DNA from: Bacteroidia bacterium
GTDB lineage: Bacteria; Bacteroidota; Bacteroidia; B-17B0; Aurantibacillaceae
DNA: 64,000 bases
Assembly: GCA_016787445.1 (NCBI GenBank)
Contig: JAEUTQ010000036.1
Span: forward strand, 1 to 64,000
Reading direction: 5' to 3'
Part shown: piece by piece, positions 1-64,000 of the stretch
Numbering within the stretch: the first letter of the stretch is position 1
How the letters are laid out: each line of letters begins with the position of its first letter
Program-made: the position numbers and the translations under genes
Notes under the pieces: model-generated
What the model saw: the letters and a program-made list of their open reading frames with translations, nothing else
Told to the model about the DNA's origin: nothing
Database searches by the model: none

Positions 1-786
1 CACCGGTACTTCATCGCAGAACACTAAAGTTTTTCCATTATCTGTGATATAACTGCTGTGGTTATATCCGGCTCCTGAATAGCCTGTTAATGAACCGAGT
101 GAAGTGAAATTATTCGGACCGGGATTATATTTAAAAACATGAAGGCCTTGTCCGCCTGCCGATGCATAAACAGTATCGTTTCTCACAAACATGTCGTGCA
201 CGTAATTGATAACCGGAAAATCATCACTTAAAGTCCGAAGTAAAACCGGTAATTGAGGATTTGCTAAGCTATACACACGCATATTGATGGTTCCTCCAAA
301 CGATGGCGTAACTCCGCCAACGTAAAGTTTATTTCCATCTACCCAACATGTGTGTCCGCGTTCAAACAAAGTAGTATCATCATATACCACATGCACCGAA
401 TCGGGTAAATAACGCATATCTACAATTTGAAAGCTGTTTGGTTTAGCGTCATCACTTACAATGTACGCATAGTGCTTATAATTTTTTATTTCGCGCCAGG
501 TGCAACCGCTTCTTCTGGCTTGAACAGAGTCGCGAATACTTGGTGCTACCGGATTTGTAATATCAATAAAATAAGTTTTATCAGCAGTTCCAACTAACGC
601 ATACTCTCTTCCTGTAGAATCTTGACGCCATCCCCAGCAGCCTGAGTATTTACGACCATCTCCTCCGGTATTAGTTTGCGGATTGAGATGACTTACCAAT
701 GTAAAATTATAACTTGGATAAATAGTTTGGCCTATTGTTTTCAGAAAAATAAAAGCCAACAAAAGAGCTGTAAATTTTAATTTCAT
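1..786 (-). CDS. Choice-of-anchor B family secreted protein (partial, 3' end outside window)
   Basis: The frame is open on the minus strand from the ATG at 786 through base 1, so at least 262 residues are present and the C-terminus is cut by the window edge. The start MKLKFTALLLAFIFLKTIGQ is a signal peptide ending at a plausible AxxQ-type site. The mature part has repeated short units such as ALVGTADKTYFIDITNP and HDMFVRNDTVYASAGGQGL, the LVIVD-like beta-propeller pattern of choice-of-anchor B proteins. Family members are secreted or surface-anchored Bacteroidota proteins of unknown substrate; a T9SS sorting domain would be expected in the missing end. The gene starts 28 bases after the stop of the Omp85-like gene, so the two may be cotranscribed. 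Confidence 0.75.
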   Translation of the reverse strand, partial: MKLKFTALLLAFIFLKTIGQTIYPSYNFTLVSHLNPQTNTGGDGRKYSGCWGWRQDSTGREYALVGTADKTYFIDITNPVAPSIRDSVQARRSGCTWREIKNYKHYAYIVSDDAKPNSFQIVDMRYLPDSVHVVYDDTTLFERGHTCWVDGNKLYVGGVTPSFGGTINMRVYSLANPQLPVLLRTLSDDFPVINYVHDMFVRNDTVYASAGGQGLHVFKYNPGPNNFTSLGSLTGYSGAGYNHSSYITDNGKTLVFCDEVPV

Positions 787-814
787 AATAAACAAATGTA
801 CCAATAAAAAAAGC

Positions 815-2557
815 CTAAAACAAGGCAGTTAAACCGAAATGGATTTTACCGGCTCTGATATCGATTGGGTTACCTTGCTGACTACCCAAAGCATAGTTTA
901 AAGAGAAAATACCTGCTTTGGTATCAAAATTAATACCGGCACCAACGCTGTAAGGCATATCGCTGTTATAATTTCCACTGCTGTTGTTTTCGTACCAGGC
1001 TCCCTCGGCAAATAAAAGAATATTGGAGTTTTGACTAAATAAAAAACGATATTCAATCGTTGGAATTACGTAAGTTGATGCGAAAATACTTTCTTCATCA
1101 AAACCTCTCAAAGTTCTTAAGCCGCCAATTCGGAACAATTCATTTTTAAAAACCGGAGCGTCGCCAAACACACTGCCGTATTGAGCTGCTAAATGTAAAA
1201 CACTATTTCCCTTAATGCGAATGAATCCGTGCACCTCGCCCTCACTTTGATATTGGGTTGATTTTAACTGAAGATTTGTATATACAGCATCATTTATTTT
1301 TGGATTTTTCTTAATGGTTTTGTTACCGGTTTGCGCGGTGATGTTGATGAAAATTCCCTGATGTGGATTAAATCGGTAATCACTTTTCTCGAACACAAAC
1401 CCCACGCCGTACGATTGCGTGGTGATGTCAGCATAATCCGGCAACACAGTCGTAAAAGCTAAACCGTTTGCAGAAAGTAAATTTGCATTTCGTTGTTTGT
1501 AAAACACTTTAAGATTATTTAAGCCGTTGAAATAATACTGCAAACCAATATTATTATTTACATCAATGAAGGAGGTGTCTTTTTTGTAAATTTTAATGGC
1601 GTAATCCGTTCCAATCGGAGAACCCAATAAGTATGGATAAATAACGCGCGCTTTAAAATCCTGGGTTTGTGTTTGTAGTCGTCTCCAATTTAAATCAAAT
1701 GTTTCTCCTCCTCTGAAAATAGTATTGATGAGTTTTATTTTAACATCGCCAGTGAAAACAGTTTTTCCGGTATTATCCGGAAGTATACCAATGATACCGT
1801 CGAACTGAGAAGCATTTTTCTTATTCAGAAACAAATAAAGTTTATTTTGTTTTTCGGTTAAACGAATCACTTGCGGCTTAGCTTCAGATAAGAACGGTAA
1901 TTGTTTTAGTTTTTTTGAAATTGCTCTGAAAGCCTCTTCGTTATAAGGCATATTTGGCTTAATGCTTAAGTAGCGGTATAAAAATGTGTTGTTGATTTTC
2001 GCGTCGCCTTCAACCAGTATGCTATCAAGCTTGATGAGTTTGTTTTTAGAAAGATTAATCACCGCCGAAATTGTATTCTCTTGAATTGTTAAGCTGTCTA
2101 ATTGTAATGATGCAAACGGATAACCATTATTTTCATAGTAACTTAAAGTTTTCTCAATGAATTTAGCGGTTTGTAAATAATTAAAGGACTTACCGGTATA
2201 TATCTTTTCGCTGTAACCAAGCTTAGAAACTACATCCATTTCCGCGTTACCTCTTTTTAATTTGGCCCATTTATATTTGGCACCAATGCTTAAATAGGCA
2301 ACGCTTGTGAGAGAGTCTTTTTGTATAGAATCAATATTGGCAATAAGATGCCCCTCTTTTCTTAGTTCAAATAAAATTTTATTGAGCTCTTTCGTAATTT
2401 CTTTTTCGGCTTTAAACGAGTTTTTGTATTTCAGATATTTGAAAATTTTTACGGAATCGGTATTAATTAGTTTAAGACTATAGTTTTGGGCAGAGCCTTT
2501 TACCGATAAGACTATCAGTGCGCTTACTATCAGATATCTAAACAGCTTTAGCAGCAT
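815..2557 (-). CDS. Omp85 / BamA-TamA-like outer membrane protein
   Basis: The product is 580 residues with an N-terminal signal peptide (LLKLFRYLIVSALIVLSVKG then SAQ). Residues about 30-260 look like POTRA-type alternating alpha/beta units (for example YLSIKPNMPYNEEAFRAISK). The second half is a 16-strand type beta-barrel with the Omp85 motif region RIGGLRTLRGFDEESIFAST near residue 480, and the protein ends in an aromatic residue (LTALF), as outer membrane barrels do. Omp85 proteins insert or export proteins at the outer membrane. At this length it is shorter than BamA (about 800 residues) and closer to TamA-like or surface-antigen D15 relatives, so I would not call it BamA. The choice-of-anchor B gene follows on the same strand after 28 bases. 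Confidence 0.85.
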   Translation of the reverse strand: MLLKLFRYLIVSALIVLSVKGSAQNYSLKLINTDSVKIFKYLKYKNSFKAEKEITKELNKILFELRKEGHLIANIDSIQKDSLTSVAYLSIGAKYKWAKLKRGNAEMDVVSKLGYSEKIYTGKSFNYLQTAKFIEKTLSYYENNGYPFASLQLDSLTIQENTISAVINLSKNKLIKLDSILVEGDAKINNTFLYRYLSIKPNMPYNEEAFRAISKKLKQLPFLSEAKPQVIRLTEKQNKLYLFLNKKNASQFDGIIGILPDNTGKTVFTGDVKIKLINTIFRGGETFDLNWRRLQTQTQDFKARVIYPYLLGSPIGTDYAIKIYKKDTSFIDVNNNIGLQYYFNGLNNLKVFYKQRNANLLSANGLAFTTVLPDYADITTQSYGVGFVFEKSDYRFNPHQGIFINITAQTGNKTIKKNPKINDAVYTNLQLKSTQYQSEGEVHGFIRIKGNSVLHLAAQYGSVFGDAPVFKNELFRIGGLRTLRGFDEESIFASTYVIPTIEYRFLFSQNSNILLFAEGAWYENNSSGNYNSDMPYSVGAGINFDTKAGIFSLNYALGSQQGNPIDIRAGKIHFGLTALF

Positions 2558-2628
2558 TTATCCCCTAAATTACTAATACAAAACGGGTTATTGATTAAAT
2601 TTAGTATATTTATTAAAATTTTAATTTC

Positions 2629-3717
2629 ATGAAAATACGTTTACTTTCTTTCTTTCTTGTATTAATTTCTTGTGCTAACGCACAGATTGTAATTACAACC
2701 AGTAATGTTCCTGCCAGCGGCGACACTGCGCGCATGTCATTAGCTTCAGTAGTAGCCTTAACAACCAACACTTCTTTAACCAGTTATACAGTTACGGGGG
2801 CTAATTTTACCTGGAATTTTGACTCGTTAAAACCTGTAGGTCAGATCATGCGTGAGTTTAAACCAGCTAACGCTTATGGTTATTTTCTGTCGACCGGTTA
2901 CGCCGAAAAAACAGACGACACCTTGGATTTATTCATAGCGCAATTAAATAACGTTTGTGATATATATAAGAAAAACACCAATGGTTTTTATATGGATGCC
3001 TGGGGAATTACGTACTCCGGTTTCCCTATTCCTGTTTCTTATAGTAAAAAGGACTCCATTTACAAATTCCCACTAAATTATTTAGACCGCGATTCAACAA
3101 ATTTCGCATTATCTACACCATCAAGTTCTTTGATGCCATTTGGATTTAAAAAACACGGACACCGCATAACGGAAGTTGATGGATGGGGAAGCATTAAAAC
3201 ACCATTTGGCATGGAGCCTTGTTTACGTGTGGTTACTACACAGTATTCTATAGATAGCATTAAGGCTAGTATTCCTGTTGGAACTTTTACATTGCCAATA
3301 AATATCGGATACCCAAATTATGTAAGGAAATATCAGTGGTTAACTTTAACGGAGCACGTGCCTTATTTAGAAATTACCGGTACAGTGGCACTGAATAATT
3401 TTATACCGAATGAAGTACGTTACCGTGATATGATTCGTTCGTTTACCGGAATTAAAGAATCCCCTTCTACACAAATGGCATTGGCTATTTATCCTAATCC
3501 TGCTACCAATCAGATTAATTTTATTATTCCATCACAGGGTGAGTTCGAAATCTCGATTATGGATATGCAAGGACGAATAATTTCAAAACACAAGTTTGAT
3601 AACAGAAACAGCATCAATCAAAACTCCATAAATATTGAGGCTTTAGCGCAGGGTATATATTCGGGCAGGATTACCAACGGCAATGCTGTTCAAAACTTTA
3701 AATTTGTAAAGGAATAA
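2629..3717 (+). CDS. Secreted protein with T9SS type A sorting domain
   Basis: A 362-residue protein with a signal peptide (KIRLLSFFLVLISCANAQ) and a C-terminal domain of about 80 residues that begins LAIYPNPATNQINFIIPSQG and ends AQGIYSGRITNGNAVQNFKF. That is the classic type A sorting domain (YPNPA start, GxY then VQNFKFVK end) recognised by the type IX secretion system. The roughly 250 residues between have no family I recognise. The protein is expected on the cell surface or in the medium. It is divergent from the Omp85 gene across a 71-base AT-rich gap that must hold both promoters. Confidence 0.85.
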   Translation: MKIRLLSFFLVLISCANAQIVITTSNVPASGDTARMSLASVVALTTNTSLTSYTVTGANFTWNFDSLKPVGQIMREFKPANAYGYFLSTGYAEKTDDTLDLFIAQLNNVCDIYKKNTNGFYMDAWGITYSGFPIPVSYSKKDSIYKFPLNYLDRDSTNFALSTPSSSLMPFGFKKHGHRITEVDGWGSIKTPFGMEPCLRVVTTQYSIDSIKASIPVGTFTLPINIGYPNYVRKYQWLTLTEHVPYLEITGTVALNNFIPNEVRYRDMIRSFTGIKESPSTQMALAIYPNPATNQINFIIPSQGEFEISIMDMQGRIISKHKFDNRNSINQNSINIEALAQGIYSGRITNGNAVQNFKFVKE

Positions 3718-3771
3718 GATTTTTGAAAAATAGAATTATCTAGTATTTTTATCCCCATAAAACTTACAACA

Positions 3772-4191
3772 ATGGCACATCATCACGACGATCACAGCAA
3801 CCACACCGAGCAAAAGCCGGTATCTTTTACTGTTCCTTTAATTTTAGGTGCAATCACCGTTTTTATTATTGTATTATTTGTTAGCCTGGGCGATCCTTGT
3901 CACCATAATGAGTGTGCCGAAGGATGTTCAAAGGAATGTATGGAAGCCTGCGCAAAAGGCGACCACAGCAAACATCCTGAAGGAATGAGTATGGAAGAGT
4001 GTCACAAAGGAATGGAGAAGCATGGCGAAGGACACGGAGAGTGTGAAGGTTGTAAAGATGGTAAAGTGTGTGAACATCACGCAGCTCACGCTGAAGAACA
4101 TGCCGCAGCTCCTACCGATAGTACTCATGCAGCACCTGCTGATACAACTCACCATACTGCTGAGCCTGCAAAAGAAGAAGCACATCACTAA
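3772..4191 (+). CDS. His/Cys-rich single-pass membrane protein, unknown function
   Basis: A 139-residue protein of unusual composition: I count 21 His and 9 Cys. A short His-rich head (AHHHDDHSNH) precedes one strongly hydrophobic helix at about residues 19-40 (VPLILGAITVFIIVLFVSL). After it come nine cysteines, mostly in C-x3 spacings (NECAEGCSKECMEAC), and a tail of alternating His, Ala, Glu and Thr. With positive charge scarce on both sides the topology is uncertain. The His/Cys pattern suggests binding of a soft transition metal such as copper, zinc or nickel, but no known metallochaperone motif is visible and no metal transporter is adjacent. A clear terminator follows at 4214. I do not recognise a family; the function is inferred only from composition. 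Confidence 0.75.
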   Translation: MAHHHDDHSNHTEQKPVSFTVPLILGAITVFIIVLFVSLGDPCHHNECAEGCSKECMEACAKGDHSKHPEGMSMEECHKGMEKHGEGHGECEGCKDGKVCEHHAAHAEEHAAAPTDSTHAAPADTTHHTAEPAKEEAHH

Positions 4192-4213
4192 TTGATTTTA
4201 AATAAAATTTAAT

Positions 4214-4248
4214 AGAGCGCGGAAATATTTTTCGCGCTCTTTTTATTT
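4214..4248 (+). terminator. Rho-independent terminator after the His/Cys-rich gene
   Basis: AGAGCGCG (4214-4221) pairs perfectly with CGCGCTCT (4233-4240) across an 11-base loop and is followed by a run of T. It lies 22 bases past the stop codon. Confidence 0.85.
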
Positions 4249-4257
4249 TAAGACTTT

Positions 4258-4315
4258 TCCCCTCTCTGCGTGAGTAGAGAGGGGGTGGTTGAACGAAGTG
4301 AAACCGGGGGTGAGT
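4258..4315 (-). repeat. Interspersed CTCACCCC / CCCTCTCT-type repeat copy
   Basis: On the minus strand this reads CTCACCCCCGG, a linker with TTCGTTCAACC, then CCCCCTCTCT and its inverted partner. Related copies occur at 54593-54628, 57486-57521, 57730-57799, 57901-57945 and 58914-58953. All contain an inverted repeat of the form CCCTCTC(n)GAGAGGG around a short spacer such as TATGAATA. Confidence 0.7.
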
Positions 4316-4335
4316 CGGAAAATATTCTTACTTTT

Positions 4336-4363
4336 AAACCCAGGCTTTTCGTCTGGGTTTTTG
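4336..4363 (+). terminator. Terminator-like hairpin directly before the RNase HI start
   Basis: AAACCCAG (4336-4343) pairs with CTGGGTTT (4353-4360) over a 9-base loop, with T-rich sequence after it. The likely TTG start of the RNase HI gene is only 5 bases downstream of the stem, so the hairpin could end read-through from upstream or attenuate this gene. Confidence 0.6.
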
Positions 4364-4365
4364 TT

Positions 4366-4842
4366 TTGACAAACGGTAAAATACATATCTATACAGATGG
4401 CGCTGCCAGTGGCAATCCCGGTCCGGGCGGATACGGAATTGTCATGCTGTTTAATCAACACCGCAAAGAGGTGTCGGAAGGCTTTAGGTTAACTACGAAT
4501 AACCGCATGGAACTCTTATCGGTAATTGAGGCCTTAAGTATGATAAAGAATAAAGACTATGAGGTTATTGTGCATTCAGATTCTAAATATGTTGTGGATG
4601 CCATTAATTTAAAATGGATAGATAATTGGATCAAAATTGGTTTTAAAAATAAAGCCAATGTGGATTTATGGCTGCGTTTTTTAGACATCTATAACCCTAA
4701 GAAAATGAAATTTGTGTGGGTGAAGGGACATGCCAGCAACAAGGAAAATAATCGTTGCGATGAATTGGCAGTATCAGCTTACAAACAAAAAAACCTCAAA
4801 ATAGATGAGGGATATGAGGCAAGTAAAGGAGAATTGTTGTAA
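4366..4842 (+). CDS. rnhA: Ribonuclease HI
   Basis: Cleaves RNA in RNA:DNA hybrids. The four catalytic acidic residues are visible in order: Asp in IYTDGAASGNPGPGG, Glu in RMELLSVIEA, Asp in VHSDSKYVV, and Asp in NRCDELAV. I chose the TTG at 4366, giving about 158 residues, the usual length for RnhA and an N-terminus TNGKIHIYTDG like that of the family. The frame stays open to a GTG at 4270, but those 32 codons lie in an interspersed repeat and in a terminator-like hairpin, so they are unlikely to be coding. No clear Shine-Dalgarno sequence precedes either start. The function call is sure; the start is not. Confidence 0.93.
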   Translation: MTNGKIHIYTDGAASGNPGPGGYGIVMLFNQHRKEVSEGFRLTTNNRMELLSVIEALSMIKNKDYEVIVHSDSKYVVDAINLKWIDNWIKIGFKNKANVDLWLRFLDIYNPKKMKFVWVKGHASNKENNRCDELAVSAYKQKNLKIDEGYEASKGELL

Positions 4843-4882
4843 CTTTTCCTGATAGTATTCATTATTCATTTAAACCCATCCC

Positions 4883-5527
4883 ATGAAAAATTATTTATTT
4901 TTTATTCTGGCCATAAGCATTTTTATCTCGTGCACGCCTCCGCATAAATCTGATGAAACTAAAACAGAATCATCAACCTCAAGAACACTTATCACGTCTT
5001 GTATCGAATCCACTTTTATTTTGAGAGATACCACACAGATTAAAAATTTAGCCAAAGAAAATGGCGACATGGAAATGTTTCAATATAGTGGCGCTACAGA
5101 ATCCTACTTGACATTTTTAACAGAGCCTGAATTTCGGGTGATACTTGAATCTGTAAATAAACTGAAGAATAATCCGCAATCATTTTTGTTTTGGAATATA
5201 AATGATAAGCCTTTAACGCGAGATGAAGTGGCTCAAAGAATGATGGAATGTGACAGTGTTGTTTTTTCCGAATTTGATTCAAAGGGAAAGGAAACTATCA
5301 AAACAATTTGGGCTTGCGACTCCATCTCAATACCTAATAATATCAATATGATTAAATTCTACGAGGCTTGGTATGTAAATAACGAAACAAACTTAATAGA
5401 AAAAGAAATGCTAGGATACGGTGTGTTTGTTTATTCTTATTCCAGAAAAGGATACAAACATTTATTCTATGCGTTTAAAGATAGTATAAGCAGAGAAAAA
5501 GCTAAATATAAATTAGCCTTTATTTAA
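4883..5527 (+). CDS. Lipoprotein of unknown function
   Basis: A 214-residue protein with a lipoprotein signal: KNYLFFILAISIFIS followed by the lipobox cysteine at residue 17, then a polar PPHKSDETKTESS linker. Lipidation would anchor it to a membrane on the periplasmic or surface side. The later segment IKFYEAWYVNNETNLIEKEM followed by LGYG slightly recalls the repeated EEW/FD-ILG region of GldN-type gliding proteins, but this is only an impression and nothing else of GldN is present. The stop overlaps by 4 bases the stop of the convergent dihydroorotase-like gene. Confidence 0.7.
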   Translation: MKNYLFFILAISIFISCTPPHKSDETKTESSTSRTLITSCIESTFILRDTTQIKNLAKENGDMEMFQYSGATESYLTFLTEPEFRVILESVNKLKNNPQSFLFWNINDKPLTRDEVAQRMMECDSVVFSEFDSKGKETIKTIWACDSISIPNNINMIKFYEAWYVNNETNLIEKEMLGYGVFVYSYSRKGYKHLFYAFKDSISREKAKYKLAFI

Positions 5528-6783
5528 TTCCAGCACCCTTTATTATTATTGATGCAGCCAACCACTTTTCCTTGTAATGATTTTTCAATTAAAGGTGTGT
5601 TTTTCGACTTCGAATAAATATCTTTCTCAGTAAGTTTGGTTTCACCTGTAATAGTGAAGAGAGTTAGATTAGCTTTTTCACCTTCTTCAATTTTTGGCAT
5701 TTCTAATCCTAAAATTTTACGGGGATTAATACTCAAAGCTTCCACTAATTTTTCCGCTTCACCTTTTAATCCTGTTAATGCGCTTACATAGGCAGTTTGT
5801 AAGGCAATGATACCATTATCCGCTAAATCGAATTCTAAATCTTTGCACTCGATGTCTTGCGGACGATGATCACTCACTACTACATCGATAATGCCATTCT
5901 CCACGGCTTTGCGAAGAGCTTCAACATCTTTTTTATTTCTTAATGGAGGATTCACTTTATAATTCGTGTCGAAATCAACTAAAGCTGTATCATCCAGTAA
6001 TAAATTATGAGCGGCTACTCCACACGTAATATTTAAATCGTTCGCCTTCGCTTTTTTAATTAATTCAACACTTCCTTTTGTGCTGATAGTAGGAATGTGC
6101 ATTTTTCCTCCCGCATATTCGAGTACTGAAATATTTCTTTGCAACATGATTTCTTCGGCAAGCGCAGGAATTCCCTTTAAGCCTAACATGGTGGAAGTTT
6201 CGCCTTCATTCATTTGTCCGCCATGAGAAATACTTTTATCATCACAATGAGTAATAATAAAGCTGTTGATGTTAGTAGTGTATTGTAACGCGCGTAAAAT
6301 TAAACCCGCATCTTTTATCGGATTTTTATAATCACCAAACGCTACAGCGCCTGCTAATTTCATATCGTACATTTCCGATAAGTCTTTTCCTTCCTGATTC
6401 TGACTTAAAGTTCCAACAGGGTATACATCGGTTAAACTGTTTTTACTGCGGTTTAAAAGATATTCGACTTGAGCTTTATTGTGTAATGGAGGATTGGTTC
6501 CGCTCATTACTGCAACACCTGTAAATCCTCCTGCCGCTGCGGCTTTTAATCCACTCTCCAAATCTTCTTTATGCTCATAGCCCGGATCGCATAAGTTAGC
6601 TTGCATATCAAACCATCCCAAAGAAAGTAGTAAGCCATCCTCTTCAATAGTTTTTACACCCGAAGCAGTAATGCTTTTTTTAATTTGAGAAATGTTGCCG
6701 TTTTCGATTAGGACATCCATTGTTTTATTATGGAAGCTGCTGCTTGGGCAGATAATTTTGGCTTGTTTAATTAATACGTTCAT
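5524..6783 (-). CDS. Dihydroorotase-like protein lacking the HxH metal motif
   Basis: An amidohydrolase of the dihydroorotase family, about 419 residues from the chosen start. Family signatures are present: GWFDMQANLCDPGYEHKEDL, GFTGVAVMSGTNPPLHNKAQ, KGIPALAEE, HIPTIST and VVSDHRPQDIE. However, the first metal-binding segment, normally DxHxH, reads FDMQANLCDPG, so both histidines are missing. Known DHO-like proteins of this type (for example PyrC' of pseudomonads) are not catalytic and act as partners of aspartate transcarbamoylase; Bacteroidota often carry such a copy as well as a true PyrC. I chose the ATG at 6783 because it overlaps the TGA of the upstream vWA gene (ATGA); the longer frame to 6852 runs inside that gene. 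The pyrimidine-pathway role is inference. Confidence 0.85.
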   Translation of the reverse strand: MNVLIKQAKIICPSSSFHNKTMDVLIENGNISQIKKSITASGVKTIEEDGLLLSLGWFDMQANLCDPGYEHKEDLESGLKAAAAGGFTGVAVMSGTNPPLHNKAQVEYLLNRSKNSLTDVYPVGTLSQNQEGKDLSEMYDMKLAGAVAFGDYKNPIKDAGLILRALQYTTNINSFIITHCDDKSISHGGQMNEGETSTMLGLKGIPALAEEIMLQRNISVLEYAGGKMHIPTISTKGSVELIKKAKANDLNITCGVAAHNLLLDDTALVDFDTNYKVNPPLRNKKDVEALRKAVENGIIDVVVSDHRPQDIECKDLEFDLADNGIIALQTAYVSALTGLKGEAEKLVEALSINPRKILGLEMPKIEEGEKANLTLFTITGETKLTEKDIYSKSKNTPLIEKSLQGKVVGCINNNKGCWN

Positions 6784-8828
6784 TTTAAAAATCGGATTAA
6801 GGCTATTTCTATCGCTACAAAAATCAAGGTTAAAATAACAAATAATTTCCAAAGTTTGGTGTTGCCGCTTATTCCAGCTACAGAACTTGTGAGCGTTTTT
6901 TCACCTGCAATAATCGTCTTATACGAAACTAAATGATTTTCACCCAGATTCTTTTCCATTTCATCATTAGTGTAAAACTCCAATCCCGATTCAAGACGAT
7001 TAAAATTAAAAGCAAGTGCTTGCAAGGTTTGAGTCTGCAGTGTTAAGTTGTAAAAGCCGGGTTCAACAATCTGTCCTTGCGTAAAAATGTTTAGGCGGTT
7101 ATTTCCAACTCGGATTTCCGGAATAACATCAGATTTATTATTCAATGATTTTAAATGAAATGGTTCGTCGCCTTTGTTGCTGATAGCATTTATCTGAATT
7201 ACTGAATTGTTTTGCGTGTAATAGTAGGGCGGTACCGCTTTTAAACTATTAATGGCCATTTTATAAATCGTAGGTACAAATAAGGCGTGTTTACAAAAAT
7301 TACTGCTGGCAACATCAAGCGGGCCGCTAAACAAATATAATTTGGAACTATTATAGTCTAGTTCGCCCAACCAGGTTTCTCCATTCATTAATTTTAAAAT
7401 CGGCTTTAAATTACTACGACTTGACAAATTCGTCAGGAAACGTTTTTTAATGACAGGTAAGTCGATGCGTTCATCTATTTTATCAAATACACCTTCGTAA
7501 AATCCTGTTTTGAAATCTGTTTTTTCAACTTTCAAGGTAGTTGTGTCAGTGTTACCGGGGGCCGGCAATGAAAGTGCTTTGTAGAATTGGCTGTAACTTG
7601 AAGCTTCCATTTTTTTGGCAGGAATTAAAACCAAATGGCCGCCTACCTGCATATACTTATTAATTTCAGAAATTAACCCACTGCTGAAATTTTCAACTTC
7701 ATTCAGGATAATGAGATTCGCTTTGGCGAACAAGCCATAATCAATAGATAACTCGTTGTTTTCGTAAAAGCTAAATAAACTATCCGATTGCATTAATGAT
7801 TTAAAGTAAGAACCTGTTTCGCTAGACTTTCCGTTTATTACCAAAGCCTGTATGTTTAATTTAGAATTGAAAGTGAAAAATAACTCATCATCAAATGTTA
7901 TGGGATAATCATCCAGTTTTAACGAGCAAAAATTAAATCCTTCTTCCTTACACTCAAAAGTTAATTGCGTTTCGGTTTTACTTTGTGCTTCCGCATTAAA
8001 GCTCGCTATACCGGTTTGTTTATTGTTTATCGTTAAGCGTATGGTACCATTCTCAATCGCTTTATTGCTTTTATTGTAAATGCGGATATTTAGTTTTTGA
8101 ACAACACCCTTTTGCTGAACCGGAGAATCAAACCAACAGGTGTCGATATAAACATTATCGCTGGTGTTGGCATTAACTGCAATGAGTGAATTTATTATCG
8201 CAGTATCGTTCGGGAAATTTTTAAAATCAGAAATTGATTTTTGAAAATCACTGATCACAAAAGAACGCATGTCATTTAATTTCGCGCCTCTTAAAAAATC
8301 CTGCTGACGTTTAATAACCGATGATAATGATTTTACAGCCGATGAGATTTTTACTTCATCTATAGCCTCGTTTATCTCTTCCTTAGAAAAAAAGCGTTGA
8401 TGTTTGCCCTCAAAATCATTGGTAAGAAGCATGAACTTATCGGCATTGCCAAATGCGGCAACAATTTCTTTTGCCCGCTTTTTTGCGTTTTCAAGCAGAC
8501 TTCCGTTTTTATTAACCCCTTCCATACTGAAGGAATTGTCGATATAAACACCTATGGCTTTGTTTCCGGTTTTAACTTTGGTAGTATCGTTTACCAGAAC
8601 AGGTTGAGCAAAGGCGAATACAAGCGCTGAAATGGCTAAAATCCGGCTGATTAAAATTAATATCTCTTTTAAGCGGCTTTTCGACTGACTTTCCTGTTTT
8701 AATTCACGTAAAAACTTTACGTTTGTAAAATATATCTTTTTATATTTCCTGAAGTTGAATAAGTGAATGATAACAGGAATGAGGATGGCAAAAAGGGCGT
8801 ATAAAAAGGTTGGAAATACAAAGCTCAT
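6780..8828 (-). CDS. BatA-like membrane protein with vWA domain
   Basis: 682 residues. The N-terminus is the BatA / N-terminal double-transmembrane signature (FVFPTFLYALFAILIPVIIH, then LFNFRKYKKIYFTNVKFL and a second helix at about 58-80). A von Willebrand A-like domain follows with a MIDAS motif DNSFS (in YIDNSFSMEG, near residue 98). The middle has Ig-like beta-rich sequence and a glutamine-amidotransferase-like region, and the protein ends in one transmembrane helix (LWKLFVILTLIFVAIEIALI). Relatives are linked to aerotolerance (Bat) operons or to general envelope stress in Bacteroidota; no moxR-like ATPase is next to it here. It is translationally coupled (ATGA) to the dihydroorotase-like gene. 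The start is 38 bases from the divergent gene at 8867. Confidence 0.85.
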   Translation of the reverse strand: MSFVFPTFLYALFAILIPVIIHLFNFRKYKKIYFTNVKFLRELKQESQSKSRLKEILILISRILAISALVFAFAQPVLVNDTTKVKTGNKAIGVYIDNSFSMEGVNKNGSLLENAKKRAKEIVAAFGNADKFMLLTNDFEGKHQRFFSKEEINEAIDEVKISSAVKSLSSVIKRQQDFLRGAKLNDMRSFVISDFQKSISDFKNFPNDTAIINSLIAVNANTSDNVYIDTCWFDSPVQQKGVVQKLNIRIYNKSNKAIENGTIRLTINNKQTGIASFNAEAQSKTETQLTFECKEEGFNFCSLKLDDYPITFDDELFFTFNSKLNIQALVINGKSSETGSYFKSLMQSDSLFSFYENNELSIDYGLFAKANLIILNEVENFSSGLISEINKYMQVGGHLVLIPAKKMEASSYSQFYKALSLPAPGNTDTTTLKVEKTDFKTGFYEGVFDKIDERIDLPVIKKRFLTNLSSRSNLKPILKLMNGETWLGELDYNSSKLYLFSGPLDVASSNFCKHALFVPTIYKMAINSLKAVPPYYYTQNNSVIQINAISNKGDEPFHLKSLNNKSDVIPEIRVGNNRLNIFTQGQIVEPGFYNLTLQTQTLQALAFNFNRLESGLEFYTNDEMEKNLGENHLVSYKTIIAGEKTLTSSVAGISGNTKLWKLFVILTLIFVAIEIALIRFLK

Positions 8829-8866
8829 CGGAGTTTAAAATTAATAAAAAACACGGTATTATTAAA

Positions 8867-9496
8867 ATGAACAGTGCTAAAGCTATAATTGGGAAAAATC
8901 TGGTGCTCATTGCTCTCGTAATCCTTACCATTTCAACCCTTTTCAGAGGTACTGTTAGTAAGGCAGAGTTATTAATATTTCAGGCGATACTCGGACTTTT
9001 ATACGCCATTTTAAGTTATGTGGAGTATAATAACACGAGTTACAAGGCGCAATTACCGGTTGAGCGATTTGCCTATTACCCGGGTAGTTTTTTTACGCTG
9101 AGGGCGCTAAAAGTGGGTATTTATACAACTTTCGGCTTATTGCTTTTTGCTTCCCCTAGCGCAGTAAAGATTATTTATCCCGTATGTTTTATCATAGCTT
9201 TCACCGAATTGATTATTAGTCTGCTTAAATTCAATAAAAAATTATGTTTTGTTAACGTTTATGCCAATTATGTTTTAATTGCTTTGGAGGATATGGAAAA
9301 GATTTTCGCTAGCGAAGTCGATTATATCGAATACCGTCACGAAATATTTTACATTATCAAGAAAAACGGACGTTCTACTACCATTAAAACTTTTTCTATC
9401 GACAATCAGGAGCTTTTTATGACGAAAATACTCGATTGGATTCGAAACAATAATATCAATGTTTCGGCAGAGTCTAAACAGAAGCTGGGTTTATAA
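8867..9496 (+). CDS. Integral membrane protein, unknown
   Basis: About 209 residues from the ATG at 8867. An upstream in-frame ATG at 8810 lies inside the divergent vWA gene and would add 19 polar residues, so I prefer the later start. There are about four hydrophobic segments in the first 130 residues (NLVLIALVILTISTL, LIFQAILGLLYAILSYV, IYTTFGLLLFA, IYPVCFIIAFTELIISLL), then a soluble tail with IEYRHEIFYIIKKNGRSTTI. That layout, helices followed by a beta-rich PH-like tail, is seen in small Bacteroidota membrane proteins of unknown role. No motif supports an enzyme call. Confidence 0.75.
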   Translation: MNSAKAIIGKNLVLIALVILTISTLFRGTVSKAELLIFQAILGLLYAILSYVEYNNTSYKAQLPVERFAYYPGSFFTLRALKVGIYTTFGLLLFASPSAVKIIYPVCFIIAFTELIISLLKFNKKLCFVNVYANYVLIALEDMEKIFASEVDYIEYRHEIFYIIKKNGRSTTIKTFSIDNQELFMTKILDWIRNNNINVSAESKQKLGL

Positions 9497-9556
9497 GTGA
9501 CTTTTGTTACTGATTTCCTTTTATACTGATTGTAACTTTACGTTAAAATTAATGCC

Positions 9557-9952
9557 ATGAATTCAGTATTAGCGGGTACACGTAATGCCATTAATAATTG
9601 GTTAAGGCAATTCAAAACGTTTATCAATTTCGAAGACAATACCTACAAAATTCAAGAGAGTTTGATGGGTGTATTTAAATGGGGTGAGTTTAAACCCTTA
9701 CCAAAACTGAATTACGTTTTGGTTTTTAAAAATGTTTTTGCTAAGTGCGAGACATGTTCCATAGATGAGTTTGAAAACAATCCCCATGCGTATTTTCAGG
9801 TTAGCTTGGTTCACAACTCTAACCGGAGAATAATTGTGCACGAAACAAAGAATAAAGAAGAGGCCTTCAAAATTGCGGAGCAATTAGGAAATAATTTGCA
9901 TTTAAGAATCAAGGATTCATCAAGCAGACGTCAATCGGTTTGGTTAGGATAA
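9557..9952 (+). CDS. Small conserved-looking protein of unknown function
   Basis: 131 residues, soluble, no signal peptide. The pattern GEFKPLPKLNYVLVFKNVFA followed by AYFQVSLVHNSNRRIIVHET and NKEEAFKIAEQLGNNLHLRI resembles a beta-sandwich or PH-like fold ending in an alpha-helix, similar in style to the tail of the preceding gene. The two genes point the same way 60 bases apart and may form a unit. I do not recognise a family. Directly after it begins the structured element at 9966. Confidence 0.65.
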   Translation: MNSVLAGTRNAINNWLRQFKTFINFEDNTYKIQESLMGVFKWGEFKPLPKLNYVLVFKNVFAKCETCSIDEFENNPHAYFQVSLVHNSNRRIIVHETKNKEEAFKIAEQLGNNLHLRIKDSSSRRQSVWLG

Positions 9953-9965
9953 ATATTTTTTCTTA

Positions 9966-10380
9966 TTACTTTTTGGTTCGCCAAAAAGTAACCAAAAAAC
10001 TCTTGATGCCGAAAGGCGATTTTGCGCAAGAGGCAGGCGCAAACCGCGGTTAAAATTGCCGTCGGCTTAGGCCTCGGAGAAGGCAATTTTCCCGCTATCG
10101 CTGCCCGGCATCAACCCTCCGATTCGCATTTTACTCCATTTTATCAGAACATTCCCAATATTCTAAATTCTCCATTCGGAGAGATCATCGAAGACGATAT
10201 TAACGCAATCCTCCGCATCAGACTCCGCAGTTTGGGACCCATAGCATTTTATCTGCGCAGAAAGCTAAGCTGTCTGAGCGTAGCGAGTTCTTAGCTTTCA
10301 GCAGAAAAATGCGTTATGGGTAAACGAGGAGGCGAAGCGGTGATTTTTTTGTTTCTTTTTTGATGGCAGCAAAAAAGAAA
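9966..10380. repeat. Structured palindromic intergenic element (415 bases), unidentified
   Basis: The whole gap between two genes is a chain of inverted repeats. (1) TTACTTTTTGG 9966-9976 pairs perfectly with 9981-9991 across a TTCG loop. (2) TTGATGCCG 10003-10011 pairs with 10106-10114; inside it GGCAG 10032-10036 with CTGCC 10101-10105, GCGG 10046-10049 with CCGC 10092-10095, and AAAATTGCC 10052-10060 with 10082-10090. (3) CCCATAGCATTTT 10238-10250 pairs with 10305-10320 apart from a 2-base bulge and one unpaired A, and inside it a 10-base perfect stem 10260-10269 / 10290-10299. (4) TTTCTTTTTTG 10352-10362 pairs perfectly with 10370-10380. It is GC-richer than its surroundings. It could be a non-autonomous mobile repeat, a structured RNA, or a bidirectional terminator block. 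The 90-codon frame inside it (10022-10294) is not convincing coding sequence. Confidence 0.7.
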
Positions 10381-10381
10381 A

Positions 10382-11164
10382 TTAAAATTTCTCAAACGCT
10401 CCTAATCCAAACAGTGCGAAGTCGTATTTCACAGGGTCATTCTTGTCAAAGCTCTTTAATACACTTGTAATTTCTTCAACAGCCTGCCAGTCATTTTGGG
10501 TGCGATGGAGTAAACCTAATTTACGTCCCACATTCCCGGTATGAACATCCAAAGGCAAACATAACTGCGAGGGAGAAATATTTTTCCATATTCCAAAATC
10601 AACCCCTTTTTTATCATTCCGAACCATCCATCGTAAGTACATGCTTAAACGTTTGGCACTCGACTTGGCGTCGGGATTTGAAATGTGTTTTTCGCTTCGG
10701 CTCTCGTGTTTAAAATCTAAAAACAGTTTTCTGAAACCGATAATGCTGTTTTTAATATTTTCATCTTTCTTTTGAATCCCTTTCGAAAACGCATTTTCCA
10801 ATCCCCCATGCTTTTTGTAGATGTTTTGTAGTGATTGCAAAAAGAAAATACAATCAGTACCATTAAAAGTCCGATGCACAAATTTTTTAAAAGGCTCTAA
10901 ATCTTTTTTGGAATGATGTACGATGAAATCATAAGGCGCGTTATCCATCCATAGCATTAATTTATTCGAATTATGAATGATGGATTTTCTTTGTCCCCAT
11001 GCAATTGTTGCAGCTAAAAAACCAGCAATTTCAATATCTTCTTTTTTACTGAATTGATGCGGAATCTGAATAGGATCTGTTGGAATGAAGGATTTGTTAT
11101 TATATAAAAGATATTTTTCTTCCAGAAAGTCTTTCAGCAATGATATATCTTTCTTTTTTTTCAC
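10382..11164 (-). CDS. TIGR02757 / DUF2400 family protein
   Basis: 260 residues. The sequence IPHQFSKKEDIEIAGFLAAT, then IAWGQRKSIIHNSNKLM, FNGTDCIFFLQSLQNIYKKH and the C-terminal CLPLDVHTGNVGRKLGLL with FALFGLGAFEKF are the conserved blocks of this family. The VHTGNVGRKLGL block and the final helix recall HhH-type DNA glycosylase folds, but the biochemical role is not established. The start is a GTG at 11164 that follows the MFS stop codon without a gap (TAAGTG), so the two are probably cotranscribed. The gene ends one base from the structured element. Confidence 0.85.
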   Translation of the reverse strand: MKKKKDISLLKDFLEEKYLLYNNKSFIPTDPIQIPHQFSKKEDIEIAGFLAATIAWGQRKSIIHNSNKLMLWMDNAPYDFIVHHSKKDLEPFKKFVHRTFNGTDCIFFLQSLQNIYKKHGGLENAFSKGIQKKDENIKNSIIGFRKLFLDFKHESRSEKHISNPDAKSSAKRLSMYLRWMVRNDKKGVDFGIWKNISPSQLCLPLDVHTGNVGRKLGLLHRTQNDWQAVEEITSVLKSFDKNDPVKYDFALFGLGAFEKF

Positions 11165-12424
11165 TTACTGATACTTTGTCAAATCCATTTTCTTTAAATC
11201 AGGATTTAATTTGTGAATGCCAAGCACTACGCCAATAGTCATAATTCCGCCAAACACAATTGAAGGTACCAATCCCATTAAGCGCGCTGCCACTCCCGAC
11301 TCAAATGCGCCAATCTCATTACTGGAACCAATAAAAATACTATTTACGGCCGCTACTCTTCCACGCATATTATCGGGTGTCATTAATTGAAGGATGCTAT
11401 GACGAACCACCACGCTGATGTTATCGAATGCGCCCGTTAATAACAACATCGTAAAAGCTAACCAGTAATTGGTGCTCAATGCGAATAAAATGGTGAATAC
11501 TCCAAATAAAATAACCGACCATAACAAAGCTTCTCCTGCTTTTTTACCCGGAGGTTTAATGGCTAAAATAACAGCCATTAATACCGCGCCAACCGCAGGT
11601 GCCGTTCTGAGCAGACCGTAAGCTTCCGGACCAAGCTTCAATATTTTATCTGTAAAGGCCGGAATTAATGCAACTGCACCTCCAAATAAAACAGCAAACA
11701 GATCCAAGGATAACGCACTCAATACCATTTTATTTTTGAATACAAATTTTAAACCGGAAGTCATGCTTTGATACAAGGTTTCTTTTACCTCACGCACCGG
11801 CATTGGTTTAGGACTAATACGAAAGATAAAGGCGAGAGCCAGTAAATACAAAATACCGTTGATGATATAGCAGGTTTCTGCATTTAAGCTGTTATTATAT
11901 CCGTAAATTAATCCTGCTAAAACCGGACCTAAAATCGCGCCCACATGCCAGGCCGTACTATTCCAGGTGGCAGAATTAGTGTATTGATTACGCGGCACAA
12001 TTTGACTCATGAACGGGTGAGTGGTAGCTGCCAGAAAAGAACGGATGATACCAAAGAGAAAAACCACTCCAAACAAAGCAAACATACCGGTATCCTTCAA
12101 AAATGAAGTAAAGGGTGCGCTATAAAAATAGAGTAATACAGAGCCGCAAAACAAAGCAAAGATGCCCGATAACAACACCTTTCTTCGGTTCACCGTATCT
12201 GCAACATGTCCCGAGAAAAAGGAAGAAATTACAAAAGGTACTGCTTCTGCTAAACCAATTAAACCCAGTACTAATTCCTCTCGTGTATGCTCATAATAAA
12301 TCTGCAAACTGATTGTACTCATTTGCATTTGTATGGCAAGCGTAAGAAAAAAGCGGGCGTAAAAGAAAAAGCGGAATTCTTTTATCTTAAAAATACTGAG
12401 TGATTGACTGTCGAAAAGCGACAT
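11165..12424 (-). CDS. MFS transporter (EntS-like exporter group)
   Basis: A 12-helix major facilitator of about 419 residues. The N-terminal part SLSIFKIKEFRFFFYARFFL and the motif A-like loop HVADTVNRRKVLLSGI place it among the proton-driven exporters related to enterobactin exporter EntS. A mid-protein motif NSTAWHVGAILGPVLAG is also typical, as is DNMRGRVAAVNSIFIGSSNE in the second half. The substrate is unknown. I chose ATG 12424 (MSLFDSQSL); an ATG 7 codons upstream at 12445 is equally possible. It directly abuts the TIGR02757 gene. Confidence 0.85.
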   Translation of the reverse strand: MSLFDSQSLSIFKIKEFRFFFYARFFLTLAIQMQMSTISLQIYYEHTREELVLGLIGLAEAVPFVISSFFSGHVADTVNRRKVLLSGIFALFCGSVLLYFYSAPFTSFLKDTGMFALFGVVFLFGIIRSFLAATTHPFMSQIVPRNQYTNSATWNSTAWHVGAILGPVLAGLIYGYNNSLNAETCYIINGILYLLALAFIFRISPKPMPVREVKETLYQSMTSGLKFVFKNKMVLSALSLDLFAVLFGGAVALIPAFTDKILKLGPEAYGLLRTAPAVGAVLMAVILAIKPPGKKAGEALLWSVILFGVFTILFALSTNYWLAFTMLLLTGAFDNISVVVRHSILQLMTPDNMRGRVAAVNSIFIGSSNEIGAFESGVAARLMGLVPSIVFGGIMTIGVVLGIHKLNPDLKKMDLTKYQ

Positions 12425-12535
12425 AATGGGTGTAAAGGTACCCAAATAAAACTATTGTAAAAAATGAATGTGTAATATTTGGACACAAATCGTAATTGCT
12501 ACATTTTATAGCCAGCATTAAGTGTTTTGCAGCTC

Positions 12536-12543
12536 TAATTTTG
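12536..12543 (+). promoter_or_regulatory. Bacteroidota -7 box (TAATTTTG) before radC
   Basis: Matches TAnnTTTG. It ends 7 bases before the ATG at 12551, which would place the transcript start almost on the start codon. No convincing -33 box at the usual distance. Confidence 0.4.
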
Positions 12544-12550
12544 GATTGTT

Positions 12551-13252
12551 ATGGAAGAAACATTCATCAAGCACATTCCCATTAAGTTTTTGGCAGAAGA
12601 TGACCGGCCAAGAGAAAAACTTTTGAGTATAGGCAGACAAAACCTCTCGGATGCCGAGTTACTGGCGATTCAAATAGGATTTGGAACACGAGAGGAAACC
12701 GCCATACAATTAGCACAAAGGGTTTTAAATTACTATGGCAACGATTTGAATTTATTGGCGAAAGCATCGGTATCCGAGTTAAAGAAATTCAAGGGAATAG
12801 GGGAGGCTAAAGCCATCAACATAGCTTCTGCTTTTGAATTGGGAAGAAGACGAAACGAGTTGGAGCGAACAGACAAGCCAAAGATTACATCTTCGTTAGA
12901 TGCATTTAAATTACTCAATAAAAAACTAAGTGATTTGCCGCATGAAGAGTTTTGGATTCTCCTTTTAAACCGTGCAAATTCCGTGGTAAAAATGGAGTGT
13001 ATCAGTCAGGGCGGTATAAGCGGCACAGTGGTGGATGTGAGATTAATTTTAAAACCGGCCATTGAATCCTTAGCAAGCGGCATCATACTTTGTCACAACC
13101 ATCCATCCGGGCAATTAAAACCGAGCGAGCAGGATGTAAGTCTGACTAAAAAGATTAAGGAAAGTACTCGGATGATGGATATAAATTTGTTAGATCATCT
13201 TATCATTGGTGACCAAAAATATTTAAGTTTCGCTGATGAAGGAATTTTATGA
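12551..13252 (+). CDS. radC: RadC family JAB/MPN protein
   Basis: 233 residues. The N-terminal half has the helix-hairpin-helix stretch (ASVSELKKFKGIGEAKAINI), and the C-terminal half is the JAB1/MPN metalloprotease-like domain with HNHPSG (in LCHNHPSGQLKPSEQDVSLT) and the downstream Asp in DHLIIG. This is the normal full length for RadC. It was once called a DNA repair protein, but its actual role is unsettled. It has its own possible promoter at 12536 and is followed by a repeat cluster. Copies on mobile elements usually lack the N-terminal part; this one is complete, so it looks chromosomal. Confidence 0.92.
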   Translation: MEETFIKHIPIKFLAEDDRPREKLLSIGRQNLSDAELLAIQIGFGTREETAIQLAQRVLNYYGNDLNLLAKASVSELKKFKGIGEAKAINIASAFELGRRRNELERTDKPKITSSLDAFKLLNKKLSDLPHEEFWILLLNRANSVVKMECISQGGISGTVVDVRLILKPAIESLASGIILCHNHPSGQLKPSEQDVSLTKKIKESTRMMDINLLDHLIIGDQKYLSFADEGIL

Positions 13253-13273
13253 TGAATTTTTGACTAGAGATAA

Positions 13274-13356
13274 CTGTCAGGTCGAGCGGAGTCGAGACCT
13301 TAACGGTTATGGAAGGAATTAAGTTTGTCTTTTCTCGACTCCGCTCGAAATGACAA
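13274..13356. repeat. Inverted pair of the TCGAGCGGAGTCGAGA repeat (short form)
   Basis: GTCAGGTCGAGCGGAGTCGA is at 13276-13295 on the plus strand and the same motif is inverted at 13333-13355 (TCTCGACTCCGCTCGA then AATGACA). The spacer is about 33 bases. It is the short counterpart of the 434-base inverted pair at 13430-13863, which has a GIY-YIG gene between its arms. Confidence 0.75.
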
Positions 13357-13429
13357 ACGGGAAAAGTCCGAAAAATAAGTAGATTGTCAATCGGAGTCAA
13401 AACTGTGAAGTGTGTTGTTAAGTATTCGT

Positions 13430-13863
13430 ATGTCAGGTCGAGCGGAGTCGAGACCGCTTAGTAATTAGTAAAAAATGAGATATGGCTAAATTTAAAATTC
13501 TTTATGTGTATATACTTTCCTGCGCAGATAGAACATATTATACAGGCGTAACAAATGATTTGGAAAGGCGACTGCTACAACATAAACTGGGTGTTAATAA
13601 GATGGCATATACTTTTACTCGCCGCCCGGTTGAATTAGTCTACTACGAATCATTCAATAATTACCTTTTGGCTATAGAATGGGAATCTAGGATAAAGAAA
13701 TGGAGTAATAAGAAGAAAAGGGCATTGGTAGAATCGGATTGGAATAAACTAAAGGAAGCGTCTGAATGTAAAAATGCTACTTCTCATAAATTTCACTCTA
13801 AGTTCAAATTAAATAAAAATAATTAGATTTGTATTTAGGTCTCGACTACGCTCGACCTGACAT
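13430..13863. mobile_element. Candidate mobile element: GIY-YIG gene between 26-base inverted repeats
   Basis: The left arm 13430-13455 (ATGTCAGGTCGAGCGGAGTC then GAGACC) and the right arm 13838-13863, read on the opposite strand, differ at one of 26 positions (GCGGAG versus GCGTAG). Between them is only the GIY-YIG ORF. Related single motifs lie at 13276, 13333, 54662 (interrupted), 54784, 58374 and 58452. The arms are themselves semi-palindromic (TCGA...TCGA). No direct repeat flanking the unit is obvious. Mobility is inference. Confidence 0.4.
13482..13826 (+). CDS. Solitary GIY-YIG endonuclease-domain protein
   Basis: 114 residues, a stand-alone GIY-YIG nuclease fold. The motif strands are VYILSC (GIY position) and YYTGVT (YIG position), followed by the catalytic Arg in NDLERRLLQHK, and the catalytic Glu in AIEWESRIKKW. 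The C-terminus after residue 95 (ASECKNATSHKFHSK) is low-quality tail. This small family (COG2827 type) occurs in several copies in many Bacteroidota, and its cellular target is unknown. The gene lies alone between the two arms of a 26-base inverted repeat, and a second family member at 55156 lies in a duplicated tRNA gene. A role in repeat or element movement is a hypothesis. Confidence 0.9.
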   Translation: MAKFKILYVYILSCADRTYYTGVTNDLERRLLQHKLGVNKMAYTFTRRPVELVYYESFNNYLLAIEWESRIKKWSNKKKRALVESDWNKLKEASECKNATSHKFHSKFKLNKNN

Positions 13864-13868
13864 CAATT

Positions 13869-15017
13869 ATGATAAAAATTGTAACCATCATAGGCGCCAG
13901 GCCACAAATTATCAAAGCTGCAGCTTTAAGTCGCGCTATTAAAACGCATTTTTCAGCGCAGATAAAGGAGATTATTGTTCATACCGGTCAGCATTACGAC
14001 GAAAACATGAGTCAGGTGTTTTTTGATGAGTTAGGCATTCCTGCTCCTGATTATAATTTGAACGTAGGAAGTGGTTCTCACGGTAAGCAAACCGCGGCAA
14101 TGATAACAGGAATTGAAGAGATTTTGGTAAAGGAAAAACCAAACGCTATTGTGTTGTATGGTGATACCAATTCGACATTAGCAGGAGGAATTGCGGCGAG
14201 TAAGATTCATGTGCCGGTAGTGCACATAGAGGCGGGATTAAGATCCTATAATAAAGCCATGCCGGAAGAAGTAAATCGCATCATGTGTGATCATGTGAGT
14301 ACATTATTGTTTTCTCCGACCAAAACCGGTTTCGAAAATTTGGTAAAGGAAGGATTTAAAATCACGAATACTGCGCCGTACAATGCGAATAATCCAAAAA
14401 TTTACCACTGCGGAGATGTGATGTACGATAACAGTTTGTATTTCTCAACCGTGGCTGAGCAAAAAACAGCTATCATCTGGAAGTATAATCTGCCAAAGAA
14501 TAATTTTATTTTAGCTACCATTCACCGTAATAATAATACCGATGAACCGGAGCGCTTAAACGCTTTATTCAGCGCCTTGAATAAAATCAGCACCTTGGAA
14601 AATGTGGAAGTGATTTTGCCTTTACATCCGCGTACAGCGAAGTTGCTCGAAACAAACTTAAATCCTGTATTGCTTAGGGAAATCAAAAGCAATAAAAAAT
14701 TTCATATTGCGCCACCGGCTTCTTTTTTGGAAATGATTGCCTTGGAAAAAAATTGCAAGATTGTTATGACCGACAGCGGCGGTGTGCAAAAGGAAGCTTT
14801 CTATTTTGAAAAACCTTGTGTGATTTTACGTCCCGAAACGGAGTGGATTGAATTAGTAGAATGCGGTACGGCAATTATCGCTGATGCGAACGAAACTAAA
14901 ATCATTGAAGCTTATAAAACGCTCACACAAAAGCAAGGCATGCAATTCCCAAAACTTTATGGTGATGGTAAAGCCTCCGAATTTATTTGCGGAGAGATGG
15001 TGAAGCATTTAGCTTGA
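13869..15017 (+). CDS. wecB: UDP-N-acetylglucosamine 2-epimerase (non-hydrolysing)
   Basis: 382 residues, the usual length. It interconverts UDP-GlcNAc and UDP-ManNAc in the cytoplasm, feeding surface polysaccharide synthesis. Signatures: IGARPQIIKAAALSRAI at the N-terminus, HTGQHYDENMSQVFFDELGI, VYGDT-type GDTNSTLAGGIAA, HIEAGLRSYNKAMPEEVNR and the UDP-binding TDSGGVQKEAFYFEKPCVIL. The start ATG lies 6 bases after the right arm of the candidate GIY-YIG element, so its promoter may lie inside or have been displaced by the repeat. It is far from the polysaccharide locus at 59.3 kb, but could supply that pathway. Confidence 0.93.
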   Translation: MIKIVTIIGARPQIIKAAALSRAIKTHFSAQIKEIIVHTGQHYDENMSQVFFDELGIPAPDYNLNVGSGSHGKQTAAMITGIEEILVKEKPNAIVLYGDTNSTLAGGIAASKIHVPVVHIEAGLRSYNKAMPEEVNRIMCDHVSTLLFSPTKTGFENLVKEGFKITNTAPYNANNPKIYHCGDVMYDNSLYFSTVAEQKTAIIWKYNLPKNNFILATIHRNNNTDEPERLNALFSALNKISTLENVEVILPLHPRTAKLLETNLNPVLLREIKSNKKFHIAPPASFLEMIALEKNCKIVMTDSGGVQKEAFYFEKPCVILRPETEWIELVECGTAIIADANETKIIEAYKTLTQKQGMQFPKLYGDGKASEFICGEMVKHLA

Positions 15018-15052
15018 TTTGCTATTGTTGTTTTACTTTACTAAATTCAAGT

Positions 15053-15940
15053 GTGAAAGAAAATCTTGTTTTCATACTGTTATTTGCTCTCTCATTCTCT
15101 TTAAACGCTCAAAGAGATTCCATAAAAAAAGAAAAGCTTAGAGATTTCAGAGGTGTTTACATCACAAGTTATTATAGTTTAGGTGGAGAAGATCATTATG
15201 TTTTTAGTAAATATTCTGATCATTGGAAATATGCTCTTCAATCAAGAAATTTTGAGTTTAAATCCCCTAATATTGGCATTGGCTACGTATTAAATAAGCG
15301 TGAGTTTTTTATCAGAACGGATATTAGTTATTCTTTTGGTTCGAAGAAGTTAGACGACACCTACGGTGGGAATAGCAAAAGTATTAACGGTCGCTCCGAA
15401 TATTATGAGCTGAATCCAATGTCTATATACTACTCCGGCGGTTCCTATAAAGGAGCTATCTATTATAGGTATAAGGATTACCTTAAGGGAAAGTTGAATT
15501 TGCATTATGTTGACTTAGGTATGGTTCTTGGTGGGAATATGCTTCCATATCTTAGATTGTATTCCGGCTGGAGATATCAGGCATTGGTTCTGAAAAAGTT
15601 TAGCGCTATTCAGGATCGCACGGCAGAACGATTTATGGTAATTGGATATACATCGCAAAGCACCATTAAGGATTCATTGATAGAAACAAGTTATCTGCAA
15701 TATAAAAATGATGAAATAGAAAATCTTTCAAATCAAGATCTTGCCGGGTCTTTTTATTTGACTTTTGGTTTTTGTAGCAATTTTAAAATTAAAAAACAGA
15801 TGTTTATGTTTGAAATGCAATATGATTATAATGGTATGATTTTTCGAAGACCAGAATACAGTAGGGATTATATGTCAATAAAATTAAGTTACCTGATAGA
15901 TTATTCTACAGATTTCGGCAACAAAAAATCTAAAGATTAA
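15053..15940 (+). CDS. Secreted or outer membrane protein of unknown function
   Basis: About 295 residues from the GTG at 15053, which gives a good signal peptide (KENLVFILLFALSFSLNAQ). The longer frame from 14987 overlaps wecB and adds non-signal sequence, so I reject it. The mature protein is rich in alternating aromatic and polar residues (GVYITSYYSLGG, IGIGYVLNKREFFIRTDISY, LYSGWRYQALVL, MFEMQYDYNGMIF), as in a small outer membrane beta-barrel, but the C-terminus (DFGNKKSKD) lacks the final aromatic. No family recognised. Confidence 0.7.
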   Translation: MKENLVFILLFALSFSLNAQRDSIKKEKLRDFRGVYITSYYSLGGEDHYVFSKYSDHWKYALQSRNFEFKSPNIGIGYVLNKREFFIRTDISYSFGSKKLDDTYGGNSKSINGRSEYYELNPMSIYYSGGSYKGAIYYRYKDYLKGKLNLHYVDLGMVLGGNMLPYLRLYSGWRYQALVLKKFSAIQDRTAERFMVIGYTSQSTIKDSLIETSYLQYKNDEIENLSNQDLAGSFYLTFGFCSNFKIKKQMFMFEMQYDYNGMIFRRPEYSRDYMSIKLSYLIDYSTDFGNKKSKD

Positions 15941-15944
15941 TTCC

Positions 15945-16033
15945 TATCTTTGGGGCTGGTTATCAGTTACAGGTTATTAATTAATAAAATTAACTACACT
16001 TATAACAAATAACCTATAACCAATAACATAAAA
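15945..16033 (+). promoter_or_regulatory. Promoter -7 box and nested inverted-repeat leader of psd
   Basis: TATCTTTG at 15945-15952 is a good TAnnTTTG -7 box. In the following leader GGTTAT 15958-15963 pairs with ATAACC 16016-16021, and inside it AGGTTATT 15971-15978 pairs with AATAACCT 16008-16015, leaving an AT-rich loop. The start codon at 16034 is just outside the structure. Confidence 0.5.
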
Positions 16034-16690
16034 ATGAAATTTCACAAAGAAGGTTACGCCAGTTTAATACTAGTTTTGGTATTCAGCGCTATCATTACAT
16101 TTATTGCACATTTCTTTTTCCCCAGCTTTGCTATCGCGCATTGGTTCGCTTATTTAGTAGGCGCGTTTTTAATCATTACAATCTTACAATTTTTCCGTAA
16201 TCCTACACGTACCTTTACACAAGGAGAGAATTTCATTATTTCTCCTGCTGATGGAAAGGTAGTTGTAATTGAGGAAGCTGAAGAGCCGGAATATTTTAAA
16301 GGTAAGCGTTTGCAGGTGTCGGTATTTATGTCGCCAATTAATGTACACGTCAACCGTTATCCTATTGCAGGCGATGTGGTGTTCTTCAAATACCATCCCG
16401 GTAAATTTCTAGCGGCTTGGGAACCAAAGTCGAGTACCGATAACGAACGCACGACCGTTGTTGTAAAACACAGCAGTGGCAAGGAGGTATTATTCCGTCA
16501 GATCGCAGGAGCATTGGCACGTCGAATTGTGTGGTATTGCAAGGAAGGTGATAAGGCTTCGCAATGTCAGGAAATGGGCTTCATTAAATTTGGTTCACGT
16601 GTTGATTTGTTTTTACCGTTGGATGTAAAGGTGAAAGTGAAAATCGGTGACGTAGTAAAGGGATCTCAGACCGTTTTGGCAGAGTTTTAA
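16034..16690 (+). CDS. psd: Phosphatidylserine decarboxylase proenzyme
   Basis: 218 residues, the short (about 215-residue) archaeal/Bacteroidota type. It makes phosphatidylethanolamine from phosphatidylserine at the inner membrane. The N-terminus has two hydrophobic stretches (YASLILVLVFSAIITFIAHF and WFAYLVGAFLIITILQFF). The core has FIISPADGKVVVIEEAE, VFMSPINVHVNRYPIAGDV and YHPGKFLAAWEPKSSTDNER. Autocleavage should occur in the C-terminal FGS (in GFIKFGSRVDLFLP, Ser near residue 188), creating the pyruvoyl group. Its stop overlaps that of the convergent rluA-like gene by 3 bases. Confidence 0.92.
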   Translation: MKFHKEGYASLILVLVFSAIITFIAHFFFPSFAIAHWFAYLVGAFLIITILQFFRNPTRTFTQGENFIISPADGKVVVIEEAEEPEYFKGKRLQVSVFMSPINVHVNRYPIAGDVVFFKYHPGKFLAAWEPKSSTDNERTTVVVKHSSGKEVLFRQIAGALARRIVWYCKEGDKASQCQEMGFIKFGSRVDLFLPLDVKVKVKIGDVVKGSQTVLAEF

Positions 16691-17769
16691 TTCTCTGTAT
16701 CCAATTCTTTATTCAAAGCGTACTTTCTCCATTTATCAATCACACTTTGCATATCGGCAGGGATTTCACTCTCAAAAAGTAATTTCTTTCCGTTAATTGG
16801 ATGTGTAATGCCCAATGTTTTGGCATGCAGTGCATGTCGCGGTAACATGGTAAAACAATTTTGTACAAACTGTTTGTATTTAGCAGTATTAATTCCCTTT
16901 AAAATAATATCACCACCGTATTCATTATCATTGAATAAAGGATGACCAATTGATTTGAAATGAACACGTATCTGATGGGTTCTTCCGGTTTCTAATTTAC
17001 ATTCAACTAAAGTAACATAACCGAATCTTTCCAAAACTTTATAATGTGTTACTGCATGTTTCCCATGTGATCCATCCGGAAATACAGTCATCACTTTTCT
17101 GTTTTTTAAATCACGGCCTACATGTCCGGTAATTGTACCACTGTCTTCTTTTAAATTTCCCCAAACCAAAGCCACGTATTTTCTGTCAATTGTATGATCA
17201 AAGAAGTCTTTAGCTAATCGGGTCATCGCTAATTCTGATTTTGCGATGATCACGATTCCGGATGTATTTTTATCGATGCGATGTACCAATCCCGGTCTTT
17301 CTAAAGTTACATCGTGCGCAATTTTTTGTTTGCTGGTTGGTAAATTTTTGAAGTGATAGGCTAGTGCATTTACTAAAGTTCCTCTGTAATTACCATAACC
17401 GGGATGTACTACCATTCCCGGAGGTTTGTTTACCAAGGCGATGTATTCGTCTTCATAAACAATGTTTAACGGAATGTTTTCAGGCACAACTTCTACATCA
17501 CGCGGCGGAACTGTTAACACAATGGAAATTTCATCCAAAGGTTTTATTTTGTAATTGGATTTAACGGGTTTACCATTCACTAACACACTTCCTGCTTCAC
17601 AGGCATTTTGAATTTTAGTGCGCGTGGTGTTGCTGATGCGGATCATGATGAACTTATCAATGCGCATCATAATCTGGCCCTTATCAACCTTTATGTTGTG
17701 ATGTTCGTAGAGCTCGCGATCGTCTTCTTCCTCTTCTAAAAAATCATCAGTATCCGGACCTTTATTCAT
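16687..17769 (-). CDS. RluA family 23S rRNA pseudouridine synthase
   Basis: 360 residues. An acidic head (DTDDFLEEEEDDRELYEHHN) is followed by an S4 RNA-binding domain at about 30-95 (GQIMMRIDKFIMIRISNTTR) and the pseudouridine synthase catalytic domain with the active-site Asp in GLVHRIDKNTSGIVIIAKSE and the conserved TGRTHQIRVHFKSIGHPLFN. Most like RluD, which modifies helix 69 of 23S rRNA, but I leave the symbol open. It starts 3 bases after the T9SS gene stop and is the last gene of a minus-strand string beginning at etfB. Confidence 0.92.
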   Translation of the reverse strand: MNKGPDTDDFLEEEEDDRELYEHHNIKVDKGQIMMRIDKFIMIRISNTTRTKIQNACEAGSVLVNGKPVKSNYKIKPLDEISIVLTVPPRDVEVVPENIPLNIVYEDEYIALVNKPPGMVVHPGYGNYRGTLVNALAYHFKNLPTSKQKIAHDVTLERPGLVHRIDKNTSGIVIIAKSELAMTRLAKDFFDHTIDRKYVALVWGNLKEDSGTITGHVGRDLKNRKVMTVFPDGSHGKHAVTHYKVLERFGYVTLVECKLETGRTHQIRVHFKSIGHPLFNDNEYGGDIILKGINTAKYKQFVQNCFTMLPRHALHAKTLGITHPINGKKLLFESEIPADMQSVIDKWRKYALNKELDTEN

Positions 17770-17772
17770 GGC

Positions 17773-19713
17773 TTATCGCGAAATGATGAATTTGTTTTGC
17801 GATACAACTTTGTTGTTTTGTTTGATAACAATGAAGTACATACCCGCTGCATATTCGGATAAAGCAATTTCTTTTACACCATTGCCAAGTTCTTCTTCAT
17901 TCAATTTGTTTCCTAAAACAGAGTACAATTCAATTTTACAATCGTTGCACTCGTTGATGTTTTTTGTTTCAATGAATAATTTGTCGCTGGTCGGATTAGG
18001 ATAAATTTTAACGGAACTTTCTTTTTTGTTCTCTGTTTCTTTAATACCAACCAATGCTCTTGCACTCGGGCCAACAATAGGATGTATCATAATAGATCCC
18101 GGAATGGCGGATTGTTGCCAGAAACCGCTTACATCATAATACAAAGCATCTTTATGATCAAAGTTTCTATCGAACCCGATATTCAATTGCTGATTGGTGG
18201 TTTGCACGATGCCGCAATAATAAGTTCCGGGGTTCAAAATAATTGGTGTAGTGTAAAAATAACGCGGCATTTGATTGTGGCCAATCTGTAAGTATTTCGG
18301 GTAAGCCACACTATCGCGGCGTATAACGGTTCCCGGACTACCCCCGCCATCGCTCCATAAATACATACGGTAAGTAGTTGCCTGAATTAAGTTACCCTGA
18401 GTAATAGGATTGAAATAAATATCCAAGCCGTGTAAAGTGTCGGTTACGTTTAAGGTAAAGCGTAGAGCTAATTTAGCGCCGTAGGTGTTTAAATAATAGC
18501 CCGCTTCCGCACTCCCGTCGTCGTAAGCATAATAATTATTGAGTTCAAATTTTTGATAAATAGTATCGTTGTATTTCCAAACATCCGGATTGGAATTAAT
18601 AATATGACGAACATATATACGGGAACTATCGCTAAACGGACTAATCGTATAATTCACCGGCGGACTTTTATGCGTTGCTACTGAATCCCAACCACGCGTT
18701 ACAAAAGGATTAACGTTACCGGCATTAGATGAACTGCCGCCAAATGTATGCAGTACCGAGTAATTCTCATCCATGATGGCATATTCATAGTTTGTATTCT
18801 TAACAACACCAACTGCATTGTTGCGAATAAAGTTCGAAAACTTCGTTCCCATTTCGGTTGATTGGTATTGGTAGTATGGTAAGGCCGAATAATTTTTTAA
18901 AATAGGGCGCGGCATGTAACCTAATGCCACTTCATCGTAAACTGTATCGGTTCTTAAATAATTTTTCTTCAGATTGATGTAATCAACATTCCAGTGATCC
19001 ACACTTCCGCTGGTGGTTGCCTTGTTGCGGAAACGGAATTTAAATCCGTTGTGAAAGTAAGCAGTGTCTTTGATGCGGATGAATGCGCGCTTAAACATAG
19101 TGTCGTTACCGGGAAGGGAATTGCTTCCTTTGGTACTCCACACTCTGAACCAGGCGCCATAATTAGTAACTGTACCTGTTACAACCGGATAAAGTGGTTT
19201 GTAAAAATCGACAATTAAAGAATCATTTACTTCCGGATTTTCGCCGAAGCCGCCACGTTGGTATAAAAATGTAAGTGCTAAGCTATCAGCCGCAGAATAT
19301 GTATAAGAACTTTGTACACCTAATGAAATCGGACGGGAGGTTAAAGTATCAGCCGCTGCTGAAACAACCGGTTGTGCAGTTAAATTATAAGGATAACCTT
19401 TTCTATTTAATCCATCGAAAGTTGCCACGCCAATACTTGGTGGCGCAATGGCAAAGCCTGTGTTTACATATACGCTGGAATCTGTCCAATGTGTACCACT
19501 CGGATAAATGGAACGGGAAGCATAATAAAAATCTTCAAAGAAGGGTAGGGTGTCGTAAAGTGCGGTTACTTTTTGAAGTGAATTATTTTTTTGAGCTTGT
19601 GGTGAATGATACATCAGATTAATGTTGCCATTCAGAGGAACCAGTTTCTCTTGCGAGAAGGCGATTTCCTTGCAGAACATCACACTCATTAATATCAAAA
19701 TTATTTTTCTCAT
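17773..19713 (-). CDS. Large secreted protein with T9SS type A sorting domain
   Basis: About 646 residues from ATG 19713, which begins a signal peptide (RKIILILMSVMFCKEIAFSQ). The frame extends to 19755 but that would overlap the PASTA gene. The body has Ser/Tyr-rich beta-sandwich sequence without a family I recognise; KFRFRNKATTSGSVDHWNVD suggests a jelly-roll lectin-like unit near residue 240. The C-terminal 85 residues start SVKIYPNPTSDKLFIETKNI and end GMYFIVIKQNNKVVSQNKFI, a type A sorting domain. It sits between PASTA and RluA genes with gaps of 3-4 bases, so it is very likely in their operon. Confidence 0.85.
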   Translation of the reverse strand: MRKIILILMSVMFCKEIAFSQEKLVPLNGNINLMYHSPQAQKNNSLQKVTALYDTLPFFEDFYYASRSIYPSGTHWTDSSVYVNTGFAIAPPSIGVATFDGLNRKGYPYNLTAQPVVSAAADTLTSRPISLGVQSSYTYSAADSLALTFLYQRGGFGENPEVNDSLIVDFYKPLYPVVTGTVTNYGAWFRVWSTKGSNSLPGNDTMFKRAFIRIKDTAYFHNGFKFRFRNKATTSGSVDHWNVDYINLKKNYLRTDTVYDEVALGYMPRPILKNYSALPYYQYQSTEMGTKFSNFIRNNAVGVVKNTNYEYAIMDENYSVLHTFGGSSSNAGNVNPFVTRGWDSVATHKSPPVNYTISPFSDSSRIYVRHIINSNPDVWKYNDTIYQKFELNNYYAYDDGSAEAGYYLNTYGAKLALRFTLNVTDTLHGLDIYFNPITQGNLIQATTYRMYLWSDGGGSPGTVIRRDSVAYPKYLQIGHNQMPRYFYTTPIILNPGTYYCGIVQTTNQQLNIGFDRNFDHKDALYYDVSGFWQQSAIPGSIMIHPIVGPSARALVGIKETENKKESSVKIYPNPTSDKLFIETKNINECNDCKIELYSVLGNKLNEEELGNGVKEIALSEYAAGMYFIVIKQNNKVVSQNKFIISR

Positions 19714-19717
19714 CTCT

Positions 19718-20323
19718 TTACTCAAAATTTGTTGGATCGGTAGACACAGCGGCACTATCTCCCGAATTAATAAATCGCTCTTTTCTTCCGATGCTTATGC
19801 TGATGACAGTTCCTTTTTTCACCATAGCGCCGGGCTCAATTTTTTTACCGTTGGCATATTGTTCTAATACGCAACCGTTGCAATCACCCGCAACTTCAGT
19901 AATCTTGCCAACTTTTAATCCGTAACTTTCAATCATCAATACAGCCTGGCGCGCGCTACGGTCAATTAATTTTGGCATAACTAATTGCGGTGGTTGAAAT
20001 CCAGTAACGTATAAATACACCGTTCTATTGCGTTTAACGCGCGTTTTTGTTTCAGGGTCTTGGCGAATAACAACTCCCGGTTTTTCTTTTGGCGCGTAAA
20101 TACTGTCGATGATTTGATAGCGTAAATCTTTACCGGTAATGAAAGCCTCTAATTCTTTTATGGATTTACCTTTGAAGTCGGGCACTTCCACGCTCTCGCC
20201 ATGTTGGGTATATGAATTCAAGCTTTTTACTAAAATCCAAAGCGTCACAATTACCGTTAGAGTGGCAATACCAAAATGGAGGAAAAACTGTTTTGATTTG
20301 ATAAAGGCAAAAAATTCCTTCAT
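19718..20323 (-). CDS. PASTA domain protein
   Basis: 201 residues with one N-terminal transmembrane helix (FGIATLTVIVTLWILVKSL) and then two to three PASTA units, each opening with a V/MP motif: VEVPDFKGKSIKELEAFI, LVMPKLIDRSARQAVLMIES, and a trailing KKGTVISISIG. PASTA domains bind peptidoglycan fragments or beta-lactams in kinases and penicillin-binding proteins; here there is no kinase or transpeptidase domain, a form common in Bacteroidota, often near rluA. The cytoplasmic tail is short, so it probably acts in the periplasm. Gaps to both neighbours are short. Confidence 0.88.
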   Translation of the reverse strand: MKEFFAFIKSKQFFLHFGIATLTVIVTLWILVKSLNSYTQHGESVEVPDFKGKSIKELEAFITGKDLRYQIIDSIYAPKEKPGVVIRQDPETKTRVKRNRTVYLYVTGFQPPQLVMPKLIDRSARQAVLMIESYGLKVGKITEVAGDCNGCVLEQYANGKKIEPGAMVKKGTVISISIGRKERFINSGDSAAVSTDPTNFE

Positions 20324-20359
20324 GATTTTTTTATTTTTTGCTTTTCAAATAAATGTTGA

Positions 20360-20965
20360 TTAGGATTTTTTACGAACGTTTAATTCGTCACGGATTTTAG
20401 AAGCTGTTTCATATTGCTCATCATCCAATGCGGTTTGTAAAAGATTTTTTAATTCTTCAGTGCTTTTACTTTTTAAATCTTCTGAGTCGCCTGAAACTTC
20501 TTTTTGCGGAACTTCAGCTTCAATGTTTCCGGCGATACCCGCGTTCTCATCATCCAATACAATACCGGCAGATTTTAAAATAAATTCGTAAGTATAAATT
20601 GGGCATGCAAAACGAACGGCCAAAGCAATTGCGTCGCTGGTGCGCGCGTCAATTTCTACATCTTTGGTGCCATCGTTGCAAATGAGCTTCGCGTAAAAAA
20701 TCCCTTCTACTAAATTGTATATAAGAACCTCGTTCACTTGAACGTCGAAGGTTTCGGCAAATGTTTTAAATAAATCGTGAGTAAGCGGACGGCTTGGCGT
20801 CATTTTTTCTAACTCAATGGCAATGGCCTGCGCTTCAAAACCACCAATGATAATTGGCAGGCGGCGGGTTCCGGCACTTTCACCTAGAACCAGAGCATAA
20901 GCACCGGATTGTGTTTGGCTGTAAGAGAGTCCAACTATTTCAAGCCTTACTTTTTTCATTCCCAT
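20360..20965 (-). CDS. Bifunctional nuclease family protein (DUF151) with UVR motif
   Basis: 201 residues. Residues about 1-135 are the DUF151 bifunctional nuclease domain (YALVLGESAGTRRLPIIIGG, EAQAIAIELEKMTPSRPLTH, DARTSDAIALAVRFACPIYT). The C-terminal 40 residues form a UVR (UvrB/UvrC) motif: LKNLLQTALDDEQYETASKI then RDEL. Plant and bacterial relatives have RNase and DNase activity in vitro. The MGMKK start leaves two possible ATGs two codons apart. In the same-direction string etfB-etfA-bfn. Confidence 0.88.
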   Translation of the reverse strand: MGMKKVRLEIVGLSYSQTQSGAYALVLGESAGTRRLPIIIGGFEAQAIAIELEKMTPSRPLTHDLFKTFAETFDVQVNEVLIYNLVEGIFYAKLICNDGTKDVEIDARTSDAIALAVRFACPIYTYEFILKSAGIVLDDENAGIAGNIEAEVPQKEVSGDSEDLKSKSTEELKNLLQTALDDEQYETASKIRDELNVRKKS

Positions 20966-20997
20966 GAGAAGTTCTAATTTACAAAAAAATGCCTGAA

Positions 20998-21981
20998 TTA
21001 GTTCTGGTTAGCTTTAAATTTTTTAACCGCTTCTACCAATTTAGGAAGAATGGTGAAAGCATCACCAACAATTCCGTAATCGGCAGATTTAAAGAAAGGA
21101 GCTTCTTTATCGTTATTGATTACAACAATGGTTTTGCTTCCGTTAACTCCGGCTAAATGTTGAATTGCACCTGAAATACCAATGGCAATATATAAGTTCG
21201 GACGAATAGCCACACCGGTTTGTCCAACGTGCTCGTGGTGTGGACGCCAATGCATATCAGCAACCGGACGAGAACAAGCGGTGGTTGCGCCTAAAGCTTT
21301 TGCTAAATCTTCAACCATTCCCCAGTTTTCAGGACCTTTCATGCCGCGACCAGCACTAACTACTAATTCAGCTTCAGGAAGTGGAACCATACCACCAACA
21401 TCAGTTGATTTAACTTCTTTCACTTTAATTTTTGATTGTACGGAAGATAAATCCACATTGAAATCAGAAACTGCTGCGCTGTTATCGCCTAATTTAACAG
21501 GGAAAGAGTTAGGTAATAAAGAAATTATTTTAACATCACTGTGGATGGTATAAATTGCGGTAGCTTTTCCTGAGAAAACATTTTTCTTCACATCTAATCC
21601 GCTGCCATTTACAGCAGGATAATCAACCGCGCCTGCCACTAAACCGGCCTTTAATTTCGCCGATAAACGAGGAGCTACTGCTTTTCCTGTGATATCGAAT
21701 GAGAAAATAATCACTTTTGCACCTTCTGCTTTTGCGGCTTGTTCAACAGCGGCAGATACCGCCATACTGTCTAATCCTTTTAAAGCATCATTTTTTACGG
21801 ATAAAATTTTCTTAGCGCCTGCTTTTCCGATTTCTTCTAATTGCGCCGCATCTGCGTTAATGGCGATTGCAGTTACAGAAGAACCGGTAAGTTCAGCAAT
21901 TTTTGCTCCGTAGTTAATTGCTTCTAATGAAGCCTTCTTAACTTTTCCTTTATTAATTTCAGTATAAACTAGAACTGACAT
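20998..21981 (-). CDS. etfA: Electron transfer flavoprotein, alpha subunit
   Basis: 327 residues. Carries electrons from acyl-CoA and other dehydrogenases to the membrane quinone pool, as a heterodimer with EtfB and FAD. The N-terminal domain starts SVLVYTEINKGKVKKASLEA; the C-terminal FAD domain has LVVSAGRGMKGPENWGMVED, ACSRPVADMHWRPHHEHVGQ, PNLYIAIGISGAIQHLAGVN and VINNDKEAPFFKSADYGIVG. All are canonical. The DMHWRPHHEHVGQTG stretch replaces the more usual D-x-GW-x4-QVGQTG. It lies 26 bases after etfB. Confidence 0.95.
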   Translation of the reverse strand: MSVLVYTEINKGKVKKASLEAINYGAKIAELTGSSVTAIAINADAAQLEEIGKAGAKKILSVKNDALKGLDSMAVSAAVEQAAKAEGAKVIIFSFDITGKAVAPRLSAKLKAGLVAGAVDYPAVNGSGLDVKKNVFSGKATAIYTIHSDVKIISLLPNSFPVKLGDNSAAVSDFNVDLSSVQSKIKVKEVKSTDVGGMVPLPEAELVVSAGRGMKGPENWGMVEDLAKALGATTACSRPVADMHWRPHHEHVGQTGVAIRPNLYIAIGISGAIQHLAGVNGSKTIVVINNDKEAPFFKSADYGIVGDAFTILPKLVEAVKKFKANQN

Positions 21982-22007
21982 AAGATAATGTTTTTTAAAT
22001 TCTACAA

Positions 22008-22751
22008 TTAGATAACTTTTGCTTCAGTGTGTAATAAGTTTACCAACTCTTCAAGATTGTTTTCGTCAATCATTTTACAAGTGGTACGGCCTGCCGATAA
22101 AGCATATGATTTAACACTGGTTAATTTTTCGGCACCGGTAGCAGCAACTACGGTTAAAGGTTTTGTACGAGCTCCCATAATTCCTTTCATATTCGGAATT
22201 CTTTGCTCCGCCATACCTTTCGCGCAAGATAAAACCATTGGCAATTCACAATCTACAACTTGAGTTCCACCGTCAACATCATGTTCAACAGTAGCAACAT
22301 TTCCGTTTAATTCGAATTTGGTAGCTAAAGAAACATAAGGTAAATCCATAAATCCGGCAATCATACCGCCAACAGAAGAACCATTGAAGTTAATGGTTTC
22401 TTTACCTACCATTACTAATTCATAACCGTTTGATTTTGCATAATTTGCAATTTGTTCAGCCACAAAATAAGCATCCGGGCCTTCAGCGTCAATACGTACA
22501 CCATCATCGGCGCCTAAAGCAAACCCTTTACGGATAGTGGCTTCGCTATCAGCTAGTCCCACATGAATAAGCGTTACTTTTTCTGCTTTTCCGGCCTCTT
22601 TTAATTCAAGGGCGCGAACCAGGGCATACCACTCATCATAAGGGTTAATAATAAACTGAACACCGGCAGTGTTAAACTTAGTATCGTTGTCGCTGAACGC
22701 AATCTTGGTTGTTGTATCAGGAACGTTGCTGATGGCTACTAATATTTTCAT
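22008..22751 (-). CDS. etfB: Electron transfer flavoprotein, beta subunit
   Basis: 247 residues from the ATG at 22751 (MKILVAISNVPDTTTKIAFS), the normal EtfB N-terminus; a longer frame to 22781 has no support. Features: FIINPYDEWYALVRALELKE, the AMP-binding region GKETINFNGSSVGGMIAGFM and the recognition-loop region that in classical EtfB reads AxxRVxxRT, here within CAKGMAEQRIPNMKGIMGAR. First gene of the minus-strand string that runs down to rluA. Its promoter must lie in the 129-base gap shared with the divergent pdhB. Confidence 0.95.
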   Translation of the reverse strand: MKILVAISNVPDTTTKIAFSDNDTKFNTAGVQFIINPYDEWYALVRALELKEAGKAEKVTLIHVGLADSEATIRKGFALGADDGVRIDAEGPDAYFVAEQIANYAKSNGYELVMVGKETINFNGSSVGGMIAGFMDLPYVSLATKFELNGNVATVEHDVDGGTQVVDCELPMVLSCAKGMAEQRIPNMKGIMGARTKPLTVVAATGAEKLTSVKSYALSAGRTTCKMIDENNLEELVNLLHTEAKVI

Positions 22752-22853
22752 AGGATTTTCTAAATAAAAAACGGTTCGCAAAGATAAAAATTTAGGCTGT
22801 CTGACAAAAAAAACTTTAAGCTCTTTTATCCTAGGATATAAACAGAAAAACCC

Positions 22854-22861
22854 TAATTTTG
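22854..22861 (+). promoter_or_regulatory. Possible -7 box (TAATTTTG) for PDH E1 beta
   Basis: Fits TAnnTTTG and lies 19 bases upstream of the ATG at 22881. No clear -33 TTTG at the expected spacing, so this is weak. Confidence 0.35.
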
Positions 22862-22880
22862 TTCGCTACAAAACACTGCT

Positions 22881-23858
22881 ATGAGAGTTATCGAATTTCG
22901 TGAAGCCCTAAGGGAAGCGATGAGCGAAGAAATGCGCCGCGACCCAAATGTTTTTTTAATGGGCGAAGAGGTTGCCGAATATAACGGAGCTTATAAAGTT
23001 AGTAAGGGCATGCTGGCCGAATTTGGCGCTAAGCGTGTGATTGATACACCTATAGCCGAATTAGGATTCGCTGGTATAGGCGTTGGTGCAGCTATGAATG
23101 GTTTGCGTCCGATTGTTGAGTTCATGACATTTAATTTTTCATTGGTAGCCATTGATCAGGTGATTAACTCGGCGGCTAAAATCTTAAGCATGAGCGGCGG
23201 ACAATACGGCGCTCCTATTGTGTTTCGCGGACCAACCGCAAGTGCCGGGATGTTGAGTTCTCAACACTCTCAGGCCTTCGAAAACTGGTATGCAAATTGT
23301 CCGGGTTTAAAAGTAATTGTTCCGAGTAATGGTTACGATGCGAAAGGATTATTGAAATCAGCTATCCGCGATAACGATCCTGTAATTTTCATGGAGAGTG
23401 AGCAAATGTATGGCGATAAAATGGAAGTGCCGGAGGAAGAATATTTAATTCCGATTGGTGTTGCCGATATAAAAAAGCCGGGAAGCGATGTGACTATCGT
23501 TTCGTTTGGGAAAATTTTAAAAGTAGCGATGGCTGCCGCAGCCGAACTTGAAAAAGAAGGCATCAGCGCTGAGGTAATTGATTTAAGAACTGTTCGTCCG
23601 ATTGATTATGAAACAGTAATTGAATCAGTGAAAAAAACCAATCGTTTGGTAATTGTAGAAGAGGCGTGGCCTTTAGCAAGTATCTCCAGTGAAATCACCT
23701 TCAATGTACAGAAAAACGCTTTCGATTACTTAGATGCTCCAATACGTCGTGTTACATCAGCCGATGTTCCATTACCGTATGCTCCCACTTTAATTGAAGC
23801 TTCATTGCCCAATGTAGCTCGTACTGTTAAAGCTGTAAAAGAAGTGATGTACAGATAA
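22881..23858 (+). CDS. pdhB: Pyruvate dehydrogenase E1 component, beta subunit
   Basis: 325 residues, transketolase-type beta chain of the 2-oxoacid dehydrogenase E1. With the alpha chain it decarboxylates pyruvate using thiamine diphosphate. Signatures: MSEEMRRDPNVFLMGEEVAE, GAYKVSKGMLAEFGAKRVID, TPIAELGFAGIGVGAAMNGL, FRGPTASAGMLSSQHSQAFE and the C-terminal LPNVARTVKAVKEVMYR. The alpha subunit and E2 are not adjacent, which is common in Bacteroidota. Its own terminator follows at 23871. A branched-chain E1 beta is possible, but the YNGAYKVSKG and MESEQMYGDK blocks favour pyruvate. Confidence 0.92.
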   Translation: MRVIEFREALREAMSEEMRRDPNVFLMGEEVAEYNGAYKVSKGMLAEFGAKRVIDTPIAELGFAGIGVGAAMNGLRPIVEFMTFNFSLVAIDQVINSAAKILSMSGGQYGAPIVFRGPTASAGMLSSQHSQAFENWYANCPGLKVIVPSNGYDAKGLLKSAIRDNDPVIFMESEQMYGDKMEVPEEEYLIPIGVADIKKPGSDVTIVSFGKILKVAMAAAAELEKEGISAEVIDLRTVRPIDYETVIESVKKTNRLVIVEEAWPLASISSEITFNVQKNAFDYLDAPIRRVTSADVPLPYAPTLIEASLPNVARTVKAVKEVMYR

Positions 23859-23870
23859 AATTCAGAAGAA

Positions 23871-23896
23871 GCATGTGAATAACATGCTTTTTTTCT
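23871..23896 (+). terminator. Terminator after PDH E1 beta
   Basis: AGCATGT (23871-23877) pairs with ACATGCT (23883-23889) over a 5-base loop and is followed by seven T. It separates pdhB from the proline dehydrogenase gene. Confidence 0.85.
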
Positions 23897-23912
23897 GCTC
23901 AAAAAATTAAAT

Positions 23913-25076
23913 ATGGTTTCTTTTGATAACACACAAATTGCTTTTATTTCTAAAAGTGATTCTGACTTAAAACAATCTTATTGGTTATTTAAATTAATTG
24001 GTAATCCTACGCTTGTAAAATACGGCGGAGGCTTGGCTCCTTTAGGTTTAAAATTAGGCTTCAAGGGTTTGATTAAAAGCACCATTTTTAAGCAGTTTGT
24101 AGGTGGTGAGAATATTGCCGATTGCAACAAAACCATTGAGCAATTAGGAAAGTATAATATCGGAACCATTTTAGATTACAGTGTGGAGGGAAAGGAAAGT
24201 GAAACCGATTTCGATAATTGCTGTAAAGAAACCATAGAAACCATTCACCGCGCTAAAAACGATAAAAATATTCCGTTTAGTGTTTTTAAAGTGACCGGAT
24301 TGGCGCGCTTTGCTTTATTAGAAAAGGTAACCGCAAAGCAAAATTTAAGTTCTGAAGAAAGTGCCGAATACGAACGTGTACGTGAACGTGTACGAAAGAT
24401 TTGTGAAGAGGCTTACACCAACAAACAGCCTTTGTTTATTGACGCGGAAGAAAGCTGGATTCAACAAGCTATAGATGATTTAGCGAATGAAAACATGGCG
24501 CGCTATAATAAGAATGAAGCCATTGTTTATAATACATTTCAGTTATACCGTAAAGACCGTTTAGCTTATTTGAAAACATCCTTAGAAATGGGCAAGACTA
24601 ACGGTTATCACGTGGGGGCAAAGTTAGTACGTGGTGCTTATATGGAAAAAGAAAGAGCGCGTGCTGCTGAAATGAATTATCCTTCTCCAATACAAGACAC
24701 AAAAGCAAATAGCGATAAAGACTACGATTTAGCAGTAGAATTTTGTGTGGAAAACATCGATCGCATGGGCTTGTGTGCAGGTACACATAACGAAAAGAGC
24801 AGTTTGTTGTTGGTGGATTTAATGAATAAGAAAAACATCGCAGCAAACGATAAAAGAATATTTTTCTCACAGTTGCTTGGTATGAGCGATCATATCAGTT
24901 ATAATCTTTCGCAGAACGGATACAATGTGGCTAAATACGTACCATATGGTCCGGTTAAAGAAGTTTTGCCGTATTTAATTCGCCGTGCTCAGGAAAACAC
25001 CAGTGTGAAGGGACAAACCGGTCGCGAGCTATCGCTGATCATTAAAGAAAAGGAAAGAAGAAGTAAGGCCAAATAA
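23913..25076 (+). CDS. Proline dehydrogenase
   Basis: 387 residues, a stand-alone PRODH barrel that oxidises proline to pyrroline-5-carboxylate with FAD, passing electrons to quinone. Conserved blocks: FVGGENIADCNKTIEQLGKY, NIGTILDYSVEGKESE, LFIDAEESWIQQAIDDLANE, GAKLVRGAYMEKERARAAEM and the C-terminal PYLIRRAQENTSVKGQTGRE, which holds the two Arg residues that bind proline carboxylate. It is somewhat longer than the bacterial PutB type (about 300) and matches the Bacteroidota/eukaryote-like form. The next gene is not related, so it is probably monocistronic. Confidence 0.92.
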   Translation: MVSFDNTQIAFISKSDSDLKQSYWLFKLIGNPTLVKYGGGLAPLGLKLGFKGLIKSTIFKQFVGGENIADCNKTIEQLGKYNIGTILDYSVEGKESETDFDNCCKETIETIHRAKNDKNIPFSVFKVTGLARFALLEKVTAKQNLSSEESAEYERVRERVRKICEEAYTNKQPLFIDAEESWIQQAIDDLANENMARYNKNEAIVYNTFQLYRKDRLAYLKTSLEMGKTNGYHVGAKLVRGAYMEKERARAAEMNYPSPIQDTKANSDKDYDLAVEFCVENIDRMGLCAGTHNEKSSLLLVDLMNKKNIAANDKRIFFSQLLGMSDHISYNLSQNGYNVAKYVPYGPVKEVLPYLIRRAQENTSVKGQTGRELSLIIKEKERRSKAK

Positions 25077-25163
25077 GCTTGTTTATTTCTTTTAGCTTTT
25101 TTTAAGGATTACCTTATACTATTTCGGGTATAAATACGTTAGAAGCCTAAACCCCTTTTATAC

Positions 25164-27860
25164 ATGAAAAAAAACGACTGGGTACTACTCGTGTCGGTTC
25201 TGTTGTACAGCTATTTGTTTTATGAACAAGCTGCCGGAATCAATTTTCTAATTTTCAATTTAGCACTTGTTGCAGGTGCAGCCATCAAAAATCCTGAAGC
25301 GCGAAATAACCGAAGTTGGTTAATAGTTGCGGCCGGCTCCATAATTTCTTCGGCGTGTATTATGGTTTATTCGAGTCCCCTTGCCATTGTTACCAATATT
25401 TTGTCCTTGGCGATTTTATCGGTAGTGAGTTTCTCTCCGAAAACATCGGTAATCGTTTCCCTGTTTCTTTCGTTTTGCTCTATCGGCTCATCCACAGTCA
25501 TGATGATTTTGGATATGATAAAGCGCCGCAAGAATTCTAAAGAAATTGAAAACAAACGGCCTATTTACGTTAAGGTGCTGATGTTTATGATTGTGGCGGT
25601 GGTAACCATTTTGTTTTTCGTCATGTATCAAAATTCAAATCCTTTGTTTAAGGATTTTACCAAAAACATCAATCTCGATTTTATTTCTGTGCCTTGGTTG
25701 TTTTTTACATTGGGCGGATTGCTATTATTATATGGTTATTATTATGTTCGTCACTTAGGTACTTTAACATCAACGGAAGGAGAGATCAGTAACGAACTGG
25801 ATAAAGAAAAGGCCTTATCGCCCGGTTTTTTTAATCGCCTGTTTAAAGAAGATACTGAAATGTTAACCGGCGTGGCCTTGTTTGCGGTGTTAAACATCAT
25901 GTTACTTGTTTTAAATGTTCTGGATTTAAACTACCTCTGGTTTGACGGTACTTTGCCTGTTGGAATAAAACACAAAGAATTTGTTCACGATGGCGTTGGA
26001 ACTTTAATACTCTCCGTTATTCTGGCTATTCTCATCATACTCTATTTTTTCCGCGGCCGTTTAAATTATAACGAAAATAATAAATGGTTGAGGTGGTTTA
26101 CTTATATATGGATTGCGCAAAACGCATTTATGATTTTCTCAACGGCCTATCGCATGAATATGTATATAGAAGAATCTGGTATCAGTTATAAAAAAATTGG
26201 CGTGTATGTGTATTTAGGTTTAACACTCATTGGTTTGGCCAGCACTTTTATAAAAGTAATTAAGCAAAAAAGTAATTGGTATTTATTTAGAGTGAATCCT
26301 CAAGCGTATTATGCCGTAATGGTTCTTAGCTGCCTGGTGAATTGGGATGTGTACATCACTCATTTTAATATCAACAAGGCAATTCATGAAAATAAAAAAT
26401 TGGAAAAATATTATTTGGTTGATTTAAGCTATAAAAATCTTCCCGACTTATTAATGTTGAATGACACTATTAAAGCGTATGACGACTATGAGGCACGCGA
26501 TTATTATTTTTCATTGCGTGGCACTTATTTCTATAGTTTTAAATCCGGACTCGATAAAAAACTGTATGACTTTTTAAAGGATTATGATACTGATTCTGAT
26601 TGGCAATCGTATTGCGTGGAAAAGAGCAGAGTGTTTAATGATTTAATCGCCTTAAATGCAAAGGGCGAAATAAAATCAATTGAACTCAATAACGAATACT
26701 CTATCTCTACTCTAAAGCCGCTTTATCCTATAGATAATATTGTTGAGTTGCGTTTGGATAATAATGTAATGCGTGATGTAAAGGAGTTGGCCCTTTTTCC
26801 GAAATTGAAGAAGTTAAGTTTACGGAGCAATACAATCGATTCTATCCATGCTTTTCCTGAATTAAAGGGCTTGGAAGATTTGGATTTATCCGGCAATACC
26901 TTAAGCGGAATTATTGCCTTAAAAAATGCGCCTTCTTTAAAGCAGCTTCGATTAGAGAGTACATCGCTTCAAGATGTAAGCATACTACCTGAATTTGAAA
27001 ACCTGGAAATGTTGGATATTTCTAATAATCCGTTGCGTGATTTCTCTTCATTATCACGTTTTAAAAAATTGAATGATTTGAACATTGGTTCCACATTTAA
27101 TGCACGATTAGATTCGTTTCCTGTATTGGAAAATCTAAAATCACTAGATTTAAATAATAATGGAATCACAGCTTCCAACTCAGCAGAGTTGTTAGGTAGG
27201 TTCAAATCTTCCGCGCAATTAAATGCACTTAACTTGAATAATAACCAAATCGGTAATTTGTATGGTTGTATTAATGAAACTACAGGGCAAGCTCTGTTTC
27301 CTGCATTAGAAAAGTTATATGCCTATAATAACAGTATCTATACTTTGGCCGGTATTGGTGTGTTTACGCAATTGAAAGATTTACAAATTAATTCAAATAA
27401 TATTAAGGAAATTGAACCTTTGTTTAAACTCAGTAAACTGCAAGTGCTCAATCTTTCCAATAACCCTTTGCAAAACATTGAGGGTATTGAACAATTAAAG
27501 GAACTCCAAGATTTAAATCTACGCGCTTGTCATGTACGTTCAGGATTAGATGGGTTGCAGCAATTAAAGAATTTGAGTGTATTGGATGTAAGTGAAATGG
27601 GATTAAATAGTCTGGAAGGTATAACAGCTATCACATCACTCACTAAATTATATGCCGTTCAAAATAATATACGTAGCTTAAAGGGAATTGAGAAATTGGT
27701 GAATCTGCAAGAGCTGCATTTAACCACCAATAACATCTCGGATATTAAGCCGCTTTACGCTTTGAAAAATTTGCGTGTGTTAAACATTGATTACATCAAT
27801 CAAATAGAATTGGCAAAGCTTAAAAAAGCATTACCGGATTGTAAAATAAACGGAAATTAA
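25164..27860 (+). CDS. Membrane protein (DUF4173-like) fused to leucine-rich repeats
   Basis: 898 residues in two parts. Residues about 1-420 have roughly ten transmembrane helices and DUF4173-like blocks (SNPLFKDFTKNINLDFISVP, TLILSVILAILIILYFFRGR, AYRMNMYIEESGISYKKIGV, YLFRVNPQAYYAVMVLSCLV). After a linker with YEARDYYFSLRG, residues about 500-898 hold a run of some 14 leucine-rich repeats of the internalin/LRR_4 type (NIVELRLDNNVMRDVKELAL, LEMLDISNNPLRDFSSLSRF, LQELHLTTNNISDIKPLYAL). The repeats would lie on one side of the inner membrane. DUF4173 function is unknown. Its stop overlaps the convergent EEP gene stop by 4 bases. Confidence 0.82.
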   Translation: MKKNDWVLLVSVLLYSYLFYEQAAGINFLIFNLALVAGAAIKNPEARNNRSWLIVAAGSIISSACIMVYSSPLAIVTNILSLAILSVVSFSPKTSVIVSLFLSFCSIGSSTVMMILDMIKRRKNSKEIENKRPIYVKVLMFMIVAVVTILFFVMYQNSNPLFKDFTKNINLDFISVPWLFFTLGGLLLLYGYYYVRHLGTLTSTEGEISNELDKEKALSPGFFNRLFKEDTEMLTGVALFAVLNIMLLVLNVLDLNYLWFDGTLPVGIKHKEFVHDGVGTLILSVILAILIILYFFRGRLNYNENNKWLRWFTYIWIAQNAFMIFSTAYRMNMYIEESGISYKKIGVYVYLGLTLIGLASTFIKVIKQKSNWYLFRVNPQAYYAVMVLSCLVNWDVYITHFNINKAIHENKKLEKYYLVDLSYKNLPDLLMLNDTIKAYDDYEARDYYFSLRGTYFYSFKSGLDKKLYDFLKDYDTDSDWQSYCVEKSRVFNDLIALNAKGEIKSIELNNEYSISTLKPLYPIDNIVELRLDNNVMRDVKELALFPKLKKLSLRSNTIDSIHAFPELKGLEDLDLSGNTLSGIIALKNAPSLKQLRLESTSLQDVSILPEFENLEMLDISNNPLRDFSSLSRFKKLNDLNIGSTFNARLDSFPVLENLKSLDLNNNGITASNSAELLGRFKSSAQLNALNLNNNQIGNLYGCINETTGQALFPALEKLYAYNNSIYTLAGIGVFTQLKDLQINSNNIKEIEPLFKLSKLQVLNLSNNPLQNIEGIEQLKELQDLNLRACHVRSGLDGLQQLKNLSVLDVSEMGLNSLEGITAITSLTKLYAVQNNIRSLKGIEKLVNLQELHLTTNNISDIKPLYALKNLRVLNIDYINQIELAKLKKALPDCKINGN

Positions 27861-28909
27861 TTCACGCGTTCTTTCACCATCAGCATATAAACCGGAAAGT
27901 GATCGCTATAACCGGCTGTATAGGCTCCGCCGCTATAGGTGCGGAATGGATAACCTTTAAAATTTCCGAAATCGCTTTTTAAATAAGCTTTATTAAATAC
28001 ATAAGCTTTATAAAATTGAAAGGTTTTAAAGTCTGTTGGAAAGAACGCTTTGTTTACGATTGTTTGATCAAACAAATTCCACGAATCCTGCCATGCTAAA
28101 CTCCCAATGCCTTGTTTGTGCAACGGCTCCATGGGATTAAAATAATTTCCGTCTTTAGCCTTTTTAAAATCTGCTACCGTATTCAAATGTTTCTTTACAC
28201 TTTCGTTATCGGGGTCATCGTTTAAATCTCCCATAATAACAATTTTTGTGGCCGGATTTGCTTTTTCAATGGAATCAGCAATGTGTCTCGCAATCTTTGC
28301 TGCTGTGATTCTTCCCGGACGACTTGCTAATTCACCACCTCTTCGGGATGGCCAGTGATTAATAATAAAAGCCATAGGTTCACCAAATAGTAAACCGCTA
28401 ACCACTAATTCGTCGCGTGTTTTGTAACCGGTGTCTTGTGCTAAGGGTACAGGATAAGTAACAACCTTGGTTACTTTAAAATGTTTGGGGTTATACATAA
28501 AGCCGGGGTCAACACCGCGGGCATACGGACCATCGATTAAAACGCTTTGGTAATTGCGCGCTTTTAACTGAGGGTCTTTTGCTAAATCTTCCAGACAATT
28601 TTTATTTTCTACTTCACAAAATCCAATGCAGGATAAGCCTTCAGGCGTAGCATCGGTAGCCATTTCAGAAATTACTTTTGCTAAATGCTCAATTTTTTTC
28701 CAGTAGCGCGGACCGGTCCATGCGTTCACACCTTCAGGCGTAAATTCTTCATCGCTGCGTAAAGGATCGTTAAGCGTGTCGTATAAATTTTCTACATTCC
28801 AAAAGCCATAAGCTGCTACGTAGTAATTTTTCTTTTTGTCTAATGTTTGTGCAAAAGAAGTTATACCAAAAGCAACTAATGCAACTAAAAGTTTAAATTT
28901 CAAATTCAT
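27857..28909 (-). CDS. Secreted endonuclease/exonuclease/phosphatase (EEP) family protein
   Basis: 350 residues with a signal peptide (NLKFKLLVALVAFGITSFAQ). The EEP fold is clear: Asn and Glu in AAYGFWNVENLYDT, Glu in CIGFCEVENKNCLEDL, the GDLNDDP block in VIMGDLNDDPDNESV, and the catalytic Asp-His pair in YSDHFPVYML near the C-terminus. It acts outside the cytoplasm on phosphodiesters, most likely nucleic acids or nucleotides. It is divergent from a TonB-dependent receptor and a DUF5689 lipoprotein at 29203-33027, which suggests a shared scavenging role (inference). Confidence 0.88.
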   Translation of the reverse strand: MNLKFKLLVALVAFGITSFAQTLDKKKNYYVAAYGFWNVENLYDTLNDPLRSDEEFTPEGVNAWTGPRYWKKIEHLAKVISEMATDATPEGLSCIGFCEVENKNCLEDLAKDPQLKARNYQSVLIDGPYARGVDPGFMYNPKHFKVTKVVTYPVPLAQDTGYKTRDELVVSGLLFGEPMAFIINHWPSRRGGELASRPGRITAAKIARHIADSIEKANPATKIVIMGDLNDDPDNESVKKHLNTVADFKKAKDGNYFNPMEPLHKQGIGSLAWQDSWNLFDQTIVNKAFFPTDFKTFQFYKAYVFNKAYLKSDFGNFKGYPFRTYSGGAYTAGYSDHFPVYMLMVKERVN

Positions 28910-29202
28910 AGTTTGAATGAAAAGCGAGCGTCAAAAGTAAACAATAAAAATTGACAGCACTAAAAACTAAAATCTAATTCCCTAATTCTTTTTAGTGTTT
29001 TAGAGATTTAACATTATCGCCCCTGTTTGTTAAAATAAAGCTAAATTTTGTTTACAATTCGATAATATCAGGGTTTTCAAAATTATCTATATTTGCCCGT
29101 CCCAAGGAGAAGTGATCACCCTTGACGAGAATAAAAGGTCCTCTTTTATTTTACCGAAACCACTTCGCCAATAGTATTTAAACAAACAATTTCACACATA
29201 GA
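28910..29202. promoter_or_regulatory. Divergent control region with -7 box and structured leader
   Basis: A 293-base gap. TATATTTG at 29088-29095 fits the TAnnTTTG box for the receptor gene. The leader that follows can fold: GAAGTG near 29109 with CACTTC near 29161, and within it AATAAAAG 29130-29137 with CTTTTATT 29143-29150 over a 5-base loop. The rest (28910-29080) is AT-rich with no feature I can support. No cobalamin or other known riboswitch consensus seen. Confidence 0.45.
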
Positions 29203-31755
29203 ATGATTAAAAAACTCTTAACCGTTTGTATGTTATGTGCCAGCATCACGGTGTTTTCGCAAGCAGATAGCACTGCTACCGAAACCGCTGCTGATACAAG
29301 TGCGAATAACCAAACATTTAACATTCCTATATTTTCTACCTCCGGTGGAGATTTAGATGCGGATGTTGAACAGCAGGATGTTTCATCCTTATTAATGTCG
29401 AGTAGAGATGTGTTTACTCAATTCTCCAGTTTTCAGTTTAGTGCGGCGCGTTTCAGAATGCGTGGTTACATGGCCGAGAATCAAAACGTCATGATTAACG
29501 GTGTAAACGTAAATAATCTTGAAACAGGTTTTAGCTCCTGGAGTAGTTGGGGTGGTTTAAATGACGTAACCCGCTATGTTGAGAATCGCTTTGGTGTGGT
29601 GTCCAACCGTTACGGATTTTCTGGTCCCGGTGGATATACCAATATTGATTCTAAAGCTTCTTCATTTAAAAAAGGTACACGTGTAGGTTATGCAAGTGCG
29701 AATCGTATTTTCCAACACCGTGCCATGTTTACACATTCAACAGGCATGATGCAAAACGGATGGGCTATTACTTTATCCGGCTCCATGCGTCAGGGTGATG
29801 CTGAGCGCGGACCAAAAATTTATGCGCCGGGAACTTATTTCAGTGCTTTTGCATATTATGCTTCTATTGACAAGCGTATTAATGACAAACACATGTTAAG
29901 TTTTACCGGTTTTGGCGCACCAATTGAACAAGGTCGTGCAAGTGCCGCTACTTTAGAAACTTTTGAAATTGCAGGGTCTAATTATTATAATAGTTTGTGG
30001 GGTTACCAAAACGGAAAAGTCCGCAACTCTAACATTTCACGTACACATCGTCCTATGTTAATGTTGTCACATATCTTTAACATGGGTCCGGGAAGCAAAT
30101 TAACCACTTCTTTATTTTACACCTTTGGAAAAAATGGTTTAACCGGATTAAACTGGAACGATGCTCCAAATCCTCGTCCGGATTATTATCGTTACTTACC
30201 AAGTTATTATTATATGTTGGGCGACACGGCTAACGGCGATATTTTAAAATATAACTGGGAGAACAAAGTGGGAAGTACACAGCAAATTGATTGGGATCGT
30301 TTGATACGTATGAATCAAGATAACTTATACACTTTACCTTCGCAATTAGGTCAGGGTATTAACACCACAGAAACCCGCGCCCGTTATATTCTTGAAAACA
30401 AAATTGAGGATTTAAAAAACTACGGATTTAATACTGTGTTTAATAAACGTATTAAAGATCTATTTGTGAGTATTGGTGCCAACGGAAATATTTATAAAAA
30501 CAGAAAGTATAAAGTATTAGAAGATTTATTAGGCGCTTCATTCTGGATGGACGTAGATCAGTTCGCGGAAAACCTTGGTGTTGATGAATCATTCCAGCAA
30601 AATGATTTAGATAATCCTAACAAGAAAATACGTGAAGGCGAAAAATTTGGTTATGATTATACCATTAATGTGAATCGCGCTGAATTATGGGGACAAGCAG
30701 AATACACAATGAATAAAGTAGATGTGTATTTTGGATTAACCGTATCGAATAATACAATTTGGCGCGAAGGTCATGTGGCGAATGGAAAATTTCCTACAAC
30801 CAGTAAGGGAGAGAGTAAAAAATCTAACTTCTTAAATTATGGTGTAAAAGGTGGAGCAACTTATAAAATCAGCGGAAGACATTTCGTAACAGCAAACGGA
30901 ACGTATTTCACAAGAACACCTGAATCAAACAGTATTTTTGTTTCGCAACGTGTGAGGAATGACTTGGTGAATGGAGTAACCAATGAAGAAGTAATTTCTG
31001 CCGATGTGAATTATTTGGCAAAATTCCCAACATTCAAAATGCGTTTAACCTATTACTATACGCAAATTAATAATCAAACATGGGTGCGTTCGTTCTGGCA
31101 CGATTTATATAATAACAACGTGAATTATATAATGACCAATGTAGATCAAAACCATCAAGGTGTTGAATTAGGATTAGAAAAAACTTTCTTTACATCTCAT
31201 GTCGTTCAGGCTGTGTTTAATTACGGACAAAATATTTATACCGGCCGTCCAACTGCTCAAGCATGGCAGGATAATAATGCGACCCAATTGTTTAGCGACC
31301 GTACTGTTTATTTGAAAAATTATAGAGTAGGTGGTTCTCCGCAAATGGTAGCAGGGATTGGTTATAAATATAATGCCAAGAAATATTGGTTTGCCGGAGT
31401 TTACTTTAATTACTTTGATGAAATTTACATTGAACCAAATCCTGACAGAAGAACCGCGGAAGCGATTGATAAATACGTAGAAGGTGAACAAGAATTGTAT
31501 GCTTCTATTATCGATCAGGAAAAATTACCGCGTTATTTTACATTGAATGCGAATGCAGGAAAATCATTCCGTATTCAGAAAAAATATTTCTTAAACTTTA
31601 ATTTAAGTGTCAACAATATTTTAAATAATCAGAAAATAATTACCAGCGGATTCGAGCAATTACGTTGGGATAAGAGTCAGGTCGATAAATTCGACAGCAA
31701 GTACTACTATATGCAAGGTATCACCTACATGTTTATTGTGAATTTCAGTTTTTAA
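29203..31755 (+). CDS. TonB-dependent receptor
   Basis: 850 residues. A signal peptide (KKLLTVCMLCASITVFSQ) is followed by a Thr/Ala/Asp linker, a plug domain at about 45-160 (FRMRGYMAENQNVMINGVNV then NNLETG) and a 22-strand barrel. The C-terminal part ends with FLNFNLSVNNILNNQKIITS and FIVNFSF, a terminal aromatic. There is no N-terminal carboxypeptidase-like domain, unlike SusC. It would take up a ligand at the outer membrane using TonB energy. It lies 18 bases before the DUF5689 lipoprotein gene, a typical receptor plus surface lipoprotein pair. Confidence 0.9.
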   Translation: MIKKLLTVCMLCASITVFSQADSTATETAADTSANNQTFNIPIFSTSGGDLDADVEQQDVSSLLMSSRDVFTQFSSFQFSAARFRMRGYMAENQNVMINGVNVNNLETGFSSWSSWGGLNDVTRYVENRFGVVSNRYGFSGPGGYTNIDSKASSFKKGTRVGYASANRIFQHRAMFTHSTGMMQNGWAITLSGSMRQGDAERGPKIYAPGTYFSAFAYYASIDKRINDKHMLSFTGFGAPIEQGRASAATLETFEIAGSNYYNSLWGYQNGKVRNSNISRTHRPMLMLSHIFNMGPGSKLTTSLFYTFGKNGLTGLNWNDAPNPRPDYYRYLPSYYYMLGDTANGDILKYNWENKVGSTQQIDWDRLIRMNQDNLYTLPSQLGQGINTTETRARYILENKIEDLKNYGFNTVFNKRIKDLFVSIGANGNIYKNRKYKVLEDLLGASFWMDVDQFAENLGVDESFQQNDLDNPNKKIREGEKFGYDYTINVNRAELWGQAEYTMNKVDVYFGLTVSNNTIWREGHVANGKFPTTSKGESKKSNFLNYGVKGGATYKISGRHFVTANGTYFTRTPESNSIFVSQRVRNDLVNGVTNEEVISADVNYLAKFPTFKMRLTYYYTQINNQTWVRSFWHDLYNNNVNYIMTNVDQNHQGVELGLEKTFFTSHVVQAVFNYGQNIYTGRPTAQAWQDNNATQLFSDRTVYLKNYRVGGSPQMVAGIGYKYNAKKYWFAGVYFNYFDEIYIEPNPDRRTAEAIDKYVEGEQELYASIIDQEKLPRYFTLNANAGKSFRIQKKYFLNFNLSVNNILNNQKIITSGFEQLRWDKSQVDKFDSKYYYMQGITYMFIVNFSF

Positions 31756-31773
31756 TATTAATTTTATATAGCA

Positions 31774-33027
31774 ATGAAAAAAATAATCGCATTATCAACC
31801 TTAGTTTTAGCAGGAGCACTTGCTATTACATCTTGTAAAAAGAAATTTGATGAGCCACCGGTAAAATCAATTCCTGAAAGTGCAAGAATTACGATTGGCC
31901 AACTAAAGTCGAAATACACTTTAAATCCAAATCAAAATTACCGTTTTCAAAACGACAGTAATTTATACTGTGTAGTTACCTCCGATGAGGTTAGCGGAAA
32001 TTTATATAAAGAAGTTTATGTAAAAGACGCAACAGGCGCATTGCACTTGCGTTTAGTTTACAGTGGCGGTTTATATATTGGCGATAGTATCCGCATTAAC
32101 TTAAAAGGATGTTATTTAAATGATGATAATAATTTGATTCAATTAGATTCGGTTAACACTGAGAAAAGCGTTGTGAAATTAGCTAGCGGTTTAAACCCGC
32201 AGCCGGAAGTAATGACGATCACTCAAATTACCTCTAATACTTCTGCTACGAATACAGCTCAATCAAAATTAGTTCGTATTGATAACGTAGAATTTACAAA
32301 TGTTTCTTATCCTACATTTGCTGATGCAGTTGGTAAGGTTGACAAAAACCAAATCATTAAATCATGCAGTTCACCAACTTTAACTGTGCGTACAAGCGGT
32401 TATTCAAACTTTGCTGCAACACCAATTCCAACCGGTAACGGAAGCATCATTGCAATTGTTAGTCAGTATGGCACCACCATGCAATTAAGCATTCGTAAAA
32501 TAAGTGAAGTAAATATGACCGGTGCTTTATGCGGTTCTACCTTAGCTCCGGGCACTTATTTAAGTAAAGATTTTGAAGATTTAAGCATCACCAGCGGTGG
32601 TTGGACACAACAAAATGTAATCGGCTCCATAAATTGGACAGCCTCTTCATTCGGCTCGCAAAATTTTGCGAAGTGTACAAATTTCTCAGGTTCTAACGTA
32701 GCGTGTGAAACTTGGTTAATCTCGCCTCCTGTAAGTATTGCAACATCAACCAATCCTAATTTGTATTTCCAAAGCGCATGTAATTATGCCGGAGCTCAAT
32801 TAGAAGTATGGGTTTCTACAAACTATACTTCAGGAGCGCCTTCAACTGCAACCTGGACTCAATTATCACCAACATTATCAGCAGGAAGCTGGGTGTTTAC
32901 ATCCTCAGGAACTGTATCCTTATCGGCATACAAATCGGCTAACACCCGTATTGCTTTCAAATACATAGGTTCTAATACGGATGGTAAGACTTGGGAAGTG
33001 GACGATGTACTTATTAAGGAAAATTAA
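31774..33027 (+). CDS. DUF5689 lipoprotein with choice-of-anchor J-like C-terminal domain
   Basis: 417 residues. The lipobox is in ALAITSCKKKFDEPP (Cys near residue 21). Residues about 35-245 are the DUF5689 region (RITIGQLKSKYTLNPNQNYR, EVYVKDATGALHLRLVYSGG, GDSIRINLKGCYLNDDNNLI), which looks like two OB-fold beta-barrels. The C-terminal 160 residues form a jelly-roll of the choice-of-anchor J / cleaved adhesin type (SKDFEDLSITSGGWTQQNVI, WEVDDVLIKEN). As partner of the receptor it may bind a nucleic acid or similar ligand at the surface; this follows from the OB-like fold and the nearby EEP nuclease, not from direct evidence. Confidence 0.85.
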   Translation: MKKIIALSTLVLAGALAITSCKKKFDEPPVKSIPESARITIGQLKSKYTLNPNQNYRFQNDSNLYCVVTSDEVSGNLYKEVYVKDATGALHLRLVYSGGLYIGDSIRINLKGCYLNDDNNLIQLDSVNTEKSVVKLASGLNPQPEVMTITQITSNTSATNTAQSKLVRIDNVEFTNVSYPTFADAVGKVDKNQIIKSCSSPTLTVRTSGYSNFAATPIPTGNGSIIAIVSQYGTTMQLSIRKISEVNMTGALCGSTLAPGTYLSKDFEDLSITSGGWTQQNVIGSINWTASSFGSQNFAKCTNFSGSNVACETWLISPPVSIATSTNPNLYFQSACNYAGAQLEVWVSTNYTSGAPSTATWTQLSPTLSAGSWVFTSSGTVSLSAYKSANTRIAFKYIGSNTDGKTWEVDDVLIKEN

Positions 33028-33073
33028 GCTATCTGATTAAAAATCAGAGATTCAATTCTTCTAAAAAAATCTT

Positions 33074-33100
33074 AAAAGCGGGTTACTTACCCGCTTTTTT
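33074..33100 (+). terminator. Terminator after the receptor/DUF5689 pair
   Basis: AAAAGCGGGT (33074-33083) pairs with ACCCGCTTTT (33089-33098) over a 5-base loop, followed by T. Strong. Confidence 0.88.
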
Positions 33101-33112
33101 GGTATTAATAAG

Positions 33113-33120
33113 TACATTTG
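33113..33120 (+). promoter_or_regulatory. -7 box (TACATTTG) for the coiled-coil lipoprotein
   Basis: Fits TAnnTTTG, 21 bases before the ATG at 33142 and just after the previous terminator, so this gene has its own transcript. A TTTG at 33098-33101 is too close to be a standard -33 box. Confidence 0.45.
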
Positions 33121-33141
33121 CAAACCAATTTTTATTCGAAT

Positions 33142-34005
33142 ATGAAAACTATTAAATTTTTTATCGTGGCTTTGTTTTTAGGCTTAGCTGCAATCAATTT
33201 TACATCTTGCAAGGGTTCTGATGAGAAGGAACCAAATCCTTTAGCTGACAGCTTAAGCGGATTAAACAGCGAATTAAACGGAAAGCTTTCTGAAAAAGAA
33301 GCAGCTATTCAGCAATTCGTAACTACGTTTAACGAAATTCAAGACAACTTGAATGCAATTAAAGAAAAAGAAAAAATCGTAACCGGTTCTGCAAAAGCAG
33401 GTGATGTTAAAAGTAAAGAAGATCAAATTAAGGAAGACATCCAGGCTATTTATGATTTAATGGGCAAAAACAAAAACCGCATTAACTCATTAACCAAAAA
33501 ATTAAAAGCCAGCAAAGTTCAGATCGAAGGTTTAGAGAAAATGTTAGAGACATTACAAGCTCAGTTAACTGCAAAGGATAATGAGATTACTGATTTAAAA
33601 TCTCAGATCGAAGCTTTAAACATTGAGTTAAGCAATATCAACATGAACTACGAAGAAATTGAGCAGGAAGTGGAAGTGAAGACAGAAAAATTAAACACTG
33701 CTTATTATGCTTTCGGTACAAGTAAAGAATTAAAAGAAAAAGGAATCATTACTAAAGAAGGCGGATTTATCGGAATTGGTAAGTCATCAAAATTAAAAGA
33801 TGATTTCAACCGTGATTACTTTACGAAATTAGATATTACACAAACAAGTTCAATTGTGATTGGTGCTAAGAAAGTAAAAATCTTAACTACTCACCCAAGC
33901 AACTCTTACAAGTTAATTGGCGAAAAAACAGTTGAGAAAATCGAAATCACCAATGCTGAAGAGTTTTGGGGAGCTTCAAAATATTTAGTGATTATCATTG
34001 AATAA
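33142..34005 (+). CDS. Coiled-coil lipoprotein of unknown function
   Basis: 287 residues from the ATG at 33142, which gives a clean lipoprotein signal (KTIKFFIVALFLGLAAINFTS then Cys). The earlier ATG at 33118 overlaps the promoter and is rejected. Residues about 35-190 are heptad-rich coiled coil (LKASKVQIEGLEKMLETLQA, NEITDLKSQIEALNIELSNI). The C-terminal 90 residues (YAFGTSKELKEKGIITKEGG, FIGIGKSSKLKDDFNRDYFT, AEEFWGASKYLVIIIE) form a small globular domain that I have no name for. It has its own promoter and terminator, suggesting independent, possibly strong, expression. Confidence 0.8.
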   Translation: MKTIKFFIVALFLGLAAINFTSCKGSDEKEPNPLADSLSGLNSELNGKLSEKEAAIQQFVTTFNEIQDNLNAIKEKEKIVTGSAKAGDVKSKEDQIKEDIQAIYDLMGKNKNRINSLTKKLKASKVQIEGLEKMLETLQAQLTAKDNEITDLKSQIEALNIELSNINMNYEEIEQEVEVKTEKLNTAYYAFGTSKELKEKGIITKEGGFIGIGKSSKLKDDFNRDYFTKLDITQTSSIVIGAKKVKILTTHPSNSYKLIGEKTVEKIEITNAEEFWGASKYLVIIIE

Positions 34006-34025
34006 TAAATAATAAGATTGACTTT

Positions 34026-34056
34026 AAAACGGAGGCCGCAAGCCTCCGTTTTTATT
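34026..34056 (+). terminator. Terminator after the coiled-coil lipoprotein
   Basis: AAAACGGAGGC (34026-34036) pairs with GCCTCCGTTTT (34042-34052) over a CGCAA loop, followed by T-rich sequence. Confidence 0.9.
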
Positions 34057-34173
34057 TTGTATTAGCATATTTTAACAGGCTTTTAATAATCGCTTCATAA
34101 ATTTGATTTACATCAAAAAGCTCAATCCGAAAATTCTTTTACCTTTAGTATAAGGTTAAATCAACCCCCTTGT

Positions 34174-36546
34174 ATGACAAACGACGAAAAGATTAATTTA
34201 ATCGGACAGAAAATCTTATTGCTGTCTAAAAATCTCGACAATTACAAACAAGAACTGGAATTTTTACAACAACAGTTAAATGAATTGAAAGGTGTAAAAT
34301 CTTCCCAAGCCTACACTAAAATAGAGGAGCAAATAACTCCGCCAAAAATTGAAACAATTACGCCTCCACCGGTTGTAGAAACAATTAAGGAAGAAAAAGT
34401 AGCCGTTAAAGAAGAAGTTTCGAACTATGCGTACGAGGGTGAAACCAAAAAATCATTTACTGCCGGATTAAATTTTGAAGAGAAAATCGGTGCACGTTGG
34501 TTTAGCATCATTGGAATTATCACTTTGGTGCTGGGTGTAGCTATCGGTGTTAAATACGCTATTGATAAAGATTTAATTAATGAAACAACCCGGTTGGTAT
34601 TAGGTTATCTGGCAGGTACATTGATTCTTGGACTCGCATTAGTTTATAAAAAGAAATACGAAGTTTTTAGTGCTGTTCTGCTGAGTGGCGCAATGGCCAT
34701 CATGTATTTTACAACTTACATCGGCTATTCACATTATCATTTCTATAATGCCCCCGTTGCTTTTGTCATCATGGCTTTATTTACCGCCTTTACGGTTTTT
34801 GCAGCACATGTTTATAATTATGAAATCATCGCCTTAATTGGATTAATCGGCGGTTATATACTCCCTCCATTATTAAGTACAGGTAGCGGCGAAATACAAT
34901 ACATGTTTGGATTTATGCTTATTCTAAATCTGGGAGTATTAGTCTTGGCGTTTAAGAAGTACTGGAAATTTGTGAACCATGTAGCTTATGCTTTAACGTG
35001 GCTGATATTTTCCGGATGGATGCTTTCTTCCTATGAAGCAGACCGCTTTTTCGGACGAACACTGTTTTTCTCCACGGCATTTTATATAGTGTTTTATTTA
35101 TCTTTTATTTCTTACAAAGTTTTCCGAAATAAAAACTTTAGTGTGTGGGATGTGGTGCTGGTGTTAAGCAATAGCTTGATTTATTTTGGTATTGGTTATA
35201 ATGCCATGGACGATAAATATTATGAGCAGTTCCAGGGATTATTCTGCGTATTTAATGCCTTAATTCATTTAGGATTTGCGGTATTATGTAAAAAGAAAGA
35301 ATTGAATGATAAAACCATTTATCATTTCATTTTAGCGATGGTGATTAGTTTCATTACAATGGCTATCCCAGTACAGCTCGAGGGGAATTATGTCACCATC
35401 ATTTGGGTTATGGAAATGATTGTGTTAATGTGGATGACACAAAAAACAGGCGTGAACACGTATCGTTATCTGTCGTATGGAATTTCCTTATTGGCCTTTT
35501 TTAGTTTAATACACGATTGGAGTAATTATGCTTACTTCAGTAACAACACCGATACAACATTAGCGCTTCAGCCGATACTTAACCGTTATTTTTTAACGAG
35601 TATCCTTGGCACCGCAGGCTTTGCTTTCCTATGGAAAATGAATAAAATGAATTTGGAAACAGTGCTCTCACGCATCGCTAACATTTTTTTAATTGTGATT
35701 GGATTGCTGGTTTGTTATATGACTTTCTCAAACGAAATTTCTCTTTACTTCGATATACAATATAAATTAACGGAGTACACGCATGTGGGTGAATACGGTG
35801 AATGGACAGACTACGATGGCTCCTGGAAGTCTTACAATGGATTATGGCTAATGAATTATAGCATTGTGTTTTTCGCAGTGCTTGGCTGGTTTGCTATTAA
35901 GAAATTTAACAGCACTGTATTCGCTTATATTTCCTGGTCGCTTAATATTTTGATGGCACTTATCGCTGTCACTGCAGGGTTTTTAATTGTTTCCGATTTA
36001 AAAACTGAAGCAGTTTACAATTATGCGTATTCTCATATCAGTACATGGAATTATAATATACGTTATGCTTTTTTACCTTTTGTATTTATAATGATTGGGA
36101 TGATTTACTTTTTCAGAAACTCGGAAGTGCTGAAGAAAGTAAAGCCGGTAAATTACTGGTTGTTTCATGTTTTAATTTTAATTGTATTAAGTAATGAATT
36201 GTCGCATATAACCACCATGCTGCATTTAAACGATTACGAGCATTATCAAAAAATCGCCTCACGAATGGGTTATACAGTGTTATGGGGACTTTATTCTATG
36301 GCCTTAATAGCATATGGAATTTTACGCAAGCAAAAGATGCTGCGTATCATTGCCATCAGTTTATTCGGATTAACTATTTTAAAATTAGCCTGTGATGCCA
36401 TGAGTATGACCATGGGTTATCGCTTAATTGTTTTCATCACCATTGGCGTAATTTTATTATTAGTTTCGTTTATGTATCAAAAATTCAAACCACTGTTGTT
36501 TGAGGATACTCATTCAGTTAGTAAAGAAGAAGACAACACCTTATGA
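34174..36546 (+). CDS. DUF2339 multi-pass membrane protein
   Basis: 790 residues. An N-terminal coiled coil (NLDNYKQELEFLQQQLNELK) and a Pro/Val/Glu-rich linker lead to the DUF2339 signature FEEKIGARWFSIIGIITLVL GVAIG with KYAIDKDLI, then over 20 hydrophobic helices (AVLLSGAMAIMYFTTYIGYS, ALIGLIGGYILPPLLSTGSG). Function unknown. In many bacteria DUF2339 genes sit beside DUF3999 genes, and here the DUF3999-like gene follows with a 4-base ATGA overlap, so the products probably act together at the inner membrane. Confidence 0.88.
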   Translation: MTNDEKINLIGQKILLLSKNLDNYKQELEFLQQQLNELKGVKSSQAYTKIEEQITPPKIETITPPPVVETIKEEKVAVKEEVSNYAYEGETKKSFTAGLNFEEKIGARWFSIIGIITLVLGVAIGVKYAIDKDLINETTRLVLGYLAGTLILGLALVYKKKYEVFSAVLLSGAMAIMYFTTYIGYSHYHFYNAPVAFVIMALFTAFTVFAAHVYNYEIIALIGLIGGYILPPLLSTGSGEIQYMFGFMLILNLGVLVLAFKKYWKFVNHVAYALTWLIFSGWMLSSYEADRFFGRTLFFSTAFYIVFYLSFISYKVFRNKNFSVWDVVLVLSNSLIYFGIGYNAMDDKYYEQFQGLFCVFNALIHLGFAVLCKKKELNDKTIYHFILAMVISFITMAIPVQLEGNYVTIIWVMEMIVLMWMTQKTGVNTYRYLSYGISLLAFFSLIHDWSNYAYFSNNTDTTLALQPILNRYFLTSILGTAGFAFLWKMNKMNLETVLSRIANIFLIVIGLLVCYMTFSNEISLYFDIQYKLTEYTHVGEYGEWTDYDGSWKSYNGLWLMNYSIVFFAVLGWFAIKKFNSTVFAYISWSLNILMALIAVTAGFLIVSDLKTEAVYNYAYSHISTWNYNIRYAFLPFVFIMIGMIYFFRNSEVLKKVKPVNYWLFHVLILIVLSNELSHITTMLHLNDYEHYQKIASRMGYTVLWGLYSMALIAYGILRKQKMLRIIAISLFGLTILKLACDAMSMTMGYRLIVFITIGVILLLVSFMYQKFKPLLFEDTHSVSKEEDNTL

Positions 36547-37787
36547 AGAAAGTAATAGTATTAATTTCAGTTCTGTTTGCGTTTAAGATTTCTGCGCAAT
36601 TAAATACCTATGATTACTACCGGGAAATAAAACTGGTAAGTGAGAATGGTTTTTATAAATTAAAAATTGGTTCCGGTGTTATTGATCGTCCGGGTCATTA
36701 CCGTGTTTTTGAAATCGGAAAGGATACTTTGGAAGTACCACATATTATTGAGGAGTACGATAATAGTACCTACGATAAAAGCTTTTTCAAGTATCTCGAT
36801 ATTATTGACAAGAGTTATACAGCAAATAAGTCTTCATACGCCACTTTAGTAGTTGATTCCGGTTTAACTTATTCATCCGTTTATTTAAATTTTTCCGCTC
36901 CGGAATTTTTTAAGAATGTTACATTAGAAGGAAGTGATGATAACAAGAACTGGAAAACCATCATTGAAAACGAAAAAGTGTTTCATTATTTCCGTCCGCC
37001 ATTTGATCATTACTACCGTAACAAAATTTCGTTTAGTCCTGTTACATTTAAATATATCCGTGTGATAACGGAGGATAACGATTCACCGAAATTGGATATT
37101 TCCTCGGCATACATTCCGTTAACGGAAGAAGTGAGTAATGGCGACGGAGAATTATTGCCAACCGGATTAATAAGAACGGAAGACAAAGAAAAGAAGCAAA
37201 CAGTTATTGAATGTTCATTCAGGAGAATGTATTTCATTGGTTGTTTGCAAATAAAAGTAGAGAACGAAATGCCTTATCGTCGTGAGGTGGAAGTAGAGTT
37301 TCTCACTCAAAATACAGGAAACGACAAATGGGTGGTTTTTGGCAGGAGTGTGATTTCTTCAAATTCTTCCAACAAAATTTATTTCAAGAATTATTCTTCA
37401 CGGGATGAGAATTTCAAGACAATTAAAATGCGCATCATTATTCATAATCTGGATGATCGTCCGCTCGGCAATATTGCCATTGATGCATTTACTCATGAAG
37501 AAATTTTAAAATGTAAATTGGAGAAAGATAAAAAGTATGTGTTAGCTTACGGAAAAGATAATGACGCTTTGCCACAGTATGATTTACAGTATTTCAAAAA
37601 TGCCATTCCTTTAAATCTTAAGTATGTTGGAACAGATGCTGAGAAAAAAATTTCGCATGCAACACCGGAAGTTCAAGCGCCGATATTCGGCAACAAACTA
37701 TGGATTTGGATTGCGCTTACGGCAGGTGTGTTGCTCATAGGGATTTTCACCCTCAAATTATTAAAGCAAGAAGACAAACAAGCGTAA
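36543..37787 (+). CDS. DUF3999-like secreted/membrane-anchored protein
   Basis: 414 residues: signal peptide (KKVIVLISVLFAFKISAQ), a beta-rich extracytoplasmic region with discoidin-like sequence (NFSAPEFFKNVTLEGSDDNK, KYIRVITEDNDSPKLDISSA) and a C-terminal transmembrane helix (IWIALTAGVLLIGIFTLKLL). This layout and the adjacency to DUF2339 match DUF3999. Start ATG overlaps the previous stop. Role unknown. A strong terminator follows at once. Confidence 0.78.
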   Translation: MKKVIVLISVLFAFKISAQLNTYDYYREIKLVSENGFYKLKIGSGVIDRPGHYRVFEIGKDTLEVPHIIEEYDNSTYDKSFFKYLDIIDKSYTANKSSYATLVVDSGLTYSSVYLNFSAPEFFKNVTLEGSDDNKNWKTIIENEKVFHYFRPPFDHYYRNKISFSPVTFKYIRVITEDNDSPKLDISSAYIPLTEEVSNGDGELLPTGLIRTEDKEKKQTVIECSFRRMYFIGCLQIKVENEMPYRREVEVEFLTQNTGNDKWVVFGRSVISSNSSNKIYFKNYSSRDENFKTIKMRIIIHNLDDRPLGNIAIDAFTHEEILKCKLEKDKKYVLAYGKDNDALPQYDLQYFKNAIPLNLKYVGTDAEKKISHATPEVQAPIFGNKLWIWIALTAGVLLIGIFTLKLLKQEDKQA

Positions 37788-37790
37788 ATA

Positions 37791-37816
37791 AAAAAACCAC
37801 CAAGCGGTGGTTTTTT
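37791..37816. terminator. Bidirectional terminator between convergent genes
   Basis: AAAAAACCACC (37791-37801) pairs perfectly with 37806-37816 over an AAGC loop. A-run on one side and T-run on the other allow use by both the DUF3999-like gene and the DUF2795 gene. Confidence 0.92.
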
Positions 37817-37828
37817 ATTTAGTTTCTT

Positions 37829-38050
37829 TTAAAACTCATCTTCGTTAAAGAAGAAGTCGTCTTTGGTAGGATAGTCGGGCCAGATTTCTTCAATGGTTTC
37901 GTAAGCTTCACCTTCGTCTTCCATCTCCTGTAAGTTTTCAATAACTTCCATTGGCGCACCCGAACGCATGGCAAAATCAATCAACTCGTCTTTTGTCGCC
38001 GGCCATGGTGCATCTTCTAACCACGATGCTAATTCTAAGGTCCAATACAT
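37829..38050 (-). CDS. DUF2795 small acidic protein
   Basis: 73 residues, very acidic, with no signal or membrane part. The sequence YWTLELASWLEDAPWPATKD ELIDFAMRSG and QEMEDEGEAYETIEEIWPDY PTKDDFFF are the conserved DUF2795 pattern common in Bacteroidota. Function unknown; the invariant aromatic-rich ends suggest a protein-binding role. The shared terminator at 37791 follows it. Confidence 0.88.
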   Translation of the reverse strand: MYWTLELASWLEDAPWPATKDELIDFAMRSGAPMEVIENLQEMEDEGEAYETIEEIWPDYPTKDDFFFNEDEF

Positions 38051-38183
38051 AGGTAAAGTGTTTTAAGTTTATTCTACTCTTTAATTTGCTGCAAAGAAAA
38101 AAATTTTATTTGATTTTACGCTAAAAAAACAGCAAAAGTTTCACTCCTTTTTAAAACTTTATAACTACCTAATAAACAACGTG

Positions 38184-39029
38184 TTAAATTTCAAATTCTT
38201 TATCAATAAAGGTCTCATTTTCACCTGCCAGCTTCATTTTATACTTCCCCTTCTTAAATCCCTTAATATTCAACCTCACTGCATATTCCTGCGAACCCGC
38301 ATTCACCCATTGTCCTTTTATCTCACCCACTTTATTGCCCAGCGAATCGGTCACATAAAACCAGGCATAACATGTTTTGTCAACCTGATAATCCACATTC
38401 GCCTTTAATTGTATCGGATATTCATGAATGTTTCCGTATTCATTAATCACTGCCTTTTTTCTCAAGGTATACCACGGAATGGGTTCATCTTTTATCGTAG
38501 CAACGAATTTTCTTAAATCTTCGGTAATAGAATCATTTACTCCGGTTATGTTTGCAGTAGGCCGATTGTTGCTCACCGCCCACACGGCATATTGCTCTGT
38601 GTTATCATCCGTTTTAGAGGCGTTTAAATATTTTGCCACGAGTAAAAGTTTAGTGTCGGCCAGTTTTCCTGTCTCGTATTTTAATCCTTTAATCGGACCC
38701 GAATTAGTGTATTCACAACAATAGCCTTTAATCTCAAACGATTTTGTTTCGTTTCTTCCCATAGCTAAAATTTGCTCATGCGCTACCAAAACATCCTGAT
38801 AATTCTCTTTCACCGCATTCATTCGCCAGCCTGCGGGAACAATCACTTTTACCGAATCATCAATGTTGTTTTTAATTTTGTAATCCAAAATCAATCCACC
38901 TTTACAGGTAACATCGGCTCTTATTAAACTTTTTCGGAGAGCATCATCAATACTAATTGTTGTTACAGCCATGCAGTTTATGCTTAATGCCGGTAAAAGT
39001 GTGCTGAGTTGTTTGAGTGTTTGTTTCAT
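38184..39029 (-). CDS. Secreted protein of unknown function
   Basis: About 281 residues from the ATG at 39029. This start is fixed by AAGGAGGG 5 bases upstream on the minus strand, a full Shine-Dalgarno sequence that is unusual in this window. The frame extends to 39062 without such support. The N-terminus (KQTLKQLSTLLPALSINCMA) is a weak signal or lipoprotein signal with a Cys. The rest is beta-rich (LKYETGKLADTKLLLVAKYL, LNIKGFKKGKYKMKLAGENE) with no family I know. Divergent from the nucleoside transporter. Confidence 0.7.
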   Translation of the reverse strand: MKQTLKQLSTLLPALSINCMAVTTISIDDALRKSLIRADVTCKGGLILDYKIKNNIDDSVKVIVPAGWRMNAVKENYQDVLVAHEQILAMGRNETKSFEIKGYCCEYTNSGPIKGLKYETGKLADTKLLLVAKYLNASKTDDNTEQYAVWAVSNNRPTANITGVNDSITEDLRKFVATIKDEPIPWYTLRKKAVINEYGNIHEYPIQLKANVDYQVDKTCYAWFYVTDSLGNKVGEIKGQWVNAGSQEYAVRLNIKGFKKGKYKMKLAGENETFIDKEFEI

Positions 39030-39129
39030 AATTCCCTCCTTGTTTTTTAATATAATGTTCATTAAGTGTATTTGGTTACACCTTATTTATAAAACTTATT
39101 TTTTACCTTGCTCTTGTAAATTTTATTGC

Positions 39130-40362
39130 ATGGAACGTTTTACAGGAATATTGGGAATCATTGTGATTTTAGGAATCGCTTTTTTGTTATCCAATAATAA
39201 AAAATCAATTAATTATCGTTTGGTATTAAGTGGCATCGGTTTGCAACTGGTAATCGCCTTATTGGTTTTAAAGGTTCCTTTTATCACCAACTTTTTCGCT
39301 ATGCTAGGAAGAGGCATGGGTAAAATAGAACAATTTGCTACGCAAGGTGCTTCTTTTGTTTACGGTGGAATAATGATTGATACGCACGATGGTGCTTCAA
39401 AATCTTTTGGTGCGCCACATACTTTTGTGTTTGCATTCAGTGTTACAGCCACCATTATTTTTGTTTGCGTGCTGGTAGCCGTTCTTTATCACATCGGATT
39501 CATGCAAAAAGTAATTTCAGTGATTGCTAAAGTGATGAATTTTGTGATGCGTGTGAGCGGAGCAGAAGCGTTAAGTAATGTGGCGAGTGCATTTGTCGGA
39601 CAAGTAGAAGCGCAGGTAATGATTCGTCCGTATTTACCTACCATGACGAAAAGTGAACTCATGGCTTCCATGGCCGGAAGTATGGCATGCATCGCAGGAG
39701 GAATTTTAATTGTATACGTCAACATGGGAGCGAAGGCAGAATATCTTTTAACCGCCAGCTTAATGGCTGCACCCGCTGCTTTAGTGATTTCAAAAATCAT
39801 GTATCCTGAAACAGAAGAATCTCAAACCAAAGGCGAAGTAAAATTAGAAGTGAAGAGTCCGTATACCAATGTGATTGATGCTATTTCTCACGGTGCGGCT
39901 GACGGTATGAAAATTGCGATTAATGTTATCGCGATGTTAATTGGTTTTATTGCGCTAATCGCTTTTATTAACTGGGGTCTCGGAAAAATATATCCGCAGT
40001 TATCGCTTGATTTTATTTTCGGAAAATTATTTTATCCTTTAGCTTGGGTAATGGGTGTGCCGGGCGCAGATGTGGAGACCGTTGCTACCTTAATGGGACA
40101 AAAACTTACGATTAATGAGTTTGTGGCTTTTGATACATTAACACATCGTTTAGCAGCACCGTTAAGTGAAAAGGGAACCATGATTGCGAGCTTCGCCATT
40201 TGCGGTTTCGCTAATTTTTCTTCGGTTGGTATGCAAATTGGCGGTATCGGCGCCCTGGTTCCTGAGAGAAGAAATGATTTGGCGAAATTGGGTATTCGTG
40301 CCCTTATCGCCGGTACCTTGGCATCCTATCTTTCTGCATGTATTGCCGGAATGTTGGTGTAA
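39130..40362 (+). CDS. Concentrative nucleoside transporter (NupC/CNT family)
   Basis: 410 residues from the ATG at 39130; the longer frame to 38971 overlaps the divergent gene. Inner membrane symporter for nucleosides. Conserved CNT blocks: FGAPHTFVFAFSVTATIIFV, GAEALSNVASAFVGQVEAQV, SELMASMAGSMACIAGGILI and CGFANFSSVGMQIGGIGALV near the C-terminus. Together with the secreted EEP nuclease at 27857 it could complete a nucleotide salvage route, though the genes are 10 kb apart. Confidence 0.93.
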   Translation: MERFTGILGIIVILGIAFLLSNNKKSINYRLVLSGIGLQLVIALLVLKVPFITNFFAMLGRGMGKIEQFATQGASFVYGGIMIDTHDGASKSFGAPHTFVFAFSVTATIIFVCVLVAVLYHIGFMQKVISVIAKVMNFVMRVSGAEALSNVASAFVGQVEAQVMIRPYLPTMTKSELMASMAGSMACIAGGILIVYVNMGAKAEYLLTASLMAAPAALVISKIMYPETEESQTKGEVKLEVKSPYTNVIDAISHGAADGMKIAINVIAMLIGFIALIAFINWGLGKIYPQLSLDFIFGKLFYPLAWVMGVPGADVETVATLMGQKLTINEFVAFDTLTHRLAAPLSEKGTMIASFAICGFANFSSVGMQIGGIGALVPERRNDLAKLGIRALIAGTLASYLSACIAGMLV

Positions 40363-40379
40363 TTCCCTTAAAAATTCCC

Positions 40380-40387
40380 TATCTTTG
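40380..40387 (+). promoter_or_regulatory. -7 box (TATCTTTG) before the ABC-F gene
   Basis: TATCTTTGCAC is the textbook Bacteroidota -7 region. A TTG at 40354-40356 stands 23 bases upstream as a possible -33 element. The ATG at 40406 follows 18 bases after. Confidence 0.6.
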
Positions 40388-40405
40388 CACCCTTAAATTT
40401 TAGCA

Positions 40406-42322
40406 ATGATTTCGGTTAACGGCGCAACAGTAGCATTTGGTGGTTTCACTCTGTTCGATAATATTTCCTTTTTAATTAATCCTAAAGACCGTATTGGTTT
40501 GGCAGGAAGAAATGGCGCAGGTAAATCTACCATGCTTAAATTATTGGCAGGACAACAAAACCCTACCAAAGGTGAAATAGCTATTCCGCGTGAATGTAAA
40601 ATCGGTTATTTACCACAGGATATGACGCATCAACACGGACGTACTGTATTTGCCGAAACTGAAACAGCCTACCAGGAGGTTCAAATGATGCAAAAACGTT
40701 TGGACGAAATTAACCACCAATTGGAAACACGTACCGATTACGAAAGTGATGAGTACATGAAATTGATTGAGGACTTAACCGACATTAATCACCGATTGGA
40801 TATTGTTGGCGCCGGAAATGTGGAAGAGGAGATTGAGAAAATTTTAAAAGGTTTAGGATTTGACCGTAAAGATTTGCAACGTCAAACTTCAGAGTTTAGC
40901 GGCGGTTGGCGCATGCGTATTGAATTAGCAAAATTATTATTACAAAAGCCGGATGTTTTGTTGTTAGATGAGCCTACCAATCACTTGGATATTGAAGCGA
41001 TTCAATGGTTGGAAGAATTCATGGAGACTTTCCCCGGCGCAGTTGTTTTAATTAGTCACGATAAAACTTTCTTGGATAACGTTACCAATCGTACCATTGA
41101 AATTGTAAACCAAAAAATTTACGATTATAAAACCAATTACTCACGTTATTTGGTGTTGCGCAAAGAGCGTAAGGAACAACAAGAAAACGCCGCTAAGAAT
41201 CAGCAAAAAATCATTGATCAAACGGAAGTGTTGATTGATAAATACCGTGCAAAAGCCAATAAAGCTTCCTTTGCTCAATCGTTAATCAAAAAACTCGACC
41301 GCATGGAGCGCGTTGAGGTGGATGAAGATGACACAGCGGCCATGTATTTCCGTTTTCCTCCTCCGGCGCACAGTGGTAAAATCGTGATAACAGCGGAGCA
41401 TGCAGGAAAAGAGTATGGTGAAAAGAGAATTTTCTCCGATGCTAATTTTATCATCACCAAAGGTGAACGTATAGGTTTTGTTGGAAGAAACGGTGAAGGA
41501 AAATCTACCATGATGAAAATGATTGCGAAGAAAGTACAACACGAAGGAACCGTGCAATTAGGACATAGCGTGATGATGGGTTATTTCGAGCAAGATCAGG
41601 AAGAAAAGTTAGATGGCGATAAAACAGTTTTTCAAACCATCGACGATTTAGCGGTGGGCGATATCCGTAAACGCGTTAGAAATTTATTAGGTGCTTTTTT
41701 ATTTAGCGGCGAAGACATTGACAAAAAAGTGAAGGTGTTGAGTGGGGGAGAGCGCGGACGATTAGCCTTGTGTAAATTATTATTAGAGCCTTACAATTTG
41801 TTATTGTTAGATGAGCCAACCAATCACTTGGATATTCGTTCGAAAGAAATTTTGAAGCAAGCCTTATTGGATTACGAAGGAACCATTGTTATGGTGAGTC
41901 ACGATCGTGATTTCATGAAAGGAATGTGTACGCGTTTATTCGAATTCAGAGATGGCCACGTGAAAGAACATTTGGGAGGTATCGAAGAGTTCATGGAGTT
42001 ACGAAAGGTGGAGCGTTTGAATGAATTGGATTTAGATAAGAAAGTAGCTGCCGTAAAGAAGGAAGCCGTAGTTGAAAAAAAGCAAGTGGTTGATTCTAAT
42101 GAGCAGGAACAAAAACAAATTCGCAGTCAAATAAAGAAAGTAGAAAGCGAAATTGAAAGACTGGAAGCAGAAATAAAAAAATGCGACGATAAACTTTCTA
42201 ATACTGAAACCTATAATCAGTTAGTTAACGATAAAACCTTTTTTGATAATTACAACAAATTGAAAACCTCACTCGAGGCTGAAATGCAGAAGTGGGAAGA
42301 GTTATCTGCAAAATTAGGTTAA
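40406..42322 (+). CDS. ABC-F family ATP-binding protein
   Basis: 638 residues with two nucleotide-binding domains and no membrane part. Walker A motifs GRNGAGKST (near 35) and GRNGEGKST (near 365), signatures FSGGWRMRIELAKLLL and LSGGERGRLALCKLLL, and twin Walker B LLLDEPTNHLDI. The linker between domains (RYLVLRKERKEQQENAAKNQ) and a C-terminal coiled coil (IRSQIKKVESEIERLEAEIK) match the Uup/ABCF group, which bind the ribosomal E site or branched DNA/rRNA. It is a soluble translation factor rather than a transporter. It has its own promoter. Confidence 0.93.
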   Translation: MISVNGATVAFGGFTLFDNISFLINPKDRIGLAGRNGAGKSTMLKLLAGQQNPTKGEIAIPRECKIGYLPQDMTHQHGRTVFAETETAYQEVQMMQKRLDEINHQLETRTDYESDEYMKLIEDLTDINHRLDIVGAGNVEEEIEKILKGLGFDRKDLQRQTSEFSGGWRMRIELAKLLLQKPDVLLLDEPTNHLDIEAIQWLEEFMETFPGAVVLISHDKTFLDNVTNRTIEIVNQKIYDYKTNYSRYLVLRKERKEQQENAAKNQQKIIDQTEVLIDKYRAKANKASFAQSLIKKLDRMERVEVDEDDTAAMYFRFPPPAHSGKIVITAEHAGKEYGEKRIFSDANFIITKGERIGFVGRNGEGKSTMMKMIAKKVQHEGTVQLGHSVMMGYFEQDQEEKLDGDKTVFQTIDDLAVGDIRKRVRNLLGAFLFSGEDIDKKVKVLSGGERGRLALCKLLLEPYNLLLLDEPTNHLDIRSKEILKQALLDYEGTIVMVSHDRDFMKGMCTRLFEFRDGHVKEHLGGIEEFMELRKVERLNELDLDKKVAAVKKEAVVEKKQVVDSNEQEQKQIRSQIKKVESEIERLEAEIKKCDDKLSNTETYNQLVNDKTFFDNYNKLKTSLEAEMQKWEELSAKLG

Positions 42323-42453
42323 ACCCCCTCGCCCTTAGCAAGGGGAGGAACCGTTTCTAAAAAAGCTTAATAGCGCCACGACTTAATTGTCCCCTGCTAA
42401 GGGGAGATGTCCGCATTTATCAGCCTTAGCGCAGCAGGCTGGGGACAGAGGGG
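42323..42453. repeat. Inverted intergenic repeat block
   Basis: AACCCCCTCG at the left and GACAGAGGGGTT at the right (42445-42456) form outer arms. Inside are CCCTTAGCAAGGGGAGG and CCCCTGCTAAGGGGAG, two inverted copies of one motif. The block lies between convergent genes. It belongs to the interspersed repeats seen in the window, though not the same family as the CCCTCTCT copies. Confidence 0.65.
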
Positions 42454-42957
42454 TTACTTTCTCCAAACCATTACAAAATCATTCATCACATAACCGTTGC
42501 CTATGTCAAAATCGGCAACTTGTTCAATCTTAAATCCGTTTTTAAAATAAAAATTGATGGATTTAAAATTTTGACGATTCACTGTTAAGCGAAGTTCTTC
42601 GGGTTTGAGAAGCTTTAGTAACTCAATAAATGCCGCCGTGCCAGTTCCTTTTCCAGCTAACTCTTGCAATAAGTAATATTTATGAATGAAGTAACTGTGT
42701 GTGGCATTTTCCATTTTACTTACGGCAATAAAACCAATGCAGCGTTCGTCTTCGTGAATTAAATAAAACACATGTCCCTTTTGTGTCATTTGTTCAGTTA
42801 AACTCTCATAGCTGTACATCATCTCCAGCATGTAGTTGATTTGGTCGGTGCCAATAATGCTCGTGTAATGTTGATGCCAGATGGTATGGGCGAGTTTGGC
42901 GATAGCAGGAATGTCTTCTGTTTTCGCAACTGATAATAGTACACTGTGGTTTGACAT
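42454..42957 (-). CDS. GNAT family N-acetyltransferase
   Basis: 167 residues. The GNAT fold is visible: helix 1 region DIPAIAKLAHTIWHQHYTSI, beta-4 with CIGFIAVSKM, the acetyl-CoA loop LQELAGKGTGTAAFIELLKL (a diverged Q/RxxGxG/A) and the C-terminal INFYFKNGFKIEQVADFDIG. The substrate is unknown. Divergent from smpB with only 20 bases between the start codons. Confidence 0.88.
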   Translation of the reverse strand: MSNHSVLLSVAKTEDIPAIAKLAHTIWHQHYTSIIGTDQINYMLEMMYSYESLTEQMTQKGHVFYLIHEDERCIGFIAVSKMENATHSYFIHKYYLLQELAGKGTGTAAFIELLKLLKPEELRLTVNRQNFKSINFYFKNGFKIEQVADFDIGNGYVMNDFVMVWRK

Positions 42958-42965
42958 GGTATTAG

Positions 42966-42973
42966 TATATTTG
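42966..42973 (+). promoter_or_regulatory. -7 box (TATATTTG) right before smpB
   Basis: Fits TAnnTTTG. It ends 4 bases before the GTG start at 42978, so transcription would begin at or near the start codon (leaderless message). TTTG at 42950-42953 is too near for a standard -33. Confidence 0.5.
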
Positions 42974-42977
42974 CAAC

Positions 42978-43433
42978 GTGTCAGCTAAAATAAACAATAA
43001 GGTTAATATAGAAAACCGTCGCGCCAAGTTCGACTATCAGTTTTTAGAAAAGTTGGTGGCAGGTTTAGTTTTAACCGGCACTGAGATTAAATCTATTCGT
43101 GAAGGTAAAGCAGCGCTTGTTGACAGTTATTGTTATTTCAGAAACAATGAGCTTTTTATCCGGAACATGCATATTGCCGAATATTCAGAGGGTACTCACT
43201 ATAACCATGAACCTAATCGCGAGAGAAAGTTGTTGTTGAGTAAGCCTGAGCTGAATAAAATGCAGAAAAAATTAAAGGATCAGGGATTAACCATTGTTCC
43301 TATTCGTTTATTCATTTCGGATAGTGGTTATGCAAAACTGGAAATAGCCCTTGCAAAAGGAAAAAAGGAATTTGATAAACGTGAAAGCATTAAAAAGCGC
43401 GATACCGAGCGTGAAGCGAATCGCAAGTTTTAA
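42978..43433 (+). CDS. smpB: SsrA-binding protein SmpB
   Basis: 151 residues from a GTG. Binds tmRNA and brings it to stalled ribosomes. All family blocks are present: NKVNIENRRAKFDYQFLEKL, VAGLVLTGTEIKSIREGKAA, LVDSYCYFRNNELFIRNMHI, YEHNHEP-like HYNHEPNRERKLLLSK, and the basic tail LAKGKKEFDKRESIKKRDTE that enters the mRNA channel. The tmRNA gene itself is not in the window. Its 3' end overlaps the next gene by 53 bases if that uses the GTG at 43381. Confidence 0.95.
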   Translation: MSAKINNKVNIENRRAKFDYQFLEKLVAGLVLTGTEIKSIREGKAALVDSYCYFRNNELFIRNMHIAEYSEGTHYNHEPNRERKLLLSKPELNKMQKKLKDQGLTIVPIRLFISDSGYAKLEIALAKGKKEFDKRESIKKRDTEREANRKF

Positions 43434-44184
43434 TTGGCTTGTTTTGAGTTTGCTTCTCAATGCCTGTGCCGTAAGGTCGGTTTACATTCCTGTTAGTCAA
43501 AACACTCCCTTATTCGATTCTTCCAAAGTTTTACAAGCTTCGGCTTATATCGGTGCCAATCATATTGAAGCGCAAGCTGCGTTTAATCCTGTAAAAAAAT
43601 TGGGTGTTTGTGCTAATATTAATTACGGAAGTGGTATTTCAATTTACGATGTGGCAGTTGGAACATACGCTTATAATAAATCGGCACACTGGCGTTATGA
43701 AGTATACGGAGGTTACGGTTATAATTCCAACTTTGCTTTTCAAACGGCAAATTATAATTCGCTAATTAAACAGCCGATAAAAAATTATGAGATAAAATCA
43801 TTTTATGATAAAATGTATTTACAACCTGCCATCGGTTATTTTAACTCCATTAAGATGTATAAGTTGAGTTATTCCTTTTCGCTTTCGGCGCGTATTTCAG
43901 CTCTGTATTATAAAATCTATAGCTTTAAAGAGATTGATGATGAGGCCACGAAGTTAAGCGGACAAACAGTTTATCTTACCGATAAAAATTACAACAATAG
44001 TTTTTTGTACTTGCTCGAGCCTTGTTTTACCAATAAGGTGGGTATAAAAAATTTCTATGCGATTTTACAATTTCAAGGATTCATTCCTTATTCAGAACAA
44101 ATTGATGTAAGTAACACTGTTTTTTCTCAAGGGATATTAATGAGTGTTGGATTGCAGTATAATTTTGTGTTTAAGCGAAAATAA
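43381..44184 (+). CDS. Lipoprotein of unknown function overlapping smpB
   Basis: About 267 residues from the GTG at 43381. This start gives a basic n-region and a lipoprotein signal (SFNWLVLSLLLNAC, Cys near residue 29) but overlaps the smpB end by 53 bases. The mature protein is beta-rich and aromatic (YEVYGGYGYNSNFAFQTANY, LQPAIGYFNSIKMYKLSYSF, SVGLQYNFVFKRK) and resembles a small outer membrane barrel with a lipid anchor. Family unknown. The next gene begins 2 bases after its stop. Confidence 0.72.
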   Translation: MKALKSAIPSVKRIASFNWLVLSLLLNACAVRSVYIPVSQNTPLFDSSKVLQASAYIGANHIEAQAAFNPVKKLGVCANINYGSGISIYDVAVGTYAYNKSAHWRYEVYGGYGYNSNFAFQTANYNSLIKQPIKNYEIKSFYDKMYLQPAIGYFNSIKMYKLSYSFSLSARISALYYKIYSFKEIDDEATKLSGQTVYLTDKNYNNSFLYLLEPCFTNKVGIKNFYAILQFQGFIPYSEQIDVSNTVFSQGILMSVGLQYNFVFKRK

Positions 44185-44186
44185 AA

Positions 44187-44825
44187 TTGAAGAAATTAAT
44201 CTACATAGTTTTACTTTCAGTTTTCATACAAGCTTGTTATCTATTAGGGCCATCTCCTAAAAAACGGTTAAGACAAGCAAGAAAGGTTCAACCCATCGAT
44301 GTGGCCATAGTTCCGGGTTTACCATTGTATCATGGAACCTGGGATACACTTTTAAAAACAAGAATTTTATGGTCGGTTTATTTATATAAACAGGGTGTGG
44401 TAAAGAAGATTTTGTATTCGGGGAACGCGGTTTACACCAAATGGATGGAAGGCAAAGCGATGGCAGATTACGCAAAATCATTAGGAGTAAAAAGTGAAGA
44501 TATTCTGATTGATACAATTGCTGAACACAGCACGGAAAACTTATTTTACGGACATCAGTTAGCAAAAGACAGAGGATGTAAGTCTTTCGCAGTAGCAACG
44601 GATCCCTTTCAATGTGCGATGCTTTATAAGTTTTCGCGAAAGAAAATAAAAGATAAAGTACATTTTTTACCCGTAGTATTTGATTCTATTGCAAACTCGT
44701 TTAATGTTAATCCGGAAATAGATACAACAAAAAATATTGCCATTAATTTTGTTCCTATCGAACAAAGACAGGACATGAAAAAGCGAATGAGCGGAACAAG
44801 AGGAAAGAATATTCCTGCTAAATAG
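44187..44825 (+). CDS. YdcF-like (DUF218) lipoprotein
   Basis: 212 residues from a TTG start, which lies 2 bases after the previous stop and opens a lipoprotein signal (KKLIYIVLLSVFIQAC). The DUF218/YdcF fold follows: VAIVPGLPLYHGTWDTLLKT, KKILYSGNAVYTKWMEGKAM, ADYAKSLGVKSEDILIDTIA, EHSTENLFYGHQLAKDRGC, AVATDPFQCAMLYKFSRKK. Relatives bind S-adenosylmethionine (YdcF) or act on envelope lipids (SanA, ElyC). With its neighbour it forms a two-gene lipoprotein unit. The end overlaps the convergent vWA gene by 8 bases. Confidence 0.85.
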   Translation: MKKLIYIVLLSVFIQACYLLGPSPKKRLRQARKVQPIDVAIVPGLPLYHGTWDTLLKTRILWSVYLYKQGVVKKILYSGNAVYTKWMEGKAMADYAKSLGVKSEDILIDTIAEHSTENLFYGHQLAKDRGCKSFAVATDPFQCAMLYKFSRKKIKDKVHFLPVVFDSIANSFNVNPEIDTTKNIAINFVPIEQRQDMKKRMSGTRGKNIPAK

Positions 44826-46875
44826 TGCCGCTACGTTTACGTAAAAACCATTCGAGGGTCAATAATCCAATAATCAAAAAGAATATCCATTTCAAATCAA
44901 TTAAATCACTTAATTGTTTTTGTGAATAGGTTATTGGTTTTATGGTTTCGTTATTAAGCAATTCCTGCTTTAATTTTTCAGTTTCATTTTTGTGAAATAA
45001 TTTACCTCCGGTACTCGTCGCTAATTGATGAAGTAATTGATGATTGGCAACAGTAATTGTTTTTTCAGCGACGATGGCTTTAACGGTAATGCTGCCACTT
45101 TGTGAGAATACTTGATTGTTGACTTTCACCGTGGCTTTGTATTTATATTCTCCTGTTGGGAATAATCCGCTGTTCAAGTAGTAAGCGTTCGATGTTTTAC
45201 TCATGGTGTAAGTAAATTGTTTGCCGGCACTGTCGGTGATAATCACATTCACTTCAGGTTCTGTTACGAGTTGATAGCTTTGGTTGTAAACTTCCGCATT
45301 GAATTCTATGTTTTCATTTTCCGAAATAATTTTTTTCGTAATTAACCTGAAGAAACTTTTATCGGCTTTTACAGCGAGGTATTGAACAGTTTTCGAAATA
45401 AGTTCATTAAATAAATTGTGATTTTTATGTTCAGCAAAATCACGAAGTTTCCATCGCCATAAACCGTCGAAAGCCATGATTCCTGTTTTTCTTCCGCTAT
45501 TATCATTAAAAAGTATCAATGGATTTTCCGTTTCCACAACGCCAATTTTTTGGAATAGAAGACTGTTGGCGCCCGGTGAAGTAATATAATTTCCAAATGG
45601 TGTGTTTACCGCAGGGAAGTCTTTAATGAAATTTTTAAGTTCATCGCTTAAGTTAAACAAGGTGAAATTTTTATTGAGCAAAGCTTCCGTTTCGTTTTGC
45701 TTATTATATGAACTATTGATTTTTAGTCCGGGTAAATTTTCATTAATGGCCGCCTGAATAATTAAGTAAGGTTGGTTGTTGGTATTTAATTCATTCATTA
45801 ATGAGCGGTTGTTCGTGGAAATGTTGTGAAGAATGACAAGGCTATATGGCTTCAATGGTTTATTAAAATCAAAAGCGGAAGAGGTTTCTACCTCATAGGT
45901 TTGAGTGCTTTCCAAACTTTCTTTAATGGCAGCGATATCGGGATGTGGGGCAGAAGAGAGGAGGAGGATTTTTTCGCGGGTATCAATCACGTCTACTACA
46001 AAATCCATCGAGTTATTGCTTTTGTTATTCTCCTCAGGTAAAGAATTTACTACCACTTTGTATTTCTGCACACCCGGTTTCTCGGCTTCTAAAACAAAAG
46101 AAAGAGTTTGGATAAAATTATCACTGTTAATTTTAAGAGGAAGTTCGGCTTTCTTCGCTCCATCTTTAAATATACTAACGGTTGATGCCTTGCTGTTTAG
46201 TTTAAAGGCCTGAGTAATAACTTCTACCGGAAATTTATTGCCTAAATAAACTACTTGATTGTGATTGATTTTTTTAATGGTTAAATCTTTGGTGAGTGTG
46301 GTGTCGCCTAACGCAACAGTGTATACCGGGAATTTAAATCTGTTCGCTAAATCAAAATTGCCTGAGCCACGGTTGATGATGCCATCGCTGGTAATAATTA
46401 AAGCGCCAATGTTTTGATTCGCGTAATTATTATCAATTTCAGATAAGAGTTGCGATAGGTCAGTTTCTTTGTCGTTGTAATCAGGTTGTTCTCCGGTAGT
46501 AACTTTATTTCCGAAGAGAAGCGATTTAACTGCGTATTTCTCGCCAACCTCTGATTTTACTTTTTCAAGAAGATTTGTAAAATCTTTTTTAATGAATTGA
46601 GAGTCGGCCGTTGCAATAATGGAAGCTGAGTTGTCGTGCGCAAACAAAATCAAAGGCTTCTCTGTCTCGTTAATTGTTCGCTTCAAAAAAAGATTCAGCA
46701 ACAGCAAAGTGATTATAAGTACAGAAACGAATCGTAATGCGGTTAGAAAGTATAATACTGGTTTTGTAAATGTGTCACGTTTCTTCTCGCGGTTATACAG
46801 AAGCCATGCATACAATAATCCCGCAAGGGGACAAAGTAATAAAAAATACCAGGCATGTTCTGAAATAAGATTCAT
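44818..46875 (-). CDS. BatA-like membrane protein with vWA-type domain (second copy)
   Basis: 685 residues. Two N-terminal helices (AWYFLLLCPLAGLLYAWLLY and LRFVSVLIITLLLLNLFL), a vWA-like domain with DNSAS (in LFAHDNSASIIATADSQFIK), Ig-like repeats (VYNQSYQLVTEPEVNVIITD), a middle domain with ILLLSSAPHPDIAAIKESLE, and a final helix (LIDLKWIFFLIIGLLTLEWF). It has the same layout as the 682-residue protein at 6780 but low direct similarity. The role is likely an envelope scaffold; unproven. Confidence 0.8.
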   Translation of the reverse strand: MNLISEHAWYFLLLCPLAGLLYAWLLYNREKKRDTFTKPVLYFLTALRFVSVLIITLLLLNLFLKRTINETEKPLILFAHDNSASIIATADSQFIKKDFTNLLEKVKSEVGEKYAVKSLLFGNKVTTGEQPDYNDKETDLSQLLSEIDNNYANQNIGALIITSDGIINRGSGNFDLANRFKFPVYTVALGDTTLTKDLTIKKINHNQVVYLGNKFPVEVITQAFKLNSKASTVSIFKDGAKKAELPLKINSDNFIQTLSFVLEAEKPGVQKYKVVVNSLPEENNKSNNSMDFVVDVIDTREKILLLSSAPHPDIAAIKESLESTQTYEVETSSAFDFNKPLKPYSLVILHNISTNNRSLMNELNTNNQPYLIIQAAINENLPGLKINSSYNKQNETEALLNKNFTLFNLSDELKNFIKDFPAVNTPFGNYITSPGANSLLFQKIGVVETENPLILFNDNSGRKTGIMAFDGLWRWKLRDFAEHKNHNLFNELISKTVQYLAVKADKSFFRLITKKIISENENIEFNAEVYNQSYQLVTEPEVNVIITDSAGKQFTYTMSKTSNAYYLNSGLFPTGEYKYKATVKVNNQVFSQSGSITVKAIVAEKTITVANHQLLHQLATSTGGKLFHKNETEKLKQELLNNETIKPITYSQKQLSDLIDLKWIFFLIIGLLTLEWFLRKRSGTI

Positions 46876-46880
46876 ATAAA

Positions 46881-46907
46881 AAAAATGTCTGCCCGCAGGC
46901 AGACATT
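46881..46907 (-). terminator. Terminator after fabG
   Basis: AATGTCTGCC (46884-46893) pairs with GGCAGACATT (46898-46907) over a 4-base loop. On the minus strand it is followed by a T-run, as needed for fabG. The next gene starts 5 bases later. Confidence 0.82.
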
Positions 46908-46932
46908 AAAGTTAAATAATAAAAGTAAAATA

Positions 46933-47679
46933 TTAAGTAAGCATTCCGCCGCAAACATTGATGCATTGTCCTGTAATGTAGCCGCTCATATCACTTGCCA
47001 AGAATAAAGTAAGGTTAGCCACATCATCGGCAGAACCTCCACGTTTAAGAGGAATACTATCACGCCATTGTTGTACTACTTTCTCATCCAGCGCACCGGT
47101 CATTTCAGTTTCAATAAATCCGGGTGCAATCGCGTTACAACGAATATTACGAGAGCCTAATTCAAGCGCAACTGACTTTGTGAAGCCAATGATACCTGCT
47201 TTTGAAGCAGCGTAGTTGGCTTGTCCTGCGTTTCCTTTCACACCCACCACCGAACTCATATTGATGATAGAGCCGCTACGCGCTTTAAGCATCGGGCGTT
47301 GAACAGCTTTTGTTAAATTAAATACAGATTTAAGATTAGCGTTGATTACTTCATCCCATTGTTGTTCGCTCATACGCATTAATAAAGTGTCGCGGGTGAT
47401 TCCGGCATTGTTTACTAACACGTCAATGGTGCCGAATTCTGCTACGACATCATTTACTAATTGATCGGCCGCTTTAAAATCGCCTGCATCGCTTTTGTAG
47501 CCTTTCGCTTTAATGCCAAAGGCGGTTAATTCTTTTTCAAGAGCCAGTGCTTTTTCTTCTGAACTCACATATGTAAAAGCAACATTAGCACCTTGTTGTG
47601 CGAATGCAAGAGCGATGCCTTTACCAATACCGCGTGTAGCACCTGTAATAAGAGCTACTTTATTTTGAAGTAATTTCAT
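46933..47679 (-). CDS. fabG: 3-oxoacyl-ACP reductase
   Basis: 248 residues, SDR fold. NADPH-dependent reduction of 3-oxoacyl-ACP in fatty acid elongation. Cofactor motif TGATRGIGKGIA, NNAG in VLVNNAGITRDTLLMRMSEQ, catalytic Ser in NMSSVVGVKGNAGQ, Tyr-x3-Lys in ANYAASKAGIIGFTKSVALE, and the ending GFIETEMTGAL with SGYITGQCINVCGG. All match FabG at its normal length. Confidence 0.94.
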   Translation of the reverse strand: MKLLQNKVALITGATRGIGKGIALAFAQQGANVAFTYVSSEEKALALEKELTAFGIKAKGYKSDAGDFKAADQLVNDVVAEFGTIDVLVNNAGITRDTLLMRMSEQQWDEVINANLKSVFNLTKAVQRPMLKARSGSIINMSSVVGVKGNAGQANYAASKAGIIGFTKSVALELGSRNIRCNAIAPGFIETEMTGALDEKVVQQWRDSIPLKRGGSADDVANLTLFLASDMSGYITGQCINVCGGMLT

Positions 47680-47979
47680 AGTTTTTTGAATGATGGGTTC
47701 AAAGATAAAAGATTATTGAAGGGAACGAAGATGGAGATGGTGGAGATTTATTAAAACTTATCTTTTTGCTTAGTTCGCCGCTATTTCCCGGAACCGGTTA
47801 AAAAAATCTAAGCTTATTTTCGGACCTATAATTTAACAAATTAATAAGTTGCTGAAAAACAATAAAATACAGCTTAATCCCTTTCTTTTTTAACAAAAAT
47901 TTAATTTTGGCACGCTTGTTGTTAAAATATATCAAAATTCAAATTTTTAGTTAATTTAGCAACGTTTAAAATTTAAAAA
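47680..47979. promoter_or_regulatory. AT-rich control region upstream of the T9SS type B gene
   Basis: 300 bases between divergent fabG and the large secreted protein. TAATTTTG at 47902-47909 fits the -7 consensus but is 70 bases from the start; TAATTTAG at 47952-47959 is a weaker match nearer the gene. Otherwise I see only AT-rich sequence. Confidence 0.35.
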
Positions 47980-50900
47980 ATGAGGAAAGTATCAATTATC
48001 ACGAAGTTAAGCCTTCTTTGCTTGTTGTTTTTGGCAACGACATTTAAGGTTAACGCGCAGTCTGTGCATCCTTTGGTGCCGGATTTCTACACTTTCAGCT
48101 CCGATTCATTGAATGGATTCGATGAGGAGTCTGCAAAACAAGCGGCATTAGGTGCCAACGCTTTTGGCGATGAGTTCAAAGTGTATATGTATTTCGCAAA
48201 GCGCGATTTCATTAAAGTAAAATACAATTTGTTCAGTAAGACACCTTCTCAGGTTCCTGCTTCAACTGCTAAAGGTGGAAGCCCTAACCAAATCGCGGTG
48301 GCAAACTGTAACAACGAAGACTTTGAAATTGCCGGTGCAACCAGCGCAGTTCCTAGTACTTTAAACGTTACAACAACTACCGGTGTTCCGGGTTGGACTG
48401 TAACTTCAGGTTCTAACTCTGGTGGTACAAGTTCTTGTACTTTACCTGGTCCTTATACAAATCCACCGAATGCATGTCAGGTAATTTCTCCTGGTTCAGC
48501 AGGTTTAACTGATGCGGTTATTGGTGCAGGTTATAAAATTTGGTCGGTATTTGGTAATACAACAACAACTTATCCTGCAGCAACAACTGCTAACGGTTTC
48601 ACTTGTTATGGTGATTGGTTTATTAAAATCAACAACCAAACAGCAGGTTCAAGTGTACATAAGTTAACTAAAACATTTGCAGTAACTCCAAATAACGCAT
48701 TATTCCAATTTGCGTTTATCGCTGTTATTCAAGGTGCACACTGCTGCTGCGATAACGCTGGTTTCGCATTAAAGGTTTATAAGCAAACAGGCTGTTCAGG
48801 TGTTCCTACCTTAACAACTTGTCCTTCATTTACTGCTTCTCCTCCAGCAGGTGTTGGTTGTTCTCCAACCGGTACTTGTGGTGCTGGTGGTGCAACTACT
48901 TATTTAAATGCTAGTTTAGGTGGTTGGTACTATAACAAATGGAAAGTATCAACTATGGATTTAAGTTCTTATATCGGTGACTGTATCACAATCGAAGTTT
49001 ATGCTATCGACTGTCCTTATTCAGGTCACGCTGGTTATGTGTATTTTGATGCACAATGTAATCCAATGGCTATTATCGGTAACGGTACCTCATTCCCTGC
49101 CGGTACGCCACAAATTACATTACCAACTTGCGGTACCGGTAACACGGCTACTATTACAGCTCCTCCGGGAATGGGTCCTTATGTATGGTCAGGTCCGGAT
49201 CCACTGGTAAACGGTTCAACTGCACAAACAGTAACGACATCTGTTACCGGTAACTATACTATTACCATGACGCCTCCGGGTTCTTGTGGTCCTTCTGTAA
49301 AACAGGTGAGTGTGGTAATTTCTCCGGCACCAAACATTGCGATTAGCAGTCAAACTCAAGTGTCTTGTACAAGTACCTTGAATGCAGTAGCTATTCAGAT
49401 GGCGAGTGGTTCACCAAACACATCTGCTACACCAAATTATACAGTTAATTTTACACCGGCAATGCCAACAGGTACTGTAGGTCAAACTGCAACTACCGGA
49501 ACATATACCGGATTTGCACCTGGAACTTATACTTGTACCATTACAGATATTGCAGGTTGTACGGCATCGCAAGTGATAAACTTCGCGGCAGCACCTCCAA
49601 TTGGTTCGTTCTCAATTAGTGCTCCATCAGGAACAATTATTGGTTGTAACCCTCCAAGCATTTCATTAAATGCTGTGAATACGGGATCATTAACTAACAT
49701 GACTTATACATGGGTTAGTACAACAACAGGTACTGCAACAGGTTCTACATGGACCGGCGGTGCTCCAACTGGTACTAACGTTTTAACTGTTATCGGTGCC
49801 GATTTAGGTGCAGGTTCTTGTCCAACTACACAAACAATTGCGATTGTACAAAACACTGCAGTACCTACTGTAACAGTAAACCCTCCAACCGGAAACTTAG
49901 CTTGTAACAGTACTTGTGCTTCATTTACGGCTTCATCTTCTACAACTGTGAACGTAGTTGGTCAGTGGTTTGCTCCTCCTGGAGTTGCAACCGGTGGTCC
50001 ATCTAGTACTCCATTAGTTGGTTGTTTCAATGCTCCTGGTACTTATACTGTAGTATTTACAAACATTGCTAACGGATGTTCTAATTCACAAACTGTATCT
50101 GTAACATCTAACTCACAAGTACCAACTATGTCAGTAACGGCTAACTTAGGTTATACTATTACATGTTCAGTTCCTTGTGTGAGTTTAGCGATTGCTTCTA
50201 ACTCAACTGTGGCTCCAATTTCTTATTCTTGGACAAACGTAGCAACCAGTGCAACAGTAACACCTGCAAATGGTGGTTATTCTGTGTGTGTACCGGGTTC
50301 TTATATTGCAGCGTTTAAAGATGGTTTAGGTTGTACTGTAACTCAAACCGTAAACGTTATGATAGATACATCACGTATCTTCCCTACAGCAATTACAAAC
50401 TTACCAAGCAATAGCTTTACATTAACTTGTACGAACAATACATTACTCGCAACGGCCATATCCAATCCTCAATTGGCAGCTAATAACTATAGCTGGACTG
50501 TTCCACCAAACTTAACAACATTCACTAACCAGGTGGTTGTTAACTTATCGAACATTACTTCAAGTACTTCGCCTACCAATTATACAGTGTTAGCAACTAA
50601 TCCTGCGAATGGTTGTGTGGGTCGACAAAGAGTACAGTTCTATAAGGATGTATTTGTGCCACGCTATAATGCAGTATTTACACCGAGTGCGATTACTTGT
50701 GCCAACTCTTGTGTTCAGTTATCACCTCAGTTAGCTACAGGTACATCTACTATTCCAATTACATTTACATTTACTTCACCGGCTCCTACATTTACAAATA
50801 ACATCCCTGGTTCTACTTTCTGTGCTCCTGGTACTTATACCATGGATTACACAAATAGCTTAAACGGATGTTCTTCTCAAACAACATGTGTAGTTCCGTT

Positions 50901-51747
50901 GAACGTAACTTTCCCTTCAACTGTAGCTTTAGCACCGGTACAAATCCCTTGCGGACAAACCACAACGATTGTAACGGCCGGTACCACTACTACATCTAAT
51001 ACTTATACTTATTCATGGACTCCACCGGAGAATGCCGGTATGGGTTCACCAAACGGATACAGTACAACCGTTAACGCTCCTGGTGTTTATGAAGTAGTAA
51101 TTACTAATACTGTAAATGGATGTTCTACTACTAACTCTGTACTTGTTACTTCAGGTTCATTAGATGTAAGTATGACTCCAAACCCTGCTTCAGGTTATGC
51201 TCCATTAAATGTTGGTTTCTCTAATACAACTCCATTTACAAGTAGTTCAGGAACTGTTACTACTACCTGGAACTATGGAAATGGTATCACAGTAAGCACA
51301 ACAAGTTTAGCAAACACTTATACTGGTTCTGCAACTCCTTATCCAGGTGGTTCAACTCAGTATCAAACAGCAGGAACTTACACAGTGTTATTAGTAATGG
51401 CACAAAATGTTGGAACTGTATCTTGTGTTGGTACTGCAACAGCTCTTGTAGTAGTTGATTTACCATCAGAATTAACTGTACCAAACGTGTTTACTCCAAA
51501 TGGTGACGGTGTTAACGATAACTTCACATTATTAACTACCAACTTATCTGAGATTACTTTCACAGTATTCGATCGTTGGGGTGTTAAAATGTATGACGTG
51601 AAATCTGAAAGCGGAAACGTATCATGGGATGGTAAGAACTTCGGAGGTAAAGAAGTTCCGGTAGGTACTTACTTCTACATCCTGAAGGCGAAAGGTGCCG
51701 ATGGTAAGGATTACGAAGACAAAGGCTCTATCAGCTTATACCGATAA
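47980..51747 (+). CDS. Large secreted protein with gliding-associated / T9SS type B C-terminal domain
   Basis: 1255 residues, Thr/Ser/Pro/Gly-rich. Signal peptide SIITKLSLLCLLFLATTFKV with NAQ. The N-terminal 350 residues contain a lectin-like block with many Cys (AHCCCDNAGFALKVYKQTGC). Then about eight Ig-like/SprB-type units of some 90-100 residues, with repeated FxPGTYT and GCTxxQ motifs (APGTYTCTITDIAGCTASQV, APGTYTVVFTNIANGCSNSQ), then a PKD-like unit (PNPASGYAPLNVGFSNTTPF). The C-terminus VPNVFTPNGDGVNDNFTLLT to the end is the CHU_C type B sorting domain. Predicted cell-surface adhesin or matrix protein. Confidence 0.9.
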   Translation: MRKVSIITKLSLLCLLFLATTFKVNAQSVHPLVPDFYTFSSDSLNGFDEESAKQAALGANAFGDEFKVYMYFAKRDFIKVKYNLFSKTPSQVPASTAKGGSPNQIAVANCNNEDFEIAGATSAVPSTLNVTTTTGVPGWTVTSGSNSGGTSSCTLPGPYTNPPNACQVISPGSAGLTDAVIGAGYKIWSVFGNTTTTYPAATTANGFTCYGDWFIKINNQTAGSSVHKLTKTFAVTPNNALFQFAFIAVIQGAHCCCDNAGFALKVYKQTGCSGVPTLTTCPSFTASPPAGVGCSPTGTCGAGGATTYLNASLGGWYYNKWKVSTMDLSSYIGDCITIEVYAIDCPYSGHAGYVYFDAQCNPMAIIGNGTSFPAGTPQITLPTCGTGNTATITAPPGMGPYVWSGPDPLVNGSTAQTVTTSVTGNYTITMTPPGSCGPSVKQVSVVISPAPNIAISSQTQVSCTSTLNAVAIQMASGSPNTSATPNYTVNFTPAMPTGTVGQTATTGTYTGFAPGTYTCTITDIAGCTASQVINFAAAPPIGSFSISAPSGTIIGCNPPSISLNAVNTGSLTNMTYTWVSTTTGTATGSTWTGGAPTGTNVLTVIGADLGAGSCPTTQTIAIVQNTAVPTVTVNPPTGNLACNSTCASFTASSSTTVNVVGQWFAPPGVATGGPSSTPLVGCFNAPGTYTVVFTNIANGCSNSQTVSVTSNSQVPTMSVTANLGYTITCSVPCVSLAIASNSTVAPISYSWTNVATSATVTPANGGYSVCVPGSYIAAFKDGLGCTVTQTVNVMIDTSRIFPTAITNLPSNSFTLTCTNNTLLATAISNPQLAANNYSWTVPPNLTTFTNQVVVNLSNITSSTSPTNYTVLATNPANGCVGRQRVQFYKDVFVPRYNAVFTPSAITCANSCVQLSPQLATGTSTIPITFTFTSPAPTFTNNIPGSTFCAPGTYTMDYTNSLNGCSSQTTCVVPLNVTFPSTVALAPVQIPCGQTTTIVTAGTTTTSNTYTYSWTPPENAGMGSPNGYSTTVNAPGVYEVVITNTVNGCSTTNSVLVTSGSLDVSMTPNPASGYAPLNVGFSNTTPFTSSSGTVTTTWNYGNGITVSTTSLANTYTGSATPYPGGSTQYQTAGTYTVLLVMAQNVGTVSCVGTATALVVVDLPSELTVPNVFTPNGDGVNDNFTLLTTNLSEITFTVFDRWGVKMYDVKSESGNVSWDGKNFGGKEVPVGTYFYILKAKGADGKDYEDKGSISLYR

Positions 51748-51767
51748 ACATAACACTCTTAAATAAT

Positions 51768-51798
51768 AAAAGCCCTTCTCATTCGAGAGGGGCTTTTT
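51768..51798 (+). terminator. Terminator after the type B protein
   Basis: AAAAGCCCTTCTC (51768-51780) pairs with GAGAGGGGCTTTT (51785-51797) with one G-T pair, over an ATTC loop. Confidence 0.88.
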
Positions 51799-51878
51799 GT
51801 TTTAAACAAAATCGGGTATTGTGTTAAAAATTTAATTCCGCCTTCCAATAAGGTTGTCGTAACTTAGCTATCCTTATT

Positions 51879-54524
51879 ATGGCAATAGCAGGCGACAAAG
51901 AAACCCCCCTCATGAAACAATATAACAGCATCAAGGTGAAATACCCGGATGCAATACTGTTATTCAGAGTGGGTGATTTTTATGAAACATTTGGAGAAGA
52001 TGCCGTTAAAACAGCAAAGGTTTTAGGTATAGTATTAACGAAGCGGGCCAATGGTTCAGCGTCGCATATTGAGTTAGCCGGATTTCCGCATCACTCACTC
52101 GATTCTTATTTGCCCAAGTTAGTAAGAGCAGGTTATCGCGTGGCCATTTGTGATCAGCTTGAAGATCCCAAAATGACTAAAACCATTGTGAAGCGTGGCA
52201 TCACCGAATTAGTTACGCCCGGTGTCAGCTTCAATGATAAAGTTTTAGATCATCAAAAAAATAATTTCTTAGCCAGTATACATTTAGACAAAGACAAAGC
52301 CGGGGTTTCTTTCCTTGATATCAGTACCGGTGAATTTTTAGTCGGACAAGGCAGCACGACCTATGTAGAAAGATTGATTCAGAACTTTAAGCCTAATGAG
52401 ATTTTATTTGAGAAAAATAAGAGAAACGATTTACAAGAATTAATCGGCGACCGCTTTTATATTTTCGGATTAGATGATTGGGCTTTTACCTACGATTACG
52501 GTTATGAAAGTTTAATTAAGCAGTTTGAAACAACATCTTTAAAGGGATTTGGAATTGAAGATTACAGTCTGGCGATTGTGAGTTGTGGAGCTTTACTTCA
52601 TTACTTAAACGAAACCAAACACGACAAATTAAAGCACATTACTAAAGTTAGTCGACTTGATGAAGAGCAATATGTGTGGTTGGATAAATTCACCATTCGC
52701 AACCTCGAATTATTCGCTTCCAATAACGAGAACGGAAAAAGTTTAATCGATGTGATTGATAAAACAGTCACGCCAATGGGTTCTCGCTTATTAAAACGAT
52801 GGCTAGCTTTACCGTTAAAATCGGTGGAGCAAATAAATGAGCGACATGAAGCCGTTAATTATTTTGTGCAGCACAATGAGCTGCGATTAAAAATCAATTT
52901 ATTATTAAAGGAAGTAGGCGATTTAGAGCGATTGATTTCTAAAGTAGCAGCAGCACGTGTTAATCCGCGCGAGTTAGTTCAGTTAAAGCGATCACTCAAT
53001 ATCATTGAGCAATTGAAACTGGAGATGAGTGTGGTGGAGCCGGCCTCGCTTAAAAAAATCGCCGATCAGTTAAACGCTTGCGCTTTAATAAAGGATAAGC
53101 TAGAAAGAGAAATAAATGAAGAAGCACCGGTAAATATTTTAAAAGGCGATGTGATTAAAGCCGGTGTAAACGCAGAACTTGATGAGTTAAGAAGTATCGC
53201 TTATTCGGGAAAAGATTATTTAATACAAATACAGCAAAGAGAAAGTGCCAATACCGGAATTCCGAGTTTGAAAATCTCTTACAACAATGTGTTTGGTTAT
53301 TATTTAGAAGTAACCAATGCGCATAAAGATAAAGTGCCTCAGGAGTGGATACGCAAACAAACTTTAACCAATGCGGAGCGTTACATTACTCCTGAGTTAA
53401 AAAATTACGAGGAGAAAATATTAGGTGCAGAAGAAAAAATCACAGCCCTAGAACAACAATTATTTGAAGCGGTGATTCGCGATGTATCGGATTACATTGT
53501 GCCTATTCAATTAAACGCCGGACTCGTAGCCAGATTAGACGTGTTAAGTTCATTTGCGGCTTTAGCACTTGAAAATAATTATGTGATGCCGCAAGTTAAC
53601 GAGGGTTATGCCATAAAAATTACGGAAGGGCGCCATCCTGTCATTGAAAAACAATTGCCGGTAGACAAAGAATATGTAAGCAATTCGGTTTATCTGGATA
53701 ATGATGAGCAGCAAGTGATGATGATAACCGGTCCGAATATGAGTGGTAAATCAGCCTTGTTACGACAAACGGCACTCATTGTTTTATTAGCACAAATTGG
53801 TGCTTTTGTTCCGGCTGAAGCTGCTGAGTTAGGCATCATCGATAAAATTTTTACACGTGTTGGAGCCACCGATAATATTTCATCCGGCGAATCCACCTTC
53901 ATGGTAGAGATGAATGAAACGGCCAGCATCTTAAATAATATTACGGCGCGGAGTTTAGTATTGTTGGATGAAATTGGAAGAGGAACATCAACCTATGATG
54001 GAATTTCCATCGCATGGGCTATTGCGGAGTATTTGCACAATCAGCCGTCGAATAGAGCTAAAACCTTATTCGCCACGCATTATCATGAATTGAATGAAAT
54101 GACAAATTATTTCCCGCGCATTAAAAACTTTAATGTAAGCGTGAAAGAAATTAATAATAAAATTATTTTCCTGCGTAAGTTAGCAGAGGGAGGAAGCGAG
54201 CATAGTTTTGGTATACATGTTGCACGCATGGCCGGCATGCCGAAAGTGGTGATAGAAAGAGCCAATCAGGTATTGAAACAATTGGAGAAGGAACACGAAA
54301 TGGAATTAGTGCCATTGGATGGAGAGACGGAAGATATGCAGGTGAAAAGTAACGGTCGCAAAAAAGTAATGCCGGATGATGAAATGCAATTGAGCTTTTT
54401 CAAGTTAGATGATCCTGTTTTGGAGCAAATAAAAGCAGATATTTTAAAAACGGATATCAATACCTTAACACCGGTAGAGGCCCTGTTGAAGTTAAATGAG
54501 ATAAAGAAGTTAGTTGGGGGATGA
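51879..54524 (+). CDS. mutS: DNA mismatch repair protein MutS
   Basis: 881 residues, full length. The mismatch-binding domain has the Phe-x-Glu motif in [20 protein letters not shown], domain III/clamp follows, and the ATPase has Walker [59 protein letters not shown] (Walker B) and [20 protein letters not shown]. The C-terminal tail has the extra helix region ending [13 protein letters not shown]. No mutL nearby. It is followed directly by a repeat field. Confidence 0.96.
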
Positions 54525-54886
54525 TGATTAATGTTTGATGTTTAGTGTTTGATGTTTATAATACGTCATTGCGAGGAACGAAGCAATCTTTAACTCACCC
54601 CTTGCCCCTCTCGATGAATAGAGAAGGGGAAGAATAAATCAAATCTTAAATATTCGATTGTTGTCATGTCGAGTTTATTCTTCGTATAACATTGAAGGTG
54701 GGCGTAGTCGAGACATCTTTTACAAGTAACAGATTCCTCCCTCCTCCCGATAGCTATCGGGACGGAATGACGAATACACAGAATGTCATGTCGAGCGAAG
54801 TTGAGACATCTTTTCAAACTCACACCAACTCTCAACAGGGAAAGTGGGGGAAGAATTCGTACCTCATTTACTTCATTATATAAATT
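54525..54886. repeat. Repeat field downstream of mutS
   Basis: No gene. In order: a TGTTTGATGTTTAGTGTTTG-type AT repeat (from about 54530); GTCATTGCGAGGAACGAAGC (54567-54586; also at 58301-58320); a CTCACCCC/CCCTCTC copy (54593-54628); a TGTCATGTCGAG...CGTAGTCGAGACAT copy split by 29 bases (54662-54716); CAGATTCCTCCC...GGAATGACGAATACACAG with an inserted CCCGATAGCTATCGGG (54730-54784); and another TGTCATGTCGAG copy (54784-54809). Short frames here are by-products of the repeats. Confidence 0.8.
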
Positions 54887-54916
54887 AAAAAAGCGGACCA
54901 AATGATCCGCTTTTTT
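54887..54916. terminator. Bidirectional terminator hairpin next to tRNA-Leu remnant
   Basis: AAAAAAGCGGA (54887-54897) pairs perfectly with TCCGCTTTTTT (54906-54916) over an 8-base loop. On the minus strand it comes right after the 18-base tRNA-Leu remnant, the place where a tRNA terminator would be. Confidence 0.85.
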
Positions 54917-54917
54917 G

Positions 54918-54935
54918 TACCTCCGGCGGGACTTG
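54918..54935 (-). pseudogene. tRNA-Leu 3'-end remnant (18 bases)
   Basis: TACCTCCGGCGGGACTTG is identical to the 3' acceptor/T-arm end of the intact tRNA-Leu at 55444-55528. After it the sequence diverges into a small hairpin (GACTTGCCGCTGGCGAGTC). It shows a third partial copy of this tRNA end in 600 bases. Confidence 0.7.
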
Positions 54936-55092
54936 CCGCTGGCGAGTCACTTGTCGTAATGTTGAAAATGAGAAAGTAAATACCCTCCGGGTATTTCATT
55001 TTTTGTTTTTCGGTTTTCATTCAAGCAAGCTTGACTCAACCCGTAAAACAAAAAAAGGATAGAACGAAGTTCTATCCTTTCTCATTTATCCG
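54936..55092. repeat. Hairpin-rich spacer between tRNA-Leu fragments
   Basis: No gene. Holds AAATACCC/GGGTATTT (54978-54985 / 54989-54996, 3-base loop), a CAAGCTTG palindrome near 55027-55034, and the terminator AAAGGATAGAAC (55054-55065) pairing perfectly with 55069-55080 over a GAA loop, which follows the truncated tRNA-Leu copy on the minus strand. Confidence 0.7.
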
Positions 55093-55166
55093 TACCTCCG
55101 GCGGGACTTGAACCCGCACGACTGTTGAGGTCACCCCGATAAAATCGGGGCGTGTCTACCAATTTC
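55093..55166 (-). pseudogene. Truncated tRNA-Leu copy with exchanged anticodon arm
   Basis: On the minus strand this matches tRNA-Leu(TAA) from the D-loop (AATTGGTAGACACG) to the 3' end, but has no 5' acceptor strand (the upstream bases are TTAATTAAT). The 17-base anticodon arm is replaced by CCCCGATTTTATCGGGG, a perfect 5-base stem with 7-base loop that would give anticodon TTT. The T-arm and variable arm are identical to the intact gene. It cannot fold an acceptor stem, so it should be inactive. The GIY-YIG gene at 55156 ends inside it: its TAG stop is the TAG of GGTAGACACG. Confidence 0.85.
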
Positions 55167-55407
55167 CATTAATTAAACTTTCAATATATTTTCTGCTTTT
55201 CATCCTTTTTATTCTGCTCTCTTCTTGAATCGCTTCGATTTCAGATGAAAATAGTTTTTTTGATTTTATGACATAGGGAATCCCACCTTTTGTAGCTTTA
55301 ACGGCACCTTTATTATGTCTCTCCTCTAATCTCTTTTCAGGATTTTCAGAATATCCAACATAGTACCTGTTTACTTTTTCGGAATATAGAATATATACAT
55401 AAAACAT
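55156..55407 (-). CDS. Solitary GIY-YIG endonuclease-domain protein inside duplicated tRNA-Leu
   Basis: 83 residues, a minimal GIY-YIG domain: FYVYILYSEKVNRYYVGYSE (VYIL and YVG strands), catalytic Arg in NPEKRLEERHNKG, catalytic Glu in AIQEESRIKRMKSRKYIES. The final codons (SLINGNW and stop) are made of tRNA-Leu sequence: the TAG is in the D-loop of the truncated copy. On the minus strand the order is intact tRNA-Leu, its terminator, this gene, then the 3' tRNA fragment. That is the order left when an element inserts into a tRNA gene and rebuilds it. It resembles the other solitary GIY-YIG at 13482 only in the family core. No integrase is present; mobility is inference. Confidence 0.88.
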   Translation of the reverse strand: MFYVYILYSEKVNRYYVGYSENPEKRLEERHNKGAVKATKGGIPYVIKSKKLFSSEIEAIQEESRIKRMKSRKYIESLINGNW

Positions 55408-55416
55408 TTAAACGAA

Positions 55417-55442
55417 AAAGCCCCGAATCAAATCGGGGCTTT
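55417..55442 (-). terminator. Terminator of tRNA-Leu(TAA)
   Basis: On the minus strand AAAGCCCCGA pairs with TCGGGGCTTT over a 6-base loop and is followed by TTTCG. Directly after the tRNA 3' end. Its stem CCCCGA...TCGGGG is nearly the same as the anticodon arm in the truncated tRNA copy. Confidence 0.85.
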
Positions 55443-55443
55443 G

Positions 55444-55528
55444 TACCTCCGGCGGGACTTGAACCCGCACGACTGTTGAGGTCACAGGATTTTAAGTCCT
55501 GCGTGTCTACCAATTCCACCACAGAGGC
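55444..55528 (-). tRNA. tRNA-Leu (anticodon TAA)
   Basis: 85 bases. Acceptor GCCTCTG pairs with CGGAGGT (two G-U), anticodon stem CAGGA/TCCTG with loop CTTAAAA (anticodon TAA), long variable arm as in class II tRNAs, T-arm GCGGG TTCAAGT CCCGC, discriminator A. CCA is not encoded. Confidence 0.96.
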
Positions 55529-55540
55529 ATCCTGGTGTTA

Positions 55541-55564
55541 AAAAAGCCCTTTTGGGGGCTTTTT
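55541..55564 (-). terminator. Terminator between tRNA-Gly and tRNA-Leu
   Basis: AAAAAGCCC (55541-55549) pairs with GGGCTTTTT (55556-55564) over a 6-base loop; on the minus strand it follows tRNA-Gly by two bases. Confidence 0.75.
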
Positions 55565-55566
55565 CG

Positions 55567-55639
55567 AGCGGAAAACGGGTCTCGAACCCGCGACCTTAAC
55601 CTTGGCAAGGTTACGCTCTACCAACTGAGCTATTTCCGC
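55567..55639 (-). tRNA. tRNA-Gly (anticodon GCC)
   Basis: 73 bases. Acceptor GCGGAAA/TTTCCGC, D-arm AGCTCAGTTGGTAGAGC, anticodon stem-loop AACCT TGCCAAG GTT-type with GCC, T-arm CGGG TTCGAGA CCCG, discriminator T. CCA not encoded. First of the tRNA pair on the minus strand. Confidence 0.96.
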
Positions 55640-55849
55640 TTAATTTTCACTCTCAATATAAAAAGTGAGTATTTCAAATCCTCTTAATGAGGTCCCATCG
55701 TTTTGGGGCAGCAAATGTAATAGTTTTTTTAAAAAATCTCAAAAAAATGGGCTTATTTTTTGGTTTTTATGGCAATTATCTGATTAGCTGACTGTAACCG
55801 CCGAATACGACTTATACTATACCTCATCGTAACGAAGAATCCATTAAAA

Positions 55850-57442
55850 TCACCGGCTCACCACCACCTTCGAGAACTGAAGGGTGGAATTCGAATCTGA
55901 AAGTTTAAAGAAATAAGTACCGATGGCCAAAGTGCTAATGTCAATTTTATTCTGACCGGCTACCAACTTTTCTTCACTTAATTTTTCTCCCAGTATATTA
56001 TAGATTTCCAGTTTTAGTGTGTTATCAGAAACAACAGTGACAAACTCTGATGCGGGATTAGGATAAATAGAAATAGTTTCGGTACCTACATTTTCCAATT
56101 CATGAATTGCTGTTGGTGAATTACTGCACATGGAAGATTGTCTCCAGATATCGCGTTGAAACATGAGCCAGTCAGGGCCATTACCTTTTGCTACGGAAAC
56201 CATGTAAGCGCGACCGAAATTTCCGGAAGTGTTGGGATAAATCCCATAACCACCCACAATAAAAACATCTAATGTATCATCGCCGTCGAAATCGGAAATC
56301 ACCGGCGCGTGACTTAATGAATATTGTGAATTACCATAATGCGCCGCCAGATCAATGCTCCACTGTAAACTTCCGTTGTTGCCGTTTAAGGCCATCAATT
56401 GTCCTTTACTCGAACCAAAAACCACATCCAGATAAACATCCTTATTCATATCAGCTAAAGCCACCCCTCTGAATGCTTGTCCGAAATTAGGAATGGTGTA
56501 ATTCCATTTTAAAGCGCCGCTATTGCTAAGTGCCGTAACCTGCGAACCGTTAGTAAATACCACATCGCAATTACCGTCGTTGTCAATGTCACCAATTGCC
56601 GCCGGAGAGCCAACGTAACCCGAGCCACAATATTTCCAGGCAGTTGTACCGTTTTCGCCATTGATGCAGTAGAGCGTGTCGTTATAAGAGCCGATGAGTA
56701 ATTCGGGTTTACCGTCGTTATCCATATCCGCCACAGCCGTACCATGATAAATATGATCGTGAACCGGATAAGCCCACAAACGTGTTTGATTGTTTCCGCG
56801 GAAAGCGAAGATGCTATCCTTATAATTAAAATTCCAGGTGGCCACTACAAAATCTAATTGTCCGTTGTTATCCAAATCCACAATCGTTGGCGCGGTTTGA
56901 ATCCAGGAATTACCATCCACTTTAATTTCCCAGGCTTGCGAACCATCTTCTGCATTCAGACATAAAACATAACCGCCAAATTCGCCGTGTAACACTTCCG
57001 GTTTCCCATCATTATCTACATCAGCAATGGTAGGAGGTGAATCACTGCCCTTGGTATTCGCTACCCATTTTACGGTGCCGTTCGGACCATTAAAACAAAA
57101 CGTTTTGGGATTGCAGGATGCAGGGACAATAACCTCTTCCGATCCGATATTATCAACGTTGTAAATAATCGGCGCCACATCATTACAGCCATGGGTTCCC
57201 ACTGCACTGGCATTGTATTTCCAAAGCAGCGTTCCGTTTTCCGAATTAAGCGCATAGATGGATGAATCGTTACGATAGCAACCAAAAACCAATTCTTTTT
57301 TTCCATCGCCATCAATATCCTTCGCTGCGGTTTGTCCCGCCGAGAAGTCCTTGGTATTGTACCACCATTTTATTTTTGGTGTTTGTGAAAAAGCTGAACT
57401 GCAGGCAAGCAACAAAAAGAAAAAAATTGACTTTGCTTTCAT
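55850..57442 (-). CDS. Secreted FG-GAP/VCBS repeat protein with T9SS type A sorting domain
   Basis: 530 residues from the ATG at 57442, which opens the signal peptide KAKSIFFFLLLACSSAFSQ; the frame continues to 57490 without a signal, so the later start is better. Seven calcium-loop repeats of the FG-GAP/VCBS type are visible (DIDGDGKKELVFG, DVDNDGKPEVLHG, DLDNNGQLDFVVA, DMDNDGKPELLIG, DIDNDGNCDVVFT, DMNKDVYLDVVFG, DFDGDDTLDVFIV), interleaved with PQQ-like LNGNNGSLQW units: a seven-bladed propeller. The C-terminal 80 residues from ISIYPNPASEFVTVVSDNTL to LQFSKVVVSR are a type A sorting domain. A surface protein of unknown ligand, flanked by tRNA genes and a repeat field. Confidence 0.9.
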   Translation of the reverse strand: MKAKSIFFFLLLACSSAFSQTPKIKWWYNTKDFSAGQTAAKDIDGDGKKELVFGCYRNDSSIYALNSENGTLLWKYNASAVGTHGCNDVAPIIYNVDNIGSEEVIVPASCNPKTFCFNGPNGTVKWVANTKGSDSPPTIADVDNDGKPEVLHGEFGGYVLCLNAEDGSQAWEIKVDGNSWIQTAPTIVDLDNNGQLDFVVATWNFNYKDSIFAFRGNNQTRLWAYPVHDHIYHGTAVADMDNDGKPELLIGSYNDTLYCINGENGTTAWKYCGSGYVGSPAAIGDIDNDGNCDVVFTNGSQVTALSNSGALKWNYTIPNFGQAFRGVALADMNKDVYLDVVFGSSKGQLMALNGNNGSLQWSIDLAAHYGNSQYSLSHAPVISDFDGDDTLDVFIVGGYGIYPNTSGNFGRAYMVSVAKGNGPDWLMFQRDIWRQSSMCSNSPTAIHELENVGTETISIYPNPASEFVTVVSDNTLKLEIYNILGEKLSEEKLVAGQNKIDISTLAIGTYFFKLSDSNSTLQFSKVVVSR

Positions 57443-57485
57443 GGGGATGGATTTTGTATAATCAAATATAGTAAAATTGGGATAA

Positions 57486-58030
57486 CTCACCCCGGCCCTC
57501 TCTATGAATAGAGAGGGGGAAGTACAGGAACCCTTTTACGAAAAGTGGCAAATAATCAGAAACAGAATGCTCATTTTAACCAAATCAAAATTTAGAGATT
57601 ATTCAATAAGTGTTATGTGTTTAATGTTTAACATATAACAAGAAATAAGAAATGACCAACAAATCCCCTGCATTTCTGCGCCTCCACCTGCACTGCGTTT
57701 GTTGGATAAATCCGCGTGAAACAAATAAGACTCACCCTGGCCCCTGTCTGCCTTAGGTACGACAGGCAAGCTCTCTATGAATAGAGAGAGGGAAGTGCAG
57801 GAACCGCTCTGCGAAAATCCGCGTAATCCGCGGGAAAAATAAATAATGATCAGTAAAGAGCCCGCACTGCGTCTTTGCGCCTCCGCGTGAAACAAATAAA
57901 ACTCACCCCCAGCCCCTCTCTACAAGTAGAGAAGGGGGAAGTGCAGAAACCGCTCAGCGTCTTTGCGCCTCCGCGTGAAACCCATCTGCGAAAATCAGCG
58001 GTATCTGCGGGAAACCCAAACATTCAAACC
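57486..58030. repeat. Repeat field A (CTCACCCC, TCTGCGAAAATCCGCG, CTTTGCGCCTCCGCGTG families)
   Basis: No gene. Contains three CTCACCCC/CCCTCTC inverted repeat copies (57486-57521; 57730-57799, split by an inserted CCTGTC...GACAGG hairpin; 57901-57945), the 88-base leader-repeat copy A (57567-57654), CTCTGCGAAAATCCGCGTAA-type copies (57811-57840 and 57986-58015) and CTTTGCGCCTCCGCGTGAAA copies (about 57873 and 57961). Frames across this area are repeat by-products. Confidence 0.8.
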
Positions 58031-58290
58031 CGGGTGAAACCGCTCCAATTTCCCTACTCAAACGTGAGTAAATTTTTTAAAAGATGTTGTAACATCTTTA
58101 GCTTGCTGACTCAAATTCCGAGGGGAAAAAGCCGCCCTGACTTATTAACAACACGCTTCTATTAACTCGGGTTGTGGTCGGTGGAATTGCGCATTAAGAA
58201 ATAGTATTTTCAGGCTGCCTATGAATCACTCAGAATGTTACCCTTTTGTGACTGAGAACGGCGGAGCCATGAAAAGTAGGGAGAGTAAGT
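58031..58290. other. Unexplained structured segment between repeat fields
   Basis: About 260 bases with no convincing frame and none of the neighbouring repeat motifs. Hairpins: TACTCA 58055-58060 / TGAGTA 58065-58070 with AACG loop and T-run; AAAGATGTT 58080-58088 / AACATCTTT 58091-58099. A further region CAAATTCCGA...TCGGTGGAATTG and GGCTGCC...GGCGGAGCC can pair over longer range. It may be a small RNA gene or a degraded element; no match to RNase P, SRP, tmRNA or 6S consensus seen. Confidence 0.4.
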
Positions 58291-58297
58291 TAGGAGT

Positions 58298-58521
58298 TCG
58301 TCATTGCGAGGAACGAAGCAATCTTATTTATTAACAGATTCCTCCCGATGGTCGGAATGACGAATACACAGAATGTCATGTCGAGCGTAGTCGAGACATT
58401 TTTTTCAAGTAACAGATTCCTCCCGTTGGTCGGAATGACGAATACACAGAATGTCATGTCGAGCGTAGTCGAGACATTTTTTTCAAGTAACAGATTCCTC
58501 CCGATGGTCGGAATGACGAAC
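58298..58521. repeat. 78-base tandem repeat (2.4 units) with GTCATTGCGAGG leader
   Basis: GTCATTGCGAGGAACGAAGC (58301-58320) is followed by units starting AACAGATTCCTCCCG at 58333, 58411 and 58489, spaced exactly 78 bases. Each unit holds CGGAATGACGAATACACAG, TGTCATGTCGAGCGTAGTCG and a T-run. The third unit stops after GGAATGACGAA (58521). A diverged single copy is at 54726-54820. Units differ at single positions (CCCGATGG versus CCCGTTGG). Confidence 0.88.
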
Positions 58522-58525
58522 AAAA

Positions 58526-58585
58526 AAAATTATTCAATAAGTGTTATGTGTTTAATGTTTAACACTTAACAAGAAATAAAAAATG
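58526..58585 (+). repeat. Leader repeat copy B ending at the DUF2061 start codon
   Basis: TTATTCAATAAGTGTTATGT then GTTTAATGTTTAACACTTAACAAG-type sequence, ending AAATAAAAAATG. The last ATG is the start codon of the DUF2061 gene. It is the 3' 60 bases of the 88-base unit seen in full at 57567-57654 and 59133-59220. Confidence 0.8.
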
Positions 58586-58825
58586 CTCATTGATCGTTTA
58601 GCATCCATTCATCCTTCGGTAAAGCGTCACGCCATGAAAACAATTACCTGGCGAATTGTGGGTACTATCGATTCGGTTTTATTGGCATGGATTGTTACCG
58701 GCGACCCAATGATTGGTTTGAAAATCGGCGGACTCGAACTTTTCACCAAAATGATTTTATATTTCATTCATGAACGTGTGTGGTATAAAATTAATTTCGG
58801 GTTACCGCATCGGAAAGGGAGTTAG
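58583..58825 (+). CDS. DUF2061 small membrane protein
   Basis: 80 residues. SVKRHAMKTITWRIVGTIDS, VLLAWIVTGDPMIGLKIGGL, ELFTKMILYFIHERVWYKIN is the complete DUF2061 domain: two transmembrane helices and the invariant HERVW. In other bacteria the domain is found alone or fused to sulfate-assimilation proteins; its role is unknown. The start codon is the last ATG of a leader repeat, and repeat fields lie on both sides, so the gene is an island. Confidence 0.88.
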   Translation: MLIDRLASIHPSVKRHAMKTITWRIVGTIDSVLLAWIVTGDPMIGLKIGGLELFTKMILYFIHERVWYKINFGLPHRKGS

Positions 58826-59007
58826 TTGGGAGATCGTAGTTCGTAGTTGTTAGAGGGAAAATTACAGTAACCGTTCAGCGAAAGACTGCGTAATCCGCGG
58901 GAAACAAATAAAACTCACCCCGACCCTCTCTATGAATAGAGAGGGGGAAGTACAGAAACCTATCTGCGAAAATCCGCGTAATCTGCGGGAAACAAATTGA
59001 AAACTGA
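58826..59007. repeat. Repeat field B
   Basis: No gene. Contains TCAGCGAAAGACTGCGTAAT-type (58871-58905) and TATCTGCGAAAATCCGCGTA-type (58965-58995) copies with a CTCACCCC/CCCTCTC copy (58914-58953) between them, in the same order as in repeat field A. Confidence 0.78.
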
Positions 59008-59220
59008 ATGCTAATTTTTACCAAAACAAAACTTAAAAATTATTCAATAAGTGTTATGTGTTTAATGTTTAATGGAGAGGTGGTACTCTCCATCGCGAGC
59101 TGCACCACGTGACATATAACAAGAAATAAAAAATGATAATTTCTACCAATACACAACTTAATAATTATTCAATAAGTGTTATGTGTTTAATGTTTAACAT
59201 ATAACAAGAAATAAAAAATG
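59008..59220 (+). repeat. Tandem leader repeats C and D (85-base period)
   Basis: D (59133-59220) is an 88-base unit running from ATG to ATG, the same length as copy A (57567-57654). C (59008-59135) is the same unit with exactly 40 bases inserted at 59072-59111; C and D share the ATG at 59133-59135. Core: TTATTCAATAAGTGTTATGT followed by GTTTAATGTTTAACATATAA and CAAGAAATAAAAAATG. D ends on the ATG of the epimerase-like fragment. Confidence 0.85.
59072..59111 (+). repeat. 40-base hairpin/pseudoknot insertion inside leader repeat C
   Basis: Inserted between TGTTTA and ACATATAAC of the leader repeat. ATGGAGAG (59072-59079) pairs with CTCTCCAT (59086-59093); the loop GTGGT (59080-59084) can pair with ACCAC (59104-59108), giving an H-type pseudoknot. 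Confidence 0.6.
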
Positions 59221-59328
59221 ATTAACGACAAAAATATACTAGTTACAGGCGGAGCCGGCTTCATCGGCTCCAACCTATGCGCCTGTCCGACGAAGTGCAA
59301 CGCAGGCGGAAAGCATTATAAAAAATGA
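59218..59328 (+). pseudogene. Truncated duplicate of the epimerase 5' end (36 codons)
   Basis: Starts at the ATG ending leader repeat D. Codons 1-21 encode INDKNILVTGGAGFIGSNLC, nearly the same as the start of the intact gene at 59325 (ISNKNILVTGGAGFIGSNLC), but with many synonymous changes toward C- and G-ending codons. Then a hairpin-forming insert (CGCCTG 59280-59285 / CAGGCG 59303-59308) shifts into CPTKCNAGGKHYKK and a TGA that overlaps the ATG of the intact gene (ATGA). It is too short to be an enzyme. It may be a remnant of a paralogue or act as a translated leader. Confidence 0.7.
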
Positions 59329-60302
59329 TTAGCAACAAAAATATACTAGTTACAGGCGGAGCAGGATTTATTGGCTCTAATTTATGTGAGGCTTTGATCA
59401 ATTTAAACAACCGCGTAACCTGCCTCGATAACTTCGCCACAGGAAAAAGAGAAAACATTGCCGAATTATTGAACAACAAAAACTTTGTTTTAATTGAAGG
59501 CGACATCCGTAACCTCGAAGATTGTAAAAAAGCGGTGGCGGGTAATGATTATATTTTGCATCAGGCAGCATTAGGTTCAGTACCGAGGAGTATCAATGAC
59601 CCTATTACCACCAATGCCGTAAACATAGGTGGTTTTGTAAATATGTTGGTAGCTGCTAAAGAAGCAAAGGTAAAACGCTTTGTGTACGCGGCGAGCAGCA
59701 GTACGTATGGCGACAGTACCGCATTGCCAAAGGTGGAAGAGAACATTGGGAAGCCTCTTTCTCCGTATGCCGTAACAAAACTGGTGAATGAATTGTATGC
59801 CGATGTATTTCATAAAACGTATGGCATTGATACCATAGGCTTGAGGTACTTTAATGTATTTGGCCGTAGACAAGATCCTAACGGTGCTTATGCCGCGGCA
59901 ATACCCAAGTTTGTCATGCAGTTGATGAAATATGAAAGCCCGGTGATAAATGGCGATGGCACGCACAGCCGCGACTTCACCTATATCGACAATGTGATAC
60001 AAGCCAATTTACTCGCCTTAAGCACAGAAAATAAAGAAGCATTAAATCAAGTGTACAATGTTGCCTATGGCGAGCGCACCACCTTAAATGATTTAATGAG
60101 CAGCTTAATTAAACATTTGAGTAAATACGATAAGAAGATTGGAGAGGTGAAAGTAATTCATGGGCCAAATCGATTGGGTGACATACCTCATTCATTGGCT
60201 AGCATCAACAAAGGAAAAAAATATTTAAACTACGATCCGCAATACTCTTTAGATAAAGGCTTGGAAGAGGCTTTGAAATGGTATTGGGAATATTTAAAGT
60301 AA
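59325..60302 (+). CDS. UDP-N-acetylglucosamine 4-epimerase / SDR nucleotide-sugar epimerase (WbpP-like)
   Basis: 325 residues, extended SDR. NAD motif TGGAGFIGSNL near residue 10, catalytic Ser/Thr in YAASSSTYGDS and Tyr-x3-Lys in SPYAVTKLVNELYADVFHKT. The block QAALGSVPRSINDPITTNAV is typical of WbpP/TviC-type UDP-GlcNAc/UDP-GalNAc (or uronic acid form) C4-epimerases. It supplies a precursor for the surface polysaccharide. The stop TAA abuts the ATG of the next gene, so translation is coupled. A truncated duplicate of its start lies just upstream. Confidence 0.9.
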   Translation: MISNKNILVTGGAGFIGSNLCEALINLNNRVTCLDNFATGKRENIAELLNNKNFVLIEGDIRNLEDCKKAVAGNDYILHQAALGSVPRSINDPITTNAVNIGGFVNMLVAAKEAKVKRFVYAASSSTYGDSTALPKVEENIGKPLSPYAVTKLVNELYADVFHKTYGIDTIGLRYFNVFGRRQDPNGAYAAAIPKFVMQLMKYESPVINGDGTHSRDFTYIDNVIQANLLALSTENKEALNQVYNVAYGERTTLNDLMSSLIKHLSKYDKKIGEVKVIHGPNRLGDIPHSLASINKGKKYLNYDPQYSLDKGLEEALKWYWEYLK

Positions 60303-61295
60303 ATGAATGTCTTAGCAATTATACCGGCGCGCAGCGGTTCAAAATCGATTCCAGATAAAAACATTATGTCGGTAAATGGAAAGCCGTTAATGGCTTATTC
60401 AATTGAACAGGCCTTAAGCTCGAAATTAATAACACGTACAATTGTTTCTACGGATAGTGATTACTATGCACAAATAGCAAAGACTTTTGGCGCTGAGATT
60501 CCGTTTGTCCGACCTGCAGAAATTTCGGGTGATTTTGCAACCGACTTAGAAGTTTTTGAACATGCTTTGCGATTTTTGAAAAGCACAGAAGGGTATGAGG
60601 CTGATGTCGTTGTTCATTTGCGGCCGACCACACCAATACGCAATGTTGAGGATATTGATGCGATGATTCAATTGCTCATCAATAATAAAAATTGGGATTC
60701 GGTTAGGTCTGTAGCGCCTTCGCCTGAAACACCATTTAAAATGTGGTTTGAAGAGAATGGAGTTTTGATTCCTGTTGTAACAGACAAACATATTGATGAG
60801 GCTTACAATCAACCTCGTCAGAAATTGCCAAAGGTGTATTTGCAAAACGCTTCGATTGATGTGACTCGAGGCGCAACAATCCTTTCTAAAAAATCTATGA
60901 CAGGAGATGTGATTGGTGCTTATATCATGAAAGAAAATTATGACATCGACCATTATTCTGATTTAGAAAAATTGAAATCAGCTTCAAAAGAGGAGTTTTC
61001 CGGGAAAACATTTTGTTTTGACATTGATGGTGTTGTAGCAAATCTATCACCCAACAATGATTATAATCTTTCTACCCCAAATACACCGGTTATCGAAAAA
61101 ATAAATCGCCTTTACGACGCTAAAAATTACATAGTACTTTTTACGGCAAGAGGCTCAAAAACAGGAATCGACTGGTCGGAAGTCACTGCCACGCAAATGA
61201 AGAAGTGGGGTGTAAAATACCATGAATTGAGGTTTGGTAAACCCGCGGCAGATTACTATATTGACGACAGATTAATAAGCATAAATCAACTATAA
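60303..61295 (+). CDS. Acylneuraminate cytidylyltransferase fused to a HAD-like domain
   Basis: 330 residues. Residues 1-225 are a CMP-sugar synthetase (NeuA-like): NVLAIIPARSGSKSIPDKNI, VSTDSDYYAQIAKTFGAEIP, VVHLRPTTPIRNVEDIDAMI, PKVYLQNASIDVTRGATILS. Residues about 232-330 form a second domain with FCFDIDGVVANLSPNNDYNL, IVLFTARGSKTGIDWSEVTA and YYIDDRLISINQ, a HAD-type phosphatase pattern (DxD, T/S, DD) close to capsule-locus HAD proteins. NeuA activates nonulosonic acids; a HAD partner could remove the 9-phosphate (NANP-like). The fusion of the two activities in one chain fits a nonulosonate pathway. It adjoins the NeuB-like gene by 3 bases. Confidence 0.88.
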   Translation: MNVLAIIPARSGSKSIPDKNIMSVNGKPLMAYSIEQALSSKLITRTIVSTDSDYYAQIAKTFGAEIPFVRPAEISGDFATDLEVFEHALRFLKSTEGYEADVVVHLRPTTPIRNVEDIDAMIQLLINNKNWDSVRSVAPSPETPFKMWFEENGVLIPVVTDKHIDEAYNQPRQKLPKVYLQNASIDVTRGATILSKKSMTGDVIGAYIMKENYDIDHYSDLEKLKSASKEEFSGKTFCFDIDGVVANLSPNNDYNLSTPNTPVIEKINRLYDAKNYIVLFTARGSKTGIDWSEVTATQMKKWGVKYHELRFGKPAADYYIDDRLISINQL

Positions 61296-61298
61296 AAT

Positions 61299-62801
61299 AT
61301 GAAGCAGAACAACGGATTGTTTGACAATCTATTTATTTTCGAAATGGCTAATAACCATCAGGGAGATGTTAATCATGGAATTAATATCATCAAGGAAATG
61401 GGTAAAATAGCCAAGAAGCACAACATTAAAGCAGCAGTTAAATTACAATATCGTCAGCTCGATTCATTCATTCATCCTGAATTTCGTAACGATACAAAAG
61501 CGAAACATATCAGTCGTTTTTTATCTACAGAATTAAAACAAGATCAGTTCCTGCAATTGGTAAATGCAATTAAAGCAGAAGGAATGATTTCGATGTGTAC
61601 ACCATTTGATGAAGCTTCTGTAGATGTGATTCTAAAACACAATATTGAAGTGATTAAAATTGCCAGTTGCAGTGCAGATGATTGGCCTTTGTTAGAGAAG
61701 ATTGTAAAAACAAATAAGCCTATCATTGCATCAACCGGTGGATTAAGTTTATTTGAAATCGATAATTTAGTTACGTACTTGGGTCACAGAGATTCAAACT
61801 TTGCAGTGCTTCATTGTGTAGGTATTTATCCTAGCCCTAACAATGTGCTCAATTTAAATTTCATTTCAAAATTGAAACACCGCTATCCGGATGTATGTAT
61901 AGGTTATTCAGGACATGAGGCACCTGATAATTACGATGTGATTAAAGTAGCAATTGCAAAAGGAGCAAAAATATTTGAAAGACACGTAGGTTTACCAACG
62001 GATACTATTACGCTGAATAATTACTCGATGAATCCACAGGAAACAGATAAGTGGATTGCAGAAGCAAAAGTGGCCATGGAAATTTGTGGTAATAATGATA
62101 AGGCTATCACAAAAGATGAGGCAGACTCTTTACTATCATTAAAACGCGGTGTGTTTGCTAAAAAGGATATTAAGAAAGGAAGTAAAATAAAAGCGGAAGA
62201 TGTATTCTTTGCAATGCCTTGTAAAGAGGGACAATTAAATAGCAGTCAGTTTGGACGTGTGAGAGCAAACTTTACAGCTAGTAAAGATTACAAAGCAAAC
62301 GAATCAATTTTCGAAACTTCCGAAATAGATAATTATTATAAAATCAGAAAGATCATTCATGAGGCAAAAGGGTTATTGTCGGAAGCAGGTGTAGTGTTAA
62401 ACGAAAAAGCGGAAATTGAATTATCGCATCATTATGGCTTAGATAAATTTCATGAATTCGGAATTTTAATAGTGAACTTAATCAATCGCGAATACTGTAA
62501 AAAAATTATCGTTGTATTCCCCGGACAACATCACCCGGAGCAACATCATATCAAGAAAGAAGAAACCTTCCATGTATTGAGTGGTGAGTTAGGTGTGAGC
62601 ATGAATGGCATAAAATCTGTATTGAAGAAGGGCGATATTTTAACTGTAGAGCGTGGCGTGAAACATGCATTTTGGAGTGATAAGGGCGCTATATTGGAAG
62701 AAGTATCTACAACGCATTATAGAAATGATTCATTCTATACGGATCCAAAAATTAATGAACTGGATCCAATGCAAAGAAAAACCATATTAGAACATTTTTA
62801 A
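61299..62801 (+). CDS. N-acetylneuraminate synthase family protein with SAF and cupin domains
   Basis: 500 residues in three domains. Residues about 1-280: NeuB TIM barrel (FIFEMANNHQGDVNHGINII, AAVKLQYRQLDSFIHPEFRN, MCTPFDEASVDVILKHNIEV, IASCSADDWPLLEKIVKTNK, GYSGHEAPDNYDVIKVAIAK, GAKIFERHVGLPTDT). Residues about 280-350: SAF antifreeze-like domain (LKRGVFAKKDIKKGSKIKAE). Residues about 390-490: a cupin (FPGQHHPEQHHIKKEETFHV, VERGVKHAFWSDKGAILEEV). NeuB normally condenses a hexosamine with PEP; here the cupin could be an isomerase or epimerase for the sugar, similar to capsule-locus NeuB-cupin proteins. The exact product is not known. Confidence 0.9.
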   Translation: MKQNNGLFDNLFIFEMANNHQGDVNHGINIIKEMGKIAKKHNIKAAVKLQYRQLDSFIHPEFRNDTKAKHISRFLSTELKQDQFLQLVNAIKAEGMISMCTPFDEASVDVILKHNIEVIKIASCSADDWPLLEKIVKTNKPIIASTGGLSLFEIDNLVTYLGHRDSNFAVLHCVGIYPSPNNVLNLNFISKLKHRYPDVCIGYSGHEAPDNYDVIKVAIAKGAKIFERHVGLPTDTITLNNYSMNPQETDKWIAEAKVAMEICGNNDKAITKDEADSLLSLKRGVFAKKDIKKGSKIKAEDVFFAMPCKEGQLNSSQFGRVRANFTASKDYKANESIFETSEIDNYYKIRKIIHEAKGLLSEAGVVLNEKAEIELSHHYGLDKFHEFGILIVNLINREYCKKIIVVFPGQHHPEQHHIKKEETFHVLSGELGVSMNGIKSVLKKGDILTVERGVKHAFWSDKGAILEEVSTTHYRNDSFYTDPKINELDPMQRKTILEHF

Positions 62802-62808
62802 TTTTTAA

Positions 62809-64000
62809 GTGGTAAAAAGGGTTTTAAGTAAATTCGTTTCGCAGGATAAAGCTTGTTTAAGCTCAATGGTCAAGTGGTTGGATGAAATGAAAGAGATTCC
62901 ACCTGTCTCCAATCGGGTTTTAATAACAGCGTTTAGAAATTATACTTGGATTGAATGGGCACTTTATTCCGCTTGTGTTTTAAGGAAAAAGGGGTTTTCA
63001 TCCACAATATTGTATAAGGGTTCAGAAATCAAAACTCTATATAATAATAAATACTTAAAACAGTTTTGGAGTAAAGCTGAGAATATTCCGGATATTGAAT
63101 TTATTGATTTAGAGTCGTTGGTTTATGGTGAAAGCGATTTTGACTATTACTATAAAGGCTGTGAGAAGGATGAAATTGCTGCCTTAGCTTACAATTATCA
63201 TATAGAATCGCAGGATATAACCGATAATATTTATTTGTATCGCGTAGAGTTAGAAGCTTTAATGACGGAAGCTTCAGCAAATGCCGCTCGTATTAAAAAT
63301 TTATTAAGTAATAAAAAGTATCATCAATTTATATGCTATAGTGGTATTATTTGGGATACGCCATTGATTTTAAAGGCAGCGCTCGATTCAAATCAAGAAA
63401 CCGTTTGTGTTGAAGGTTGGGCATGGAGAGCGGGGCATATGATTTATAATTTCAATGCGCCTGCTCTAGAGTACAATGTGAAAGGGTGGATGAAACACTT
63501 TGGAGCATGGGACAAAAAGAAGGAAAGTGAAATGAATTCGTATTTTGGTTTTTTGGACGGAAAAAAACAAAACGACAGTTGGCTTAAAACCTTTCATAAG
63601 GTGCAACGGGCTAAAGTTACGGATGAAATTCCTAAGGATATTACTGATTTTCTGAAGGGCGATCAAAAAGTATTTTTGTTGGCGTGCAATGTTATAGGTG
63701 ACAGCTCTTTGTTAAACCGCGAAACTATTTTTAAAAGCCATAAGGATTTCATACAACAAACGATTGAGTACTTTCGGCAGAATAAGGATATTAAACTTGT
63801 TATACGCGTACATCCCGCAGAGGAATGGGTAAAAAGTAAAGTGAAAATAAGGTTGGGTCATTATGCGAATAAAATGTCTGATGGTCTTAATAATGTGTTA
63901 GTCATAAATTCAAACGTTAAGCTAAATACGTTTTCTTTGATTCCTTTTATTCATGTTGGCTTGGTTTGGGTTTCATCAGTGGGTGCCGATTTGGTTGCAC
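62809..64000 (+). CDS. Capsule polysaccharide biosynthesis-type protein (partial, runs off the end)
   Basis: Open from a GTG at 62809 (VKRVLSKFVSQDKACLSSMV) to the window edge, at least 397 codons. An ATG at 62866 is the alternative start. No signal peptide. Segments: RVLITAFRNYTWIEWALYSA, CVEGWAWRAGHMIYNFNAPA, KDIKLVIRVHPAEEWVKSKV and a C-terminal region with INSNVKLNTFSLIPFIHVGL, VWVSSVGADLVA. The RVHPAEE followed by a V-x-SSVGAD pattern is seen in the capsule synthesis proteins of the KpsS/LipB-like group (Kdo/glycosyltransferase fold GT-B). It lies 7 bases after the NeuB-like gene and probably transfers the activated sugar. Confidence 0.78.
   Translation, partial: MVKRVLSKFVSQDKACLSSMVKWLDEMKEIPPVSNRVLITAFRNYTWIEWALYSACVLRKKGFSSTILYKGSEIKTLYNNKYLKQFWSKAENIPDIEFIDLESLVYGESDFDYYYKGCEKDEIAALAYNYHIESQDITDNIYLYRVELEALMTEASANAARIKNLLSNKKYHQFICYSGIIWDTPLILKAALDSNQETVCVEGWAWRAGHMIYNFNAPALEYNVKGWMKHFGAWDKKKESEMNSYFGFLDGKKQNDSWLKTFHKVQRAKVTDEIPKDITDFLKGDQKVFLLACNVIGDSSLLNRETIFKSHKDFIQQTIEYFRQNKDIKLVIRVHPAEEWVKSKVKIRLGHYANKMSDGLNNVLVINSNVKLNTFSLIPFIHVGLVWVSSVGADLVA

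Follow-up and report, generated by a model that had tools for sequence, protein, structure and literature searches.

The architecture described in this study has its nearest known counterpart in the REP/RAYT systems, in which the RAYT gene is described as always flanked by two inverted repetitive extragenic palindromic (REP) repeats with a GT(A/G)G head (PMC2817692). The CGTC-tagged REPs are widespread short bacterial repeats with an unpaired CGTC/TGTC head at one end and a palindromic body, arranged mostly as head-head dimers, and they "apparently lack a dedicated transposase" (Di Nocera, De Gregorio, Rocco 2013, PMC3733652); that survey examined transposase genes, does not mention GIY in its main text and left the origin of the repeats open. 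The text of a 2025 REP survey contains no mention of GIY, nuclease, RAYT or transposase (PMC12306157). Among small nucleases, the freestanding GIY-YIG homing endonucleases (T4 Seg, SegB) are solitary and intergenic, sometimes located at tRNA genes, and the accessible part of the source describes no dispersed cognate repeat family for the T4 Seg family (PMC2988022). The UPF0213/COG2827 proteins 1zg2 and 1ywl are labelled hypothetical, their labels conveying neither a function nor an association with repeats. In Caulobacter, which is CGTC-positive in the 2013 survey (PMC3733652), three unexplained COG2827 genes were noted in 2007, one of them with an SOS box, and a role in repair was proposed (PMC1839093). 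Searches of the open-access literature turned up no paper that, judged by its title, links GIY-YIG to repetitive extragenic palindromic repeats, and nothing relevant by title came from looking there for the repeat sequences of this study as words; a link could still exist in a preprint or a paper behind subscription.

The locus studied here belongs to a window of 64,000 nucleotides, the whole stretch of DNA analysed, in the 3.77-Mb genome of a Bacteroidia bacterium (G000). As in REP/RAYT, two inverted headed palindromes enclose a small gene for a nuclease, the palindrome is dispersed as singles and inverted dimers, types of gene and repeat co-vary, and gain and loss are recent. Unlike REP/RAYT, the enzyme is a GIY-YIG and not an HUH/Y1 protein (PF01797), and the repeat head is GTC(A) instead of GTAG/GTGG.

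Results

A GIY-YIG gene between inverted REP units

The bracketing arms (26 nt, 25/26 matching, 96% complementary) lie 382 nt apart, and the GIY-YIG gene is the sole ORF of at least 60 aa between them (Table 1). The near-perfect inverted repeats around this gene, with no other gene enclosed, had been noticed in the sequence-only reading and were re-found, as was the gene-less inverted pair of the same motif described just upstream (arms 13275-13297 and 13333-13355, 91% complementary, 35 nt apart). Three of the dispersed family members named there, at 54784, 58374 and 58452, are real; the one at 54662 proved to be a unit split by about 29 nt in its core. Among ORFs of at least 60 aa between the bracketing arms there is no DDE transposase, and the locus does not qualify as an IS element or MITE. 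An HUH/Y1 tyrosine transposase is also absent between the arms, where PF01541 (GIY-YIG) is the only match.

Table 1. Positions of the GIY-YIG gene and REP units in the window
Feature	Position	Strand	Remark
GIY-YIG nuclease gene, 114 aa	13482..13826	+	ORF list; Pfam PF01541, E 1e-16
Left REP unit bracketing the GIY-YIG gene, TGTCA head outward	13430..13455	+	
Right REP unit bracketing the GIY-YIG gene, TGTCA head outward	13838..13863	-	
REP unit, left half of gene-less companion dimer	13275..13299	+	25 nt identical to 13431-13455
REP unit, right half of gene-less companion dimer	13333..13355	-	
Stretch with dimer, gene and REPs, missing at the radC-wecB junction of G007	13254..13866	.	
REP unit interrupted by ~29 nt inside the core	54662..54716	+	sequence
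Dispersed single REP unit, core 54791-54806	54784..54809	+	
Dispersed REP unit, core 58381-58396	58374..58399	+	degenerate unit at same place in G007
Dispersed REP unit, core 58459-58474	58452..58477	+	

The encoded protein is related to UPF0213/COG2827 by both sequence and fold. Its AlphaFold2 model (pLDDT 83, low after residue 97) has the UPF0213 NMR structures 1zg2 and 1ywl as best fold matches in the PDB, followed by Slx1, a branched-DNA nuclease; the sequence matches to 1zg2 and 1ywl have E values of 1e-17 and 1e-13, and what defines the family, a GIY-YIG domain with Tyr, Arg and Glu, is present. Tyr10, Tyr20, Gly22, Arg30, His34 and Glu68, which we take to be the residues with catalytic meaning in GIY-YIG, are kept in 67 to 71 of the 71 proteins on the palindrome side of the protein tree described below. 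NCBIfam and PHROGs offered no family, and a DNA search with the gene as query gave weak partial matches only.

The unit is a headed palindrome

The motif TCGAGCGGAGTCGAGA occurs seven times in the window (at most 2 mismatches) versus not once in 100 dinucleotide shuffles. A search of the full genome for the motif, as proposed in the sequence-only reading, yielded 77 dispersed copies, with no match for the pattern read backwards. These copies form 37 clusters, and the adjacent units within clusters (n = 40) are oriented head-outward in 19 cases, tail-tail in 10 and in the same direction in 11. Across 39 distinct genomic units, each of the five bases before the core agrees with the head TGTCA in 38-39, and the two bases flanking the core each pair with the two opposite bases in 37 (in 2000 control shuffles the means were 16.5 and 15.8 and the maxima 28 and 26). 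The unit has the form TGTCA-N1N2-TCGAGCGNAGTCGAGA-N2'N1', a fixed head followed by a palindrome which, because NN and N'N' covary in 37/39 units, is held by compensatory change.

The TCGAGC unit, as we refer to it, belongs, as a palindrome with a head, to the CGTC/TGTC type of REP. The unpaired head of that type (CGTC/TGTC/CCTC) is represented by TGTC in the window family and by CGTC in most of the alpha-proteobacterial loci considered below, and the preference for head-head dimers is met by the 19 of 40 neighbouring pairs that are head-outward. A difference lies in the unpaired middle, which in the TCGAGC family is longer than the 4-5 nt loops of CGTC-tagged REPs; its stem/loop is weak and differs from a stem of 8-9 bp with a loop of 4-5 nt. 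Folded as single-stranded DNA, the unit does no better than its shuffles (z 0.30). The corresponding z is -4.6 for an Azospirillum unit (stem 8 bp, loop 4 nt), -4.2 for a TTGTTTCAG unit (stem 8 bp, loop 5 nt) and -0.39 for a GCAATG unit; the Azospirillum and TTGTTTCAG units thus have the stem and loop sizes of CGTC-tagged REPs. Because the TCGAGC unit folds weakly as single strand, recognition of the inverted repeat in duplex or cruciform is as likely as recognition of a hairpin.

Separately, a palindrome CCCGATAGCTATCGGG was observed to replace, or to sit inside, the REP core in the related genome G007 (L298 compared with L005), and it is found inside another headed repeat at ~54740-54765 of the window, as if palindromes nested in palindromes.

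Gain and loss at orthologous sites

The genes next to the locus were named radC and wecB from sequence. They are neighbours in all nine relatives' loci aligned (L166-L174), and the GIY-YIG gene is absent from every one of these nine junctions. In G007, whose DNA identity to G000 is 97.2% in radC and 97.8% in wecB, the junction holds 29 nt of unrelated filler versus 613 nt in G000 (dimer, gene and REPs). Because this stretch is missing from a sister genome with flanks 97-98% identical, the insertion is, as far as sequence comparison can tell, recent. The sequence-only reading had called for a comparison of occupied and empty sites in related strains and would have been refuted by a gene at the same position in all relatives; absence from G007 and from all nine junctions answers in its favour.

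The 60-kb stretch of G007 matching the window contains no motif at 2 mismatches versus 7 in the window; its 58.4-kb place shows a degenerate REP unit. A position in G007 could be assigned to twelve more REP sites of G000 (the probes of a 13th pair, L006, did not land together). Six of the twelve have the REP only in G000 (L008, L011, L012, L021, L022, L030) and six have it in both genomes (L001, L002, L003, L005, L013, L017), with one of two dimers missing in G007 at L013 and a foreign palindrome in the REP core of G007 at L005. When an empty site of the tRNA class was looked for, the tRNA-Met GIY-YIG insertion treated in the next section proved common to G000 and G007; the other five loci examined were without synteny. 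A second empty site is provided by Azospirillum lipoferum 4B, in which a GIY-YIG gene (L301 1483-1776) together with two REP dimers splits the suf operon (sufB|GIY|sufC), sufB and sufC being adjacent in A. ramasamyi, A. oryzae, B510 and A. thermophilum. The A. lipoferum plasmid carries 9 REP copies, and the plasmids of the other four carry 0, 0, 0 and 2, in that order. The empty sites are not clean, with short unrelated filler in place of the element; no target-site duplication was seen at the radC-wecB, REP-site or sufB-sufC comparisons, and intergenic regions of the genus turn over quickly between G000 and G007.

Repeat type follows the nuclease clade

Four further GIY-YIG genes are present in G000, and none of these sits in a TCGAGC motif. 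Members of another palindrome family, GTCATTGCGAG..GAAGCAATC, surround one of them (C81:2667), and the other three (C44:31874, C39:25253, C63:55156) lie at the genes for tRNA-Met, tRNA-Val and tRNA-Leu, with repeated tRNA pieces adjoining the Met and Leu genes and degenerate ones beside the Val case. Other GIY-YIG copies without association with the motif had been named in advance as grounds for refutation: the copies indeed lack the TCGAGC motif, but each is associated with a palindrome or tRNA repeats of its own. Because the other GIY-YIG genes of the genome sit in a different palindrome or at tRNA genes, each nuclease clade has its own target, and the association is one of GIY-YIG genes with repeats, a particular repeat for each gene.

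Among 60 related genomes, 44 have a match to the window protein, and 119 gene copies in 114 loci were covered, 8 weak matches having been left out. The control comprised 302 ORFs taken from these genomes, out of 20 stretches of 20 kb chosen arbitrarily. Bracketing by repeats is far commoner for solitary GIY-YIG genes than for control genes, an association that the sequence-only reading had put forward for testing: with 150-nt flanks, bracketing inverted repeats (score at least 18) were found for 15/117 GIY-YIG genes versus 0/302 control ORFs, and bracketing direct repeats for 50/117 versus 5/302. A tRNA gene is located within 300 nt of 28/119 GIY-YIG genes versus 5/302 control ORFs. The tree of the 119 proteins has two sides: one consists of 48 rows, of which 35 carry a tRNA label and 13 carry none; the other consists of 71 rows, of which 66 carry a palindrome label and 5 no repeat label. 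The tree requires 29 label changes versus a mean of 77.3 on shuffling (0/200 shuffles as low), and motif type follows the protein clade across host families. Support of the tree is modest, with 46 of 115 inner branches open; the motif labels derive from ten regexes, apart from 13 "otherPAL" rows labelled by eye and L035, which was set to tRNA by hand. The GIY-YIG genes are patchy, recent and multi-copy per genome, and include pseudogenes.

The TCGAGC motif is common to the clade members of G000, G017, G034, G030, G041 and G056, which represent three host families. Seven motif copies spaced ~75 nt apart precede the gene in G017, with an inverted copy 19 nt after the match; G056 has two copies before the gene and an inverted one after it. 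The regex scan placed the motif on one side only in 4/6 genes of the clade (L037, L038, L039, L056), although for L039 the genome search showed both sides to have it. The palindrome-labelled genes without tRNA number 53; 35 of them are flanked left and right by one and the same motif, and in 20 of these 35 the nearest units are oriented "+-".

In the sister clade at tRNA genes (L033, L114, L117, L120, L121, L127, L129, L131, L132, L142), a solitary GIY-YIG gene was observed just 3' of a tRNA gene or tRNA 3' end and in the same orientation; the far side of the gene has a duplicate of the tRNA 3' end, in many cases including a terminator. These loci are possibly minimal tRNA-targeting elements. 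The window contains an arrangement of this tRNA type as well: a second GIY-YIG gene, with an in-frame TAG, at 55156-55407 (-) lies 3' of tRNA-Leu (55443-55528), with a partial tRNA-Leu copy on its far side. Elsewhere, tandem GIY-YIG copies are separated by direct repeats of tRNA ends (L131, L110) or by palindromes (L100).

Carriage of a clade and copy number of its motif

With clades taken from the protein tree, carriage of a nuclease clade predicts the copy number of its motif. At least two copies of TCGAGC are present in 6/6 carriers (median 34) versus 18/54 non-carriers (median 0; p 3e-4), of GCAATG in 11/12 carriers (median 17) versus 10/48 non-carriers (p 1e-5), and of TTGTTTCAG in 9/9 carriers versus 7/51 non-carriers (p 2e-7). 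Off-diagonal tests are weaker, but GCAATG carriers against the TTGTTTCAG motif reach p 2.7e-4, and because this association is also strong, shared host lineage is a confounder. Genomes with many TCGAGC copies yet without a gene of the clade (G011 with 55, G007 with 45, G002 with 42) are as expected if repeats outlive the enzyme, and equally as expected under a rival mover.

Independent loci

When one genome per species was scanned with three proteins of the GCAATG clade, 80 of 373 relatives were listed, giving 79 usable loci. Among these usable loci of the matches listed, GAAGCAATC or GTCATTGCGA occurs within 200 nt of the gene in 60/79 and on both sides in 46/79, as compared to 0/302 control ORFs and, for other ORFs of the same loci, 12/98 within 200 nt and 1/98 on both sides. 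The loci of the matches listed are mostly from Bacteroidota; those from Candidatus Brocadia (L267), Thermodesulfovibrionia (L276) and Melioribacteraceae (L236) also have the repeat and call for caution, being metagenome bins.

In a plasmid collection, 17 of 33 matching records were examined, including the near-duplicates L307/L315 and L303/L316; some records are chromosome-sized and filed as plasmids. Bracketing inverted repeats (score at least 16) were detected in 11/17 loci (Novosphingobium, Azospirillum, three Shinella, Rhizobium, Neorhizobium, two Sphingobium, Neisseria, S. meliloti), and the arms of most of them are CGTC-headed REPs, for example CGTCATCCTCGGGCTTGACCCGAGGATCCA. Azospirillum lipoferum, Neisseria, Sinorhizobium meliloti and N. 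aromaticivorans, in which GIY-YIG genes here lie between such repeats, are named in the CGTC survey (PMC3733652). Headed repeats lie on both sides of the gene, at lower scores, in Planktothrix and Spirosoma; the Aeromonas gene has direct copies, that of Sinorhizobium K101 has repeats on one side only, in Photobacterium CGTC REPs appear only ~0.3 kb or more beyond the gene, and at the R. tumorigenes locus no recognisable repeat was found. Other ORFs of the plasmid-collection loci are bracketed in 3/16 cases, all by CGTC-type arms.

Discussion

We understand the locus as a mobile, REPtron-like unit that uses a GIY-YIG nuclease where REPtrons have an HUH/Y1 tyrosine transposase, an interpretation we consider probable, its elements of cleavage and mobilisation being inferred. 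In design the unit matches a REPtron, but its enzyme keeps it out of that family, because the defining HUH/Y1 transposase was tested for and is absent. The original suggestion of a REP/RAYT-like system with GIY-YIG in place of the tyrosine nuclease is supported by the empty sites, the bracketing and the match between repeat and clade, mobilisation excepted, which stays an inference. What was observed comprises the architecture, the correspondence of clade and repeat, the covariation within the palindrome, and the recent gain or loss, at orthologous sites, of gene and REPs. Cleavage of REPs is unproven for any member of the family, and several observations weigh against the interpretation: the unclean empty sites without target-site duplication, the motif copies in genomes that lack the TCGAGC clade, the strong off-diagonal association, the motif found on a single side of part of the TCGAGC-clade genes, the 5 of 71 palindrome-side genes without repeat label, the weak single-strand fold of the TCGAGC unit and the open branches of the tree.

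Among the alternatives, a domesticated structure-specific nuclease survives best, though we consider it unlikely. Such an enzyme would resolve, trim or repair REP hairpins or cruciforms and move nothing, and the REPs nearby would be regulatory or recombinational leftovers. The fold neighbours UPF0213 and Slx1, the latter acting on branched DNA, and the repair role proposed for the Caulobacter COG2827 genes, one with its SOS box, in PMC1839093 are compatible with it; the patchy, recent and multi-copy occurrence of the genes, pseudogenes included, is unlike that of housekeeping genes, and that motif type follows protein clade across host families also speaks against it. Quite unlikely, in our judgement, though likewise still live, is a freestanding homing endonuclease that lands safely in REPs (and tRNA genes), the REPs being spread by other means. 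T4 SegB, a freestanding GIY-YIG homing endonuclease of a tRNA intergenic region according to PMC2988022, offers a precedent, and the sister clade at tRNA 3' ends with duplicated tRNA ends would fit, but the explanation accounts neither for the own repeat type of each clade nor for the prediction of repeat copy number by carriage.

Movement of the REPs in trans by a RAYT or IS200/IS605-type transposase, with GIY-YIG as passenger, is disfavoured and seems very improbable to us. The enzyme would be available, PF01797 having 4 matches in G000 and being present in 42/60 relatives, but of the Y1 genes in G000, 0/4 are within 1.2 kb of a TCGAGC REP, and their flanks contain other repeats. Genomes without PF01797 match are rich in motifs all the same: the TCGAGC-clade carriers G030 and G034 have 8 and 18 copies of their motif, and G031 and G045 have 56 and 62 copies of GCAATG. 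Chance adjacency of a small gene to dispersed repeats in intergenic clutter, for which fast intergenic turnover between G000 and G007 and the 3/16 other ORFs near REP clusters bracketed by CGTC-type arms could be cited, is rejected as practically untenable on the 302 control ORFs of the same genomes, which lack the association, and on the tree-label and GCAATG-locus controls.

The Y1 genes at L321, L322 and L324 adjoin repeats of their own (GGCTTTAGCCC, GGATTTTTAATCC and GTCCCGTAGGGAC), so that G000 may contain RAYT-like systems alongside the GIY-YIG ones.

For the REPtron-like unit with GIY-YIG nuclease, the mechanism would be as follows. The nuclease would recognise its own REP family by the GTC(A) head and the imperfect palindrome, the REP probably being extruded as hairpin or cruciform, and would cut at or beside it. 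Repair of the break could then give rise to copies of REP-bounded DNA, including the nuclease gene, at other places. The non-autonomous passengers would be REPs that occur singly or as head-outward dimers, and the autonomous copy would be a dimer enclosing the gene. Cleavage, its position and the copying step are inferred.

Lastly, we lean slightly towards a more general proposition, in which the dedicated enzymes so far missing for the CGTC-tagged REP superfamily as a whole, its Neisseria dRS3-like repeats among them, are GIY-YIG proteins of UPF0213/COG2827 in several phyla, constituting a second, non-HUH class of REP-mobilising enzymes with a sister clade at tRNA 3' ends. For repeats without a known dedicated transposase these genes are obvious candidates, and a GIY-YIG candidate beside CGTC REPs in several phyla makes the origin of these repeats testable with a protein of ~100 residues. 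If the proposition is true, a role would fall to many of the solitary GIY-YIG genes at present annotated as "nuclease family protein" or "excinuclease subunit", and REP-type elements would have arisen at least twice, on unrelated nucleases.

Follow-up and report, generated by a model that had tools for sequence, protein, structure and literature searches.

A small GIY-YIG nuclease gene in the window (the whole stretch of 64,000 nt analysed, from the Bacteroidia genome G000) lies between an intact tRNA-Leu gene and the old downstream flank of that gene, with a broken, palindrome-interrupted copy of the tRNA as its far border. Many different tRNA genes of Bacteroidota and of several other phyla show the same arrangement, and the unit occurs at many tRNA isotypes in empty, full, GIY-less and tandemly amplified states. 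This recurrence suggests a minimal mobile element of a type that is widespread and has apparently not been described. The probable explanation, in our opinion, is a tRNA-specific, minimal selfish element resembling homing endonucleases, which consists of one small GIY-YIG gene plus a piece of the targeted tRNA and rebuilds the tRNA that it enters.

Organization of the tRNA-Leu locus

The features of the locus are as follows (evidence in brackets).

55566–55639, minus strand: tRNA-Gly (GCC), upstream partner of tRNA-Leu (ARAGORN; conserved order mutS, tRNA-Gly, tRNA-Leu)
55443–55528, minus strand: intact tRNA-Leu, anticodon TAA (ARAGORN; Rfam RF00005, 58.9 bits)
About 55413–55442, minus strand: terminator hairpin AAAGCCCCGATTTGATTCGGGGCTTTTTCG between tRNA-Leu and the nuclease gene (inverted repeat read directly)
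55156–55407, minus strand: GIY-YIG nuclease ORF of 83 aa, a bare catalytic domain (Pfam PF01541)
55092–55164, minus strand: displaced tRNA-Leu copy, tRNA positions 14–28 and 44–86 (100% identity to the intact gene)
55134–55150, no strand assigned: palindrome CCCCGATTTTATCGGGG in place of the anticodon arm of the displaced copy (sequence)
55000–55091, minus strand: old downstream flank of tRNA-Leu, including a terminator at about 55050–55077 (comparison with the related genomes G012 and G007)
54914–54935, minus strand: third tRNA-Leu 3' fragment, with 19 nt of the tRNA 3' end (sequence)
54887–54916, minus strand: terminator of the third tRNA-Leu fragment (sequence)

The order of tRNA-Leu, terminator, GIY-YIG gene and tRNA part agrees with the preliminary description of this DNA, except that the supposed 3' part spans positions 14–86 and is thus nearly a whole tRNA. 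The displaced copy consists of two pieces, each 100% identical to the intact gene: tRNA positions 44–86 (43 nt, 55092–55134) and 14–28 (15 nt, 55150–55164). Since these exact repeats of 43 and 15 nt lie in register, they are not due to chance. The copy is not a functional tRNA, scoring 17 bits with the covariance model. The ATG of the nuclease ORF is located 35 nt past the 3' end of tRNA-Leu, and its stop codon TAG (55156–55158) is formed by positions 20–22, in the D loop of the displaced copy, so that gene and tRNA fragment are joined exactly, as had been described. The third fragment and its terminator (54887–54935) had been missed; each tRNA-Leu piece of the locus is followed by a terminator of its own.

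The preliminary description had reported no recombinase, and we likewise saw no recombinase-like ORF in the 10 kb around the element, the unit of which is the GIY-YIG ORF alone. A group I intron carrying a homing endonuclease was ruled out, as tRNA-Leu is intact and uninterrupted and no intron family was matched at 54000–56500. Elsewhere in the window, at 58290–58569, tandem VIPTIGRNLLLEKNVSTTLDMTFCV repeats give rise to spurious ORFs on both strands.

Empty and occupied sites in related genomes

It had been proposed that the locus results from integration into a tRNA gene, and that relatives should be searched for an empty tRNA-Leu site. Such a site was found at the syntenic locus of G012, a genome of another genus in the same family, in which the order mutS, tRNA-Gly, tRNA-Leu runs straight into the flank found in the window on the far side of the displaced copy. 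The two flanks align 16 SD above shuffles, and this flank was absent behind tRNA-Leu in 10 other relatives (at most 4 SD above shuffles). In the sister genome G007, the tRNA-Gly/tRNA-Leu pair is identical to that of the window (198/198 nt); the slot after tRNA-Leu has no GIY-YIG gene and holds a Fic gene (L069 3119–4240, G007:C3), followed by the same outer flank, which begins with a vestige of a tRNA end (GGAGGTAC). By flank comparison, the slot between tRNA-Leu and its old flank is therefore empty in G012, occupied by Fic in G007 and by GIY-YIG in G000.

A degenerate counterpart of the third, 19-nt fragment was read by eye from the alignment of the nuclease-less G012 (L041), which suggests that this debris is probably older than the nuclease insertion. 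The segment with tRNA-Gly, tRNA-Leu and the slot (window 51879–57490) is inverted between mutS and an FG-GAP-type gene relative to L069 (G007) and L041 (G012); given the order mutS, tRNA-Gly, tRNA-Leu in G012 and G007, the inversion occurred in G000 and independently of the cargo.

Integration beside or into tRNA genes was borne out at further loci. At tRNA-His, the site is filled in G007 by an insert bounded by a 34-nt direct repeat (tRNA positions 55–75 plus 13 nt of flank), is empty in G000 with the same outer flank as in G007, and is empty also in G001–G004 and G006. At tRNA-Arg(ACG), an empty site (G000), a GIY-less relic of roughly 60 nt (G007) and full elements (G002 and G006) were found. 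At the initiator tRNA-Met, a full element is present in G007, G006 and G003, the site is empty in G005, in G001 and at one G004 locus, and GIY-less fragments follow in tandem in G000 and at a second G004 locus. Alleles with and without the element at one site, a mark of homing endonucleases, are thus present at tRNA-His, tRNA-Arg and, with G012, tRNA-Leu.

Tandem arrays were found in two single-contig genomes, with 5 units of 365 nt at tRNA-Met (G226) and 5 of 450 nt at tRNA-Leu (G292); in G109 eight GIY ORFs form a tandem array, and G007 has three GIY-less units of 97 nt at tRNA-Arg. Assembly artefact or chance duplication deserves next to no weight: several of the genomes are draft MAGs, but the elements are present in G226 and G292 and in the six-contig G007, they occur in several phyla, and their ORFs are under selection. 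The GIY-less tandem units, which consist of a tRNA 3' piece, a palindrome or spacer and a terminator, lie directly behind tRNA-Met or tRNA-Arg (L153/L161 in G000:C78, L160 in G004:C113 and L276 in G007:C1) and are possible non-autonomous derivatives. The terminator loop behind the initiator tRNA-Met is inverted between two sister genomes (catcggTTACTccgatg versus catcggAGTAAccgatg; L152, L153).

Recurrence at other tRNA genes

The search for further GIY-YIG genes adjacent to tRNAs, also suggested earlier, yielded large numbers. G000 has 31 tRNA genes in 3.77 Mb, and the chance that a random gene starts within 60 nt after a same-strand tRNA is about 2.5e-4; 3 of its 5 small GIY-YIG genes start 35–36 nt past a same-strand tRNA (Met, Val and Leu), for which the probability is about 1.5e-10. 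Among the small GIY-YIG ORFs sampled in eight congeneric genomes, 23/47 are tRNA-linked, none of them on the opposite strand; for ORFs of 94 aa or less the fraction is 19/23. A profile built from 11 tRNA-linked proteins matched 153 of 247 Bacteroidota genomes at 1e-12. Of the loci fetched for the best matches across the phylum, 26/30 abut a tRNA, and in a scan of named genomes 33/79 scored loci are tRNA-linked, including loci of Ignavibacteria, Nitrospirota, Planctomycetota and Patescibacteria; both samples were picked by similarity to tRNA-linked proteins, and these fractions are not population estimates. Altogether, the elements are associated with more than 20 anticodons in Bacteroidota, Nitrospirota, Planctomycetota and Patescibacteria.

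Two arrangements were distinguished, with tRNA and GIY-YIG gene co-directional in every case. In mode A (62 cases), an intact tRNA is followed by a gap (median about 40 nt), the ORF and a displaced tRNA 3' part. In mode B (24 cases), a displaced tRNA 5' part precedes the ORF and the intact tRNA. Ten of the mode B cases have an overlap of ORF and tRNA of exactly 9 nt, the stop codon being the conserved T8A9G10 of the tRNA; they stem from Bacteroidota, Nitrospirota and Patescibacteria and involve Arg, Ala, Gly and Phe tRNAs. Simple tandem duplication by chance was ruled out, given how often the arrangement recurs, its bias in orientation and the isotype signal in the phylogeny (see below).

The constant orientation would also suit a tRNA-linked housekeeping nuclease that acts on the RNA or DNA of its tRNA locus (in processing, quality control or repair), the duplication being incidental, and so would the purifying selection on the gene and its relation to SLX1 and UPF0213 described below. 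We regard this as quite unlikely: presence at the same tRNA is patchy among congeners, the isotypes differ between hosts, and tandem arrays, relics and empty sites are found.

The nuclease and its isotype specificity

The window protein belongs to the GIY-YIG nuclease superfamily (Pfam PF01541, 40.6 bits, 3.2e-10), and with 83 aa it has no room for a domain beyond the catalytic one. Residues Y5, Y16, G18, R26, H31, T39, A59, E63 and K67 are invariant in 11 tRNA-linked relatives. The nearest solved structures by profile are those of UPF0213 (1zg2, 1.3e-14; 1ywl, 1.7e-14), followed by SLX1 chains (5e-8 to 8e-6); NCBIfam has no family for the nuclease. A phage origin was set aside, as tblastn against 50,697 phage records gave no relative of the window protein at E 1e-3. 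The nuclease is under purifying selection, with dN/dS of 0.06–0.16 in related pairs, in several of which dS is near saturation.

Nuclease clades are tied to the tRNA isotype. A tree of 195 GIY-YIG ORFs (few columns and many weak forks), with 83 labelled tips, required 29 isotype changes, compared with 57.7 on average, and never fewer than 51, in 200 shuffles. Within each of the Met, Val, Asn, Arg/Ala, Leu, Gln and Pro groups, the hosts differ in genus, family or phylum. This agrees with targeting that is specific for an isotype but switches now and then; a His element, for example, is related to two Arg(TCT) elements.

The association with isotype bears on two further explanations. The first is that the tRNA 3' repeats are scars of trans-acting machinery of the integrase or Y1-transposase type, tRNA ends being general slots and GIY-YIG genes passengers. 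tRNA 3' ends are classical integrase sites, the slot of G007 contains Fic as cargo, GIY-less units occur in tandem and G000 encodes four Y1_Tnp proteins. However, GIY-YIG is by far the recurrent cargo and its clades follow the isotype, mode B at the tRNA 5' side is not explained by integrase sites at 3' ends, and no recombinase-like ORF was seen beside the window element; we therefore consider this explanation unlikely. The second is a toxin-like or defence nuclease (e.g. one cutting invading tRNA genes or tRNA) for which the tRNA locus is a safe and highly transcribed site. The isotype specificity is in keeping with it, as is Fic in the sister slot, the Fic family including toxins. It nevertheless appears very improbable, since no antitoxin-like partner was seen between tRNA and nuclease, and since it leaves the tandem amplification and the exact fusion to the tRNA unexplained.

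Possible mechanism of insertion

For the selfish element that we favour, with the nuclease inferred to be the driver of insertion, spread of the homing type is the likeliest course, in the following steps: i) the nuclease would cut the matching tRNA gene in a host free of the element, ii) recombinational repair from an element-bearing copy would bring in the element along with the tRNA part that is lacking, iii) the essential tRNA would thereby be rebuilt and the original tRNA end displaced, and iv) repeated cutting and recombination between tRNA copies would produce tandem arrays and relics. In mode A, as at tRNA-Leu, the nuclease might be expressed from transcripts that read through the terminator of the tRNA. 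In mode B, the gene would lie between the tRNA promoter and the tRNA, with the T8A9G10 of the latter as its stop; the nuclease message would then lose its stop codon to RNase P, and this loss could serve as an inherent brake. SLX1 is a structure-specific endonuclease. With UPF0213 and SLX1 as the nearest structures of the bare domain, recognition of tRNA-gene hairpins by the nuclease is an attractive idea by analogy.

Some observations are at odds with homing. Unlike known homing endonucleases, the bare catalytic domain has no DNA-binding domain by which a single tRNA gene could be located, and the intact tRNA would seem to be still a target. The displaced pieces are 100% identical to the host tRNA beside them, for which local duplication is as good an explanation as homing from a close relative. 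The small nuclease had been proposed as the only agent of integration, and this is plausible; it is complicated by Fic, without GIY-YIG, in the same tRNA-Leu slot of G007 and by the tandem occurrence of GIY-less tRNA-fragment units, which together indicate that, even with no nuclease in cis, such an arrangement can form or be maintained.

Relation to known systems

SegB of the T-even phages is the closest known relative in behaviour and sets a precedent for the proposed mechanism. It is a free-standing GIY-YIG homing endonuclease that cuts inside tRNA genes, and its activity is needed for tandem amplification of the tRNA plus segB unit (PMC13096335, a survey of phage and archaeal-virus proteins only; see also Brok-Volchanskaya et al. 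2008, as cited in PMC10448857). In our own reading, the SegB cleavage motif RAWTSGAAC would correspond to the tRNA T-loop consensus on the other strand. SegB and the elements share the GIY-YIG catalytic domain and a gene location among tRNA genes of many isotypes, and in the amplified SegB unit the nuclease gene is joined at its 3' end to the 5' end of a tRNA, as in mode B. Both the association with many isotypes and the tandem amplification of tRNA plus nuclease were found here, from sequence. In contrast, SegB is phage-borne whereas the present elements are in chromosomes of cellular bacteria, their proteins have 80–95 aa and no extra domain, and every element is joined to a single tRNA and has a displaced copy of it that is interrupted by a palindrome, the clades being isotype-specific.

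UPF0213 and SLX1 resemble the nuclease in structure by profile and in the bare catalytic domain, but the literature consulted gives no account of mobility or tRNA linkage for them. Whether further GIY-YIG members are molecular parasites was left open in PMC1564403.

Islands that integrate into tRNA genes by tyrosine recombinases likewise leave an intact tRNA on one side, a 3' fragment on the other and the old flank beyond. The present elements differ in having no integrase or other recombinase gene within a total of about 350 nt, in their longer (positions 14–86), interrupted displaced copies and in the existence of 5'-side versions. Mitochondrial endonuclease ORFs of the Allomyces atp6 type bring a replacement 3' end of the host gene; such an element rebuilds the interrupted gene and displaces the original end, as here, although the host gene is protein-coding, organellar and of another scale. 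REP/RAYT systems are similar in their short palindromes and in the mini-units around the element, which here are GIY-less, but the enzyme is GIY-YIG and not a Y1 transposase, and none of the four Y1_Tnp (RAYT-like) genes of G000 is adjacent to the window element. These genes, all elsewhere in the genome (C27:5744, C3:92020, C38:50014 and C29:18350), are possible movers of the short palindromes.

In the open-access literature searched, we found no earlier account of GIY-YIG elements resident in chromosomal tRNA genes. If our explanation is true, these would be among the smallest mobile elements known, with one gene of 80–95 codons settling in essential tRNA genes without breaking them; targeting of tRNA genes of the SegB type would extend from phages to the chromosomes of at least four phyla; and many tiny GIY-YIG genes, tRNA fragments and tRNA-linked palindromes in these bacteria would be accounted for. 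Since the clades are isotype-specific, the way in which a bare GIY-YIG domain recognizes its target is open to direct tests.

Palindromes and hairpin repeats

Short palindromes break into the displaced tRNA copies at the D, anticodon, variable and T loops, and the ten tRNA bases that TCCGCC(n)GGCGGA replaces are identical among Met elements of several families. Inverted repeats with a stem of 6 were detected in 45/85 tRNA-linked segments of 80 nt and in 48/1040 control segments, some of them being terminators. The window has 3 TCC..GGA palindromes (stem 6), compared with 1.45 in shuffles. In the whole genome, TCCCGA..TCGGGA occurs 18 times and TCCGCC..GGCGGA 3 times, and with such low counts the palindromes cannot be explained simply as a repeat that abounds in the genome. 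They do exist as dispersed elements, rare genome-wide and located also inside other hairpin repeats, but their density in the displaced tRNA copies is special. They may prevent the displaced copy from acting as a tRNA or break its homology with the intact tRNA, or they may reflect that some machinery prefers hairpin loops.

The other small GIY-YIG gene of the window (ORF 13482–13826, plus strand; region 13432–13862) has no tRNA and lies between inverted, dispersed hairpin repeats (GTCAGGTCGAGCGGAGTCGAGACC). The earlier remark that the tRNA-Leu nuclease is the second GIY-YIG gene of the window to be bounded by repeats is supported by the inverted GTCAGGTCGAGC repeats on both sides of this gene. 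Among non-tRNA small GIY-YIG genes of relatives, 28/47 share direct or inverted 13-mers between their flanks, compared with at most 6/222 control pairs. A broader and more doubtful proposal, which we offer only tentatively, is that bare GIY-YIG domains form a class of "hairpin-resident" mobile nucleases reading structured DNA and not a linear sequence, with one branch at tRNA genes, which it would regenerate, and the other at dispersed hairpin repeats, both inserting and amplifying by cutting hairpin loops. Such cutting would account for the palindromes at the D, anticodon, variable and T loops.

Copies of TCCCGA(n)TCGGGA are often found in the loops of other hairpin repeats, and a perfect 18-bp palindrome, TCCCGATAGCTATCGGGA, lies within another hairpin repeat at 54745–54762 of the window. 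In G007, a compound palindrome of ~39 nt (TCGCGAGG..CTCGCGATGGCGAGT..ACCTCGCCA) interrupts the D or the T loop of the displaced copies belonging to four tRNA loci (L140, L152, L264 and L276), with about a dozen dispersed copies.
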